DNA of 56,030 nucleotides. It comes from an uncultured Paraprevotella sp. (GTDB lineage: Bacteria > Bacteroidota > Bacteroidia > Bacteroidales > Bacteroidaceae). The stretch is taken from the NCBI GenBank assembly GCA_944319925.1, contig CALUFQ010000016.1, forward strand, positions 1-56,030, read 5' to 3'. Shown here piece after piece: positions 1 to 56,030 of this stretch. The position numbers were made by a program, and so were the translations under genes. The notes below the pieces were generated by a model that had not been told where the DNA came from, did no database searches, and was given only the letters and a program-made list of their open reading frames with translations. The stretch's first letter is position 1, and each line of letters starts with the position of its first letter.

Positions 1-38
1 TTTTTCCTCTAACTCCCTAATTATCAAATCCTGTTGCG

Positions 39-101
39 TTAATCTGCTGCAATTCGGCGGATATTCCAGAGATTTTCAGTAACTTTGTCCTTGGTAATCA
101 T
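39..101 (-). pseudogene. possible 5' remnant of a transposase gene
   Basis: On the minus strand an ATG at 101 opens a short frame beginning MITKDKVTE, which stops after 20 residues. The opening residues resemble the start of Bacteroides IS4-type transposases as I remember them. A one-base shift after codon 9 would continue that likeness weakly. A TATATTTA box near 135-142 could be its promoter. The rest would lie beyond the left edge or has been lost. This is a weak call from a very short match; it may be chance. Confidence 0.15.
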
Positions 102-215
102 CGCTTGTCTTTTTGTATTTGTTTGATTTTCAACTATAAATATACAAAATCCTGGCGAGATTACCAACTTTTTCCATAACTCTTCTTATCCCGAACTCGC
201 GTAAATATGCTTCAT

Positions 216-260
216 GCTAATCGAAAACTCTGTCACTTGGTGATGTAATTTTCGATTAGC
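216..260. repeat. 12-bp perfect inverted repeat (hairpin)
   Basis: Arms GCTAATCGAAAA (216-227) and TTTTCGATTAGC (249-260) are perfect inverted copies separated by 21 nt, which themselves contain TCAC/GTGA. It lies just past the stop of the minus-strand dehydrogenase gene (306). It could end that transcript, though no clear T-run follows on the minus strand. It could also be the end of a lost mobile element. Apart from this and the short frame at 39-101, nothing is seen in 1-305. Confidence 0.5.
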
Positions 261-305
261 TGAGCAATTGTACCTGGTCGGTTTGCTACACCCTAACGGC
301 TCTCC

Positions 306-1070
306 TTACTTCCCGCGCCAGGCTATCGTGCCGGTGGCCTGGTGCGTAGGCATGACCAGCACTTCGGCTATTTGGATATGCTCGGGCACGGAAGCGGCGA
401 AATAGACCACCTCGGCCACGTCGTCGCCCGTGAGCGGACGGATGCCTTCATACACATGGTCGGCAGCGGCCTGGTCGCCCCGGTAGCGCACCACGGAGAA
501 GTTCGTCTCCACCAGCCCGGGCTTGATATTCGTCACGCGGACGGGCGTGTCCACCAAATCGATGCGCAGTCCGTCCGAAAGTGCCTTGACCGCCGCCTTG
601 CAGGCACAATACACGCTGCCGCCGGGATAGGCATAGTCGCCCGCGATGGAGCCCATGTTGATGACGTGCCCCCTGCCCCGCTCCACCATGCCGGGCACCA
701 CGAGGCGCGTCATGGCCAGCAGTGCCTTCACGTCCGTGTCAATCACCACGTCCCATTCATCCAGATTGCCTTCGTGCTCCTTGTCCACGCCGATGACCAG
801 CCCGGCATTGTTGACCAGCACGTCAATGGCCTTCCACTCCTGCGGCAGCGAATCCAACGCCCGACGGGCGGCACTTCGGTCGCGCACGTCGAAAGGCAAA
901 AGCAGGACTTCCGCCCCGTATTTCCCTTCCAATTCGGCCTTCACGGCCTCCAGTTTTTCCACATTGCGGCCATTGAGAATCAGGCGGTGCCCGTTCATGC
1001 CAAACTTGCGGGCGCACCCCTCCCCGATTCCCGAAGAAGCCCCCGTAATCAAGACTGTTTTCTTTTCCAT
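306..1070 (-). CDS. SDR-family NAD(P)-dependent oxidoreductase
   Basis: A classical short-chain dehydrogenase/reductase of 254 residues, the usual length. The Rossmann motif TGASSGIG is at residues 9-16, NNAG at 87-90, the catalytic Ser at 141 and the YxxxK pair at Tyr154/Lys158. It most resembles the YdfG-like branch, which oxidises 3-hydroxy acids such as serine or allo-threonine with NADP; that substrate is inferred from family likeness only. It is probably cytoplasmic. It lies 13 nt downstream of the dipeptidase gene on the same strand, so the two are probably co-transcribed. The family is certain, the substrate is not. Confidence 0.9.
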   Translation of the reverse strand: MEKKTVLITGASSGIGEGCARKFGMNGHRLILNGRNVEKLEAVKAELEGKYGAEVLLLPFDVRDRSAARRALDSLPQEWKAIDVLVNNAGLVIGVDKEHEGNLDEWDVVIDTDVKALLAMTRLVVPGMVERGRGHVINMGSIAGDYAYPGGSVYCACKAAVKALSDGLRIDLVDTPVRVTNIKPGLVETNFSVVRYRGDQAAADHVYEGIRPLTGDDVAEVVYFAASVPEHIQIAEVLVMPTHQATGTIAWRGK

Positions 1071-1083
1071 ACGACTCCTACTT

Positions 1084-2448
1084 TCAAAATTTCACTTGCC
1101 GGTGGAACTCCACCACGGCCTCTATTCCCCGACAGAACATGTCGAGCGGGAAGTTCTCGTTGGGCGAATGGATGGCATTGCTCTCCAGCCCGAAGCCCAT
1201 CAGGATGGTCTTCACCCCGAGGATGCGCTCAAAGTCGTTCACGATGGGAATGCTCCCACCCCGGCGCACGGCCAATGGCTTGCGCCCGAACGCTTTCGCG
1301 AAGCCCGCCTCGGCAGCCCGGTAGGCCGGCAGGTTCACCGGACACACATAGCCGTCGCCGCCATGCAGCGGAGTCACCTTCACCTGCACATAGTCCGGCG
1401 CAAGGGAAAGCAAGTAATCGGCAACCATTTGGGCTATCTTCTCATGGCTCTGATGCGGCACCAGCCGGCACGACACCTTGGCATACGCCTTGGAAGGTAG
1501 CACCGTCTTGGCTCCCTGCCCGGTGTAGCCTCCCCAGATGCCGCACACGTCAAAGCTCGGACGGCAACTGTTGCGCTCGATGGTCGTGTATCCCTTCTCC
1601 CCTTTCAGGGCTTTCACCCCAATGGAAGCCTTGTAGCGTTCCTCGTCGAAAGGTATCTGTTCCAGCATCTTGCGTTCTTCGTCCGAAAGTTCTTCCACCT
1701 CGTCATAAAATCCCGGCACCGTGATGCGACCGTCCGCGTCCGTCATGCGCGCCAACAGGTCGCACAATACGTTGATGGGATTGGCCACCGCCCCACCGAA
1801 ATGCCCGGAATGCAGGTCGCGGTTGGGACCGGTCACTTCCACTTCCCAATAGGCCAGCCCGCGCAGGCCGGTGGTGAGCGAGGGCAGGTCGGGCGCGAGC
1901 ATGCTGGTGTCACTCACCAACACAATGTCGCAGGCCAACAGTTCGCGGTGCTTCTGCAGGAAGGCGGCCAAACTCGGCGAGCCGATTTCCTCTTCTCCTT
2001 CCAGTATGAATTTCACATTGTGACGCAACTCCCCCGAACGCACCATGTACTCGAACGCCTTCAGCTGGATCATGCTCTGCCCCTTGTCGTCGTCCGCACC
2101 GCGGGCATACACTTTTCCGTCGCGCACTTCCGGTTCGAAAGGCGCACTGACCCACAATTCCAACGGATCGGCGGGCATCACGTCGTAGTGCCCGTAAACC
2201 AATACCGTGGGCGCATCGGGCGACACCCGCTTTTCGGCATACACCAGCGGATGGCCCGCCGAAGGCATCAGCCGCGCCTCGTCGGCCCCGGCCTCCAGCA
2301 ACAACGTCCGCCACCGTTCGGCACAAGCCTCCATGTCGGCCTTGCGGGCCGGGTCGGAACTCACGCTCGGAATTCGTATCAGGCTGAACCATTCCTCCAA
2401 GAACCGGGCTTCGTTGGCCCGGATATATTCTTCCACTTTCTTTTCCAT
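1084..2448 (-). CDS. M20-family metallodipeptidase
   Basis: A 454-residue zinc peptidase of the M20 family (carnosinase/CNDP-like dipeptidases). The metal ligands are visible: GHYDV at 86-90 (His87 with the following Asp), GADDDKGQ at 117-124, the catalytic EGEEEIGS at 150-157, and a later HSPNE motif near the C-terminus. A central dimerisation domain interrupts the catalytic domain, as is usual. It should cleave dipeptides in the cytoplasm for amino-acid salvage. It starts the two-gene unit with the downstream dehydrogenase. No signal peptide is seen. Confidence 0.92.
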   Translation of the reverse strand: MEKKVEEYIRANEARFLEEWFSLIRIPSVSSDPARKADMEACAERWRTLLLEAGADEARLMPSAGHPLVYAEKRVSPDAPTVLVYGHYDVMPADPLELWVSAPFEPEVRDGKVYARGADDDKGQSMIQLKAFEYMVRSGELRHNVKFILEGEEEIGSPSLAAFLQKHRELLACDIVLVSDTSMLAPDLPSLTTGLRGLAYWEVEVTGPNRDLHSGHFGGAVANPINVLCDLLARMTDADGRITVPGFYDEVEELSDEERKMLEQIPFDEERYKASIGVKALKGEKGYTTIERNSCRPSFDVCGIWGGYTGQGAKTVLPSKAYAKVSCRLVPHQSHEKIAQMVADYLLSLAPDYVQVKVTPLHGGDGYVCPVNLPAYRAAEAGFAKAFGRKPLAVRRGGSIPIVNDFERILGVKTILMGFGLESNAIHSPNENFPLDMFCRGIEAVVEFHRQVKF

Positions 2449-2531
2449 GATATTTTAAACTTATGTCAATTTCTTACAGAATTACCCTTGAAAAGCGACT
2501 TTTTCTCATGCAAATTCAAATCGCTTGACCG

Positions 2532-2889
2532 CTATTTATCCGGCATTGCTCTCGCCTCTTTGTCGAAATCGGAATCAATGCGTTGCGTATGGTTAAATAT
2601 GTCACATTCACTTTCGGCCTTCGCCTTTGCTTGCGCGGCCGAATTCTTCTACCTTTCCTCTTATGCCTCTGTTCACGACGGTTGCAAAAATTGCAACCGT
2701 CGTATCAGGAGACAACCCGCCGTCTTTATATATGTTAGCTATATGACGGCTAATGCCTGATTTGTCAACTCCAAAAAGTCGCGCCATCGCCTTTTGGGTA
2801 CACCATATCGTTTCATCCTTGATGACGACCTGCACCTTGCCCTCTTCGTCCGGCATGCTGTAAAGCAGAAACTGTATCTCGTAAGCCAT
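2532..2889 (-). pseudogene. RhuM-like (virulence RhuM family) gene, internally deleted
   Basis: The first ~80 residues (from MAYEIQFLLYSM at 2889) match the N-terminal part of RhuM-family proteins, with the WCTQKAMARLFGVDKSGISR helix-turn-helix-like stretch and the HIANIYKDG motif. Those proteins are usually over 300 residues, but this frame stops after 93. In another frame of the same strand (2532-2644) the text AKAKAESE...SDFDKE resembles, from memory, the family's C-terminal tail. The simplest reading is an N-terminal and a C-terminal stub joined by a large internal deletion plus a frame change. RhuM genes usually travel with mobile or defence loci, so this looks like a scar of one. It sits 40 nt past the end of mutS. 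Confidence 0.6.
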
Positions 2890-2929
2890 GATTCTTAGCC
2901 CTCTTTTTTATTATCCATATAAAACCGCG

Positions 2930-5551
2930 TCACTTGCCCGTCACGATATGCCTGATGTCGTTCAGCTTGTTCAACGCCTCCATAGGTGTCAGGTTGTTGA
3001 TGTCCAGATGCAGAATCTCGTCGCGGATTTGGCACAGCACGGGATCGTCCAGCTGGAAAAAGCTGAGTTGCACCCCGCCGCCAGCCGGAATGGCCTTCTT
3101 TGCCCCCCGGGTGTTCTTCATCACGTCCTTGCTGTTGGCCGACTCCAAATCCTTCAAGACGGATTCCGCCCGCGACACGATGCTTTTGGGCATGCCGGCC
3201 AGCTTGGCCACATGGATACCGAAGGAATGCTCGCTGCCGCCCCGCTCCAGCTTGCGCAGGAAAATGACCCTTCCGTCCACCTCCTTGACGGACACGTTAT
3301 AGTTCTTGACACGCGAATAAAGCTTCTCCATCTCGTTCAGTTCATGATAGTGCGTGGCAAAGAGCGTCCGCGCCCGCCCTTTCTTGTTTTCATGGATGTA
3401 CTCCACGATGGCCCAGGCGATGCTGATACCGTCGTACGTCGAAGTGCCTCGCCCCAGCTCGTCGAAAAGCACAAGGCTGCGCGGGGATATGTTGTTCAGG
3501 ATGTTGGCCGCCTCGTTCATTTCCACCATGAACGTGCTTTCCCCCATCGAAATGTTGTCGCTGGCTCCCACGCGCGTGAAAATTTTGTCCACCAACCCGA
3601 TGTGCGCCGACTCTGCCGGCACGAAACATCCCACTTGGGCCATGAGCGTGACGAGTGCCGTCTGGCGTAACAAGGCCGACTTACCGGCCATGTTCGGTCC
3701 CGTGATGATGATGATTTGCTGTTTTTCCGTGTCCAAATGCACATCATTGGCTATATATTGCTCCCCTGCGGGCAGTTCTTTTTCAATCACCGGATGGCGG
3801 CCTTGCCGGATGTCGAGCACGTCGTCATCTGCAATGACCGGACGGATGTAGCGGTTTTCCTGCGCGACTTGCGCGAACGACAACAGACAGTCCAAACGTG
3901 CCAACAAATTGGCATTAATTTGTATGGACGGCGTGAACTCGGCCAACGCCAACACCAGTTCGTTGTACAATTTAGTCTCAAGCACCAGGATTTTGTCCTG
4001 CGCCCCCATGATTTTTTCTTCGTATTCCTTCAGTTCTTGCGTGATATACCGCTCGGCGTTCACCAGCGTCTGCTTGCGTATCCAATCGACCGGCACCTTG
4101 TCCTTGTGCGCGTTGCGCACTTCCAAATAATAACCGAACACATTATTATAGGAAATCTTCAGGCTCGGGATGCCCGTGCGCTCCGTCTCCCGCTGTTGGA
4201 TTTGCAACAGATAGTCCTTGCCCTCGAAAGCGATGTGGCGCAGTTCGTCCAGTTCCGCGTTCACCCCGTCGGCAATCACCCCTCCCTTGTTGACCAACAA
4301 AGGCGGGTCGTCCTGAATTTCGCGGGCGATGCGGTCGCGGATGGAAGCGCAGAGATTCAGCTGCTCCCCTATCCGCCTGAGCGTCTCGTCCTTGGCATGC
4401 CCGCAGGCGGTCTTGATTGGCTCTATCGCCTGAAGGGCCGTCTTCAGCTGCACCACGTCGCGCGGGGAAACCCTCCCCACGGACACCTTGGAAATGATGC
4501 GCTCCAAGTCGCCCATCAGGTGCAACTGTCCGTCCATCAGCTCCCTGAATTCTGGTTCGCGAAAAAAGTAGTCCACCACGTCAAGCCGCTCGTTGATGCT
4601 CTTTTCATCCCGCAACGGAAACAGCAACCAACGCCGCAACAGGCGTCCCCCCATCGGGGTAATCGTGTGGTCAATCACGTTCAAAAGCGACTTCCCGCCA
4701 TCGGCCAACGGGACAATCAGTTCCAAGTTGCGCACGGTGAACTTGTCCAGCCGCACGTAACGCTCCTCTTCTATCCGCGAAATAGAAGTGATGTGCCCTA
4801 TCTGGCTGTGCTGCGTCATCTCCAGATACTGCAGGATGACACCCGAAGCCACGATGCCGCTCTTGAGGTGGTCGATGCCGAAACCTTTCAGGTTCTTCAC
4901 CTCGAAATGTCTGAGCAACTTTTCCATGGCCGTGCGCTCGGAAAACACCCAATCGTCCAGTTCGAACGTAAAAAATTTTGTACCGAAACACCCCTCGAAC
5001 TGGCCGCGCCGCCCGCGTTCGAAAAGCACTTCCTTGGGCGAAAAATTACCCAATAACTTGTCTATATATTCAGCCGTTCCCTCGGCTGCGAGAAATTCCC
5101 CTGTGCTGATGTCCAGGAAAGCTACTCCCACACTGCCTTTCCCGAAATGCACGGCGGCCAGGAAATTGTTCTCCTTGCCCGCCAGCACGTTGTCGTTCAT
5201 CGCCACACCGGGTGTCACCAGTTCCGTGATGCCCCGCTTCACTAACGTCTTCGTGAGTTTCGGGTCTTCCAGCTGGTCGCATATCGCCACGCGCCGCCCC
5301 GCACGAATCAACTTGGGCAAATAAGTGTCCAAAGCATGATACGGAAATCCGGCCATCTCCACCGGCTCACCATTTTTCCCCCCGTTGTTACGCTTGGTGA
5401 GAGTAATGCCCAATATCTCGGAAGCCACCACCGCGTCCTCGCAATACGTCTCATAAAAGTCCCCGCACCGGAACAGCATGACCGCGTCCGGATGCTTGGC
5501 TTTCAAGTCGTAAAACTGCTTCATCATCGGTGTCAGCCCTTCTTTTGCCAT
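2930..5551 (-). CDS. mutS: DNA mismatch repair ATPase MutS
   Basis: MutS recognises mispaired and small looped bases and recruits MutL. The 873-residue length is normal for MutS1. The mismatch-wedge motif (Phe32-Tyr33-Glu34 in CGDFYE) identifies MutS1 rather than MutS2. The Walker A motif GPNMAGKS lies near residue 620, followed by the Walker B region [13 protein letters not shown] and the signature [10 protein letters not shown]. Connector, lever and clamp regions precede the ATPase. The ATG is preceded by ATAGGAG and a TATTTTTG promoter box at 5580-5587. No mutL is seen in the window. Confidence 0.97.
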
Positions 5552-5579
5552 AATTCCAAACTCCTATCTATTTCAGACA

Positions 5580-5587
5580 CAAAAATA
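5580..5587 (-). promoter_or_regulatory. -7 promoter box of mutS
   Basis: TATTTTTG on the minus strand matches the Bacteroidetes -7 element TAnnTTTG. A TTTC lies about 20 nt upstream where the -33 element is expected. Transcription would start near 5573 and the mutS ATG is at 5551. Confidence 0.6.
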
Positions 5588-5795
5588 CAACTAATTTTTG
5601 ATTTGAAACAGGACACACCCGTTTTTCACCCGCCTCCGTCCCGCCAAGAAACGACCGCGTCCGGCAGAAAAACCAAAGTCAAGCCACAGTCGGCTATCCA
5701 CGCACAGGCCGCAGGAGGACGGATTCCATAACGGGGCAAGAAATGCGCCCCCTGCGCACATCCTTCCATTGACAGAATGAACTTCCGGGTGCGCG

Positions 5796-6254
5796 TTGAC
5801 ATTTTGCTCATTTTCGCCTTCTGAGATTCGCGTATTCGGCCGCCGGGCCGGGACAGCGCGGAAAGAACGCAGCCACACGCGCCTTGCGAAAATCAGAATG
5901 TCGCGGAATTCCCTCCAAACCCGCCCTTTTGACAGAGCACGAGGCACTCCCGGCGCGGAAGCCCGACCGGCGGGAAAGCCCAATGGAGGATTCCGCCGAC
6001 AAAATGACACGGGGAACGTGTCCGGGAAAAAGTCCCAACGGGAAAGAAAAACGCCCCCGGAGCCGCCGCGAAAAAGTTTCTGTACCGGGATTTTTTCGTC
6101 CGAGCCCCGAAATAAAAATTCCGAGCCCCGAAAAAAGAATTCCGGGGCTCGGATTTTCGCGTTCCGGCCCCGAAATTTCTCGTCAGACTGCTCCAAAAAG
6201 TGAATGACTCCGATAAAATCTTGCACAGAAACCCCGTTTTGTGCAAAAAAATCG
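5796..6254 (+). repeat. dispersed non-coding repeat element, copy A
   Basis: This stretch shares five blocks, in the same order, with the minus strand of 26238-25775 (copy B). (1) TTGACATTTTG..TCATTTT at 5796-5814. (2) CCGGGACAG followed by AAAnAACGCA and TGCGnAAATCA at 5848-5898. (3) CCGACAAAATGAC at 5996-6008. (4) A 25-nt block at 6085-6109 containing CGTCCGAGCCCCG, 24 of 25 identical. (5) A 34-nt hairpin block at 6221-6254 with TTGCACA and TGTGCAAAAAAATCG, 30 of 34 identical. Between 4 and 5 lie direct and inverted copies of CCGAGCCCCGAA (6100, 6121, inverted at 6140). Open frames cross it on both strands but no frame is shared between copies, so it looks non-coding. It occupies the mutS/flavin-reductase divergent gap. 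No terminal repeats or target duplication were found. Confidence 0.75.
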
Positions 6255-6390
6255 CTCAAAAATCGGCTATTTGGGCCGGATTGCGCAAAGGTCGCGTCAC
6301 GAAAATCATCCGAAACGGAACAATTTGTCTGTTTTCACAGGCATTTCATGACATCTTGAAAGATATAAATTTCGAATTTTCCGTATGGAC

Positions 6391-6434
6391 AAAAAAAAAC
6401 GGGACAACCCTCAAGTCACAAGAGGAAAGCCCCG
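6391..6434 (-). terminator. intrinsic terminator of the candidate RNA
   Basis: On the minus strand a six-pair outer stem (CGGGGC with GTCCCG), an inner CCTC/GAGG stem and a loop are followed by nine T residues (6399 to 6391). This is one of the clearest intrinsic terminators in the window, and no protein gene lies upstream of it on that strand. Confidence 0.75.
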
Positions 6435-6638
6435 GCAATCAAATCTTTAATCTCTCAAAATCTTCTCAAAAACAATAAACGAACTATTTTCCAGCTCTTT
6501 CTATTAACCACTACGTCACGTAGTTTCGTGCTTACGCTAATTCTGTCACAATCTTGTTTACCTTTAACTAATACCTCAAAATCTTTCTTACCCGCGTCTC
6601 GCGACGCTTTATGTATCTCGTCTCTCATTTTCTAAAAG
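6391..6638 (-). ncRNA. candidate structured non-coding RNA (~250 nt)
   Basis: A promoter (TAACTTTG at 6645-6652 with TTTG at 6671-6674) and a terminator with a nine-T tract bound a minus-strand transcript of about 250 nt. Inside are compact hairpins: GCGTC-GCGA-GACGC with a GNRA-type loop (near 6596-6609), GC-GTAA-GC, and ACTACG-TGA-CGTAGT (6510-6524). The stretch AAGATTTTGAG occurs twice. A 57-codon frame (6628 to 6455, beginning MRDEIHKASRD) also fits, but it has almost no leader or ribosome site and matches nothing I know. Candidates include 6S RNA or a Bacteroidales-specific RNA family. The assignment is open. Confidence 0.5.
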
Positions 6639-6644
6639 ACACTG

Positions 6645-6674
6645 CAAAGTTATGGAATAATCCACAAATCCAAA
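6645..6674 (-). promoter_or_regulatory. promoter of the candidate RNA
   Basis: On the minus strand TTTG (6674-6671), an 18-nt spacer and TAACTTTG (6652-6645) match the Bacteroidetes -33/-7 promoter layout. It drives transcription away from the flavin reductase gene, towards the candidate RNA. Confidence 0.6.
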
Positions 6675-6766
6675 GGCACGTCACCACAATCTTCCCTTTT
6701 GGCCTTTTTTTCTTGATTTACGTCAAGGATTCTAAAGAAAATCTTCGCCGCGACATTTAAAATCCC

Positions 6767-6774
6767 TATCTTTG
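6767..6774 (+). promoter_or_regulatory. -7 promoter box of the flavin reductase gene
   Basis: TATCTTTG followed by CACC matches the Bacteroidetes -7 element. It is 36 nt before the ATG at 6811. The -33 position holds only a weak TTCG. Confidence 0.55.
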
Positions 6775-6810
6775 CACCTTAGTATAAGGTAGTTCATAGA
6801 GAAAATAGAA

Positions 6811-7335
6811 ATGAATAAGATAGAAATATCGCAGCTCAAAGAGAATTTTTTCGAAACCATCAGCAAGGAATGGATGATTGTGTGTGCCGGAAAGCCCGGC
6901 CATTACAATATGATGACCGCTTCGTGGGGCGGAATCGGGTGGTTGTGGAACAAGCCTGTGGCTTTCGTCTTTATCCGTCCGGAACGCTACACTTTTGAAT
7001 TTTCGGAGCAAAACGACTTCATGACGCTTTCTTTCCTCGGCCATTCGGAAGAAGCCCGCAAGATTTACCAGCTTTGCGGTTCAAAATCGGGACGGGATGT
7101 GAACAAGGCTGTTGAAAGCGGGCTGCGCCCCGTGCCAATGGAAGAAGGCAGGGGAGTGGCTTTTGAACAAGCAAGGCTCACGCTTGTCGGTAAAAAACTA
7201 TATTCCGACGACTTGAAACCGGAAGCTTTTGCCGACCCCTCACTCATCGACAAATGGTATGGCACACATGGCGGAATGCACAAAATGTATGTGGTGGAAA
7301 TCACGGAAGCTTTCGTGCAGGAAAATGCAGAATAG
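6811..7335 (+). CDS. flavin reductase family protein (FMN-binding split barrel)
   Basis: A 174-residue protein with the flavin-reductase-like FMN-binding split barrel. It starts with a short helix, then the strand region MIVCAGKPGHYNMMTASWGG, and later FVFIRPERYTFEF, typical of the Bacteroides members of this family. Such proteins bind FMN and reduce flavins or act as flavin-dependent reductases with NAD(P)H. The physiological substrate is unknown. It has its own promoter and ends 79 nt before leuS, so it may read into that operon. It is probably cytoplasmic. Confidence 0.85.
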   Translation: MNKIEISQLKENFFETISKEWMIVCAGKPGHYNMMTASWGGIGWLWNKPVAFVFIRPERYTFEFSEQNDFMTLSFLGHSEEARKIYQLCGSKSGRDVNKAVESGLRPVPMEEGRGVAFEQARLTLVGKKLYSDDLKPEAFADPSLIDKWYGTHGGMHKMYVVEITEAFVQENAE

Positions 7336-7414
7336 GGGAGTTATCAAAAAATGAACAGGATATCATCATCTTGTTATTTCAAATATAGAAAGAAACAAAT
7401 CTATTTAAAATAAA

Positions 7415-10252
7415 ATGGAATACAACTTCAGGGAAATCGAGCCGAAATGGCAGCAATACTGGGTGGAACACCAAACCTACAAAGTCACTGAAAGCAAAGG
7501 CAAAAAGAAATACTACGTGCTGAACATGTTCCCTTATCCCAGCGGGGCGGGGCTTCATGTGGGTCATCCGCTGGGCTACATCGCCTCGGACATCTATGCA
7601 CGCTATAAACGCCTGCAAGGCTTCAACGTGCTGAACCCCATGGGATATGATGCCTACGGGCTTCCCGCCGAACAATATGCCATACAGACGGGACAGCACC
7701 CGGCCATCACCACGGCCGCCAACATCAACCGCTACCGCGAACAGCTGGACAAGATTGGCTTCAGTTTCGACTGGGACCGTGAGGTGCGCACCTGCGACCC
7801 GGCTTACTACCACTGGACGCAGTGGGCTTTCCAAAAAATGTTCAACAGCTACTACGACAACAAACGCCAACAGGCGCGCCCCATCGAAGAACTCATTGAA
7901 AAGCTCGCAAAGACGGGAACAGAAAGCTTGGACGTGGCTTGCTCGGAGGAACTGGACTTCACGGCTGATGCTTGGAACGCCATGGACGAAAAACAACAGC
8001 AGGAAACACTGATGAACTACCGCATCGCCTATTTGGGCGAAACAATGGTGAACTGGTGCCCGAAACTGGGCACGGTGCTGGCCAACGACGAAGTGGTGGA
8101 CGGCGTGAGCGAACGCGGCGGCTATCCGGTCGTACAAAAGAAAATGCGGCAATGGTGCCTGCGTGTAAGTGCCTATGCACAACGTTTGCTGGACGGGCTG
8201 GAAACCATCGACTGGACAGACTCATTGAAAGAAACGCAACGCAACTGGATTGGCCGCTCGGAAGGCACGGAAGTGGTCTTCAAGGTGAAAGACAGCGACA
8301 AGTCGTTCACCATCTTCACCACCCGCGCCGACACGATGTTCGGCGTGACTTTCATGGTGTTGGCCCCCGAAAGCGAACTGGTGCCCGAAGTGACCACGGC
8401 GGAACAGCAGGCTGCAGTGGATGCCTACCTGGATGCCACCAAAAAGCGGACGGAACGCGAACGCATCGCCGACCGCCGCGTGACGGGCGTGTTCTCCGGC
8501 TCGTATGCCATCAACCCCTTTACGGGCGAAGCCATTCCCATTTGGATCAGCGACTACGTGCTGGCCGGTTATGGCACAGGGGCCATCATGGCCGTCCCCG
8601 CACACGACAGCCGCGACTATGCCTTTGCCAAACACTTCAACCTGCCCATCATCCCGTTGGTGGAAGGTTGCGACGTGAGCGAAGAGAGTTTCGATGCCAA
8701 AGAAGGTATCGTCACCAACTCGCCACGCGCCGACGTGAAGCCCTACATTGACTTCTCACTGAACGGGCTGACCATCAAGGAGGCCATCGCCGCCACGAAA
8801 AAATACGTGGAAGAACACCAGTTAGGACGAGTGAAGGTGAACTATCGCCTGCGCGACGCCATCTTCAGCCGCCAACGCTATTGGGGCGAACCGTTCCCCG
8901 TGTATTACAAAGACGGCATGCCCTACATGATTCCGGAAGAATGCCTGCCACTGGAACTGCCGGAAGTCAGCAAATTCCTGCCCACGGAAAGCGGCGAACC
9001 GCCATTAGGACATGCCACCCGCTGGGCTTGGGACACGGTGAACCGCTGCGTGACGGACAATTCGCGGATAGACAATGAAACCGTTTTCCCGCTCGAACTG
9101 AACACCATGCCAGGATTTGCCGGAAGCTCGGCCTACTACCTGAGATACATGGACCCGAAGAACGACAAAGCCCTGGTGGACAAAGACATCGATGCTTACT
9201 GGCAAAACGTGGACTTATACGTGGGTGGAACAGAACATGCCACGGGACACTTGATTTACAGCCGTTTCTGGAACAAATTCCTGCACGACTACGGATACAG
9301 CTGCACGGAAGAACCGTTCCAGAAACTCATCAACCAAGGAATGATACAAGGCCGCAGCAACTTCGTCTATCGCATCAAGGACACCAACACTTTCGTGTCG
9401 CTGAACCTGAAAGACCAATACGATACCACACCATTGCATGTGGACGTGAACATCGTGTCGGGCGACGTGTTGGACATCGATGCCTTCCGCAAGTGGCGTC
9501 CGGAATACGAAAACGCGGAATTCATCTTGGAAGACGGGAAATACGTCTGCGGCTGGGCCATCGAAAAGATGAGCAAAAGCATGTTCAACGTGGTGAACCC
9601 CGACATGATTGTGGAGAAATTCGGTGCCGACACGCTCCGCCTGTATGAAATGTTCCTCGGCCCGGTGGAACAGAGCAAACCTTGGGACACGAACGGCATA
9701 GACGGTTGCCACCGTTTCCTGAAGAAATTCTGGGCCTTGTTCTATGACCGCACGGGCAACTTCCTTCCAAAGGAAGGCGAAGCCGGAAAAGACGCGCTGA
9801 AATCGCTGCACAAGCTCATCAAGAAAGTGACAGCCGACATCGAAGCGTTTTCCTACAACACGTCCATCAGTGCATTCATGATCTGCGTGAACGAGCTTTC
9901 CGGACAGAAATGCCACAACAAAGACATCCTGCGCACACTGGTTATCCTGATGGCACCCTTTGCCCCGCACATCGCCGAAGAACTGTGGCATACGCTGGGC
10001 GAAGACAGCAGCGTATGTGATGCCGAATGGCCTGCATGGGACGAAGCATACCTGACGGAAGACACCATGAAACTGAGCATCTCCTTCAACGGAAAAACGC
10101 GCTTCACAATGGATTTTCCTGCAGACACAGACAATGCCACCATCGAAAAGACGGTATTGGCCGACGAACAGACCCAAAAATACATCGAGGGTAAACAAAT
10201 CGTCAAAGTCATCATCGTGCCTAAACGCATCGTGAACATCGTATTGAAATAA
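7415..10252 (+). CDS. leuS: leucyl-tRNA synthetase
   Basis: A class I aminoacyl-tRNA synthetase that charges tRNA-Leu. The HIGH-type motif HVGHPLGY lies in residues 40-60 after MFPYPSGAG, and the KMSKS motif is in [14 protein letters not shown] near residue 715. The CP1 editing domain carries the threonine-rich [10 protein letters not shown] and the [15 protein letters not shown] stretch. At 945 residues it is longer than the ~860 of E. coli, as is usual in Bacteroidetes, which have insertions. An AT-rich leader precedes the ATG. A strong hairpin follows the stop. Confidence 0.98.
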
Positions 10253-10267
10253 CAACCACATAATCAG

Positions 10268-10304
10268 ATGCGACCATAGGAACAGAAGTTTCCTATGGTT
10301 GCAT
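10268..10304 (+). terminator. hairpin between leuS and the YitT gene
   Basis: ATGCGACCATAGGAA pairs with TTCCTATGGTTGCAT, with one G-T pair and a 7-nt loop, followed by the AT-rich TATATATT. It may terminate leuS transcripts, wholly or partly, or protect their 3' end. The next gene starts only 23 nt later with no visible promoter, so read-through is likely. Confidence 0.6.
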
Positions 10305-10326
10305 TATATATTAAAAAGGAACAGTC

Positions 10327-11217
10327 ATGAAATATACAAAAGCTGAAATATGGCAAGAAAGTAAAGATTACCTTGGCATTATCTTCGGACTGACACTTTA
10401 TGCCATTGGGTTCACACTCTTTGTCTTGCCATATCAAATCACCACAGGCGGGTTGGCCGGCGTAGCTGCCATCATCTTCTACGCCACGGGGTTCAAAGTG
10501 CAATATACCTATTTCTTGATCAACATGCTACTTCTCGTAGCCGCCATCAAAGTGTTGGGATTCCGCTTCTGCATCAAAACAATCGTAGGTATCGTAGCAC
10601 TAACTTTTGAATTAGGTTTCTTCCAAGAACTCATCATGGATGCCAATGGTGAGTTTCCCAAAATCCTGGGTGACCAGACATTCATGGCCTGCGTACTTGG
10701 AGGATGTGCGGAAGGCATCGGGCTCGCCATCGTATTTTTAAACAACGGAAGCACGGGAGGCACGGATATTATCGCCGCCATCGTCAACAAATACCGCGAC
10801 ATCACATTGGGACGTGTCCTGATGTTCTGCGATGTGGCCATCGTGTCATCCAGCTATCTGGTGTTCCATGAAGGCTCAAAAGTCGTATTCGGTTTTTGCA
10901 TATTGATTATTTCCATGGTCGCATTGGATTATTATATGAACAGTGTGCGGCAATCCGTCCAATTCCTCATCATTTCAAACAAATATGCGGAAATAGCAGA
11001 ATCCATCACCCACCAACTCGACCGTGGAGTGACCGTATTGAACGGCGAAGGATGGTACAGCAAAGAACCACGGCACGTGCTGGTCGTGTTGGCCAAGCGA
11101 AGGGAAAGCGTGGAAATATTCCGGCTCATCAAACGCATAGACTCCAATGCCTTCGTGTCGCAGAGTAATGTGGTGGGAGTGTATGGCGAAGGATTTGACC
11201 ATATCAAAGTCAAATAA
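10327..11217 (+). CDS. YitT-family membrane protein (DUF161 + DUF2179)
   Basis: A 296-residue inner-membrane protein. About five or six hydrophobic segments fill residues 15-200 (for example GLTLYAIGFTLFVLPYQI and GGLAGVAAIIFYATG), with the family motif NNGSTGGTDIIA near residue 140. A soluble C-terminal DUF2179 domain follows (about 215-290), with the GVTVLNGEGWYS and FRLIKRIDSNAFVS motifs. The family's role is unsettled; some members have been linked to export of small molecules. It sits in the leuS-rdgB gene train. Confidence 0.88.
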   Translation: MKYTKAEIWQESKDYLGIIFGLTLYAIGFTLFVLPYQITTGGLAGVAAIIFYATGFKVQYTYFLINMLLLVAAIKVLGFRFCIKTIVGIVALTFELGFFQELIMDANGEFPKILGDQTFMACVLGGCAEGIGLAIVFLNNGSTGGTDIIAAIVNKYRDITLGRVLMFCDVAIVSSSYLVFHEGSKVVFGFCILIISMVALDYYMNSVRQSVQFLIISNKYAEIAESITHQLDRGVTVLNGEGWYSKEPRHVLVVLAKRRESVEIFRLIKRIDSNAFVSQSNVVGVYGEGFDHIKVK

Positions 11218-11231
11218 GAATCTGTTTCTAA

Positions 11232-12530
11232 ATGCCAGTTGCACAGAGAAATACCATAGTTTTATCGGTTATTGCCGCATTCACACTGCTGCAACTCATC
11301 ATTTTGCACATATTCGGATACACTCCTTATCCGGATAGCGAAGGCTATATAGGACTTGCCAAAGAATGTCTGGAAGCCGGTGAACCTTATCCTACAGCTT
11401 TCCAATACAAAGAACATGTATTCATTTGGAACCTGGGGGCAATCAACATTGTTGCATTGTCCCTTTGGCTTTTCAAATCCATCACCCCGCTTCTCGTCCT
11501 CAATTCCTTCATGAAAGGTGCTACGGCTTGGCTTCTTTATCAAATCACAGAAAAGACAGTAAACAAAAAAACAGCTTTCACGGCTTTGCTGATTTACGTG
11601 CTATATCCTGCAAATTACGGTGAATCCACTTCTACATTGAGCGAACTGCCCTTCATCTTTTTCTGTTTGGCGGGCATCTTGTGCGCATTAAACCGAAAGG
11701 CTATGTCCGGCGGAATCCTTATGGCCATAGGAAATTGGTTCCGCCCGATGGGAATGGTGTTTCTCCTGTCGGCCATCATCTTCTTATTATTCAAAAAGGA
11801 AAAAAGAAAAGCCGTCAATCTGACCGCCGGATATTTGGCATGCATCATATTTATCGGAGGAATCAACTTCCTTCGCATCAAACATTTCACGTTCCAAGCC
11901 CAAACCGGATGGATGGCACTGATGCAATATTCATGGGACAACGACCCAAACCGCAGTGAAAACCTGAAACTCTTTCCAAATGGCAATCCCATGTATTACG
12001 GGCAACAAACAGATTGCGGCCAAAGAGATAATCTATGGAAAAAGAACTTTTTCATCTGGCTGCAACATAACCCACAGGAATATCTCAAACAGATGCCCCT
12101 GAAATTGGCCAAAACGTATATTTCGGACAATGTGAACTTCTGCACGTTCCTGTCAGGCAAAGAGGAAAAAGACTACATGTATGAAGAATTAAGCATGAAA
12201 AGGTTGGTTGCAGACTTCCCACATCTTTCAAAAGTCCAATCCCTCACCCTCTATAACCTGTTCTATTACTACATGCTTATTATCTGCTTTTTCATGAGCT
12301 GCATATCTTTGCTGAAAAGGAGGGAAACACAATTCGTGGTTCTTCCCATAAGCATTGTCACGATAGGAACTGCGGTACTCCTGTTTTTCGGACACGGCGA
12401 AGCGCGCTTCCACATACCGTTCATGCCCTTCATCATCATGAGCGTAGCCACATGGTTAAGCATAAGAATCAAACCAAAATACAATAACAATGAAGAAAAA
12501 ATTAGTATTTGCCACAAACAATGCCCATAA
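11232..12530 (+). CDS. GT-C-like integral membrane glycosyltransferase
   Basis: A 432-residue polytopic membrane protein. After the first membrane segment comes the acidic loop [13 protein letters not shown], where lipid-linked sugar transferases of the ArnT/PMT (GT39/GT83) type carry their catalytic acidic residue. About ten hydrophobic helices follow, then the periplasmic part with [12 protein letters not shown] and two more helices. This suggests transfer of a sugar from a polyprenyl carrier to a periplasmic acceptor; substrate and acceptor are unknown. Its 3' end overlaps the start of rdgB by 41 nt, so the two are translationally linked. The fold is likely, the activity inferred. Confidence 0.65.
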
Positions 12531-13086
12531 ACTGGAAGAAATAAGAGCCATATTAGGTGATAAAATGGAAATATTGAGCCTTGCGGACATCAATTGCCAT
12601 GCAGACATACCCGAAACAGCAAACACGCTGGAAGGCAATGCCCACCTGAAATCCGAATATGTGTACAATCACTATGGATTAGATTGTTTTGCGGACGACA
12701 CCGGACTGGAAGTGGAAGCCCTCGACGGAGCACCCGGCGTATATTCGGCACGTTATGCCGGAAACGGACATGATTCACAAGCCAACATGCAAAAACTCCT
12801 CAAAGAAATGGAAGAAAAAAACAACCGCAAGGCACAATTTCGCACCGTTATTTCGTTAATAGAAAAAGGGGAGGAAAGGAGATTTGAAGGCGTTGTGAAA
12901 GGGGAAATCACAACGGAAAGAAGAGGAGATTCCGGATTCGGCTATGATCCCATTTTCCAACCCGAAGGTTTTGATGAAACTTTTGCAGAATTGGGAAGTG
13001 AAATAAAAAACAAAATAAGTCACCGTGCCAAAGCTGTTGAAGCACTTTGCAATTACTTGTCACAAAAAAATGAAATGAATTTATAA
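12490..13086 (+). CDS. rdgB: non-canonical purine NTP pyrophosphatase (RdgB/HAM1)
   Basis: It hydrolyses dITP, XTP and ITP to monophosphates, keeping deaminated purines out of DNA and RNA. The 198-residue length is standard. It shows [12 protein letters not shown] (the nucleotide-binding start), [18 protein letters not shown] (metal/substrate site) and [13 protein letters not shown]. The start lies inside the preceding membrane glycosyltransferase gene, and porZ follows 14 nt after the stop. It is cytoplasmic. Confidence 0.96.
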
Positions 13087-13100
13087 ACCATAAAGAAGTC

Positions 13101-15398
13101 ATGAAGAAATATATTTTGCTGTTCACCATACTAGCCTGTCATATTACAATCACAATAGGACAAGCCATGTATTCATGGAAAGCTTACCCGGCTTTACAAA
13201 TAGCTTCTTTCAACATCCCGACAGACAACAAAATATATTCTCTTTGTGAAGGCAATCTTTTCAATTATGACCCTCAAACGACAGAAATATATGTATATGA
13301 CCGCATTAACGGGTTGCATGATACAAAAATTCAATTGATTAGTTATTGCGAAGAAACACAAAAACTGATAGTTATATATGAAAACGGCAACATAGACTTG
13401 GTTTATGCAAACGAAGAAGTTTCAAACTTGAAACAACTTAAAGATAAAAACTATACTAATCTCATTATCCACAGTATTTCCATCTATGGAAAAACAGCTT
13501 ACATATGTACCAACTTCGGAATAGTCGCCTTGAACACAGAAAATGAAACTTTTGAAAACACATACGACCTAAAATTGGACGTGCAATGTTGTGCGCTAGA
13601 TGATAATTATTTCTATATTTCTTCATCAACAGGCATGTACAAAGGAGACAGGACACTGAATCTTTTGGATGTGAACAATTGGGAATTTGTCAGCAGAAAC
13701 GCTTTTCATGCACTTAACTTTTTCAAAAACGAACTTATAGGCTATAACAAATCAACTGGAATCTTCATCATTAACCAACAATATTTCACGACCACGGCAT
13801 TGCAGCTGAAAAGTCTCCCGATTTTCTCTTGCTATGATGATATCATGATTGCCGCCAATCAAGAATCTACTTATATATTTCATTCTATTGACGATATTGA
13901 AGAAATAGCACAAACAAATTCATTCAACAATCTGACGTATCACAAAGGAACTTATTGGGCAAGCCAAGGCATGAAAGGCCTGCAACCTTACAAACTCGAA
14001 AACGGGCAATTCATTGCTACCCAACAACCGATACAACCCAACAGTCCCATACGCGACTATTTCTGCAATATGCACTATGACGGCAACCGCCTATTGGTTG
14101 CCGGAGGGGATTTGAACTATAACAGCATCGAAAGGGAAGGCACCGCCATGTATTATGAAAACAACACATGGCATAACTTCAGTGAAGAAAACATCACGTC
14201 ACAAACCAACCTGCGATACATCGACCTGACCAGTATAGCACAAGATCCCAACGACCCCACTCATCATTATGTAGGTTCGGCAAGACAAGGGCTTTATGAA
14301 TTCAAAGACTTGCAGTTCATTAAAAAATACGATTACACGAACAGCGTACTCAGAACCATACTTCCAGATGACAGCCAGCCATTAAACTTCGTGAGTTGCG
14401 ATGCCCTGCAATATGATGCAAACGGAAACTTGTGGATGGTAAATAACGAAGTGGATACCATTCTTGTCGTACTAAAAGCCGACAACACATGGACCAAGCT
14501 CTATTTTTCAGAATTGCGAGGAGCACCCAACTCAACTTATATCTACTTTGATTCCAAAGGAAGACTTTGGCTTAACTCGAAACGACTTAGTTCCGGCGGG
14601 ATTTTCATGCTGGATTTCAACTCCACAGTGGATGACACGTCCGACGACATGCACGTGTTCAGGCAAACCATTGTCAACCAAGACAGAGTCGTATATGACC
14701 CGGATTACTACAATTGTTTCGTCCAAGACCTCAACGGGCAAATATGGATAGGCACGAGCAGCGGGCTTTTCGTGATAGAAGACCCTGAAGATTTCATCAA
14801 CAACGATGATTTCACTTATACCCAAATCAAAATATCAAGAAACGACGGGACGGATTATGCAGACTACCTGTTCAATGGGATTGATGTCAGTGCCATAGCC
14901 GTGGACGCGGCCAACCGCAAATGGATAGGCACTTCATCGGACGGCATTTACCTGGTCAGCGAAGACGGGCAAGAAACATTGCAACATTTCACCACGGAAA
15001 ACTCCCCTCTCATTTCAGACCAAATCCAAAGCATTGCCGTCAATCCGCAGACGGGCGAAATCATGATCGGCACTTTCCTGGGATTGGTTTCCTATATGAG
15101 CGACGCCAGCACGCCAGCCGCGGAACTGGATAAAGACAATGTGCGTGTATATCCCAATCCCGTGAGACCGGAATACAATGGAATCATTACCGTGAACGGA
15201 CTGACCCACAACGCGGAAGTGAAAATCACCACTGTCACAGGGCAACTCGTTTATTCAGGCCGTGCCAACGGCGGGCTATTCACGTGGAACGGATGCAACC
15301 AAAACGGAAAGCGGGTGTCTTCAGGCGTTTACAATGTCATTTCCACCAACGCGGAAGGAGAGAAAGCCGTCGTGAACCGGATTACGTTTATCCGTTGA
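13101..15398 (+). CDS. porZ: PorZ-like type IX secretion accessory protein with sorting domain
   Basis: A 765-residue exported protein. After a signal peptide ([20 protein letters not shown]) come two beta-propeller domains built of repeats such as [32 protein letters not shown] and [13 protein letters not shown]. The C-terminal ~75 residues begin [12 protein letters not shown] and end [10 protein letters not shown], a type A type IX sorting domain. PorZ of Porphyromonas has this layout, sits in the surface attachment complex and binds anionic LPS. Whether this genome has a complete type IX system cannot be seen here. The stop overlaps the end of the opposing aminotransferase gene by 11 nt. 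Confidence 0.85.
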
Positions 15399-16503
15399 CA
15401 GAAACAAAAAAACTGTTCACGGCATCGGCAACCTGCGAAATTTCCTCTTCCGTCAACAAAGGAGACATGGGCAGACTCAACTCTTCACGATAAATACGCT
15501 CCGTAACCGGAAGCGACAATGTTGCATAATCCTGCAATGATTTCTGACGATGGGGTGGGATAGGGTAGTGAATCAATGTTTGCACGTCACGCGCTTTTAA
15601 AAAAGCCTGCAAACGGTCTCTCAAAGGAGTAAAAACAGTAAATATATGGAATACGTGTGCCTGTTCTTCATCTACCATTGGAAGCAAGAGTCCTTTTGCA
15701 TTTATCTTTTCCACATATTGCCGCGCTACTTCCCTGCGACGGTTATTATCCGCATCCAGGCGGCCTAATTTCACGTTCAACACAGCAGCCTGTATCTCAT
15801 CCATCCGGCTATTTATGCCTATGTAAGGATGTACGTACTTCGCAGAAGAACCATAATTGGCCAACGCACGTATCCTCTCGGCTAACTCACCATCATCCGT
15901 CGTCACAGCCCCCGCATCACCCAAAGCACCCAAATTCTTTCCCGGATAAAAGCTAAAACCAGCCGCATTACCCAAAGCTCCGGCCTTTGTCCCCTTATAC
16001 ATCGCCCCATGCGCTTGCGCACAATCTTCCACAATATATAACCCATGTTGGGAAACCGTCTTGTATATGGCATCCATTTGGCATACCCGCCCATAAAGAT
16101 GTACCACCATCACAGCCTTTGTCCTCGAAGTAACCAATGTTTCTATTTTGTTAGCGTCAATATTACAAGTTTCCCATTCCGGCTCACAAAATACAGGCTT
16201 CAATCCGGCTCGCAACACAGCCAAAATTGAAGCTATATAAGTATTGGCCGGCACAATCACTTCATCACCGCGCTGCATCCGTCCTAAACTTATATATGAC
16301 ATGAAAATAAGCGTCAGGGCATCTAATCCATTTCCCACTCCCACACAATGTCCCACTCCGCAATAGCGGGCAAAACGCCGCTCGAACTCTTCCACTTCCG
16401 CACCAAACAAATACCAGCCGGACTTCACCGTCCGTTCTACTGCTTCTGTCAATTCCGGTTCAAAAGAAGCATTGATTTTCTGCAAGTCCAAATACTTCAC
16501 CAT
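15388..16503 (-). CDS. DegT/DnrJ/EryC1/StrS-family sugar aminotransferase
   Basis: A PLP-dependent aminotransferase that converts a keto group on a nucleotide sugar to an amine. The 371 residues are typical. Lys189 in [14 protein letters not shown] forms the PLP aldimine, and the [10 protein letters not shown] motif supplies Asp160 and Gln163. I chose ATG at 16503 (MVKYLDLQK, the family's usual opening) rather than 16518, which lies inside the preceding gene. With the FdtA-type isomerase nearby, the likely product is a 3-amino-3,6-dideoxyhexose (FdtB-like), but the substrate is inferred from context. Confidence 0.88.
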
Positions 16504-16507
16504 GTCC

Positions 16508-17485
16508 CTATTCTTCATTAAATAACGGAACTTTCGTCAAATCCATTTTATAAGTGTCATATACAACCGCACGGCCTCCAAAACCTTCCTTTTGAAAAAC
16601 AAGACCTTCATTCAGCACATGTCCCCCGTCTTCCACGGAAGTTCCCATGTCGAAATATTTCACATTCGCATATACTTCATTAATCAAATGGAAAAACAAA
16701 AAGTCCACAGCCCCGTTCGCGCGTCCTTCTGCCGTAGAACCTATATACTGCACATGAGCTACATTGCGGCTCATATACAACACACAACCGGCCACAGTCC
16801 GCCCGGATTCCGTGCAAACCCTATACAAAAGAATATGCGAAGGGAAACGGGCGTGGAGCAACTCCATTTCGCTTAAGGAATGTACAGGCCGCGCCCCATG
16901 ACGTTCCCGCAAATTGGTTTCCAACACCTCCCAAAAGGCGGCATAATCCGCATCCTGCAGGATAACGAAATGTGTGTGCTTGGCCTTTTTGACCTTACGC
17001 CGTCGAAGTTCGTCAAACTTGTATCTTCCGTCTGCCGGAATCACTGTGGATATTTTGCGTTCCGACAATTGGGCACCAAAACGGAACAAGGCATACAAAT
17101 CTTCCTCACTCGGATAATCACTATATATATAAGGTATAGGACGATAAATCCATTCAGTAGCCTGCGCACACATGCGCAGGAACATAGAAACAGCTCCAAA
17201 CAGTTCCAACATGCCTTTCGCCGTCACTTTTTCATCGGTCACCACTCCGCCGTATGTCAGTCCCAAATGACTGCAAAACGTGCGTCCCTGCACATGTGCA
17301 GGCAAAATGGCATGCAATCGTCCGCCATGGTAACACATCAAGGAATAGTCTTGAAAACGGTCGGCATGGTATTCCATGTAATCACGGCAGAAAAGGAAGG
17401 TTCCGTTGCGCGAATCCGCAACGAAACTATCCCAATCCTGTTTGCAAGAAGGTTCATATAGCCTGATGTCCCACGCCATTTCCAT
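16508..17485 (-). CDS. FemAB/GNAT-type acyltransferase
   Basis: A 325-residue soluble protein of the GNAT fold, FemAB/BioF2-like subclass. An N-terminal GNAT-like half has [20 protein letters not shown] and the mid-region [13 protein letters not shown] second half has [19 protein letters not shown] and the motif [18 protein letters not shown], close to FemAB proteins that aminoacylate or acylate cell-surface precursors. Placed between the isomerase and the aminotransferase genes, it probably N-acylates the amino sugar, the job done by FdtC in the Fuc3NAc pathway, though it is not of that family. The start could also be the Met at 17479. Confidence 0.7.
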
Positions 17486-17533
17486 TCTGTTTTATGAATG
17501 TACGCAATGGGTAAACCCAACCAGCCTCAAAAA

Positions 17534-17615
17534 AGAAATAGTACTTACTTGGGCAAGTAAGATATCTTCTATGGGCAAGTAAGATATCTTACTTGCCCAA
17601 GTAAGTACTATTTCT
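17534..17615. repeat. perfect 35-bp inverted repeat with nested palindrome
   Basis: Arms at 17534-17568 and 17581-17615 are exact reverse complements over 35 bp, separated by 12 nt. Nested inside, 17573-17598 is a perfect 26-bp palindrome centred on GATATC. The 18-mer GGGCAAGTAAGATATCTT occurs twice in tandem (17551 and 17573, period 22). It lies in the 177-nt gap between the FdtA-type gene and the acyltransferase gene, inside an otherwise co-directional minus-strand unit. It could be a processing or termination hairpin, a cruciform, or a small miniature element. There is no T-run on the minus strand after the hairpin. Confidence 0.95.
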
Positions 17616-17662
17616 CTTAGAAAGCCGGATAATGGTAAATTACGCATATTTCATATAATGAC

Positions 17663-18052
17663 CTATTCTTCGCGGATAATCCGGAGAAATTCTTCGTATG
17701 AATTGATATACATTTCCGGACGATAAGGCTGCGAGGAAAGGACGAGCAAAACGGCATCTTCCGAGAAACTCAGCAATTCGTTCCACGTCATTGGAGGTAT
17801 GAGCACACCTTTGTCGGGCCGGTCAAGCACGTAAGCGCGTTTGCCCTCCTTGTTTTCCAACGTGATTTCCACCCGTCCTTTCACTGCTACCAAATATTGA
17901 TAGGTCATCCGGTTTGCATGCTTTCCTCTTTCCTGTCCTTCGGGCACATTATAAATCCAATATGCCCGCTTGATTACAAAAGGAATCTCCTTTTCGGCTT
18001 CTGCTACCGTCAAACTGCCGCGTTCGTCAGTGAAAGTATTCAATAGATTCAT
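17663..18052 (-). CDS. FdtA/WxcM-like sugar 3,4-ketoisomerase
   Basis: A 129-residue single-domain cupin of the WxcM-like/FdtA family. Features are the start LLNTFTDERGSLTVAEAEKE, then PFVIKRAYWIYNVPEGQERG with HANRMTYQYLVAVKG (His-containing active site region) and the closing PYRPEMYINSYEEFLR. FdtA converts dTDP-4-keto-6-deoxyglucose to the 3-keto-6-deoxygalactose isomer, feeding an aminotransferase such as the one encoded downstream. It starts 5 nt after the nadA stop, so it is translated from the nadA transcript. The exact isomer made cannot be read from sequence. Confidence 0.82.
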   Translation of the reverse strand: MNLLNTFTDERGSLTVAEAEKEIPFVIKRAYWIYNVPEGQERGKHANRMTYQYLVAVKGRVEITLENKEGKRAYVLDRPDKGVLIPPMTWNELLSFSEDAVLLVLSSQPYRPEMYINSYEEFLRIIREE

Positions 18053-18057
18053 TACAT

Positions 18058-19050
18058 TTACAATCCTAATTTTTCAGAAATCTCCAACATCTTATGGATA
18101 GGCTTGATGGCTTTTTCAGCAACCTCAGGATCCACCGTGATTTCCGGCCATTCATATTTCAACGTATGATAAAGCTTTTCAAGCGTGATCAACCGCATGT
18201 AATTGCATTCGTTACAAGCGCAAGTACTGTCGTCCGGAGGTGCGGGGATAAATGTCTTTTGCGGACAAGCTTTTTGCATCTCATGCAAGATGCCGCTTTC
18301 CGTAGCCACGATGAACTCCGTGCTCTCGCTCTTTGTGGCAAATTTCAGCAACGCAGCGGTAGAACCTACCACATCGGCCAGCTTCAACACTGCGCCTTTG
18401 CATTCGGGATGCGCCAATACTTTGGCATCAGGATGCGTCTTTTTCAGTTCCAATATCTTTTCCACCGAAAACTTTTCATGCACATGGCATGCTCCGTCCC
18501 AAAGCAACATCTGACGCCCCGTAATGGAATTGATATAATTGCCTAGATTTCGGTCGGGACCGAAAATGATTTTTTCATCTTTCGGGAAACTTTCCACTAT
18601 TTGGCGCGCATTGCTGGAAGTGACCACCACGTCCGTCACGGCTTTCGTAGCCGCTGTCGTGTTTACATACGAAACGACTTTATATCCTGGATGTGCCGCT
18701 ACGAATCTCGCAAATTCGTCAGCCGGACAACTTTCGGCCAACGAACATGTCGCATTCAAGTCCGGCACAAGTACTTTCTTCCCCGGACAAAGAATCTTGT
18801 TGGTTTCCCCCATGAAATGCACACCACACATCACGATGATGTCAGCCTCCGTCTTTGCCGCCTTTTGCGCCAAAGCCAAACTGTCGCCCACAAAATCGGC
18901 CAAATCCTGTATGACACCTTCCGTGTAGTAGTGAGCCATGATTACGGCATTCTTTTCGCGGCAAAGGTTTCTGATTTCCTTTTTCAAATCCAATCCGCTT
19001 TCCACGGGTTCATCCACGAACCCCTTTTGCAACCATTCTTTTTTAATCAT
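18058..19050 (-). CDS. nadA: quinolinate synthase NadA
   Basis: NadA condenses iminoaspartate (from NadB) with dihydroxyacetone phosphate to quinolinate, using an oxygen-sensitive [4Fe-4S] cluster. The 330 residues are typical. Likely cluster ligands are Cys75 (VMCGVHFMGET), Cys188 (DGACHVHE) and Cys282 (CACNECNYM). Substrate residues lie in MAHYYTEGVIQD and NTTAATKA. I start at 19050 (MIKKEWLQ) because an AAAGAAGAAAG ribosome site precedes it; a start at 19089 would add 13 residues. Its partner nadB lies at 23972-25561 in a separate unit, and the gene directly downstream is a sugar isomerase. Confidence 0.96.
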   Translation of the reverse strand: MIKKEWLQKGFVDEPVESGLDLKKEIRNLCREKNAVIMAHYYTEGVIQDLADFVGDSLALAQKAAKTEADIIVMCGVHFMGETNKILCPGKKVLVPDLNATCSLAESCPADEFARFVAAHPGYKVVSYVNTTAATKAVTDVVVTSSNARQIVESFPKDEKIIFGPDRNLGNYINSITGRQMLLWDGACHVHEKFSVEKILELKKTHPDAKVLAHPECKGAVLKLADVVGSTAALLKFATKSESTEFIVATESGILHEMQKACPQKTFIPAPPDDSTCACNECNYMRLITLEKLYHTLKYEWPEITVDPEVAEKAIKPIHKMLEISEKLGL

Positions 19051-19477
19051 ATATATTATTCTTTCTTCTTTTATTTTTGAGAAAATCATATATTGATGAT
19101 GATGGGCTGTTGATAGTGTCTATAAGAAACAACAGAAAAATTTGCTTTTTAAGTTATTAAAGCAAGAGTAGGGGCAATCATTCACTTTTGAACATCCTCC
19201 CTTCTTTCTTTGTTTTCTTATCTAGAACATCTTATCTTCATTTTCTTTCCTTTTTCAACCATCTGTTCATTGGTTACAAAGTTAAAAACTTTAGAGGAAA
19301 AACAGTCTTCTTTTCAGGTGAAAATGCAGTTTAAAGGTCATTTCTATCTTTTCGCAACTCTTTTTGGACTTCGAAATAATTCCGCAATAAGAATGAAATG
19401 CGTACTTCCAAATTTATAATGCTGTTTTTGTTGCGCAATTATAAACGGCATGTAGAAACGTTATGAGACGGATTTAT
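19051..19477. other. intergenic region between nadA and the methyltransferase gene
   Basis: An AT-rich divergent gap of about 430 nt. No convincing gene is seen; the 69-codon frame at 19210-19419 has no ribosome site or family likeness. The nadA promoter must lie in the left part but no clean TAnnTTTG box was found on the minus strand. The methyltransferase promoter is at its right end. Confidence 0.5.
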
Positions 19478-19485
19478 TATCTTTG
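19478..19485 (+). promoter_or_regulatory. -7 promoter box of the TrmH-like gene
   Basis: TATCTTTG ends at 19485. Transcription would begin near 19492, which rules out a GTG start at 19485 and supports the ATG at 19506. Confidence 0.65.
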
Positions 19486-19505
19486 TGCACAAATTTGTCG
19501 AAAAC

Positions 19506-20036
19506 ATGAGAAAGCTGAAGATTACGGAGCTGAACAGAATTACTGCAGAGGAGTTCAAGGCGGCTGAGAAGTTGCCGCTTGTGGTGGTGTTGGATCACGT
19601 AAGGAGTTTATATAATGTGGGTTCCGTGTTCCGTTCTTCGGATGCTTTCCGGGTTGAGTCCATTTGTTTGTGTGGTATCACGGCTACTCCGCCCCATGCG
19701 GAAATCCATAAGACAGCCTTGGGGGCGGAAGATACAGTGGATTGGAAATATTATGCACGTACGCAGGATGCCATATACGATTTGAAATCAGCAGGATGGG
19801 AAGTATGGGCTGTGGAACAGGTAGAGGGAAGCGTGATGCTGCAAGATTTCGAACCCGAAAAAGGGAAGAAGTATGCAATAGTGTTGGGGAATGAGGTGAA
19901 AGGTGTGCAACAAGAAGTTGTTGACCAATGCGATGGTTGCATAGAAATTCCTCAATTCGGCACGAAACATTCTTTGAATGTGTCGGTTACGGCTGGAATA
20001 TTGATATGGGATTTTGCTTGTAAGCTGAAGTTATGA
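19506..20036 (+). CDS. TrmH/SpoU-family RNA 2'-O-methyltransferase
   Basis: A 176-residue SPOUT-class methyltransferase that places 2'-O-methyl groups on RNA using S-adenosylmethionine. The three SpoU motifs are visible: LDHVRSLYNVGSVFRSSDAF (motif 1), YAIVLGNEVKGVQQEVVDQC (motif 2) and IPQFGTKHSLNVSVTAGILI (motif 3), which build the trefoil knot. It lacks the N-terminal substrate domain of RlmB, so a tRNA substrate is as likely as rRNA. The start at 19506 follows from the promoter position. Confidence 0.9.
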   Translation: MRKLKITELNRITAEEFKAAEKLPLVVVLDHVRSLYNVGSVFRSSDAFRVESICLCGITATPPHAEIHKTALGAEDTVDWKYYARTQDAIYDLKSAGWEVWAVEQVEGSVMLQDFEPEKGKKYAIVLGNEVKGVQQEVVDQCDGCIEIPQFGTKHSLNVSVTAGILIWDFACKLKL

Positions 20037-20044
20037 ACGGATGT

Positions 20045-20665
20045 TTATAACGCGCCGGCTTCAACCAACCTTACTACACGTTCTGTGAGTCGGTCATCGG
20101 CTTCCGCATCATAGTCTTTTTTGAGGCTTGCACCAAAGATGGCGGCAAAAGCTTGGTAAAAGCCCGCTTTGAAAGGTCCGAAGAAAGCTTTTACTATTTC
20201 GTAGGAATTCTGGTTGCATTCGCGATCCACCAATTTGATGAGCAGTTTTCCTTGTGAATAAGTAAGTTTCTTCATTTGCGGGGTATATTGTTTTTTGATG
20301 CCTTTTTCTACCGCACGGATATGTGCGTCTTTCTCGCGTTTTGTGGGCAACGTTTCCAAGTATTCGTATGTTTCCGTGATGGTTTGGTTCACCATTTTGG
20401 CAATAGGCAATGTCTTTTTTACATTGCGCACCAATTTGTTATATCGGATGACTTCGCGCCTGTTTTTGAATTTCAAAGGCGGATAAACGGGCAATTCGGG
20501 CATGATGATGACCGTGATGGAATCGCCTTGGTAGAATTCCTTTTGCAGTTTTTTATAGAACACGACTTTTATCTTTGGTTCTCCTGGAGGATCCAAAGTC
20601 TCTTGTGCCTTCGTTAGTGGAACGGATAAACAGCACAGAAGCAATGCGGTAATCCATTTCCTCAT
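20045..20665 (-). CDS. exported DUF4294 protein
   Basis: A 206-residue protein with a signal peptide (MRKWITALLLCCLSVPLTKA, cleaved before QETLDPPG). It matches my recollection of DUF4294: the early VVFYKKLQKEFYQGDSITV stretch, then VIMPELPVYPPLKFKNRREV, and a highly charged helical middle (RYNKLVRNVKKTLPIAKMVN) ending in YQAFAAIFGASLKKDYD. The function of the family is unknown. The start at 20665 was chosen because it opens the signal peptide directly and has GGA about 10 nt upstream. Its stop lies 8 nt from the end of the opposing methyltransferase gene. Confidence 0.75.
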   Translation of the reverse strand: MRKWITALLLCCLSVPLTKAQETLDPPGEPKIKVVFYKKLQKEFYQGDSITVIIMPELPVYPPLKFKNRREVIRYNKLVRNVKKTLPIAKMVNQTITETYEYLETLPTKREKDAHIRAVEKGIKKQYTPQMKKLTYSQGKLLIKLVDRECNQNSYEIVKAFFGPFKAGFYQAFAAIFGASLKKDYDAEADDRLTERVVRLVEAGAL

Positions 20666-20737
20666 TGTCATGTCCTTTTTATGCTGCAAAAATAATGATT
20701 AAATACTTTCGCCGTGTGCTTTTTGCAAATAATATAA

Positions 20738-20767
20738 TTTGTTATATTAAAATAGTTTGTATATTTG
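20738..20767 (+). promoter_or_regulatory. promoter of the HhH outer-membrane protein gene
   Basis: TTTG (20738-20741), an 18-nt spacer and TATATTTG (20760-20767) match the phylum's promoter layout. Transcription would begin close to the ATG at 20772, so either the message is nearly leaderless or translation starts at the Met at 20823. Confidence 0.6.
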
Positions 20768-20771
20768 GGGC

Positions 20772-22829
20772 ATGGTAAAATTTTCTTTTTGGAAGAAAAT
20801 ATTGAGTTTGTTGCGCAAAGTCATGTTGTTCCACGTGTTGCAAATGAGTTGTGGCCTATCTTTGCATGCGCAGGATTATTCATGGGAGGAGTTTGTCGAA
20901 AAGATATCGGTGGACGAATATGATGGATTGAGTTATTTGGCTCCTATGTTGGATGATTTGGCCGAACTGCATGAACATCCTTTTAATTTGAATATGGCTA
21001 CGCGGGACGATTTGGCGCAACTTCCTTTCCTTGGAGATAAGGAAATAGAAGAGATTTTGGCATACGTTTATCAATATGGGCCGATGCAGTCATTGGGTGA
21101 ACTGATGTTGATTGACGAATTGGATTATCAAACCCGCCAGTTTCTGACTTTGTTTGTTTATGTATCGCCTCCGTCGGAAGAAAAAGACAAGATACGGTTG
21201 AAAAACTTGTGGAAAAACGGCAAACATGAATTCATAACGCGTTTGGATGTGCCTTTGTATGAGCGGGATGGTTATAAAGTTCCAGAAAGGGAAGTGTTGT
21301 TGAAAAATCCTAATAAGGTTTATCTTGGCAATTCGTTGTATCATCACATTCGTTATAATTACCGTTATGGAAACAGGCTTTATTTGGGCGTGACGATGGA
21401 GAAAGATGTCGGGGAACCTTTCGGAAGTTATGGTAACAAAGGATATGATGCTTATTCTTTTCATTTCCTGCTACGGGATTGTGGTATTCTCCATACTTTA
21501 GCTTTAGGGGATTACAGGCTTGGTTTCGGCGAAGGTTTGGTGGTGAACACTGATTTTTCTTTTGGAAAGTCAGCATTGTTCAATATGAACGACCGTCCGA
21601 CAACCATCAAGAAGTTTTCTTCCACCTCCGAAACTTCATTTTTCCGTGGCGCGGCTGCTTCTTTGCGGTTGGGTGATTGGGACGTTTCTGCGTTTTATTC
21701 CTATTTGCCGACAGATGCCACATTGCGGAAAAACGGGAATATTTCCACTTTGAAGACAGACGGGCTGCATCGGACATTATTGGAATTATCCAAGAAGCAC
21801 AATGTGGTGGAACAGTCTGCCGGAGGTGATGTCACCTGGCATGCGCGGTATTTTTCGTTGGGTATGACGGCCTTGTACGAACATTTCAGCCGTTCTTTTG
21901 AGAAAGGCGACCAACTGTATCGTTCATATTATCCCGAAGGACAGGATTTTTTGAATGTAAGTACGCATTATCGTGTACATTACGGCAATTTCCTTTTTTC
22001 GGGCGAAACGGCATTTAGCGACACTTATAGCGGATGGGCTACGTTGAACAAGGTCATTTACCGTTTCAACAACCAATACAGCGTGATGGCCTTGCAACGG
22101 CTGTTTACTTACCAATATGTCGGCATCCGTGCGAACAGTTTTTCCGAAGGTGGAGCCGTGCGTAACGAGAGCGGATGGTATTTGGGTGTGGAAGCGGCTC
22201 CGTTGAACGAGTTGAAAATGTCGGTCTATGTGGACTATTTTTATTTTCCGTGGGTCAAGTATGGCATTCCCCACACGTCTGACGGGTTTGAAGGGAGTTT
22301 TCAAGCTGACTGGATGCCACGCCGTGAATGGAATTTTTCCGGACGTTACCAACTGAAACGCAAAGAACGTTATGGTGAGCCTTACCTTTATCATAAGCTG
22401 AAACTGCAAGGACAATACTTTCCGACAGACAATGCGGAGCTACGTCTTTTGGGACGCTATACCCGGGTGCGCGACCAATATGGAAGGCATGTGAAAGGTT
22501 ATCTGTTGGGTACTATTACGAAATGGAGTTTGCCGAAGGAAAATGTGCGTCTGTCGTTGTCCTGTGCTTATTTCGATAGTGAAGATTACAAGGCACCCAT
22601 GTCTTTTTACGAGCCTTCCGTCCTGTATGCATTTTCGTTCATGACGATGTACGGGCAGGGCATCAGGATGGCATTGAACGCACGTTGGGACGTGACGCGC
22701 TGGTTGATGCTGATGTTGAAATACGGTTCTACCGGTTATTTCGACCGCGAGGAAATAGGGGAGGGCTTGCAGCGGATTGAAGGGAGGTGGAAAAACGACC
22801 TTTCTTTCCTGCTTCGTTGCAAGTTTTAG
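20772..22829 (+). CDS. outer-membrane beta-barrel protein with N-terminal helix-hairpin-helix domain
   Basis: A protein of about 685 residues. After a signal segment ending CGLSLHAQ comes a ComEA-like helix-hairpin-helix region (NLNMATRDDLAQLPFLGDKE followed by a second hairpin, SLGELMLIDELDYQ). The remainder is rich in alternating aromatic strands (for example HIRYNYRYGNRLYLGVTMEK and NALKYGSTGYF-like ends) and finishes in phenylalanine (FLLRCKF), as outer-membrane barrels do. Its role is unknown; proteins with this layout are common in Bacteroidales, and an outer-membrane function linked to DNA or transport is only a guess. The start may be 20772 or 20823. Confidence 0.65.
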   Translation: MVKFSFWKKILSLLRKVMLFHVLQMSCGLSLHAQDYSWEEFVEKISVDEYDGLSYLAPMLDDLAELHEHPFNLNMATRDDLAQLPFLGDKEIEEILAYVYQYGPMQSLGELMLIDELDYQTRQFLTLFVYVSPPSEEKDKIRLKNLWKNGKHEFITRLDVPLYERDGYKVPEREVLLKNPNKVYLGNSLYHHIRYNYRYGNRLYLGVTMEKDVGEPFGSYGNKGYDAYSFHFLLRDCGILHTLALGDYRLGFGEGLVVNTDFSFGKSALFNMNDRPTTIKKFSSTSETSFFRGAAASLRLGDWDVSAFYSYLPTDATLRKNGNISTLKTDGLHRTLLELSKKHNVVEQSAGGDVTWHARYFSLGMTALYEHFSRSFEKGDQLYRSYYPEGQDFLNVSTHYRVHYGNFLFSGETAFSDTYSGWATLNKVIYRFNNQYSVMALQRLFTYQYVGIRANSFSEGGAVRNESGWYLGVEAAPLNELKMSVYVDYFYFPWVKYGIPHTSDGFEGSFQADWMPRREWNFSGRYQLKRKERYGEPYLYHKLKLQGQYFPTDNAELRLLGRYTRVRDQYGRHVKGYLLGTITKWSLPKENVRLSLSCAYFDSEDYKAPMSFYEPSVLYAFSFMTMYGQGIRMALNARWDVTRWLMLMLKYGSTGYFDREEIGEGLQRIEGRWKNDLSFLLRCKF

Positions 22830-22840
22830 GCAGATTGTGT

Positions 22841-22848
22841 TAACTTTG
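22841..22848 (+). promoter_or_regulatory. -7 promoter box of the radical SAM gene
   Basis: TAACTTTG followed by CA, 32 nt before the ATG at 22881. Confidence 0.6.
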
Positions 22849-22880
22849 CAAGGTGTTTTAGTCATAAAGGTGATAAGATT

Positions 22881-23657
22881 ATGTCAACAGTGATTTATCC
22901 CTCTCCTATTTTCGGCCCCATACACAGCCGCCGTTTGGGAGTGTCCTTGGGCATCAACTTGCTTCCCGAAGACGGGAAATGGTGTACGTTCGATTGTATT
23001 TATTGCGAATGCGGTTTCAACAAGGACTTTCGTCCCCATAAACCCTTGCCCACGCGCGAACAGGTGCGGCAGGCTTTGGAAAACCGTTTGAAGGACATGG
23101 TCGCGAACGGGCCTGTTCCCGATGTGCTGACGTTTGCCGGGAATGGCGAGCCTACGCTTCATCCGCAGTTTGCGGAAATAGTAGAAGATACCCGTGCATT
23201 GCGCGACCGTTACTTTCCGAATGCCAAAATCAGCGTGTTGAGCAATTCCACACAGGTTTTCAAACCCGAAGTGTTCGAAGCGTTGAAGAAAGTGGATAAC
23301 AACATCTTGAAGTTGGACACAGTGGACGCTGACTATATCCACTTGGTTGATCGTCCGGCGGGGCATTACGATGTGGATGCCTTGGTGGCCCGCCTGAAAG
23401 AGTTCAAAGGAAAGGTCATCATCCAGACCATGTTCATGAAGGGTACGTTCGAAGGGCGCGACGTGGACAACACATCCGAGCGTTTCGTGCGTCCTTGGAT
23501 AGAAACGGTGAAGCGCATAGCCCCGTTCGAAGTGATGATTTATACGATTGACCGTGAGACGCCCGACCATGATTTGCGCAAGGCCACCCATGAGGAATTG
23601 GACGGCATTGCCGACCGATTGAGGAAAGAAGGATTGTTGGTTTCCGTGTCTTATTAA
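22881..23657 (+). CDS. radical SAM protein
   Basis: A 258-residue radical SAM enzyme with the cluster motif CxxxCxxC at Cys35, Cys39 and Cys42 (WCTFDCIYCECG). The SAM-contact motif VLTFAGNGEPTLHPQF follows, as in the family of Wyosine-like/MoaA-related short proteins. It opens with IYPSPIFGPIHSRRLGVSLG, a signature of a conserved but uncharacterised bacterial group. The reaction is unknown. It has its own promoter and stands alone between the HhH gene and nadB. Confidence 0.85.
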   Translation: MSTVIYPSPIFGPIHSRRLGVSLGINLLPEDGKWCTFDCIYCECGFNKDFRPHKPLPTREQVRQALENRLKDMVANGPVPDVLTFAGNGEPTLHPQFAEIVEDTRALRDRYFPNAKISVLSNSTQVFKPEVFEALKKVDNNILKLDTVDADYIHLVDRPAGHYDVDALVARLKEFKGKVIIQTMFMKGTFEGRDVDNTSERFVRPWIETVKRIAPFEVMIYTIDRETPDHDLRKATHEELDGIADRLRKEGLLVSVSY

Positions 23658-23909
23658 AAGGTGTTTTGTTCCGTGTTCTAAAATAGTCCTATGCAATTGG
23701 GTGTTTTAGAGCAGAGTGAAAACTTGTTAGGAAGCAGATTTTCCTTGACCCGGAAATCTATTTCCTTGAGTTTAACCTTGGCCAAGCGTACTTTGAAATC
23801 TTGTTTGTCAGTAACATGCGATTGTCAAAAGTAAAGGTAAGTAAAAAATCAAGTAGCCTCTTTCTTTTGAATGTTTTGTTTAAAACGTAATTTCTATTTG
23901 TTTTATATA
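23658..23909. other. intergenic region after the radical SAM gene
   Basis: About 250 nt of AT-rich sequence between convergent genes (with the terminator it spans 314 nt). A short frame exists on the minus strand but it has no ribosome site or recognisable sequence. Nothing functional is seen apart from the terminator at its right end. Confidence 0.5.
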
Positions 23910-23953
23910 CGAAAAGCGTGTGCCGTCTATTCAAAAACGACACACGCTTTTCG
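23910..23953. terminator. bidirectional terminator hairpin
   Basis: CGAAAAGCGTGTG (23910-23922) and CACACGCTTTTCG (23941-23953) are exact 13-bp inverted copies, with an 18-nt loop that can pair three more bases. The A-rich/T-rich arms supply a T-run in either direction. It lies 18 nt past the nadB stop and between convergent genes, so it can end both transcripts. Confidence 0.85.
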
Positions 23954-23971
23954 TTGTGAGAAATATTTTCC

Positions 23972-25561
23972 TTATTTTTGGTCGTAAGCGTGTTTGGGAT
24001 AGTCTATCGTGTAGTGCAGCCCCCGGCTTTCCTTGCGTTCCATAGCTTGGCGCGTGATGAGGTAACCCACGTTGATCATGTTGCGCAGCTCGCAGATGTC
24101 TTTCGTGGCTTTCACGCGCTTGAAGAGTTCCTCCGTTTCTTCGTAGAGTAGGTCCAGGCGCGTCCAGGCGCGTTTCAGGCGCAGGTCGCTCCGCACGATG
24201 CCCACGTAGTTGCTCATGATTTGTCCCACTTCGCGCATGTCCTGCGCGATGAGCACTTTTTCTTCGTTTGTCATGGTGCCTTCGTCGTTCCATTCCGGCA
24301 CTTTGTCATTGAATTCATATTGGTCAATTACGCTCAGGCTATGCCGTGCGGCGGCGTTGGCATACACCACGGCCTCGATGAGCGAATTGCTGGCCAAGCG
24401 GTTGCCGCCGTGCAGCCCCGTGCAGGAACATTCGCCCACGGCATAAAGCCGTCGGATGCTGGAGCAGGCGTTGAGGTCCACTTTGATGCCGCCGCACATG
24501 TAATGGGCGCAGGGCACTACGGGGATATACTGTTTGGTGATGTCGATGCCGATGGACAGGCACTTGGCATAGATGTTCGGGAAGTGGTGTTTCGTCTCTT
24601 CCGGGTCTTTGTGGGTCACGTCGAGGCACACATGGTCTATGCCGTGGATTTTCATTTCCTTGTCAATGGCACGTGCCACGATGTCGCGCGGGGCCAGGCT
24701 CAGCCGTTTGTCGTACTTCTGCATGAACTCTTCCCCGTTTGGCAGTCGCAGGATGCCGCCGTAGCCGCGCATGGCTTCCGTGATGAGGTAGGCCGGATGC
24801 GTTTCGCCCGGATGGTAGAGTGCAGTGGGGTGAAACTGGACGAATTCCATGCCTTCCACGGTGCCTTTGGCACGATAGACCATGGCGATGCCGTCGCCTG
24901 TGGCGATGTTGGGGTTGGTCGTAGTGGCATAAACGGCACCCGTGCCGCCGGTGGCCATGAGCGTCACTTTCGACAGGAAGGTGTCAATCTTTTGCGTGTC
25001 GGGATCCAGCACGTATGCCCCGTAACATTCGATGTCCGGGGTGCGGCGGGTCACTTCGATGCCCAAATGGTGCTGTGTGATGATTTCCACGGCGAAATGG
25101 TTCTCCAGCACTTTGATGCGCGGATGCTGCCGCACGGCTTCCATTAGCCCGCGCTGGATTTCGAATCCCGTGTCGTCGGCATGGTGGAGGATGCGGAATT
25201 CCGAATGGCCGCCCTCGCGGTGCAGGTCGTATTCCCCGTTTTCGTTCTTGTCGAACTTCACTCCCCATTTCACGAGGTCGCGGATGCCTTCCGGCGCGTG
25301 CTTCACCACTTGTTCCACAGCAGCCGGGTCACTGATGTAGTCGCCCGCAATCATGGTGTCACGGATATGTTTCTCGAAGTTATCCACTTCCAGGTTGGTC
25401 ACCGAGGCGATGCCTCCCTGCGCCTTTGCTGTGTTGGCTTCGTCCAAGGTGGTTTTACAAATCAAGGCCACCTTTCCTTTGCCCGCTTCGGCCACTTTGA
25501 GCGCGAAGCACATGCCGGCCACGCCAGAGCCGATGATTAAGAAGTCGAATTTGCGTATCAT
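23972..25561 (-). CDS. nadB: L-aspartate oxidase NadB
   Basis: NadB oxidises L-aspartate to iminoaspartate, the first step of de novo NAD synthesis, passing electrons to fumarate or oxygen. The FAD-binding motif IIGSGVAGMCFALKVAEAG opens the protein and the succinate-dehydrogenase-like domain follows. Key motifs are AQGGIASVTN, the HxxDxTG-like HHADDTGFEIQRGL, VQFHPTALYHPGE and GLHGGNRLASNSL. A C-terminal helical domain ends at HYTIDYPKHAYD. The start at 25561 (MIRKFDFLIIGSG) gives 529 residues; an upstream Met at 25585 is less likely. Confidence 0.96.
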   Translation of the reverse strand: MIRKFDFLIIGSGVAGMCFALKVAEAGKGKVALICKTTLDEANTAKAQGGIASVTNLEVDNFEKHIRDTMIAGDYISDPAAVEQVVKHAPEGIRDLVKWGVKFDKNENGEYDLHREGGHSEFRILHHADDTGFEIQRGLMEAVRQHPRIKVLENHFAVEIITQHHLGIEVTRRTPDIECYGAYVLDPDTQKIDTFLSKVTLMATGGTGAVYATTTNPNIATGDGIAMVYRAKGTVEGMEFVQFHPTALYHPGETHPAYLITEAMRGYGGILRLPNGEEFMQKYDKRLSLAPRDIVARAIDKEMKIHGIDHVCLDVTHKDPEETKHHFPNIYAKCLSIGIDITKQYIPVVPCAHYMCGGIKVDLNACSSIRRLYAVGECSCTGLHGGNRLASNSLIEAVVYANAAARHSLSVIDQYEFNDKVPEWNDEGTMTNEEKVLIAQDMREVGQIMSNYVGIVRSDLRLKRAWTRLDLLYEETEELFKRVKATKDICELRNMINVGYLITRQAMERKESRGLHYTIDYPKHAYDQK

Positions 25562-25774
25562 ATTTTTATGATAATGGTTGTGCAAAACTAATGAAAAAGA
25601 TGGATATTTCTGTGTTTTTGAATTTGAAAAATGAGTGTGTGGCGGAGAAAAAGTCTTTTTGCACGGATGTCATAATGTTACCTGACGGGTGAGAAATCCG
25701 GCAAAGTGTTGTTTTTTGAGTGGTTTTCCATACCGGACTTTTGACGTTTCGCCTCGAAATAGAGGAAAATCACC

Positions 25775-26238
25775 CGATTTTTTTGCACAAAGCGGGTCTT
25801 TTGTGCAAAAAAACACAAAGAATTTTGCTTTTTCCGGCTTGCCGTATGGGAAAATCCGGGGCTCGGACGGAAAAATCCCGGCTCCGAAAAAGAAATTCCA
25901 AGGCTCGAAATTTTTTTTCCAGGGCTTGAAATTTTTCAGGCGGGCTTCAACACCGTTTTTTTCATCTGCCTTGAGTTTTTTCGCGTACAAGTCTCAAGAG
26001 TCATTTTGTCGGAAAAATCCCTTTCCGGCTTTCACTCCATGTGAAATTCCGCGCAGAACGGCCCGGAGACGTGGCAGCATGAAAGCCAAACGGTCTGTTT
26101 GCTGGATTTTTGATTTCCGCATACCGCGCGAGAATGCGTTTTTTGCAGCCTGTCCCGGTTGTGGCCCCGTGGAAACGATTCTCGGGAAGGCTGGAATGAC
26201 ACTTTGTCAAATCGGGCTGCAAAATGACAAAATGTCAA
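25775..26238 (-). repeat. dispersed non-coding repeat element, copy B
   Basis: Read on the minus strand this repeats the five blocks of 5796-6254 in the same order. Block 1 is at 26238-26221 (TTGACATTTTGTCATTTT). Block 2 is at 26158-26108 (CCGGGACAG then TGCGGAAATCA). Block 3 is at 26012-26000 (CCGACAAAATGAC). Block 4 is at 25881-25857, 24 of 25 identical to copy A. Block 5 is at 25808-25775, a hairpin block 30 of 34 identical. Between 3 and 4 are degenerate GAGCC/AAGCC units (CGAGCCTTGGAA, CAAGCCCTGGAA). It fills the gap between nadB and the META gene, which are divergent. No open frame is conserved with copy A. Confidence 0.75.
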
Positions 26239-26363
26239 TCCGGAACGCAAGCTGTTCCCGCAGTCCGTTTTTTGAAGATGCGGCGCAATCACAAAAGTTT
26301 GAACGGATACCCATAGTTTCTAAAAACATTTTAAACGATTCAGCGGTATCCGGCAAAAAGAGC

Positions 26364-26371
26364 TACTTTTG
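26364..26371 (+). promoter_or_regulatory. -7 promoter box of the META lipoprotein gene
   Basis: TACTTTTG followed by CG, placing the transcription start near 26378. The ATG at 26405 then has an AGGAAAAGG ribosome site just ahead of it. Confidence 0.6.
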
Positions 26372-26404
26372 CGAAAACAAACAATCAAAATGAGGAAAAG
26401 GATT

Positions 26405-27190
26405 ATGAAGAAACTACAAGCTATGGGTGTCGCAGTGTGTGCCGCGGTACTGTTGGGAAGTTGCAAGAGCGGGAAAACAGCCTTGGGCATTGAGGCATTG
26501 AATGGGGATTGGAACATCACGACGGTGAACGGCAAGCCGGCTACGGCCGAGAAACAGCCTTTTATCGGATTGGACATGCAGGAGAAACGGCTCTACGGTT
26601 GTGCGGGATGCAATCGCATCATGGGGTCTTTCGAGGTGGAAAAACCGGGGGAGCTGTCGTTTGGGCAAGTAGGTTCCACAAGAATGCTGTGTCAGGACAT
26701 GACGACGGAACAGGCTGTGCTGGAGGCACTGAACAAGGTGAGCGGCTATAAGGGGACGGAGCAGGAACTGACGCTGACGGATGCCGACGGGAAAGTGTTG
26801 CTCACGTTGGCCAAGCGTCCGGCGGCGGAACTCGCCTCTTTGGCCGGAAAATGGAACATCGCGGCGGTCTATGGGCAGGCCGTGGACGAGATAGAAAAGG
26901 AAGTGGAGAAAACACCGTTCCTGGAGTTTAACGTGGAGGAGAAGAAAGTGCACGGCAATGCCGGATGTAACATCGTGAACGGAGGGTTCACGCAGGAAGA
27001 AGGCCAGCCTGCTTCCCTGAAGTTCGGGCAGATGATTTCCACCATGATGGCCGGCCCGGGCATGCAAGTGGAACGGCAAGTGCTGGAAGCTTTGGACAAA
27101 GTGACCAATTTCGCAATGAAAGACGGGCAAACTGCCGTTTTGCTTGATGAGAATGGCGAGGAAGCGTTGACATTGGAAAAAGGGGAATGA
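26405..27190 (+). CDS. lipoprotein with two META (HslJ-like) domains
   Basis: A 261-residue envelope lipoprotein. The signal MKKLQAMGVAVCAAVLLGSC ends in a lipobox (LLGSC). Two META domains follow in tandem, about residues 30-140 and 145-255. They share an internal pattern: GDWNITTVNGKPA against GKWNIAAVYGQAV, LYGCAGCNRIMGSF against VHGNAGCNIVNGGF, and LSFGQVGSTRML against LKFGQMISTMMA. META/HslJ proteins are tied to heat or antibiotic tolerance in other bacteria, but the biochemical role is unknown. It is probably anchored in the outer membrane facing the periplasm. An upstream ATG at 26390 is possible but overlaps the ribosome site. Confidence 0.85.
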   Translation: MKKLQAMGVAVCAAVLLGSCKSGKTALGIEALNGDWNITTVNGKPATAEKQPFIGLDMQEKRLYGCAGCNRIMGSFEVEKPGELSFGQVGSTRMLCQDMTTEQAVLEALNKVSGYKGTEQELTLTDADGKVLLTLAKRPAAELASLAGKWNIAAVYGQAVDEIEKEVEKTPFLEFNVEEKKVHGNAGCNIVNGGFTQEEGQPASLKFGQMISTMMAGPGMQVERQVLEALDKVTNFAMKDGQTAVLLDENGEEALTLEKGE

Positions 27191-27235
27191 CATTTCCCTT
27201 TTCCTTAATCTTAAATCAATATATTGAATTTTTTA

Positions 27236-29152
27236 ATGAAGCGGGACTTTCAGAGGAGAGTACGGACATTGGGGCTAGCTATCCTGTTGGCTTCTTGCGT
27301 TATGGGACACAAAAAGGTGGATTATCCCTTGATAGAAACGTTCAACATGCAGACGTTCGACATTGCCTGCGTGGAACTGGCGGACACAGCCACGGTGCTT
27401 ACGGTAAGTGTGGATGCTCGTTTTGCATATCATAATCGGATATGCATAGACTCGGGGTCTTATATTCAGGCTGATGGCATAAAGTATAGGCTGACCGGAG
27501 CGAAAGGCATTACGCCTGATTCGCTCTTTAATCTGCCTGAATCGGGAAATGTCACGTTTACGCTTTTGTTTGAACCGTTGCCGGAGGATACGGAAAGTTT
27601 TGACTTTATAGGATTAAGCCACGAAGGGGACATCAGGCTTTATGGTATTGACCTGACGGGAAAACAGTCGTTCGATGTACCGGAAGGTGTACCTGCAGAG
27701 TTATTAAAAGTAGATAGGGAAACTTCCGTTCCAGATCCGGTTTTCAAAACCGGAATGACGACTCTCCGCATTCACTTCCTGTATTATCGTCCGGAACTGT
27801 GGAAATCCGTCAACCTGTATGTCAATACTATCTTCGGTGAGCAACAGTCCTACGAAAACATACCTATTGATTCAGTTACGGCGACAGCTACGCTTAGCTT
27901 TCTGCAATGCGGGACTGTCAACACATCCATGGCCTTAGGCTATATGTCCGGGATTGGTGGCGTATATTCGGCACCAGGCGAGGAGGTTGATGTTTACGTA
28001 GATTTGCGTCTTTTCGGTTATTTCTTGTTGCAACGCCGGCATGAGGAAGACTGGTGCGGGAAGCCTTCGCCTTTCCAATATGTGTATGCTTCCGGGACGT
28101 ATGCTAACTTGAATGCCGTGGAAAATGTGTTGGGAAGCGATTTTCCTTCGTTCAACATGCCCTTGTATTCCGACAGCTTTGCCGATTATCGGATGACTTC
28201 GGCCGAATATGCCGCCCACGTGGCAGAGACCTATAAGGCACTGGCCGACAGCATCGAGCGCAGCAACCTTCCGTCGCTTGAAAAAGAGATGGCGCAACTG
28301 ACCCTCAGGCAACAGGCTTTCCAGGCCATGTCGGAGAGCGACCGTATGCGGTTGAACAATTACCATACTGTACATGGTTCGTGGGACATGCCGGCGACGG
28401 CCTTGGTTCCTATGGAGCCGGAGGATGCCAAAATCATCTGCACCTTGTTCGACCTCAACGACCCCAAGCTCTTGATGGGTCGGGATATGCTCTATTACAC
28501 GGGAGGCTTGTGTCGGAACAGGAAGTTCGACTGGGCTGCGCTGGCGGGCATTGGACAGGGATTGGTGAAGGATTTGGGCGAAGTGGCAGGCTTTCCTGGA
28601 AAGGCGGCGAAAATCGCCTTGACCGATTCGGACTTTGCCAGGCTGAAAGCTATGGAAAGCCCCTTCTATTTGGAAGCTTTCACTCGGATGCAGGACGAGG
28701 CGAAAGCCAAGTTGGCTGCGGCGGAAGCCAATGCCCGGGTGATGGACACGCCGGATGTATCTAACGAACAGTTGTTCGACGCACTCATCGCCCCTTATCG
28801 GGGCAAGGTGGTGCTGGTGGATTTTTGGAACACGTGGTGTGCCCCCTGTCGTGCGTCCATCAAGGCTGCCGAACCGCTGAAGTCCGGCGAGCTGAAGAGC
28901 GACAGCCTGGTGTGGCTGTACATTGCCGACGAGAGTTCCCCGCTCGTGACTTACAAGCAGATGGTTTCGGAAATCCAAGGGGTGCATTATCGTTTGACCA
29001 AAGCGCAGTGCGATTATGTTTGCGATAAGTTCGGCATCCGTGCCATTCCTTCCTACGTGTTGGTGGACAAGGCCGGGAAGTATGGCTTGCGCAATGACTT
29101 GCGCGATCACTGGACGATGCGGCGGGTGCTGAGGGATGAATTGGAGAAATAA
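27236..29152 (+). CDS. TlpA-like thiol-disulfide oxidoreductase lipoprotein
   Basis: A 638-residue lipoprotein (signal ending LGLAILLASC). The first ~480 residues have no clear domain beyond beta-rich and helical parts typical of Bacteroides AhpC/TSA-family proteins. The C-terminal ~140 residues are a thioredoxin fold: VVLVDFWNTWCAPCRASIKA with the redox pair WCAPC, and the cis-proline region FGIRAIPSYVLVDKAGKY. It probably reduces or exchanges disulfides in periplasmic proteins. It follows the META gene by 45 nt and precedes the DUF5041 remnant by 20 nt, suggesting one transcript. Confidence 0.85.
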   Translation: MKRDFQRRVRTLGLAILLASCVMGHKKVDYPLIETFNMQTFDIACVELADTATVLTVSVDARFAYHNRICIDSGSYIQADGIKYRLTGAKGITPDSLFNLPESGNVTFTLLFEPLPEDTESFDFIGLSHEGDIRLYGIDLTGKQSFDVPEGVPAELLKVDRETSVPDPVFKTGMTTLRIHFLYYRPELWKSVNLYVNTIFGEQQSYENIPIDSVTATATLSFLQCGTVNTSMALGYMSGIGGVYSAPGEEVDVYVDLRLFGYFLLQRRHEEDWCGKPSPFQYVYASGTYANLNAVENVLGSDFPSFNMPLYSDSFADYRMTSAEYAAHVAETYKALADSIERSNLPSLEKEMAQLTLRQQAFQAMSESDRMRLNNYHTVHGSWDMPATALVPMEPEDAKIICTLFDLNDPKLLMGRDMLYYTGGLCRNRKFDWAALAGIGQGLVKDLGEVAGFPGKAAKIALTDSDFARLKAMESPFYLEAFTRMQDEAKAKLAAAEANARVMDTPDVSNEQLFDALIAPYRGKVVLVDFWNTWCAPCRASIKAAEPLKSGELKSDSLVWLYIADESSPLVTYKQMVSEIQGVHYRLTKAQCDYVCDKFGIRAIPSYVLVDKAGKYGLRNDLRDHWTMRRVLRDELEK

Positions 29153-29172
29153 CGGATTTGGGACTTTAAGAT

Positions 29173-29872
29173 ATGAAGAAAAAGGCGATTGTGGCCGGTT
29201 TGTTGGGTATGGTTTGTGTTCTCGCATCTCCGGCACAGGAAATGCAGCGGGTGAAAAGCGTGGAGCCGAAGTTGGGGGACGTTTTCCACGTGATGAATGA
29301 TTTGGGCATCCACGTGTTCCGGTTCGACTTGGGTGGTTTCCTTGACGCGGTATATGAAGTGGAAGGCTACGTGGCGGAGTATAAGGACAACCGTCCCACT
29401 GGGAATGTGCATACCTTTCAATTTGGAAACAACATACGCTCTTTGGACGAAATTCCCGAGGAACACCGCCAAGGATTTCGCGACGAATACAAATCCCCGA
29501 AGGGGAAACCCGGTGGGAAAGCATCAAAGACATGGTGGTCTGCATCCGTCATTTGAATGAAAAGGACAGCACGGCGGTCATTCAATTCTCGTCCGCCGAT
29601 GTGGGAAGTTCCGGCAAGCCGTTCAAATTGCAAATTTTGAAATCTTTCGGCTATACAAGTACGGATTCCGGCCTTTTTCACTGGAACCCGGAGGTGAGAA
29701 AGAGGTTCAGGACATCCCTCTTGTGCTTTACGGGTCGTGGTGGGAAGAACCCGGCACCACGATTTGCCGTTTTTGCGGTGAAAGTGAGATAGACCCCGGA
29801 CTGCAGGCGGAAATGCTGACGGACGTCCCGCACTATTATGTCATTGGGCTGAGGATGAAGAAGAAAAATTAG
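29173..29872 (+). pseudogene. DUF5041-like exported protein, frameshifted twice
   Basis: The reading is continuous only across three frames. Frame 1 runs from MKKKAIVAGLLGMVCVLAS (signal peptide) to DEYKSP near 29497. Frame 2 continues with WESIKDMVVCIRHLNEKDST to about 29690. Frame 3 ends with DIPLVLYGSWWEEPG, RFCGESEIDPGL and VIGLRMKKKN, stopping at 29872. Each break needs one missing base, in CCCC/GGGG-rich text. Joined, it would be about 232 residues, like DUF5041 proteins of Bacteroides as I recall them. It is either a recent pseudogene or two sequencing errors. The intact gene would be co-transcribed with the TlpA-like gene. Confidence 0.7.
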
Positions 29873-29935
29873 GAAACTGTTTTGAAGACAATACATCAAG
29901 CGGGAAAAACTTTTTGTGGCAATTCAAAACATTTT

Positions 29936-30544
29936 CTAAATCAACAGTTCGCCTTTGCCTTGGCGCACGATGTCGAACGTGTCGTCCACGCAGTTCACCA
30001 CCGTGGAAGCTTCCGTGCCGCCATAGCCTCCGTTGATGACCAAGGCCACTTTGGAAGCGTACTTTTCGTGAATCAGCTCCGGGTCGGTGGAGTATTCTAT
30101 GATTTCGTCTTCGTCGTGGACGGACATGGTGAGGATAGGATTTCCCAATTCGGCTACCAAACTGCGGGCGATGTTGTTGTCCGGTACGCGGATGCCCACT
30201 TCCTTGCGGTTCTTGTAAATCTTGGGCAACCGGCTGCTCGTGGGGAGGATGAAAGTGAACGGCCCCGGCAGGTTCTTTTTGAGCACCTTAAAGGCCGCAT
30301 TGCTCACCTTGGCATATTCGCTGATGTTCGACAGGTCGTGGCAGATGATGGAGAGGTTGCTCTTTTGCGGGTTCACCCCTTTGAGCGCGCAAATTTGTTC
30401 CACCGCCCGCACGTTGAGCGCGTCGCAGCCGATGGCATAGACGGTGTCGGTGGGATAGATGACCAGTTCCCCGTCGCGCAAGGCTTTGAGCGCCTTGGCC
30501 ATCTCGCGCGGGTTGGGATTTTCCGGATAGATTCTGACGAGCAT
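29936..30544 (-). CDS. threonylcarbamoyl-AMP synthase (TsaC/Sua5/YrdC family)
   Basis: A 202-residue YrdC-domain protein that makes threonylcarbamoyl-AMP from threonine, bicarbonate and ATP for the t6A37 modification of ANN-decoding tRNAs. Visible motifs are GELVIYPTDTVYAIGCDA (the substrate pocket), KGVNPQKSNLSI, LPGPFTFILP and GIRVPDNNIA. It lacks the C-terminal Sua5 domain, so it is of the short TsaC/YciO type. YciO-like paralogues share this length, so the t6A role is likely but not proven. A TAACTTTG promoter lies 23 nt upstream. Confidence 0.88.
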   Translation of the reverse strand: MLVRIYPENPNPREMAKALKALRDGELVIYPTDTVYAIGCDALNVRAVEQICALKGVNPQKSNLSIICHDLSNISEYAKVSNAAFKVLKKNLPGPFTFILPTSSRLPKIYKNRKEVGIRVPDNNIARSLVAELGNPILTMSVHDEDEIIEYSTDPELIHEKYASKVALVINGGYGGTEASTVVNCVDDTFDIVRQGKGELLI

Positions 30545-30566
30545 GTTTTCTTCTGTTTTTAAAGAA

Positions 30567-30574
30567 CAAAGTTA
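30567..30574 (-). promoter_or_regulatory. -7 promoter box of the YrdC-family gene
   Basis: TAACTTTG on the minus strand, 23 nt before the ATG at 30544. Confidence 0.6.
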
Positions 30575-30596
30575 CTATTTTCTTTCGATTCAACTG

Positions 30597-30616
30597 TTAT
30601 CTTACACGTAAGATAA
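30597..30616. promoter_or_regulatory. 20-bp palindrome in a divergent promoter region
   Basis: TTATCTTAC and GTAAGATAA are exact inverted 9-mers separated by AC. It lies between the divergent promoters of the YrdC-family gene and maeB, where a dimeric repressor or activator could bind. The half-site GTAAGATA also occurs in the palindrome at 17573-17598, in the opposite arrangement. Any regulator is unknown. Confidence 0.4.
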
Positions 30617-30657
30617 TGAAAAAATGATAAGAACGGCTTAGGAACTTGATTTTTTCG

Positions 30658-30665
30658 TATCTTTG
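30658..30665 (+). promoter_or_regulatory. -7 promoter box of maeB
   Basis: TATCTTTG ends at 30665, so starts before about 30672 are excluded and the ATG at 30710 is supported. Confidence 0.65.
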
Positions 30666-30709
30666 TGTGGCGTTTTTTAGCTAAGACAGATTCAAAAATA
30701 CATTATAAC

Positions 30710-33001
30710 ATGACAAAAATCACCAAAGAGATGGCTTTGCGCTACCACGAGCAGGGCAAGCCGGGAAAAATTGAGGTGGTGCCTACCAAGCCCCACAGTA
30801 CGCAAACCGATTTATCGCTGGCTTATTCCCCGGGCGTGGCGGAACCGTGCCTTGAAATACAAAAGAACCCGCATGATGCTTACCGTTATACGGCAAAAGG
30901 CAACTTGGTGGCTGTGATTTCCAACGGCACGGCTGTGTTGGGGCTGGGCGACATCGGCGCGTTGGCCGGCAAGCCGGTGATGGAAGGCAAGGGCTTGTTG
31001 TTCAAGATATATTCCGGCATTGACGTGTTCGACATTGAGATTGACGAGAAAGACCCTGAGAAGTTTATCGAAGCGGTGAAAGCCATTGCGCCTACGTTCG
31101 GTGGCATTAACTTGGAAGACATCAAGGCTCCTGAGTGTTTCGAAATCGAACGTCGGTTGAAGGAAGAGCTTGACATTCCCGTCATGCACGACGACCAGCA
31201 CGGCACGGCCATCATTTCGAGTGCCGGGTTGCTGAACGCTTTGGAAGTGGCAGGGAAGAAGATTGAGGACGTGAAGATTGTGGTGAACGGTGCGGGGGCT
31301 TCGGCTGTTTCTTGCACCAAGCTGTATGTTTCCTTGGGCGCACGTCTCGAAAACATCCTGATGCTGGACAGCAAGGGGGTCATCACCAAGGAGCGCACGG
31401 ACTTGAACGAACAGAAGCGTTTCTTCGCCACCAGCCGCACCGACGTGCACACGCTGGCGGAAGCCATCAAAGGCGCGGACGTGTTCCTCGGTCTTTCGCG
31501 CGGCAACGTGCTTACGCAGGACATGGTGCGCAGCATGGCTCCTTCGCCCATCGTGTTCGCGCTGGCCAATCCCGTGCCTGAGATTTCCTACGAGGATGCC
31601 ATGGCTTCGCGCCCCGACGTGTTGATGGCCACCGGCCGTTCCGACTATCCCAACCAAATCAACAACGTCATAGGTTTCCCTTACATTTTCCGTGGCGCGT
31701 TGGACACGGGTGCCAAGGCCATCAACGAGGAGATGAAATTGGCCGCCGTGCGCGCCATTGCCGCTATCGCCAAGAAGCCGGTGCCCGACGTGGTGAATGC
31801 GGCTTACCACGTGAACAACCTCACGTTCGGCCCTTCCTATTTCATTCCGAAGCCCGTGGATCCGCGTTTGATTACCGAAGTTTCCATGGCTGTGGCACGG
31901 GCTGCGATGGAGAGCGGTGTGGCGCGCAAGCCCATCGAGGACTGGGACGCATACGCCCTGCACTTGCGCGAACTGATGGGATACGAGTCTAAGATGACGC
32001 GCCAGCTGCGTGATGCCGCGCGCCGTGATCCGCAGCGTGTGGTCTTTGCCGAAGGCATTCATCCCAATATGTTGAGGGCTGCGGTGGAGGCCAAGGCCGA
32101 AGGCATCTGCCATCCGATATTGTTGGGTAATGATGAACGCATCGCCAAGTTGGCCAAGGAACTTGACCTGAGCTTGGAGGGCATCGAAGTCATTAACCTG
32201 CGTCACGATAACGAAGCGGAACGCCGCGAGCGTTACGCCAAGATTTTGGCCGAAAAGAAGGCTCGTGAAGGCTACACTTTCGAGGAGGCTAACGACAAGA
32301 TGTTTGAGCGCAACTATTTCGGCATGATGATGGTGGAAACGGGAGAGGCCGATGCCTTCATTACCGGGCTTTACACCAAATATTCCAACACCATCAAGGT
32401 GGCTAAGGAAGTCATCGGCATCCAGCCTGGTTACAAGCACTTTGGCACGATGCACATTATCAACAGCAAGAAAGGCACTTATTTTCTGGCCGACACGCTC
32501 ATCAACCGTCATCCCGACACGGAGACGCTCATTGACATTGCCCGGCTGTCTGAACATACCGTGCGTTTCTTCAACCATGAACCTGTGATGGCCATGTTAT
32601 CGTACTCCAATTTCGGGACGGATACGACTGGCAGTCCGGCCAGCATGCACAGGGCTGTGGAATACATGCAGACGAATTATCCCGACCTGCCCATTGACGG
32701 TGAGATGCAGGTGAACTTTGCTATCAACGACGAACTGCGTGACCGCAAGTATCCGTTTACCCGTTTGCAGGGCAAGACGGTCAACACGTTGGTGTTCCCC
32801 AATCTCAGTTCGGCCAATGCGGGCTATCAGTTGCTTCAGGCCATGAACGGCGACGAGATGGAAATGGTCGGCCCCATCCAGATGGGCTTGAACAAACCCA
32901 TCCACTTTACCGATTTTGAGAGTTCGGTACGCGATATTGTGAACCTCACCGCCGTGGCCGTGCTCGATGCCATTGTGATGAAAAAGAAGCAGCAAGGTTG
33001 A
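30710..33001 (+). CDS. maeB: NADP-dependent malic enzyme with phosphotransacetylase-like domain
   Basis: It decarboxylates malate to pyruvate with NADP, linking the dicarboxylate branch to acetyl-CoA and NADPH. The 763-residue length is that of the MaeB type. The N-terminal ~430 residues are malic enzyme: SLAYSPGVAEPC, VMHDDQHGTAIISSAGLLNA (metal and malate site) and the Rossmann start VVNGAGASAVSC. The C-terminal ~330 residues are a phosphate acetyl/butyryltransferase-like domain (RVVFAEGIHPNMLRAA to NLSSANAGYQLLQAMNG), thought to be regulatory in this family. A strong terminator follows. Confidence 0.95.
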   Translation: MTKITKEMALRYHEQGKPGKIEVVPTKPHSTQTDLSLAYSPGVAEPCLEIQKNPHDAYRYTAKGNLVAVISNGTAVLGLGDIGALAGKPVMEGKGLLFKIYSGIDVFDIEIDEKDPEKFIEAVKAIAPTFGGINLEDIKAPECFEIERRLKEELDIPVMHDDQHGTAIISSAGLLNALEVAGKKIEDVKIVVNGAGASAVSCTKLYVSLGARLENILMLDSKGVITKERTDLNEQKRFFATSRTDVHTLAEAIKGADVFLGLSRGNVLTQDMVRSMAPSPIVFALANPVPEISYEDAMASRPDVLMATGRSDYPNQINNVIGFPYIFRGALDTGAKAINEEMKLAAVRAIAAIAKKPVPDVVNAAYHVNNLTFGPSYFIPKPVDPRLITEVSMAVARAAMESGVARKPIEDWDAYALHLRELMGYESKMTRQLRDAARRDPQRVVFAEGIHPNMLRAAVEAKAEGICHPILLGNDERIAKLAKELDLSLEGIEVINLRHDNEAERRERYAKILAEKKAREGYTFEEANDKMFERNYFGMMMVETGEADAFITGLYTKYSNTIKVAKEVIGIQPGYKHFGTMHIINSKKGTYFLADTLINRHPDTETLIDIARLSEHTVRFFNHEPVMAMLSYSNFGTDTTGSPASMHRAVEYMQTNYPDLPIDGEMQVNFAINDELRDRKYPFTRLQGKTVNTLVFPNLSSANAGYQLLQAMNGDEMEMVGPIQMGLNKPIHFTDFESSVRDIVNLTAVAVLDAIVMKKKQQG

Positions 33002-33022
33002 ATTTGATTTAGGAAAAGTTGT

Positions 33023-33071
33023 CCGCTGCGCGGCTTGTCCCATTGAAAAGGACAAGACGCGCAGCGGTTTT
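33023..33071 (+). terminator. intrinsic terminator of maeB
   Basis: An 18-nt arm at 33023-33040 (CCGCTGCGCG then CTTGTCC) pairs with 33050-33067 with a single mismatch, a 9-nt loop and TTTT following. It is a strong hairpin just past the maeB stop and separates it from the glycosyltransferase island. Confidence 0.85.
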
Positions 33072-33195
33072 GTGTTACAAAAGCAATTTGTTGCCGTGTG
33101 TGGAATAGGTTATTCATTTTTCCAAATAATTCTTAAGAGAAATGCGCTTGGCTGGGAAAAGGAAGGAAAAGTAGTGCAAACAACAAAAAAAGTCC

Positions 33196-33203
33196 TACTT
33201 TTG
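33196..33203 (+). promoter_or_regulatory. -7 promoter box of the GT2 gene
   Basis: TACTTTTG, 19 nt before the ATG at 33222. The gene thus has its own promoter. Confidence 0.55.
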
Positions 33204-33221
33204 TAGCCAAAAATAGGGTTT

Positions 33222-34199
33222 ATGGAAGACAGTACGGTTTCGGTAGTGATGTGTACATACAATGGGGGGAAATATTTGCGCGAGCAAATGGATTCCATCC
33301 TCGCGCAAACATATCCCATCCATGAAATTATCGTGAGGGATGACTGCTCGACAGACAACACGATGGACATTTTGCGGGAATATACCGTACGATACCCCTT
33401 TATTAAAATATTTCACAATGAAAAAAACATTGGGTGCAATCAGAATTTCCACGATGTGCTTTACCAAGCCACAGGGGATTATATAGCCATTTCAGACCAA
33501 GATGACATTTGGTTTCCCGAAAAGGTAGAAAAACAAATCCATAGAATAGAAAGCGGACGATATAGTTTGTGTTTTTCCGACATTATTCCATCGCAGACAT
33601 ATACTCGGGAACAGATTAAGAATTATGAAGTATTGCCTTTTGATGCCGAAGCATTATTCTTTAGAAACACCATACCTGGGCATACCATTCTCATCAAAAG
33701 AGAATTTCTTAAGAAATTGCCTGATTGGAATGGAATGACATTTTATTATGATTGGTGGCTTGCCATGAATGCAGCCTTGGAGAATGGCATTACAAAATGT
33801 GAAGAGCCATTGGTTTGGCATAGGATACATCAAAAATCCGAGATTTTTCTGACAAAGTGGAAAATGTCCAAACACATGAAGAAATCCTCCATTGCCCCTT
33901 ATATTTATGGTGTAAAAAGTTTCCTTGAAATAAGGAATAGTAAAAGTTGGAAATGCTTTTATGGCAACATTTACAACAAGACTTCAATAGACAGTCACCC
34001 CATTTTGCACAAAATTACATGCTTATTTGACCAAAAAAGCCTCTATGGAATCATGCAATTGTGTTGGAATTGTATGAAATTCCGTGAACAAATATATCCC
34101 CATCCACATAAGAAAAAAGGTTTTATCTTTATTTTGCGCGGTTTCTTCTCTCCATTCATTTGTTTCTATTGCAATTTGCAATTCTACAAGAAGAACTAA
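33222..34199 (+). CDS. family 2 glycosyltransferase
   Basis: A 325-residue GT-A-fold glycosyltransferase. It opens VSVVMCTYNGGKYLREQMDS, followed by the nucleotide-binding IIVRDDCSTDNTMDILRE and the acidic ISDQDDIWFPEKVEKQI that holds the metal-binding aspartates. It probably transfers a sugar to a surface polysaccharide; donor and acceptor are unknown. The codons are far richer in A and T than the flanking maeB and PBP4 genes. The gene converges with the fucosyltransferase-like gene, 4 nt apart at the stops. The pair forms an AT-rich island. Confidence 0.85.
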   Translation: MEDSTVSVVMCTYNGGKYLREQMDSILAQTYPIHEIIVRDDCSTDNTMDILREYTVRYPFIKIFHNEKNIGCNQNFHDVLYQATGDYIAISDQDDIWFPEKVEKQIHRIESGRYSLCFSDIIPSQTYTREQIKNYEVLPFDAEALFFRNTIPGHTILIKREFLKKLPDWNGMTFYYDWWLAMNAALENGITKCEEPLVWHRIHQKSEIFLTKWKMSKHMKKSSIAPYIYGVKSFLEIRNSKSWKCFYGNIYNKTSIDSHPILHKITCLFDQKSLYGIMQLCWNCMKFREQIYPHPHKKKGFIFILRGFFSPFICFYCNLQFYKKN

Positions 34200-34203
34200 A
34201 ACT

Positions 34204-35268
34204 TCAATTTTTCGAAGACAAATAGGTCTGCGAGATTTTAACACGTTTTTTCAAGTGCAACAAAGCTATATTCCGGAAATTTTCCAATGGGCAGTCTATC
34301 GGAAAGGCATTGGTTGGGAATAGCACTTTTAATAAGAAAAGACTTGGCCCCGTGGTTATACTGCCAATGAAAAGCGAAGAACGCAACAAAATTTCAATAG
34401 AAGCCAAAAAACGCCACATTTGGTTTTTCTTTTCTTCTTCGCGTGTCTGCGTAAAATTGCTGTTCACATAACCATTTTCCAAAGGCGTACAAAGGGTATG
34501 CCAGCATATCTCCGGGGCTGCTTGTTGCAAGCGGCAAAACAAACGATAATCATCCGTCAGCACATACACATCTTTTGCCTTTTCATGTTTACGGATGGCA
34601 TCCACATATAAATTGGGTGAGATAAGGGAGGTTTCTGTCACTTTATCGCCTCCGCGCACTTGGCATCCGATGTATTCCCCGTATAATGCCATGTCTGCAC
34701 ACAATGCGGCACATTTGTCTTTTGCTTCATCATTTAACCGCCACGTCATCTTGTACAAGATTTTAAAAGCTTGCAGATAATCACCATTGATTCCTAATTC
34801 CGGGATGCTGTATTTATGCCCGGGATTATGGCATAAACGAATATTGCGGGTCAATAGAACCCTACATTTATACATCCACAAAGCGCATACATCTCCCATC
34901 AAATATTTTACATACGACTTTAATTTCCAAGCAAGAAGTCCCACGTTCTTGTCTTTCACCATCTCTGATAAGATTGTTTTCCAAGATGGCAATCTATATA
35001 TGTTGTATTTGCGATGAAACGTTTCGTGCACTTCTTGGCAGAAGGGAAGAAAGTAATCCGTCCATCCCCCTTTTCTACTATAACCGAAATTGGCGAAATC
35101 TGAATAAAGGCGAAACTGAATTTTATGTTCCAAACAATAGAGCATAGCGTCTATCATCCGGGTATATTCTGTAAAAAAGCCCGTGTCGATGCCGCAACGA
35201 TAAATAAGAACCTTTTTGAATGATTCATTTAGCAATCTATATCTTTTTAAAATTTCATTTGCGTCCAT
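34204..35268 (-). CDS. fucosyltransferase-like protein (GT23/NodZ-type motifs)
   Basis: A 354-residue protein with no signal peptide. Residues 200-215 read IGCQVRGGDKVTE and 234-240 read VYVLTDD. This pairing of VRxxDK with a later TDD motif is the donor-binding layout of FUT8 and NodZ alpha-1,6-fucosyltransferases. I therefore infer a GDP-fucose-type, GT-B-fold transferase, although overall likeness is low. I start at ATG 35268 (MDANEILKRYR), after TATCTTTG at 35301-35308. It is AT-rich and may be horizontally acquired along with the adjacent GT2. Confidence 0.5.
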   Translation of the reverse strand: MDANEILKRYRLLNESFKKVLIYRCGIDTGFFTEYTRMIDAMLYCLEHKIQFRLYSDFANFGYSRKGGWTDYFLPFCQEVHETFHRKYNIYRLPSWKTILSEMVKDKNVGLLAWKLKSYVKYLMGDVCALWMYKCRVLLTRNIRLCHNPGHKYSIPELGINGDYLQAFKILYKMTWRLNDEAKDKCAALCADMALYGEYIGCQVRGGDKVTETSLISPNLYVDAIRKHEKAKDVYVLTDDYRLFCRLQQAAPEICWHTLCTPLENGYVNSNFTQTREEEKKNQMWRFLASIEILLRSSLFIGSITTGPSLFLLKVLFPTNAFPIDCPLENFRNIALLHLKKRVKISQTYLSSKN

Positions 35269-35300
35269 GCTTCTTCCCAATGTATTTTACAAGAATAGGA

Positions 35301-35308
35301 CAAAGATA
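35301..35308 (-). promoter_or_regulatory. -7 promoter box of the fucosyltransferase-like gene
   Basis: TATCTTTG on the minus strand, 33 nt before the ATG at 35268. Confidence 0.6.
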
Positions 35309-35498
35309 ATGAAAAAATGCGTTTTTACGTCCGGTGAATAGGAAAATAGCTTTTTCCTCATAGGAATAAAAAGATAATCTGCGAGCTTCTACGCTGGCAG
35401 AATTGAAGAAAGTATTTTTCTTTAGAGAAAAAGGGGTGGTTTCAGATGATTCGTTTTTCTTTTTTGCCGCAGGCGTTGTCCGTACGGAAATAATCCGT

Positions 35499-35506
35499 TA
35501 ATTTTG
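35499..35506 (+). promoter_or_regulatory. -7 promoter box of the PH-like/PBP4 operon
   Basis: TAATTTTG followed by CG, putting the transcript start near 35513 and fixing the first usable ATG at 35525. Confidence 0.6.
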
Positions 35507-35524
35507 CGGAAAAGTCATTCTGAG

Positions 35525-35941
35525 ATGATACGCACGTTTCATTCCAAAGTCAACCGCAAGACGCTGTGTTTTTGCCTGCTGCCGGGCACGGTGCTGGCCG
35601 TATATTTCTTTTGGGTCAAGTTGCCGTTGCCCGCCTTGTGCTGCATGGTGTTCCTGGTGTTTGTGGTCGAACGCCTGATTCATACGTCCTACGTGTTTAC
35701 CGACGACGGCTTTTTGTGGGTCAACCGGGGGCGTTTCTCCAAGGCCAGGCAGTATGCTTTGGATTCCATCGTCAAGGCGGAAGTGGTTCATCCGTCCGCG
35801 TTGGATTTCTTGCGCAACAAGGACACGGTGATGCTGACGTTCCGTGACGGAGGGGTGAGGTTTATCACTCCTACGCCAGCTGTGGAGTTTTGTAAATATT
35901 TCAATCGACGCAAGGAAAAGAAAGAGGAGGAGCGGGCATGA
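35525..35941 (+). CDS. small PH-domain-like membrane protein
   Basis: A 138-residue protein with two hydrophobic segments near the N-terminus (FCLLPGTVLAVYFFWV and LPALCCMVFLVFVVERLI). A soluble strand-rich part follows with the pattern YVFTDDGFLWVNRGRFSKAR and TVMLTFRDGGVRFITP, typical of bacterial PH-like membrane proteins. Its role is unknown. The stop overlaps the PBP4 start by 4 nt (ATGA), so the two are translationally coupled. A start at 35504 is excluded because it lies inside the promoter. Confidence 0.7.
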   Translation: MIRTFHSKVNRKTLCFCLLPGTVLAVYFFWVKLPLPALCCMVFLVFVVERLIHTSYVFTDDGFLWVNRGRFSKARQYALDSIVKAEVVHPSALDFLRNKDTVMLTFRDGGVRFITPTPAVEFCKYFNRRKEKKEEERA

Positions 35942-37143
35942 GGCAGCGGTGTCTGTTGGTGTGGGGCGTATGGTTGTGCAGCCTGTGTATATGTGGGTCA
36001 ATACGGGCGGAAAACGTTCCGGGGAGAGACATGTATGACCCGGCGTGGGCAGACAGTTTGAAAACCCGGATTTCAGGACTGTTGCAAGACGAGCTGCTGG
36101 CCACGTCACAATTGGGGCTGAGTGTGTATGACTTGACATCCGACACCGCCTTGTATGCTTACAATGCCCGGCAACGGATGCGCCCCGCTTCCACGGAAAA
36201 GCTCGTGACGGCCATCACCGCCTTGTCGGAACTGGGCGCAGGGCATCGTTTCTCCACGCGGCTGTACTTTACCGGTGAGGTGCGCGACGGTGTGTTATGG
36301 GGAGATTTTTATGCCGTGGGCGGATTTGATCCTTGTTTCGGGAAAGAAGATTTGGAATACCTGGTGGACGCGGTGGAAAAGATGGGCGTGGACTCCGTGG
36401 CCGGAAGACTGTATGCGGACGTGTCGATGAAAGACACCTTGCAATGGGGCTGGGGGTGGTGCTGGGATGATGACATGCCCGTGCTGACCCCCCTGTTATA
36501 TGATAGGAAAGATGACTTTTTGGAGGCATGGGGCGGCATGCTCCGTGCGCGGGGCATAGGCTTCGTTTCGGCGGGCAAGGCGCGTTGTCCTTCGGATGCC
36601 GTGTGGACGGCACAGTGCGGGCACACGTTGGAAGACATCCTTCCGCGTATGATGAAAGAAAGCGACAATCTCTATGCCGAGGCCGTGTTCTACCAGTTGG
36701 CCGCGCAGAGCGGCAAGCCATACGCTTCGCGCGAAGAAGCCCTTTATCCCATAGAGCGGCTTATCGGAGGCATGGGCTACGACCCGGGGCACTACGTGGT
36801 GGCGGATGGTAGCGGTGTGTCGCTCTACAATTACCTGAGCGCGGAACTGGAAGTGGCTTTCCTGCGCTATGCCTATCACAACCGTGAAGTGTTTCCCGCG
36901 CTTTACGCCGCATTGCCCATAGCCGGAACAGACGGCACGTTGCGCCGCCGGATGAAGAAAGGGAAGGCGCACGGCAACGTGCGGGCCAAGACGGGAACGC
37001 TGGAGGGTGTGTCCACCTTGGCGGGTTATGCCACGGCACGGAACGGGCACCGGCTGGCCTTTTGCATCATGAACCAGGGTGTGTCCAGTTTGCGGGCGGC
37101 GCAAGCCTTCCAGGACAGGTTGTGCGAGCTGTTGTGCAGGTGA
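35938..37143 (+). CDS. dacB: D-alanyl-D-alanine carboxypeptidase/endopeptidase (PBP4, S13)
   Basis: A periplasmic penicillin-binding protein that trims or cleaves peptidoglycan cross-links. The 401 residues start with a signal segment (LVWGVWLCSLCICGSIRA). All three active-site motifs are present: SxxK at Ser85-Lys88 (PASTEKLV), SDN at 242-244 and KTG at 351-353 (RAKTGTLEG). The shortened middle region makes it smaller than E. coli PBP4 (about 477). It is coupled to the upstream PH-like gene. Confidence 0.9.
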   Translation: MRQRCLLVWGVWLCSLCICGSIRAENVPGRDMYDPAWADSLKTRISGLLQDELLATSQLGLSVYDLTSDTALYAYNARQRMRPASTEKLVTAITALSELGAGHRFSTRLYFTGEVRDGVLWGDFYAVGGFDPCFGKEDLEYLVDAVEKMGVDSVAGRLYADVSMKDTLQWGWGWCWDDDMPVLTPLLYDRKDDFLEAWGGMLRARGIGFVSAGKARCPSDAVWTAQCGHTLEDILPRMMKESDNLYAEAVFYQLAAQSGKPYASREEALYPIERLIGGMGYDPGHYVVADGSGVSLYNYLSAELEVAFLRYAYHNREVFPALYAALPIAGTDGTLRRRMKKGKAHGNVRAKTGTLEGVSTLAGYATARNGHRLAFCIMNQGVSSLRAAQAFQDRLCELLCR

Positions 37144-37231
37144 GACAAGTGGAATGTTAAAACTCCGGCAGGACTCTTTTTATTTTAGATTATTTAAAGA
37201 TTCGCGGACGAAGCCCTCGGAATAATATGCG

Positions 37232-37239
37232 TACCTTTG
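37232..37239 (+). promoter_or_regulatory. -7 promoter box of the small exported protein gene
   Basis: TACCTTTG followed by CG, 24 nt before the ATG at 37263, which also has an AAAGGATAAAAG ribosome site. Confidence 0.55.
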
Positions 37240-37262
37240 CGACGCGTAAAAAAGGATAAAAG

Positions 37263-37646
37263 ATGAAAGGGAGAGTGTACGCCTTATTGCTGCTTTTCGT
37301 GTGCGTTTTCGCGGTGTGTGCCGCGAGAGGGGAGCGATGCGAAGTGGCTTTCCCCGTGGCGGACGAAGCCATGCAGGTCTCCCGTCCGGAAGACAAAGGC
37401 GAGCAAGTGGCATCGAAAATTCCTTATTTCTTTTTTTCGCATTGGTATATCGCCCCGCTGTCTTCTTCTGCGGGAACGGCTTGCGAGGTTCCGGCGGCAT
37501 GTCCGATGGACGCATGGAACCGTCTTCTCCATTTTTTCTTTGTTTCAGACCGGAATGAAACTTCTGTGCGGGGAGGTTTCTCTTATTTTTATCCCCCGGC
37601 GGCAAAGGATTACTATGTCTTTGCATTGCGCAGGATAGTGGTGTGA
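37263..37646 (+). CDS. small exported protein of unknown function
   Basis: A 127-residue frame with a clear signal peptide (MKGRVYALLLLFVCVFAVCA) preceded by both a promoter and a ribosome site, which together make it likely to be a real gene. The mature part is short, with the aromatic stretch IPYFFFSHWYIAPLS and a C-terminal SYFYPPAAKDYYVFALRRIVV-like tail. I recognise no family. It stands between PBP4 and nuoA. Several other frames overlap it on both strands, but none has a promoter, ribosome site and signal peptide together. Confidence 0.5.
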   Translation: MKGRVYALLLLFVCVFAVCAARGERCEVAFPVADEAMQVSRPEDKGEQVASKIPYFFFSHWYIAPLSSSAGTACEVPAACPMDAWNRLLHFFFVSDRNETSVRGGFSYFYPPAAKDYYVFALRRIVV

Positions 37647-37657
37647 AGGCATCTTTG

Positions 37658-37677
37658 CACATGGGATTCCCCATGTG
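37658..37677. repeat. 8-bp palindrome upstream of nuoA
   Basis: CACATGGG and CCCATGTG are exact inverted copies with a 4-nt loop, directly after CATCTTTG (37650-37657), a near match to the -7 box. It could be an operator or 5' hairpin of the nuo transcript. No better nuo promoter was seen in 37647-37788. A weaker hairpin near 37690-37722 might end the upstream gene. Confidence 0.35.
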
Positions 37678-37788
37678 TGGGAATGCGGTGGCTTCCTTTT
37701 TTCGAAAGAAGGGTTGCCGATATTTCCTCTTTGCATAAGGCAAGGAAGGCGAAGGAAAATAAACACATAACATATTTCAGATAAGGAA

Positions 37789-38142
37789 ATGACAGATTTC
37801 ACATTGTTGACGGTCGTGGTGCTCACGGCCATCGTGTTGGTGGCGGCGGCGTTGCTGATAGCCCGCTTGTCGGCACCGCGCACGTTCAACCCGCAGAAGG
37901 GCGAGCCATACGAGTGCGGGTTGCCCACGCGGGGCACGTCGTGGGGGCAGTTCCATTCGGGTTACTACCTGTATGCCATCCTGTTCCTCATGTTCGACAT
38001 TGAGACGGTGTTCCTCTTCCCTTGGGCTGCGGTAGTGGAGCGCGTGGGAATGTGGGGACTGGTGAGCGTGATGTTCTTCATCCTGGTGCTGATTTTGGGC
38101 TTGGCTTACGCTTGGCGGAAAGGAGCGTTGGCATGGAAGTGA
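37789..38142 (+). CDS. nuoA: NADH-quinone oxidoreductase subunit A
   Basis: A 117-residue membrane subunit at the junction of the arms of complex I, with three hydrophobic helices. The conserved loop [20 protein letters not shown] and the segment [15 protein letters not shown], with its acidic DIE, are diagnostic. It is the first gene of a ten-gene nuo operon. Its 3' end overlaps nuoB by 10 nt. The transcript appears to start upstream near 37650. Confidence 0.96.
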
Positions 38143-38750
38143 AGAACCACAAGCTGGCCACCACGAAGGACATGCGGCCTGAAGAGTTCAAGAACAACGA
38201 TTACCTGCTGCGCATGGCGGAGGAGTTGAACCGCGACGGGGCGGGCATCGTACTCTCCACCGTGGACGACGTAATCAATTGGGGGCGGAGCAATTCCGTG
38301 TGGTCGCTCGCGCTGGGCACGAGTTGCTGTGCCATAGAGTTCATGGCATTGGGCGCGGCGCGCTACGACATGGCGCGGTTCGGCTTCGAAGTGACGCGTA
38401 ACTCGCCCCGGCAGGCCGACCTGCTCATGGTGCTGGGCACGATTACCTACCGCATGGCACCCCTGATGAAGCGGCTCTACGACCAGATGGCCGAGCCTAA
38501 GTACGTGATCGCCGTGGGCGGATGCACCATCAGCGGAGGGCCTTTCAGGAAAGGTTACCACGTGGTGGACGGCATTGACAAGATTATCCCCGTGGATGTC
38601 TATATTCCCGGTTGCCCGCCGCGTCCGGAAGCTTTCTTCTACGGCATGATGCAGCTGCAGCGCAAAATCAAGATGGAACGTTTCCTGGGCGGACGCAACC
38701 GCAAGGAGAAGCCGGAGGACGGCGAAACGAAACGGGAGGAAAAGGCATGA
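38133..38750 (+). CDS. nuoB: NADH-quinone oxidoreductase subunit B
   Basis: The subunit that holds terminal iron-sulfur cluster N2, next to the quinone site. In 205 residues the four cluster cysteines are Cys65 and Cys66 (GTSCCAIEF), Cys131 ([11 protein letters not shown]) and Cys161 ([10 protein letters not shown]). I start at 38133, overlapping the end of nuoA, which gives the usual short N-terminus. It overlaps nuoCD by ATGA, so translation is coupled. Confidence 0.96.
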
Positions 38751-40372
38751 CGACAGAAGAAAAAATCAAGCAGTGGTGCCCGCAGGCCGGGACGGAGACG
38801 GCGGGCGAGACGGTCGTGCACGTGCCGGCCGACAGGCTGGAGGATGTGTGCCGCCGGTTGCACGACGATGCGGAGGAACCGATGGACTACCTGCGTGACC
38901 TCGTGGGGGTTGATCAGGGCGAAGGATGCCTGAGTACTTATTACCAATTGGAGAGCAGCCGCACGGGCAGCCGTGTCATGCTCCGCGCCGATGCTGTGGA
39001 GCGGGAGGGGCGGGCGATGTTGCCTTCCGTGAGCGGACTGTGGAAGACGGCGGAAATCAAGGAGCGCGAGGCGTATGATTTCCTGGGCATCCTTTTCACG
39101 GGCAATCCCGACATGCGCCGCCTTTTCCTGCGCGAGGATTGGAATGGTTACCCCCTGCGCAAGGATTACGACATGGACAGCAATCCGCTGGACATGGGAA
39201 ATGAAGAGAATGCCGATGTGACGGAAGAATTCCGGCTGATGCCCGACGGCACATTGGAACGGAGGGAGAACGTGGTGTTCAACCCGGATGACTTCGTGGT
39301 GAACATCGGGCCGCAGCATCCTTCGACGCACGGTGCCCTGCGCCTGCGTACCTCGCTCGACGGCGAGACGGTGAAGAAAATCGATCCCGTGCTGGGTTAT
39401 ATCCATCGCGGCATTGAGAAGCTGAGCGAAAGCCTGACTTATCCACAGACGCTGGCTTTCACGGACCGGTTGGACTACCTGAGCGCGCACCAGAACCGCC
39501 ACGCGCTGTGCATGTGTATCGAGCGGGCGGCGGGCATCGAGATTTCGGAACGCGCACAATATATCCGTACCATCATGGACGAGCTGCAGCGCGTGGCTTC
39601 GCACCTGCTTTTCTATTCGTGCCTTGTGATGGACATGGGGGCGCTTACTCCTTTCTTCTACGGTTTCCGCGAGCGCGAGATGATTCTTGACATCTTCGAG
39701 GAGACCACGGGCGGGCGGCTTATCCAGAACTACAACATGATTGGCGGTGTGCAAGCCGACATCCATCCCGATTTCGTGCGGAAGGTGAAAGCGTTCACGA
39801 AACACATGCGGGAGATTATCCATGAATACCATGAGATTTTCACCGACAGCGTGATTGCCCGCACCCGCTTGAAGGGCGTTGGAAAACTATCGCGTGAAGA
39901 AGCCATTTCGCTGGGTGCGACGGGCGGCACGGGGCGCGCCACGGGCTGGAGCAACGACGTGCGCAAACGCCATCCTTACGCGCTCTATGACAAGGTGGAT
40001 TTCAAGGAAATCATCTACACCCATGGCGATTCCTGGGACCGCTACATGGTGCGCATGGACGAGATATTGGAATCGTGCCACATCATAGATCAGCTCATCG
40101 ACAACATTCCGGCGGGCGAGTTCCGCGTGAAGGTGAAGCCGGTGCTGAAGTTGCCCGAAGGGGTGTTTACGGCTTCGGTGGAGTCAAGCCGCGGAGAGTT
40201 CGGCGTGTTCCTGATGAGCCGTGGCGACAAGTCGCCTTGGCGTTTGCATTTCCGTTCCACGGGTTTGCCCTTGGTGCACACGATGGACACGGTGTGCCGG
40301 AACGGCAAGATTGCCGACCTCATCGCCATCGGCGGCACGCTGGACTTCGTGATTCCGGACATAGACAGATAA
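38747..40372 (+). CDS. nuoCD: fused NADH-quinone oxidoreductase subunit C/D
   Basis: A 541-residue fusion of the 30-kDa (NuoC, about residues 1-155, with [20 protein letters not shown]) and 49-kDa (NuoD, from about residue 175, [20 protein letters not shown]) subunits. NuoD lines the quinone cavity. Motifs such as [10 protein letters not shown] and [12 protein letters not shown] are intact. The fusion is seen in several bacterial groups and is usual in Bacteroidetes. It starts in the nuoB stop and ends 31 nt before nuoH. Confidence 0.95.
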
Positions 40373-40403
40373 CGACACAGACACATATTATATAAATAGG
40401 AAT

Positions 40404-41504
40404 ATGGAACAATCTTTTTTAGACTATTACAGCCTTGAGCCGGTGACGCGCTGGATTCATGACACGCTCTGCGGCGTGATGCCCGAGGGCTGGGCCGTGT
40501 TCTTGGAGGGGCTGGTGCTGGGTGTCGTCATCCTGCTGGCCTATGCCGTGCTGGCCGTGGTGCTCATCTATATGGAGCGTCGGGTGTGCGGCGCGTTCCA
40601 GTGCCGCATCGGGCCGAACCGCGTGGGCGGCAAGGGTGGCTTGTTGCAGGTGCCGGCCGACGTGTTGAAGATACTCACCAAGGAAATCATCCGCCTGAAG
40701 AACTCCGACCACCTGCTCTACGAGCTGGCTCCTTACCTGGTCATCCTGGCTTCCGTCATCTCCTTCTCTTGCCTGCCGTGGCACAAAGGCGCGGGAGTGC
40801 TCGACATGGAAGTGGGCATCCTCTTCGTGCTGGCTGCGTCGAGCATCGGCATCCTGGGCATCTTGCTGGCCGGATGGAGCAGCAACAGCAAATACACCAT
40901 CATCGGTGCCGTGCGCAGCGGGGCCATGCTCGTCAGCTACGAGCTGTCGCTGGGCATCACGGTGCTCACGGTGGTCATCCTCAGCGGCACGATGAGCATC
41001 AGCGGCATCGTGGAGAGCCAAGCCGACGGATGGAACATCTTCAAGGGGCACATTATCACTTTGGTGGCTTTTGTCATCTATCTCATTTCGGGCAACGCCG
41101 AGGCCAACCGCGGGCCGTTTGACTTGGCTGAGGCGGAACAGGAACTGACGGCGGGTTACCACACGGAATATTCCGGCATGCACTTCGGCTTCTTCTATTT
41201 GGCCGAATACTTGAACCTGTTCATCACGTCGGGCATCGCCGCCACCCTTTTCCTGGGCGGGTGGATGCCGTTGCACGTGGCCGGGTTGGACGGCTTCAAT
41301 GCCGTGATGGACTACATCCCCGGCATCGTGTGGTTCTTGGGCAAGACGTTCTTCGTGGTGTTCCTGCTCATGTGGATCCGTTGGACGTACCCGCGCCTGC
41401 GTATCGACCAGGTGCTGAACTTGGAATGGAAGTACCTCATGCCGCTTTCGTTGTTGCTGATGTTGCTCATGGTGGTGCTGAAAGTCTATGGCCTTGTATT
41501 TTAA
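40404..41504 (+). CDS. nuoH: NADH-quinone oxidoreductase subunit H
   Basis: A 366-residue membrane subunit (about eight helices) that forms part of the quinone channel and links it to the proton-pumping arm. Diagnostic loops are CRIGPNRVGGKGGLLQ and NRGPFDLAEAEQELTAGYHT. Both acidic loops facing the quinone site are present. The 12-nt gap to nuoI keeps it in the operon. Confidence 0.96.
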   Translation: MEQSFLDYYSLEPVTRWIHDTLCGVMPEGWAVFLEGLVLGVVILLAYAVLAVVLIYMERRVCGAFQCRIGPNRVGGKGGLLQVPADVLKILTKEIIRLKNSDHLLYELAPYLVILASVISFSCLPWHKGAGVLDMEVGILFVLAASSIGILGILLAGWSSNSKYTIIGAVRSGAMLVSYELSLGITVLTVVILSGTMSISGIVESQADGWNIFKGHIITLVAFVIYLISGNAEANRGPFDLAEAEQELTAGYHTEYSGMHFGFFYLAEYLNLFITSGIAATLFLGGWMPLHVAGLDGFNAVMDYIPGIVWFLGKTFFVVFLLMWIRWTYPRLRIDQVLNLEWKYLMPLSLLLMLLMVVLKVYGLVF

Positions 41505-41516
41505 AACACAGAGGAT

Positions 41517-42017
41517 ATGAATAGTTTCACGAAATATGTCAAGAGATATTGGCGTTCGACGAAGAGCCTGGTAGGCGGCCTGCGCATTTCCATCAAGGTG
41601 TTCTTCCGCAAGAAGGTGACGGAACAGTATCCCGAAAACCGCCACACGACGCTCTATGTTCCCGAGCGTCACCGTGCCATGCTGGAAATGCCGCATGATG
41701 CGGAAAACCGCCACCATTGCATCGCCTGCGGGCTGTGCCAGATGGCCTGCCCCAACGGGACAATCCGCGTGGTGTCCGAAATGCGCGAAGACGCCGAAGG
41801 CAAGAAGAAACGGGTGCTTGTGCGCTATGAGTACGACTTGGGTGCGTGCATGTTTTGCCAGCTTTGCGTCAATGCCTGCCCGCACGGGGCCATCCGTTTC
41901 ACGAACGAGTTTGAAAATGCCGTGTTCGAACGGGAAAAGCTTCACTTGGTGTTGAATCACGAAGGGAGTACGCTGGCCCCGCCCGCCGCGAAGAAAGAAA
42001 ATCCTGTAAACGCATGA
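41517..42017 (+). CDS. nuoI: NADH-quinone oxidoreductase subunit I
   Basis: A 166-residue ferredoxin-like subunit carrying two [4Fe-4S] clusters (N6a and N6b). The two cysteine motifs are CIACGLCQMACP and CMFCQLCVNACP. In ordinary complex I it passes electrons from NuoG to NuoB. Here NuoG is absent from the operon, so this is the likely electron entry point. Its stop overlaps the nuoJ start. Confidence 0.96.
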   Translation: MNSFTKYVKRYWRSTKSLVGGLRISIKVFFRKKVTEQYPENRHTTLYVPERHRAMLEMPHDAENRHHCIACGLCQMACPNGTIRVVSEMREDAEGKKKRVLVRYEYDLGACMFCQLCVNACPHGAIRFTNEFENAVFEREKLHLVLNHEGSTLAPPAAKKENPVNA

Positions 42018-42538
42018 TTAATATGGAAGAGATAACGCTTCAACAAGTCATATTCGGCATCGTCGCCTTGATGATGATGGTGTGTTCGGTGCTGGCCGTG
42101 ACATCGGGGAAGATTCTCCGTGCGGCCACGGCCCTGCTGTTCGTGCTTTTCGGTACGTCAGTGTTCTATTTCATTTTGGGCTACACCTACCTGGGTGCCG
42201 TGCAGCTGTCCGTCTATGCGGGCGGCATCGTGGTGCTTTATGTGTTTTCCATCCTGCTTACCCGTTCGGACAAGAACATGAACGAACGTATCCCGCGCGG
42301 CCGTTGGTTTGCCGCTTTGGCCACGACGGTCGCGGGTTTCGTGCTGGTGGCGTTCTTGCTGTTGGGGCACGGATTCGCGGACACCGTGATTCCCGCCCTT
42401 GAGGAGTTGAATCCGGGCACGGTGGGCGAAGCACTTATCGGCACGGGCAAGTACCAGTTCGTCCTGCCTTTCGAGGGGGTGAGCGTCTTGTTGCTGGCTT
42501 GCATGATTGGTGCCATCATGATTGCACGTAAACATTAA
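42014..42538 (+). CDS. nuoJ: NADH-quinone oxidoreductase subunit J
   Basis: A 174-residue membrane subunit with about five helices. The start is the ATG at 42014 overlapping the nuoI stop; 42023 is also possible. The conserved helix YLGAVQLSVYAGGIVVLYVF, with the pi-bulge glycines, is typical of NuoJ. It ends 16 nt before nuoK. Confidence 0.94.
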   Translation: MINMEEITLQQVIFGIVALMMMVCSVLAVTSGKILRAATALLFVLFGTSVFYFILGYTYLGAVQLSVYAGGIVVLYVFSILLTRSDKNMNERIPRGRWFAALATTVAGFVLVAFLLLGHGFADTVIPALEELNPGTVGEALIGTGKYQFVLPFEGVSVLLLACMIGAIMIARKH

Positions 42539-42554
42539 AGGAGGAAAGGAAGTT

Positions 42555-42866
42555 ATGGAAGTACATGTAATTTGTTATTTGTTGGTAGGCGCGGTGATGC
42601 TCTTTGCCGGAGTCTATGGTTTCTTCACGCGGCGCAACCTGCTGGCCACGTTGATTTCGGTGGAACTGATGCTCAACGCCGCGAACATCAACTTCGCCGT
42701 GTTCAACCGCTACCTTTTCCCCGGTATGCTCGAAGGCCACTTCTTCGCGCTTTTCGGCATCGCCATCTCGGCGGCCGAGACGGCGGTGGCCATTGCCATC
42801 ATGATTAATGTTTACCGCAACGTCCGCAATATCCAGACGGACGACATCAGCGACCTGAAAGGATAA
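42555..42866 (+). CDS. nuoK: NADH-quinone oxidoreductase subunit K
   Basis: A 103-residue, three-helix subunit. The two buried glutamates needed for proton transfer are present, in ISVELMLNAANINF (about residue 36) and in SAAETAVAIAIMI (about residue 72). I chose ATG 42555 because AAAGGAGGAAAGG precedes it; an upstream frame start would lie in the nuoJ end. Confidence 0.95.
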   Translation: MEVHVICYLLVGAVMLFAGVYGFFTRRNLLATLISVELMLNAANINFAVFNRYLFPGMLEGHFFALFGIAISAAETAVAIAIMINVYRNVRNIQTDDISDLKG

Positions 42867-42894
42867 ATGCTAACGCAATAAAAGAATTGTAGAT

Positions 42895-44787
42895 ATGGAA
42901 TATACGATATTGATTCTCCTGTTGCCGGTGTTGAGCTTCCTGCTGCTGGCTTTGGCCGGGATGAAGATGTCCCACCGGGTGTCGGGACTCATCGGCACGG
43001 TGGTGCTGGGCGCGGTGACAGCATTGAGCTACATGGCGGCCTACGACTATTTCTCGCTCCCGCGCCAGGCCGACGGCACGTTTGCCACGCTTGTGCCTTG
43101 GAATGCGGTGTGGCTGCCTTTCACGGAGTCGCTGCACATTGACATGGGCGTGTTGCTCGACCCCATCTCGGTCATGATGCTCGTGGTGATTTCCACCGTG
43201 TCGTTCATGGTGCACATCTATTCGTTCGGCTACATGAAGGGCGAACGGGGCTTCCAGCGTTACTATGCTTTCCTGAGCCTGTTCACCTTCTCCATGCTGG
43301 GGTTGGTGGTGGCCACGAACATTTTCCAGATGTATGTGTTCTGGGAGCTGGTGGGCGTTTCTTCTTACCTGCTCATCGGGTTCTACTACACGAAGCCCGA
43401 GGCCATCGCGGCTTCCAAGAAGGCCTTCATCGTGACGCGCTTTGCGGACTTGGGTTTCCTGATAGGTATCTTGATTTATGGCTACTATGTGGGCACGTTC
43501 TCTTTCACGCCGACGGAAACGGGCCTGATGCAGGGCGCGATGATGTTGCCCTTGGCGTTGGGGCTGATGTTTGTGGGCGGCGCGGGCAAGAGTGCCATGT
43601 TCCCGTTGCACATCTGGCTGCCCGACGCGATGGAAGGCCCCACGCCGGTGAGCGCGCTCATCCATGCCGCCACGATGGTGGTGGCCGGTGTCTATCAGGT
43701 GGCGCGGATGTTCCCGCTTTATATTGCATACGCACCGGAGACGCTGCACATCGTGGCCTACGTCGGGGCGTTCACGGCATTCTATGCCGCGTCGGTGGCT
43801 TGTGTGCAGAGCGACATCAAGCGTGTGCTGGCTTTCTCCACCATCTCGCAGATTGGTTTCATGATGGTGGCTTTGGGTGTCTGCACCGGTGCGCCGTCGC
43901 ACGAAGGCGGACTGGGCTACATGGCTTCCATGTTCCACCTCTTCACGCACGCCATGTTCAAGGCTTTGCTCTTCTTGGGCGCAGGCTGCATCATCCATGC
44001 CGTACACAGCAACGAGATGTCCACGATGGGAGGCCTTCGCAAGTACATGCCCGTGACGCATGTCACGTTCCTCATCGCCTGCCTGGCCATTTCGGGCATA
44101 CCGCCGTTCTCGGGTTTCTTCTCGAAAGACGAGATCCTGACGGCCTGCTTCGCCTTCAGTCCCGTGATGGGCTGGATTATGACCTTGATCGCTGGCATGA
44201 CGGCCTTTTACATGTTCCGCTTGTATTACGGCATTTTCTGGGGCCGGGAGAACAAGGAGCTGCATGCCGCGCACGTGCCGCATGAAAGCCCGCTCTCGAT
44301 GACGTTCCCGCTGATGGTGCTGGCGGCCATTACGTGTGTGGCCGGTTTCATACCCTTCGGCCATTTCGTGACGGGCGACGGGCTGTCGTATGACATCCAC
44401 CTGGATGCCACGGTGGCCGCGACGAGCTGCGTGGTGGCTGTCGTGGCAATTGCCTTGGCCACGTTCATGTATGCCCGCGACACACAACCTGTGGCCGACG
44501 CTTTGGCGCGCCGTTTCCCGAGGTTGCACGAGGCGGCTTACCGCCGTTTCTACATGGACGAAGCCTGGCTGTTCGTGACGAAGCGCATCATTTTCCGCTG
44601 TGTGTCGCGTCCCGTCGCGTGGTTCGACCGCCACGTGGTGGACGGCTTCATGAACTTCCTGGCTTGGGCGGCCAACGCTTCGGGCGAGGAAGTGCAGCCG
44701 ATGCAGAGCGGCCGCATCCAGGCCTATGTGTTGTGGTTCATGGCGGGCATCATCGTGCTGACACTGATGTTGCTGCTGTGCGTGTGA
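42895..44787 (+). CDS. nuoL: NADH-quinone oxidoreductase subunit L
   Basis: The 630-residue distal proton-pumping subunit, related to Mrp antiporters. The proton_antipo_M core spans roughly residues 130-420, with FYAFLSLFTFSMLGLVVATN, FWELVGVSSYLLIGFYY (key Glu) and ATMVVAGVYQVARMF. The long C-terminal lateral helix region follows (about 500-630). The operon gap to nuoM is 29 nt. Confidence 0.95.
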   Translation: MEYTILILLLPVLSFLLLALAGMKMSHRVSGLIGTVVLGAVTALSYMAAYDYFSLPRQADGTFATLVPWNAVWLPFTESLHIDMGVLLDPISVMMLVVISTVSFMVHIYSFGYMKGERGFQRYYAFLSLFTFSMLGLVVATNIFQMYVFWELVGVSSYLLIGFYYTKPEAIAASKKAFIVTRFADLGFLIGILIYGYYVGTFSFTPTETGLMQGAMMLPLALGLMFVGGAGKSAMFPLHIWLPDAMEGPTPVSALIHAATMVVAGVYQVARMFPLYIAYAPETLHIVAYVGAFTAFYAASVACVQSDIKRVLAFSTISQIGFMMVALGVCTGAPSHEGGLGYMASMFHLFTHAMFKALLFLGAGCIIHAVHSNEMSTMGGLRKYMPVTHVTFLIACLAISGIPPFSGFFSKDEILTACFAFSPVMGWIMTLIAGMTAFYMFRLYYGIFWGRENKELHAAHVPHESPLSMTFPLMVLAAITCVAGFIPFGHFVTGDGLSYDIHLDATVAATSCVVAVVAIALATFMYARDTQPVADALARRFPRLHEAAYRRFYMDEAWLFVTKRIIFRCVSRPVAWFDRHVVDGFMNFLAWAANASGEEVQPMQSGRIQAYVLWFMAGIIVLTLMLLLCV

Positions 44788-44816
44788 TTCTTTAACGGTG
44801 TAAACAAAATAACGAT

Positions 44817-46310
44817 ATGAATATATTAAGTCTTTTCGTGTTGATTCCCGCGCTGATGCTGTTGGGGCTTTGGGCGGCCCGCAGCATAAACCAGGTGCGG
44901 GGCGTGATGGTGGCGGGCGCGTCGGCGTTGCTGGCACTGTCCGTGTGGCTCACGGTGGCCTACCTGCAGGCGCGGGGCGCGGGCGAGACGGCGGAGATGC
45001 TCTTCACCGACAGCGTGATGTGGTATGCGCCGTTGCACATCTGTTATTCCGTGGGCGTGGACGGCATCTCGGTGGTGATGCTGCTCCTGAGTGCCATCAT
45101 CGTGTTCACGGGCACTTTCGCCTCGTGGAAGCTGCAGCCGCTGACGAAGGAATACTTCCTGTGGTTCACGTTGCTGAGCACGGGCGTGTTCGGTTTCTTC
45201 ATTTCCACCGACCTGTTCACGATGTTCATGTTCTACGAAGTCGCGCTCATCCCGATGTATCTGCTCATCGGTGTGTGGGGCAGCGGGCGCAAGGAGTATG
45301 CCGCCATGAAGCTAACGTTGATGCTCATGGGTGGTTCGGCCTTCCTGCTTATCGGTATCTTGGGCATCTATTACGGTGCCGGGGCGCAGACGATGGACGT
45401 GGTGGAGCTGGCGCGGCTGCACAACATTCCGGAGAGCATGCAGCATGTGTTCTTCCCTGCGGTGTTCCTGGGCTTCGGTGTGCTGGGCGCGTTGTTCCCC
45501 TTCCACACATGGAGTCCCGACGGTCATGCTTCGGCGCCCACGGCGGTGTCGATGTTGCATGCCGGCGTGTTGATGAAGCTGGGAGGCTACGGCTGTTTCC
45601 GCGTGGCGATGTACCTGATGCCGGAAGGATTGGCCGCATGGGGCGATTTCTTCTTGGTGTTGACGACGATTTCCGTGGTCTATGGCGCATTCAGCGCGGT
45701 GGTGCAGACCGACCTGAAATACATTAACGCTTATTCTTCCGTGAGCCACTGCGGGCTGGTGCTCTTCGCCCTGCTGATGATGACGCGCACGAGTTGCACG
45801 GGTGCCATCCTGCAGATGTTGAGCCACGGCCTGATGACGGCACTCTTCTTTGCCCTTATCGGCATGATTTACGGGCGGACGCACACCCGTGATGTGCGGG
45901 AGCTGAGTGGGCTGATGAAAATCATGCCTTTCCTGGCCGTGGGTTATGTGGTGGCAGGCTTGGCCAACCTGGGATTGCCCGGCCTGAGCGGTTTCGTGGC
46001 CGAGATGACGGTCTTTGTCGGCTCGTTCGAGCATGCGGACGTGTTCCACCGCACCTGTACCATCATCGCCACGACGAGTATCGTCGTCACGGCGGTCTAT
46101 ATCCTGCGCGTAGTGGGCAAGATTCTTTTCGGCACGTGCCAAAACCCGGCGCACTTGAAGCTGACCGATGCCACGTGGGACGAACGCCTCGCCGTCATCT
46201 GCCTCATTGTTTGCGTGGCAGGTCTTGGCCTTGCCCCTTGGTGGGTGAGCGATGCCATCGGCGGGAGTGTGGAGCCGATAGTTTCCCATTTGCTTGTGTT
46301 GAATCCTTAA
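44817..46310 (+). CDS. nuoM: NADH-quinone oxidoreductase subunit M
   Basis: A 497-residue antiporter-like proton-pumping subunit. Recognisable helices include GVDGISVVMLLLSAII, FMFYEVALIPMYLLIGVWG (key Glu) and LHAGVLMKLGGYGCFRV with its lysine. It lacks the lateral helix extension of NuoL, which separates the two paralogues. It ends 12 nt before nuoN. Confidence 0.95.
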   Translation: MNILSLFVLIPALMLLGLWAARSINQVRGVMVAGASALLALSVWLTVAYLQARGAGETAEMLFTDSVMWYAPLHICYSVGVDGISVVMLLLSAIIVFTGTFASWKLQPLTKEYFLWFTLLSTGVFGFFISTDLFTMFMFYEVALIPMYLLIGVWGSGRKEYAAMKLTLMLMGGSAFLLIGILGIYYGAGAQTMDVVELARLHNIPESMQHVFFPAVFLGFGVLGALFPFHTWSPDGHASAPTAVSMLHAGVLMKLGGYGCFRVAMYLMPEGLAAWGDFFLVLTTISVVYGAFSAVVQTDLKYINAYSSVSHCGLVLFALLMMTRTSCTGAILQMLSHGLMTALFFALIGMIYGRTHTRDVRELSGLMKIMPFLAVGYVVAGLANLGLPGLSGFVAEMTVFVGSFEHADVFHRTCTIIATTSIVVTAVYILRVVGKILFGTCQNPAHLKLTDATWDERLAVICLIVCVAGLGLAPWWVSDAIGGSVEPIVSHLLVLNP

Positions 46311-46322
46311 TGCTTTGCTGAA

Positions 46323-47765
46323 ATGAATAATAGTAATTTATCTGCTATATTGTCGTTGCATGCCGAATTGTCGCTGGTGGTGGTGCTGGTGGTGGTGCTG
46401 TTGGCCGATTTGTTGCGCAAGCCAGATGCCGGCGGACGTTGGTTTCGTGTGATGGTATGCTTGTTGATGGGCGTCCAAGTGTTTCTTGACCTTACACCGG
46501 ATGCGCGTTCGCTTTTCGGCGGCATGTATGTGAACACTCCTTTCACCTCCGTGGTCAAGAGCATCCTCTCTGCCGGTACGCTGCTCGTCTTCCTGCAGTG
46601 CGGCGAATGGCTGGGAAGGCGCGACACGCGTTTCCGCCAAGGCGAGTTCTACGTGCTCACGCTCAGCACCCTGCTGGGCATGTTCTTCATGCTCTCTTCC
46701 GGGCATTTTCTGATGTTCTACATAGGGCTTGAGACGGCGAGCATCCCGATGGCCTGCGTGGTGGCGATGGACAAGTACCGCCACCACAGTGCGGAGGCCG
46801 GGGCGAAGTTCATCCTCTCGTCCATGTTCTCTTCCGCGTTGTTGCTCTACGGCCTTTCGCTGCTCTACGGCACGTGTGGCACGCTCTATTTCGCCGATGT
46901 GCCCGGCCTGTTGCAGGGCAGCCCGTTGCAGCAGCTGGCTCTCGTGCTCTTTATCGCCGGCATGGGCTTCAAGATGAGCCTCGTGCCTTTCCACCTGTGG
47001 ACGGCCGATGTCTATCAGGGTGCGCCCACGGGTGTGACGGCCTATTTGAGCGTCATTTCCAAGGGAGCCGCCGCCGTGGCCTTGGCCGTAGTGCTGCGTT
47101 TCGTATTCCCCTTGATGAAGGACGATTGGACGCTCACGATTGCCGTACTTTCGGTGGTGAGCATCACGGTGGCCAACCTCATGGCCATCCTGCAGGGCGA
47201 TATGAAGCGTTTCATGGCATTCAGCAGTATTTCGCAGGCAGGTTACATCGTGCTGGGAGCATTGGCAGGCACGGCACAAGGCATGGCCTCGATGGCCTAT
47301 TACATCGCCGTGTATGTGGTGGCCAACGTGGCGGTCTTCGCCGTCATCAGCACCATCGAACAACATACGGGCGGCTTGACTTCGCGTGACGACTACCGTG
47401 GCCTCTACCGCACCAACCCGCGCCTGACGCTCGTCATGACGCTGGCCCTCTTCTCGTTGGGTGGCATCCCGCCTTTCGCGGGCTTCTTCTCGAAGTTCTT
47501 CATCTTCGCCGCCGCTTTCGAGGAAGGCTGGTGGGTAGTGGTCTTCCTGGCCTTGCTGAACACCATCATTTCGCTCTACTACTACCTGCTTGTGGTGAAG
47601 GCCATGTACATTTCCGAGCCAGAGGATGGCCGGTGTGTCGTGGCGCCGATGCGCAGTGCGCCGGGTGTGCGCCTCTGTCTCGTGCTCTGCGTGGCGGGCA
47701 TTTGCGCCTTGGGTCTTTGCAGCGGTTTTTACGAAGGATTGGAGTATTGGGCTGAAGCACTCTGA
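46323..47765 (+). CDS. nuoN: NADH-quinone oxidoreductase subunit N
   Basis: A 480-residue third antiporter-like subunit and the last gene of the operon. Diagnostic stretches are FYIGLETASIPMACVVAMDK (key Glu), GMGFKMSLVPFHLWTADVYQ and GAPTGVTAYLSVISKGAAAV. The operon then ends in a hairpin terminator at 47796-47843. Confidence 0.94.
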   Translation: MNNSNLSAILSLHAELSLVVVLVVVLLADLLRKPDAGGRWFRVMVCLLMGVQVFLDLTPDARSLFGGMYVNTPFTSVVKSILSAGTLLVFLQCGEWLGRRDTRFRQGEFYVLTLSTLLGMFFMLSSGHFLMFYIGLETASIPMACVVAMDKYRHHSAEAGAKFILSSMFSSALLLYGLSLLYGTCGTLYFADVPGLLQGSPLQQLALVLFIAGMGFKMSLVPFHLWTADVYQGAPTGVTAYLSVISKGAAAVALAVVLRFVFPLMKDDWTLTIAVLSVVSITVANLMAILQGDMKRFMAFSSISQAGYIVLGALAGTAQGMASMAYYIAVYVVANVAVFAVISTIEQHTGGLTSRDDYRGLYRTNPRLTLVMTLALFSLGGIPPFAGFFSKFFIFAAAFEEGWWVVVFLALLNTIISLYYYLLVVKAMYISEPEDGRCVVAPMRSAPGVRLCLVLCVAGICALGLCSGFYEGLEYWAEAL

Positions 47766-47795
47766 CGTGTGAATATATACTTTCGTTTCTGAACG

Positions 47796-47843
47796 GGCAG
47801 GTCGTGTTTTCCGGGAACGGGGCGCGGCCTGCCTGCTTTTTTT
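47796..47843 (+). terminator. intrinsic terminator of the nuo operon
   Basis: GGCAGGTCG (47796-47804) pairs with CGGCCTGCC (47825-47833), with one wobble pair, and seven Ts follow at 47837-47843. It lies 31 nt past the nuoN stop. Confidence 0.75.
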
Positions 47844-48164
47844 CAGGATGTCATGAAATGTTTGTAAAAACGGAACAGTTCGCATTTTGGAGGATTTAAC
47901 ACTAATGGAAAAATGAATTGAGGCAATTGGATGGCGCAGAGTTTCTGTTTCTACAGGCCCTGAATGTCGGCAGTCAAAGCCGGCCGGAAAGAACTGTCCC
48001 ACCTCCCTGCAAGGCGGAGGAGTTTTCCTTCGGACGGACAAGCGGCGGGAAGCTATGCGTTTGACCCCAAACGAATATTCGTCAGTTGTTAAATCCCCAA
48101 GATTAGGAACAGTTCCCTTTTTTGCGCGTGGCGGCCGAGTTATGGTTCAGATATCGTTAAAATA
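47844..48164. other. intergenic region between nuoN and miaB, left part
   Basis: About 320 nt with no convincing gene. It holds several small inverted repeats, such as CCTCC/GGAGG around 48000-48020 and GGAAC-A-GTTCC near 48106-48116 followed by T-rich text, hinting at transcribed structure or a degraded repeat. Long minus-strand frames crossing it continue out of antisense nuoN and are not credible. Confidence 0.4.
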
Positions 48165-48241
48165 AAATGCAAGCGGGGTTTTCACAAATCCCGCCTGCAT
48201 TCACTAAACCTTAACTATGAAAAAATCTAATGTTTTATTTC
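48165..48241 (-). ncRNA. candidate small RNA (~75-80 nt)
   Basis: On the minus strand TTTG (48277-48274), exactly 19 nt and GAATTTTG (48254-48247) resemble a promoter with one mismatch in the -7 box. About 40 nt after the expected start, a hairpin follows: AATGCA.GCGGG with CCCGC.TGCATT at 48166-48201. The minus-strand text then runs TTTTATTTT. The result would be a short RNA ending in a terminator. It could equally be only a terminator or attenuator structure. No target is suggested. Confidence 0.35.
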
Positions 48242-48375
48242 GGGTGCAAAATTCGCATTTATTTGTGTTAAAACAAAGTGTTTACTTTGCTATTTTGTTG
48301 ATTTTTGACTTTTTTAAGGGTTGCGGTTCGAAATGGTGGATTTTTTTAGTTAAGAGCGACCAAATGGCAGTTTGA
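48217..48375 (+). CDS. possible small protein of 52 residues
   Basis: An ATG at 48217 follows CTAAACCTTAACT, the leader text often seen before Bacteroides genes, and opens MKKSNVLFRVQNSHLFVLKQ, then a hydrophobic stretch VYFAILLIFDFF. It stops at 48375. It could be a small membrane peptide or the fossil start of a longer gene. It overlaps the candidate small RNA on the other strand. Low confidence. Confidence 0.25.
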   Translation: MKKSNVLFRVQNSHLFVLKQSVYFAILLIFDFFKGCGSKWWIFLVKSDQMAV

Positions 48376-48456
48376 CAAGTATTTGCGTTTTATATGAATG
48401 TGGCATGAAAAAATGCTTTTCTTGGAAGAACAGACGGTAAATCGCGGGTTTTTGCC

Positions 48457-48464
48457 TAACTTTG
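48457..48464 (+). promoter_or_regulatory. -7 promoter box of miaB
   Basis: TAACTTTG followed by CA. Translation starts before 48470 are excluded, supporting ATG 48489. Confidence 0.6.
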
Positions 48465-48488
48465 CATCCTGAAATCAAAGGGGGAAGC

Positions 48489-49814
48489 ATGAAGAAGCTT
48501 TTTATCGAAACTTATGGATGCCAGATGAACGTAGCCGATAGCGAAGTCGTGGCTTCCGTCATGTGCATGGCCGGATATGAGACTTGCGAGAATCTGGAAG
48601 AGGCGGATGCCATTTTCCTGAACACTTGTTCCGTGAGGGACAATGCCGAACAAAAGATTATCAACCGCTTGGAAGCCTTGCATGCCTTGCGGCGGAAAGG
48701 TCATCGCCTGATTATTGGTGTGTTGGGGTGCATGGCCGAAAGAGTCAAGGAAGAATTGTTGGAAAAATACCATGCCGATTTGGTGGCGGGGCCGGATGCT
48801 TATTTGTCGCTTCCCGATTTGATTGCGCAAGTCGAACTTGGATACAAGGCCATCAATGTGGAGCTTTCTACTACGGAAACTTATAAGGACATTGTGCCCC
48901 AACGCGTGTGTGGGCCGCATATTTCAGGGTTTGTCACCATCATGCGGGGATGCAACAATTTTTGCCATTATTGCATTGTTCCTTATACGCGGGGACGTGA
49001 ACGTAGCCGCGACGTGGACAGCATCCTGAACGAAGTGGAAGACTTGTGGGTGCGTGGCTACAAGGAAGTGACTTTGCTGGGACAGAACGTGAATTCTTAC
49101 CGACATGAGGAGGCTGACGGAACTACCGTGACCTTCCCTGAGCTTTTGCGTAAGGTGGCGCACAAAGCTGTCGGAATGAGAGTGCGTTTCACAACTTCTC
49201 ATCCCAAGGACATGAGCGACGAGACGTTGCGCGTCATTGCCGAAGAACCCAATGTGTGCCGTCACATCCACTTGCCTGTGCAGAGCGGGAGCAACCGCAT
49301 ATTGGAGCTGATGAATCGCAGATATACTCGTGAGTGGTATCTTGACCGCGTGGCGGCCATTCGTCGCATCGTGCCGGATTGCGGATTATCCACAGATATT
49401 TTTTCGGGATATTGCACCGAAACGGAAGAAGATCATCAGGCATCTTTGTCGTTGATGCGTGAATGTGGTTACGACAGTGCTTTTATGTTCAAGTATTCCG
49501 AGCGTCCCGGCACATACGCGTCCCGGCGTTTGGCGGATGACGTGCCGGAAGAGGTGAAGGTGCGCCGTTTGAACGAGTTGATTGCCCTGCAAAACGAACT
49601 TTCGGCGGAGAGCAACCGTCGTTGCGAGGGTAGGACGTTCGAGGTCCTGGTAGAGGGAGTGAGCAAACGTTCGCGTGAGCAATTGTTCGGACGGACGGAA
49701 CAGAACAAAGTCGTGGTATTCGACCGTGGCAACCATCGTATCGGGGAATATGTGCGTGTGAAAATCACGGGTAGCTCTTCTGCCACGTTGAAAGGCGTGG
49801 CAGAAGAGAACTGA
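48489..49814 (+). CDS. miaB: tRNA-2-methylthio-N6-dimethylallyladenosine synthase MiaB
   Basis: It adds the methylthio group at A37 of tRNAs reading UNN codons. The 441 residues have the three expected parts. The N-terminal UPF0004 domain has cysteines in ETYGCQMN, LNTCSVRD and LGCMAE. The radical SAM domain has CNNFCHYCIVPY (CxxxCxxC). A C-terminal TRAM domain follows (about 375-441). The start at 48489 follows a GGGG-rich ribosome site. The substrate i6A is assigned from the MiaB rather than MtaB signature (GRERSRDVDSILNEV). Confidence 0.95.
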   Translation: MKKLFIETYGCQMNVADSEVVASVMCMAGYETCENLEEADAIFLNTCSVRDNAEQKIINRLEALHALRRKGHRLIIGVLGCMAERVKEELLEKYHADLVAGPDAYLSLPDLIAQVELGYKAINVELSTTETYKDIVPQRVCGPHISGFVTIMRGCNNFCHYCIVPYTRGRERSRDVDSILNEVEDLWVRGYKEVTLLGQNVNSYRHEEADGTTVTFPELLRKVAHKAVGMRVRFTTSHPKDMSDETLRVIAEEPNVCRHIHLPVQSGSNRILELMNRRYTREWYLDRVAAIRRIVPDCGLSTDIFSGYCTETEEDHQASLSLMRECGYDSAFMFKYSERPGTYASRRLADDVPEEVKVRRLNELIALQNELSAESNRRCEGRTFEVLVEGVSKRSREQLFGRTEQNKVVVFDRGNHRIGEYVRVKITGSSSATLKGVAEEN

Positions 49815-49863
49815 ATGAAAGTTAAATGCCGTTAAAACAGTCTGTTCTCCCCGTGTTTTGTTG

Positions 49864-49871
49864 TATTTTTG
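49864..49871 (+). promoter_or_regulatory. -7 promoter box of the ftsX operon
   Basis: TATTTTTG followed by TAAAC, 33 nt before the ATG at 49905. Confidence 0.5.
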
Positions 49872-49904
49872 TAAACTTTACAGGCTAAATGCCTGCCGGA
49901 AATC

Positions 49905-50771
49905 ATGGGAAGGAAGCGAAGGAAAGGATCTTTGGGGATGCAATGGTTCACGACGGGAGTCAGCACGACGTTGGTGTTGGTCCTGTTGGGTCTTGTGTGC
50001 TTCTTCGTTTTGTTCGCCCGCGGGTTGTCCGATTCGGTAAAAGAAAACCTCACGGTCACCGCGTTGCTGGTTGACGAAGCCGGCGGCGGGGAGATTGCCC
50101 GGTTGCGGGCGGAATGGAGCGGGAAGCCTTGTGTGTGCGGGATAGGCTACGTGTCGAAAGAGCAGGCTTTGCGCGAGGCGGCCGAGGCCATGGGGAGCGA
50201 CCCCTCCGAGTTCTTGGGGGCGAACCCGTTCCGCGCCTCGCTGGAGCTCCGCATGGATGCGGCATACGCCAACACGGACAGCCTGGTGCGGGTCGTGGAC
50301 GATTTGAAACGAAACCCTTTGGTGGAGGACGTGGTTTACGAAAAGGACTTGGTGGACGCGGTGAATGCGAACTTGCGCAACATAAGTTATGTCTTGCTGG
50401 CGTTGGCCGCCTTGCTGGTTTTGGTTTCTTTCGCGTTAATCGCGGGCACGGTGCGGCTGGGTGTTTACTCGGGGCGGTTGGTCATCCGCACGATGAAGCT
50501 GGCGGGGGCCGGCTGGGGATTCATCCGTCGCCCGTTCATGGCGCGTGGGTTCCGGTTGGGGCTCGTGTCCGGGGTGGCGGCCGACTGCCTGCTGGCCGCA
50601 GGGGCGTACGCGTTGTTGCGTTATGACCCTTCGCTCGCGGCATACATCAGGCCGGACATGTTGGCGGGGGTCGGCGCGGCGGTGCTTGTGGCGGGGTTGC
50701 TGCTCACGCTGGGTTGCACGTATTTTTGCGTGGGGAAATATTTGCGGATGAAGGCCGGCGACTTATATTAA
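49905..50771 (+). CDS. ftsX: cell-division permease FtsX
   Basis: The membrane partner of FtsE, which signals to peptidoglycan hydrolases at the septum. The 288 residues show one N-terminal membrane helix (VSTTLVLVLLGLVCFFVLF), a periplasmic loop (about 45-160, with YVSKEQALREAAEAMG and NPLVEDVVYEKDLV) and three C-terminal helices (VLLALAALLVLVSFALIAG onward). No ftsE lies next to it, as is usual in Bacteroidetes. It heads the ftsX-DUF3098-uppP-truB-queA-folK operon. Confidence 0.9.
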   Translation: MGRKRRKGSLGMQWFTTGVSTTLVLVLLGLVCFFVLFARGLSDSVKENLTVTALLVDEAGGGEIARLRAEWSGKPCVCGIGYVSKEQALREAAEAMGSDPSEFLGANPFRASLELRMDAAYANTDSLVRVVDDLKRNPLVEDVVYEKDLVDAVNANLRNISYVLLALAALLVLVSFALIAGTVRLGVYSGRLVIRTMKLAGAGWGFIRRPFMARGFRLGLVSGVAADCLLAAGAYALLRYDPSLAAYIRPDMLAGVGAAVLVAGLLLTLGCTYFCVGKYLRMKAGDLY

Positions 50772-50777
50772 GGTGAA

Positions 50778-51101
50778 ATGGAAAAAACAAAAATAGGTAT
50801 GGACAAGAAAAATTTTGCTTTCGACAAGATGAACTTCATCCTGCTGGCCGCAGGAATGGCCGTGGTGATTGTCGGGTTTATCCTGATGTCGGGTTCCGGC
50901 AGTTCGGAAACGGTGTTTAATCCTGATATTTTCAGTGTGCGGCGCATCAAGGTGGCTCCTGTGGTTTGCCTCGCGGGCTTCCTTTTCATCATTTATGCCA
51001 TTTTGCGTCGGCCTGTTTCTTCCGATGCGAAAGAGGACGGGAGACCGGCCGGGGCGGAAGGGGAAAAAGAGAATCCGGTTAATAACCTTTATCACGATTG
51101 A
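50778..51101 (+). CDS. DUF3098 membrane protein
   Basis: A 107-residue protein with two membrane helices ([20 protein letters not shown] and [20 protein letters not shown]) joined by the [15 protein letters not shown] loop, the DUF3098 signature. Its role is unknown, but it is a constant neighbour of FtsX and UppP in Bacteroidetes, which suggests an envelope function. It sits 6 nt after ftsX and 2 nt before uppP. An alternative start is Met8. Confidence 0.85.
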
Positions 51102-51103
51102 GG

Positions 51104-51919
51104 ATGGACACATTGGACGCTTTATGGATGGGAATCCTGCAAGGGCTGACGGAGTATCTGCCCGTGAGCAGCAGCGGCCACTTGGCCATAGCTTCTCATT
51201 TTTTGGGAATTGAGGGGGAGGACAATCTGTCGTTTACCATTACGGTGCATATCGCCACGGTGTTCAGCACGTTGGTCATCCTTTGGAAAGAAATCGTGTG
51301 GATATTCAAGGGGCTGTTCGACTTCAAGACGCCGGGGATGAACGACAGCCAGCGTTATGCGCTGAACATCATCGTGAGCATGATTCCCGTGGGTGTCGTG
51401 GGCGTGTTTTTCCGCGACGAAGTGGAAGCCATCTTCGGAAGCGGGTTGCTGGTGGTGGGTGTGTGCCTGTTGCTGACGGCCTTGCTGCTGACATTTTCTT
51501 ACTATGCCCGCCCGCGGCAGAAGGCGGAAATCTCGCTCCGCGATGCCTTCATCATCGGCCTGTCGCAGGCACTTGCCGTGTTGCCGGGTTTGTCGCGTTC
51601 GGGAACGACCATCGCCACGGGGTTGCTTTTGGGCAACGACAAGGCGAAGTTGGCGCAGTTCTCGTTCCTGATGGTGATGCCTCCGATTTTGGGCGAGGCC
51701 GTTTTGGACATCATCAAGGGAATAACGCAGGGGGTGGAAGCCACGGCGGCATCTGGCATCGGTTTCTGGCCGTTGGCGGTCGGCTTCCTGGCAGCGTTCG
51801 TTTCGGGTTGCCTGGCTTGCAAGTGGATGATTAACATCGTCAAGAAAGGCAAGTTGATTTATTTCGCTATCTATTGCGCGATTGTGGGCTTGGCTCTCGT
51901 GATGGATAATCTGCTTTGA
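51104..51919 (+). CDS. uppP: undecaprenyl-diphosphatase UppP
   Basis: It dephosphorylates undecaprenyl diphosphate to recycle the lipid carrier for peptidoglycan and O-antigen, and confers bacitracin tolerance. The 271 residues contain both BacA motifs: [17 protein letters not shown] and the [20 protein letters not shown] stretch, which form the active site of the inverted-repeat fold. I start at 51104 because the codon at 51098 is TTG. It ends 26 nt before truB. Confidence 0.94.
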
Positions 51920-51945
51920 TTTTGCCTCACAACATATTTTACCGG

Positions 51946-52653
51946 ATGAATTTCAAGGAAGGGGAAATTTTGGCGTTCGACAAGCCATACGGGTGGACTT
52001 CGTTCGGACTGGTGGCCAAGGTGCGTTGGCAATTGTGCCACAGGATGGGCGTGAAGAAGCTGAAAGTGGGGCATGCGGGCACGTTGGACCCGCTGGCCAC
52101 GGGGGTCTTGTTGGTGTGTACCGGAAAAGCCACGAAGCGCATCGGGGAACTCCAGGCGCATACAAAGGAGTATGTGGCCACGCTGAAGCTGGGGGAGACA
52201 ACTCCGTCGTTCGATTTGGAGAAGCCGGTGGATGCCGTCTATCCCACGGCGCATATCACCCGCGAGATGGTGGAGGAGGTGTTGGCGCGGTTCGTGGGTG
52301 TCATCGAACAAGTGCCCCCGGTCTTTTCTGCCTGCAAGGTGGACGGAAGCCGGGCCTATGACTTGGCCCGCAGGGGAGAGGAAGTGGAATTGAAGCCGAA
52401 GACGCTGGTCATCGAGGAAATGGAACTGCTGCGTTGCGATTTGCCCGAGATTGACATCCGCGTGGTGTGCAGCAAGGGCACTTACATCCGGGCTTTGGCG
52501 CGCGACATCGGGCTAGCGTTGCACAGCGGCGCACACCTGACTGCCTTGCGCCGCATTCGTGTCGGCGGCTGGCGGGTTGAGGACTGCCTGCGGCTCGAAG
52601 AGTTTCCCGAATGGCTGGAACGGCAGGTTATCGAAACGACAGGAAATGTTTAA
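51946..52653 (+). CDS. truB: tRNA pseudouridine-55 synthase TruB
   Basis: It makes pseudouridine 55 in the T-loop of most tRNAs. The 235-residue protein carries the catalytic motif GHAGTLDPLATGVL with Asp48, then the RGEEVELKPK and SKGTYIRALARDIG motifs. The start at 51946 (MNFKEGEIL) is preferred to an upstream TTG at 51916, which overlaps the uppP stop. It precedes queA, another tRNA modification gene. Confidence 0.94.
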   Translation: MNFKEGEILAFDKPYGWTSFGLVAKVRWQLCHRMGVKKLKVGHAGTLDPLATGVLLVCTGKATKRIGELQAHTKEYVATLKLGETTPSFDLEKPVDAVYPTAHITREMVEEVLARFVGVIEQVPPVFSACKVDGSRAYDLARRGEEVELKPKTLVIEEMELLRCDLPEIDIRVVCSKGTYIRALARDIGLALHSGAHLTALRRIRVGGWRVEDCLRLEEFPEWLERQVIETTGNV

Positions 52654-52677
52654 CCAACAATAAAAAGGCTATCTGAT

Positions 52678-53739
52678 ATGAAGTTGTCACAATTCAAATT
52701 CAAGTTACCCGAAGAACAGATTGCACAATACCCGGCACATAACCGGGATGAGTCCCGCCTGATGGTGCTGCACAAGAAGAGCGAGACCATTGAGCACCGG
52801 CAGTATTTCAAGGACATTATTGATTATTTCGATGACAAGGACGCGTTCATTTTCAATGATACCAAGGTGTTTCCGGCACGCCTTTACGGAAACAAGGAGA
52901 AGACGGGCGCGCGCATCGAGGTGTTCCTCCTCAGGGAACTGAACGAGGAATTGCGTCTGTGGGACGTGTTGGTGGATCCGGCGCGGAAGATACGCATCGG
53001 CAACAAGTTGTATTTCGGCGAGGACGATTCCATGGTGGCCGAAGTCATCGACAACACGACTTCGCGCGGCCGCACGTTGCGGTTCCTCTACGACGGGCCG
53101 CACGACGAGTTCAAGGCCGCCCTTTATGCCTTGGGCGAGGCCCCGTTGCCTAAACACATCGTGAAGCGTTCCGCCGAACCTGAAGACATGGAGCGTTTCC
53201 AGTGTATCTTCGCCAAGAACGAGGGTGCCGTGACAGCACCTTCCGCCGGGCTGCACTTCTCGCGCGAATTGATGAAACGTCTTGAAATCAAGGGAGTGGA
53301 CTTCGCTTTCGTCACCATGCATTGCGGGCTGGGCAATTTCCGTGACATCGATGTGGAGGATTTGACCAAGCACAAGATGGACAGCGAGGAGATGTTCGTG
53401 GAGGCCGATGCCTGCCGTGTCGTCAACACGGCGAAGGACAGCGGGCACCACGTCTGTGCCGTGGGCACCACCGTGCAACGCGTCATCGAGACGGCCGTGG
53501 GCACGGACGGGCATTTGAAGGAATTCACAGGATGGACCAACAAGTTCATCTTCCCGCCCTACGATTTCAGCGTGGCGGATTGCATGGTGGCCAACTTCTA
53601 CCTGCCTTACAGCACGATGCTCATGCTCACGGCGGCTTACGGCGGCTACGACTTTGTCATGAAGGCATACAAGGAAGCGTTGAAGGAAGGCTACCGCTTC
53701 GGCACTTACGGTGATGCCATGCTGATTATGAACGATTGA
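52678..53739 (+). CDS. queA: S-adenosylmethionine:tRNA ribosyltransferase-isomerase QueA
   Basis: It transfers the ribosyl part of SAM to preQ1 in tRNA to form epoxyqueuosine. The 353 residues are typical. Visible motifs are [20 protein letters not shown] (start), [36 protein letters not shown] and the C-terminal [18 protein letters not shown]. preQ1 synthesis genes are not in the window. It overlaps folK by one base. Confidence 0.95.
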
Positions 53740-54257
53740 TGGATTATTTATATTTGGGTTTGGGCAGTAACTTGGGCGACCGGGAGAAGCTGCTGCACCA
53801 AGCCATAGGCATGCTTACGGAGCGGATAGGCGGATTGGAACGCCTGTCCGCTTTTTATGAAACGAAACCGTGGGGCTTCTGTTCCCCGCATCCGTTTCTG
53901 AATGCCGTCGGGGTGTGGCGCACGGCGAAAAGTCCGGAGGAACTCCTGCGCGCCACGCAGGCCGTGGAACGCGAATTGGGACGCAGGCGGAAAAGCGTGG
54001 AGGGGCAATATGCCGACCGTCCCATCGACATTGACCTGCTGCTTTACGGCGGCCGGGTGATTGAAGCGGACTACGGTAGCCCGGAAGCCGGCAGCGGGAC
54101 TGTGCACTTGTCCCTTCCGCATCCTCTGATGCACCTGCGCCGCTTCGTGATGGAACCGCTTGCCGAGGTGGCGCCGGATGTGGTACACCCCGTGCTGAAA
54201 AGGACCTGCCGCGAAATCCTGCAGGAAATCACATGGCTTGCGGACAAAGAGAAATGA
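53739..54257 (+). CDS. folK: 2-amino-4-hydroxy-6-hydroxymethyldihydropteridine pyrophosphokinase
   Basis: It transfers pyrophosphate from ATP to 6-hydroxymethyl-7,8-dihydropterin in folate synthesis. The 172 residues show GLGSNLGDREKLL, FLNAVGVWRT and YADRPIDIDLLLYG, the three HPPK signatures including the metal-binding aspartates. The ATG at 53739 overlaps the queA TGA, so coupled translation is likely. It ends the operon and converges with the regulator gene 45 nt away. Confidence 0.93.
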   Translation: MDYLYLGLGSNLGDREKLLHQAIGMLTERIGGLERLSAFYETKPWGFCSPHPFLNAVGVWRTAKSPEELLRATQAVERELGRRRKSVEGQYADRPIDIDLLLYGGRVIEADYGSPEAGSGTVHLSLPHPLMHLRRFVMEPLAEVAPDVVHPVLKRTCREILQEITWLADKEK

Positions 54258-54302
54258 ACGGAAGCGGTTTCGGATTTTTGGGAACGGGCGATGGCATTTG
54301 CT

Positions 54303-56030
54303 TCAACTCTTCTCCCCTTCTTTCCGCCGCAGGAAATCCGTGGGGCTTTCGCCGAAATAGTCCCGGTAGCATTTGGCGAAATAAGAAGGTGCGCTAAACC
54401 CCGTCTCGTATGCGATTTCCGCTATCGTCTTTTCGGTGGAGGCCAATAGCGCGGCCGCGCGTTTCAACCGCGCGATGCGCAGCAGTTCGTTAGGCGAGTA
54501 GCCAGTCAGTGACTTTGCCTTTCGGTAGAGTTGCACCCGTCCCAGTCCGAGTTCCTCGCCCAAGTCTTCCACACGGAGTTCCGAATCGCCCAGCCTCTTT
54601 TCGATGAGTGTGCGAAGCCGTTCGGCAAACCCTTGGTCCACCTTGCCGGCAGCTTCTTTCTTGACGGTTGCGGTGCCGGTGAAGAATATGTTCAGGCGGT
54701 GCCGGTTGTCGAGCAGGTTCCGCAAACGGGTGCGTAGCAGTTGTGCGCTGAAAGGCTTCAGGATATACGAGTCCGCGCCACATTCGTATCCCCTTATCTT
54801 TTGCTCATCCATCGCGTAAGCCGTCAGCATCATCACGGGGATATGCGAGGTCTGCACTTCCGACTTCAGCCTCCGGCAACATTCCATGCCGTCCATGACT
54901 GGCATCATCACGTCGCAGATGATGGCATCGGGCACGTACTTCATCGCCTGCCGCAGTCCTTCCTGCCCGTTCGAGGCCTCTATCACCCGGTATTGCGGGG
55001 TGAGCAGCATCTTCACGTAGTCGCGCACGTCTTGATTGTCATCTATCACCAGGATTATTTCCTTGTCTCCGCCGTCCGCCATGTCTGCCTCCGTCTTCTG
55101 CACCGTTTCCTGGTCGGCAGAGGCCACGGCGCCTTCTTTCAGGTTTTCCAGGAGAGCGTTCTTTTCCACCCCCTCGGTAAGTGTGCCGGCTTGCTTCATG
55201 GGCATTTCAAGGTTGAAGACGGAACCTTTTCCTTCCGCCGAATCCACGGAGATACGGCCGCCGTGCATTTCCGTGAACGCTTTCACCAAGGCTAGCCCGA
55301 TGCCCGACCCGGCATAATGCACGTCGATTTGGTAAAAGCTTTCGAAGATGTGCTTCACGTGTTCCGGGGAAATGCCCACGCCCGTGTCCGCCACCCGGTA
55401 GCGCAACCACCGTGCTCCCGTCTGCTCGAATTGGGACAAGGCAAGGGAGACCCGCCCGTTTTCGGGCGTGAACTTGAAAGCGTTCGACAGCAGGTTGTAC
55501 GTGATGCGTTCCAGCTTTTCGGCGTCGGCAATCATCGTGTATCCTTCCTCGGAGGGTTGCACGGACACGTCGAAATGCACGTGCTTTTTGTAAGCCAAGG
55601 TGCGGAAAGCTTCGGTCCACTCGTTGATTTCCTTCGCGATGTCGAACTCCGAGAGATACATCTTCAGCTTTCCGCTCTCGAACTTGCGGAAGTCGAGTAT
55701 CTGATTGACCAGGCGGAGCAATACCGTCACGTTCTTATGGATGATGCGGAGCAGGAAACGTTCGTGCCCGTCCAGGTTCTTGGACGCTTCCAATTGCTCC
55801 ACCGGGTCGGCTATCAGCGTAAGCGGCGTACGGAAGTCGTGCGACACGTTGGTGAAGAAAGCCAGTTTCGCATGGGTCGCCTCCTCCAGTTGCTTCGAGA
55901 GGTCTATCAGCTGGTCGCGCTGTTCCTCTAATTGTCGTTTCTGCTCCGAAAGTTCCACATTCAGGCGGTTCTTCGCCCAAAATGCCCGCACCGCCACAAA
56001 CAAGGCGATGCCGAACAATGCCAATATCAC
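54303..56030 (-). CDS. hybrid two-component system sensor/regulator, 3' part (truncated by window edge)
   Basis: The visible 575 residues are the C-terminal part of a hybrid sensor kinase-response regulator; the real protein continues past 56030 and probably carries a periplasmic sensor. The order here is a membrane helix near residue 1-20, the histidine kinase with His64 in VSHDFRTPLTLI, an ATPase domain (NLLSNAFKFTPENG, GVGISPEHV, GSGIGLALVK), a receiver with Asp373 (IICDVMMPVMDG) and an AraC-type helix-turn-helix pair at the end (EIAYETGFSAPSYFAKCYRD). Such HTCS proteins usually control polysaccharide-use genes, which are not in this window. Confidence 0.93.
   Translation of the reverse strand: MILALFGIALFVAVRAFWAKNRLNVELSEQKRQLEEQRDQLIDLSKQLEEATHAKLAFFTNVSHDFRTPLTLIADPVEQLEASKNLDGHERFLLRIIHKNVTVLLRLVNQILDFRKFESGKLKMYLSEFDIAKEINEWTEAFRTLAYKKHVHFDVSVQPSEEGYTMIADAEKLERITYNLLSNAFKFTPENGRVSLALSQFEQTGARWLRYRVADTGVGISPEHVKHIFESFYQIDVHYAGSGIGLALVKAFTEMHGGRISVDSAEGKGSVFNLEMPMKQAGTLTEGVEKNALLENLKEGAVASADQETVQKTEADMADGGDKEIILVIDDNQDVRDYVKMLLTPQYRVIEASNGQEGLRQAMKYVPDAIICDVMMPVMDGMECCRRLKSEVQTSHIPVMMLTAYAMDEQKIRGYECGADSYILKPFSAQLLRTRLRNLLDNRHRLNIFFTGTATVKKEAAGKVDQGFAERLRTLIEKRLGDSELRVEDLGEELGLGRVQLYRKAKSLTGYSPNELLRIARLKRAAALLASTEKTIAEIAYETGFSAPSYFAKCYRDYFGESPTDFLRRKEGEKS

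Follow-up and report, generated by a model that had tools for sequence, protein, structure and literature searches.

A high-copy, non-coding repeat family in Paraprevotella, probably a non-autonomous mobile element of about 595 bp

Introduction

Two non-coding stretches of one Paraprevotella contig, read on opposite strands, carry the same short blocks of sequence, which raises the question of what kind of element they are copies of and what keeps the blocks alike. Both lie in the window analysed here, the whole 56,030-nucleotide stretch of contig CALUFQ010000016.1 from an uncultured Paraprevotella sp. The original prediction described a dispersed element of about 460 bp with a second copy, and named a mobile repeat, a regulatory RNA family and a chromosomal structure site as options. 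Dispersed non-coding elements of gut Bacteroidales seem to be little described. A search of the open-licence PMC literature returned no title or abstract on such an element in Paraprevotella, Prevotella, Bacteroides or Bacteroidetes; the main case in these papers is the oral Porphyromonas gingivalis, whose BrickBuilt element comes nearest by description.

Here, we describe a real, high-copy, lineage-restricted and non-coding repeat family in Paraprevotella. With a probability of about 0.65, we regard these ~595-bp repeats as a new family of mobile DNA, non-coding and non-autonomous, a reading within which we infer both a recognising enzyme and cis-acting islands.

Results

The two window copies resemble each other far more than expected by chance, with the best segments at E 1.3e-8 and 4.7e-8. 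The two near-identical blocks quoted in the original prediction are exact, matching at 24 of 25 nt (6085–6109 against 25881–25857) and at 30 of 34 nt (6221–6254 against 25808–25775). The claim of five blocks in one order stands for five segments; however, seven share E-values of 0.004 or better, and two of these, arising from internal repeats, cross the order. Comparison of full copies gives an element of ~595 bp, longer than the predicted 460 bp. The core of the first window copy, which belongs to family A, spans 5769–6360 on the plus strand (592 bp); full copies match end to end over it, and conservation falls outside. The second window copy spans 25665–26238 on the minus strand (26238–25665 as read), as placed by end-to-end alignment with the A and C consensus sequences, and is the lone member of subfamily B in its genome. 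The predicted second copy is indeed homologous end to end, but it represents another subfamily: B matches of at least 200 bases elsewhere in the genome are 65–69% identical, with closer ones found only among short pieces.

The source genome is a 3.11-Mb draft in 105 contigs, and the search for further copies proposed at the outset proved productive. Positions 5790–6260, used as a query against the whole genome, gave 40 scored places among 104 first-look candidates, the query included. All 40 cover at least 399 of the 471 bases, and the 39 non-query places are 88–94% identical. The conserved 23-mer GGGATTTTTTCGTCCGAGCCCCG (6087–6109) occurs at 50 sites with at most three mismatches, compared with none for its reversed control. 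Family A comprises 53 places, ~90% identical, all of which match its sequence. Forty are full length, and the 53, which include pieces mostly at contig ends, are counted as places rather than as proven separate copies. Family C, with an internal identity of about 86–94%, counts 22 places at least about 109 bases long, more than half of which lie at contig ends. The A, B and C consensus sequences can be aligned end to end, at about 60% identity between A and C. With so many pieces at contig ends, the family breaks assemblies, and it occupies intergenic gaps.

Outside the source genome, family A was found in one other genome, G103, among 300 other genomes of the family, judged on the best two candidates per genome. 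The B query, run against 18 genomes of the genus, matched in the source genome and, via A copies, in G103. A degenerate core pattern, searched over a collection of genome contigs from which records very near the window's may be absent, returned six stretches, five of them in the uncultured Paraprevotella MAG BRZ_KA__bin9, which we read as G103; the sixth, in a Desulfobacteraceae MAG, is probably a chance match.

In the window, the A copy lies between mutS and a flavin reductase gene, and the B copy between a META-domain protein gene and one for a FAD_binding_2 protein, which we take as nadB. Placement between divergent genes, as originally predicted, is correct for these two copies but not typical. 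Among the 29 family A copies that could be classified with a crude gene caller, four lie between divergent, 14 between tandem and 11 between convergent genes, with 11 of 40 A and three of 10 C rows left unclassified. The intergenic gaps look like mosaics of other dispersed units (e.g., TAGGAGGTGCGGCATTCCTGCCGCAC..., GGGGTCGTAACGACCC... and CTCCTCCGCCTTG...AGGGG), joined at recurrent borders in the flanks of many A and C copies, such as L048, L049 and L060. One mosaic unit of ~180 bp is also present in G103 stretches (L177, L178).

Most of the 40 full A copies run from TTGACAGAATGAC to CATGACATTCTGAT or close to these limits, and the C core runs from TTGACATTTTGCT to GACATTCTGNCAGA; the ends of both families are imperfect inverted repeats of TGACAGAATGTCA. 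In the window copy, the left terminal repeat is TTGACAGAATGAA (5769–5781, consensus TTGACAGAATGAC) and the right one TGACATCTTGA (6349–6359, consensus ATGACATTCTGAT). The left A terminus and the reverse complement of the right one, ATCAGAATGTCATG, have CAGAATG[AT]CA in common, and the boundary beyond is not sharp. The left end contains a second TGACA site, TTGACATTTTGCTCATTTT (5796–5814), found at the same position in A, B and C and in two loci of another genus (L239 and L240). It is followed by a head block, TGAGATTC-N32-AAAGAACGCA, with a span of 50 (5822–5871). Further right lie the 23-mer, an inverted repeat CCGAGCCCCG ... CGGGGCTCGG identified from the sequence (6121–6152), and the inverted repeat TTGCACA ... 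TGTGCAA (6221–6246), which is nearly invariant across A, B and C.

On the minus strand, the B copy repeats this arrangement. Its left terminal site TTGACATTTTGTCAT, a TGACA-N3-TGTCA palindrome, lies at 26224–26238, the second site TTTGACAAAGTGTCATT at 26195–26211 and the head block CGAGAATC-N32-AAAAAACGCA, again with a span of 50, at 26135–26184. The 23-mer follows at 25857–25879, the TTGCACA/TGTGCAA block at 25775–25808 and a degenerate right terminal site, TGACATCC, at 25665–25672. Across A, B and C, the common islands are, in order, doubled TGACA sites in the left terminus; TGAGAWTC-N32-AAARAACGCA; TGCGGAAA..CAAA; CCGACAAAATGACA; GC-rich inverted repeats; AAAAAGTAAA; TTGCACA...TGTGCAA; CAAAAG..G.GTCACGGAAAT, most marked in A and C; and finally TGACATTCTG at the right terminus. 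Two A copies on contigs C15 and C81 of the source genome (L055, 1388–1979, and L061, 1395–1986) have the loop of the CCCCG...CGGGG hairpin (6121–6152 in the window) inverted, reading GAATTCTTTTTT for AAAAAAGAATTC, as if by a tiny inversion between the stem arms.

The left flank, counted by eye, is of two kinds in 44 of the 45 A copies in which it is known. Twenty-six carry an optional extension ending ...CTTCCA (type i, '...TGCGCACATCCTTCCA', at 5742–5768 on the plus strand of the window), and 18 end in ...CTATA or close to it (type ii). A complete ~95-bp type i unit was followed by A in 21 of 21 cases, a count that leaves out six truncated matches and draws on loci of the source genome mostly fetched because they hold A. 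On the family tree, type i requires 14 changes against a shuffled mean of 15.3 (167 of 500 shuffles as low) and type ii requires 10 against 13.5 (nine of 500). We considered the flank type as an inherited end of the element and provisionally set this aside, since its clustering on the tree is absent or weak, despite the 21 of 21 type i units followed by A.

Comparison with other genomes revealed empty sites. The sister genome G103 has 32 bp in place of window positions 5652–6383 and 83 bp in place of about 25656–26314, and the A locus of the window measures only 23 bp in G048 and 28 bp in G022. Two further A loci (L025, L038) are empty within the 400 kb of G103 examined. In all, G103 is without the element at four of the five loci whose two flanks were recovered close together; L054, with flanks about 5 kb apart, was left out, and the other two-flank rows matched short repeats only. 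The alignments indicate that the element is an insertion. At the filled locus, the G103 copy L201 shares both flanks with the source-genome copy L006/L029, and the element is present in both genomes. Of the other fetched G103 copies (seven in all), L203, L204 and L207 each share one flank with source-genome copies, L205 has ~436-base matches to two different loci that we read as repeats, and the flanks of L202 and L206 matched none of the source-genome loci compared. The A-bearing G103 contigs C87, C25 and C8 have aligned stretches 93–100% identical per kilobase to the source genome, while the flanks of empty loci are 82–95% identical. The G103 copies may have come in by recombination, or the A-bearing contigs may be chimeric or stray. 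On a further contig, G103:C27 (L221), identity to the source genome jumps from 84–91% to 96–99.6% at 14–15 kb, close to an A copy.

We next looked for a target duplication and for a mover. No fixed-length target-site duplication was detected in 39 A and 10 C rows for k of 2–9, where the best excess was about five copies at k=2. The test covered offsets of −30 to +15 and −15 to +45, with L088 included, L063 excluded for lack of a flank, and two C rows representing one place. The end pattern TTGACANWWTGNCAT matched 21 places in the source genome and none in the control, all inside or at the end of known copies; as the exact pattern recovers only about five of the 53 A places in this draft genome, an autonomous relative would easily be missed. 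The Y1 transposase profile of RAYT proteins (PF01797) gave no match at E 0.001 in the genome and was detected in five of 14 control genomes. Family A gave no match in plasmid and phage collections, two core patterns none in viral contigs, and the head patterns none on records of this kind. A phage or plasmid origin was accordingly rejected; a head search with L165 and L250 gave a single plasmid match (E 0.3), which we took as chance.

The alternative that survives best, though we consider it unlikely, is a passive intergenic cassette that spread together with flanking dispersed units by homologous recombination or template switching and has no mover of its own. Many A copies are flush with other dispersed repeats, which counts against the mobile-repeat reading and leaves room for spread by recombination between repeats. 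The lack of a target duplication, the inverted hairpin loop in two copies and the identity jump on G103:C27 would also fit a passive cassette, although the jump may come from a chimeric metagenome contig. The mobile-repeat reading is further weakened by the negative tests for a target duplication and a mover, by the locus filled in both genomes, by the three G103 copies that share one flank, and by a left boundary that is not sharp, with two flank types weakly or not clustered on the tree. However, the same two ends are kept in different flanks, and alleles shared among copies avoid the islands, a constraint that passive copying does not call for.

Comparing the changes that copies share with those private to one helps to tell whether selection acts on spreading or on use by the host. 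If the islands serve the host at each copy, new changes in any copy should avoid them; if they serve spreading, avoidance should be greatest for changes transmitted by an active source. We counted alleles in 39 A copies: L088, 20% from consensus, was left out, as were the 26 of 593 consensus positions at which B or C has a gap. At the 256 sites invariant among A, B and C, 51 alleles occur in two or more copies, against 165 at the 311 other sites; private alleles number 67 against 105 (odds ratio for the shared/private contrast 2.06, Fisher p 0.0013). Private alleles alone are rarer in islands at borderline significance (p 0.054), and family C (nine copies) shows the contrast in the same direction, not significantly (p 0.34). 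With all allele classes taken together, invariant sites vary less within every base class. These counts support the originally proposed selection on the islands. Avoidance is strong for shared alleles but weak for private ones, which is consistent with a role of the islands in spreading more than with a host function at every site; mutation hot spots could mimic part of the contrast.

The family A tree is star-like, with a median end branch of 0.068, inner branches mostly about 0.01 and five of 43 inner branches starred. It was built by a quick method without bootstrap from 46 rows (39 A copies of the source genome, six of G103 and L088). Pairwise divergence and the base-class comparison drew on 40 A copies, divergence also on nine C copies (one C place having been fetched twice). 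The closest pair among the 40 aligned full A copies of the source genome, a set to which contig-end pieces do not belong, is 5.4% apart. The family may now be silent and its burst over; near-identical recent copies would hide at the contig ends of the draft.

These data also bear on whether the copies are host-used sites, i.e., chromosome-organising or regulatory sequences, with TGACA-N3-TGTCA as putative binding sites together with hairpins, selected at each copy. The palindromic sites and the islands conserved between subfamilies agree with such a role, as do the slight rarity of private alleles in islands and the placement in gaps of head-module relatives from other genera, five of which precede the presumed next gene start by 589–664 bp. 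Nevertheless, avoidance of islands by private alleles (67/256 against 105/311) is much weaker than by shared ones (51/256 against 165/311), the sister genome does without the element at four of five compared loci, and A copies have no fixed relation to gene starts, so that we judge host use to be improbable.

The regulatory RNA option received weak support. The RNAalifold consensus energy for 24 copies (−50.1) is well below that of 15 column shuffles (−27.6 ± 6.1), but the z-score is −3.7 on each strand (15 shuffles each). As folding beats shuffles equally on both strands, the signal looks like DNA palindromes rather than one RNA. The proposed check for covariation found some double change in 20 of 67 predicted pairs, which largely mirrors the divergence of A from C. 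The hairpin kept best, TTGCACA/TGTGCAA, is nearly constant and therefore shows almost no covariation. Rfam 15 gave no match in the window and none at the gathering threshold in 11 loci; below it, these loci gave ten miRNA- or snoRNA-type matches at E-values up to 5, with mir-146 (E 2.7) inside B. A structured non-coding RNA gene family is therefore very improbable. The last candidate, fragments of a broken protein gene, can be practically dismissed even though a 222-aa ORF crosses the A copy, given that variation among 39 A copies shows no 3-base periodicity, their lengths (591–595) change in single-base steps, A, B and C do not share their longest open frames, as originally noted, and none of four ORFs across the copies reached the Pfam cut-off (one match scored 13.7 bits, the cut-off being 27).

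Discussion

Copy number, subfamilies, empty sites in a sister genome and the star-like tree support the non-autonomous mobile repeat among the options originally named. In the mechanism that we propose, a recombinase or transposase encoded elsewhere would recognise the inverted TGACAGAATGTCA-type ends, doubled at the left, together with the adjoining head block. The element would then be copied or moved into intergenic gaps without a fixed-length target duplication. The interior islands (the head block, the TTGCACA/TGTGCAA palindrome and the GC-rich inverted repeats) may be cis-acting parts that the mover requires, and copies would decay after insertion.

MITEs are non-coding, multi-copy elements with short inverted terminal repeats and no enzyme of their own. 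The family described here is likewise non-coding, multi-copy and dispersed, and MITE-like in behaviour, but it cannot be filed as a MITE, because the test for target duplication failed (39 A and 10 C rows) and no parent transposon was found among the TTGACANWWTGNCAT places, a weak test that recovers about five of 53 A places. Its interior also differs from that of MITEs in being alignable over the full length between subfamilies ~60% identical (A and C consensus). REP, BIME and REPIN sequences associated with RAYT are palindromic, intergenic and high-copy, with units of 20–40 bp. The present family has palindromic parts and is also intergenic and high-copy, whereas its unit is about 595 bp and its genome gave no Y1 transposase match. 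Neisserial intergenic mosaic elements and Correia elements are repeated units that lie in mosaics between genes; the likeness to our mosaic units between genes is by description only, and the host is different.

P. gingivalis, an oral species, belongs to the same order of bacteria as Paraprevotella. Its BrickBuilt MITE is described as intergenic and non-coding, with small inverted-repeat ends, 19 copies in one strain and a limited host range (PMC4596501). These traits, apart from the copy number, are by description also seen in our family, whose inverted-repeat ends are imperfect. BrickBuilt is described as consisting of tandem 23-nt units, whereas here there are only 2.2 copies of a 21-nt unit.

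The head module, i.e., the palindrome followed by TGAGAWTC-N32-AAARAACGCA, turns up in further genera. The left 300 bp, modelled on sequence alone (R1) and run on the best four candidates per genome in 393 genomes of the order with E-values per genome, matched three genomes: the source genome, G013, which represents a different genus of the family (E 8.6e-8 and 6.2e-4), and G672 (E 2.4e-4), where the match looks to be in a coding stretch. Based on A, B, C and the G013 place, the pattern TGAGAWTC-N25..50-AAARAACGCA occurs at 59 places in the source genome, four in G103 and 23 in 22 of the other 397 genomes, the G013 place included, compared with one place in all 399 genomes for its reversed control. 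The span is exactly 50 in 11 of these 23 places; among the 11, three (G053, G134 and G105) read like one protein-coding gene; L237 (G048) and the matches with other spans are doubtful. One place, L239 in G261, also has TTTGACA-N3-TGTCA at nearly the spacing seen in B.

Because a second head model (R2) was built from rows chosen with the pattern, its matches support the module only where they are new. One new place lies within 400 kb of G013 (L263, E 7.6e-5), and in other Paraprevotella R2 matched L167 (E 3.5e-6), L165 (E 0.0011) and, weakly, L164 (E 0.011). The R2 places in L165 and L167 are next to TGACATTCTGTCA, matched with no more than one mismatch. Across 400 kb of G160, R2 recovered the place already known and added two weak matches (E 0.0027 and 0.035). 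The head module is probably an old, low-copy feature of the family.

More tentatively, and at odds we would put well below even, the repeats could belong to a Bacteroidaceae-wide class of non-coding mobile DNA with a ~100-bp head, consisting of the palindrome TGACAGAATGTCA and then (C)TGAGAATC(G)-N32-AAAAAACGCA. Such a class would be low-copy in several genera, would have exploded to some 75 places in one Paraprevotella, and would be moved by an enzyme without target duplication, with signals read over its full 600 bp. Should the head module shared across genera prove to be where a widespread recombinase acts, identifying that enzyme would define a new transposition system of common gut bacteria.

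At five loci of other genera, long gaps begin with the head module (L239, L246, L272 at 8303–8976, L279 at 6999–7669 and L263 at 933–1612). The presumed next gene start is 589–664 bp away, resembling B and its nadB-type gene, at about 620 bp. In two other Paraprevotella, a hairpin GAGAATC-N40-GATTCTC stands beside TGACATTCTGTCA some 450–700 bp upstream of nadB (L165, 3285–3400; L167, 985–1090, with one mismatch in TGACATTCTGTCA). We also asked whether the head generally takes the form of a hairpin TGAGAATC...GATTCTC, and set the idea aside: it has few places, and GAGAATC gave five rows where shuffled heptamers gave 0–3, three of the rows (L072, L215, L218) being one identical sequence. Finally, three genomes of genus g30 (L249, L250, L252) share TCTGAGAATCGTTTC...CCTCGGGTCGAAAAAACGCA and a similar upstream stretch; in two of the three, a stem encloses the shared sequence, which is possibly a shorter repeat of its own.
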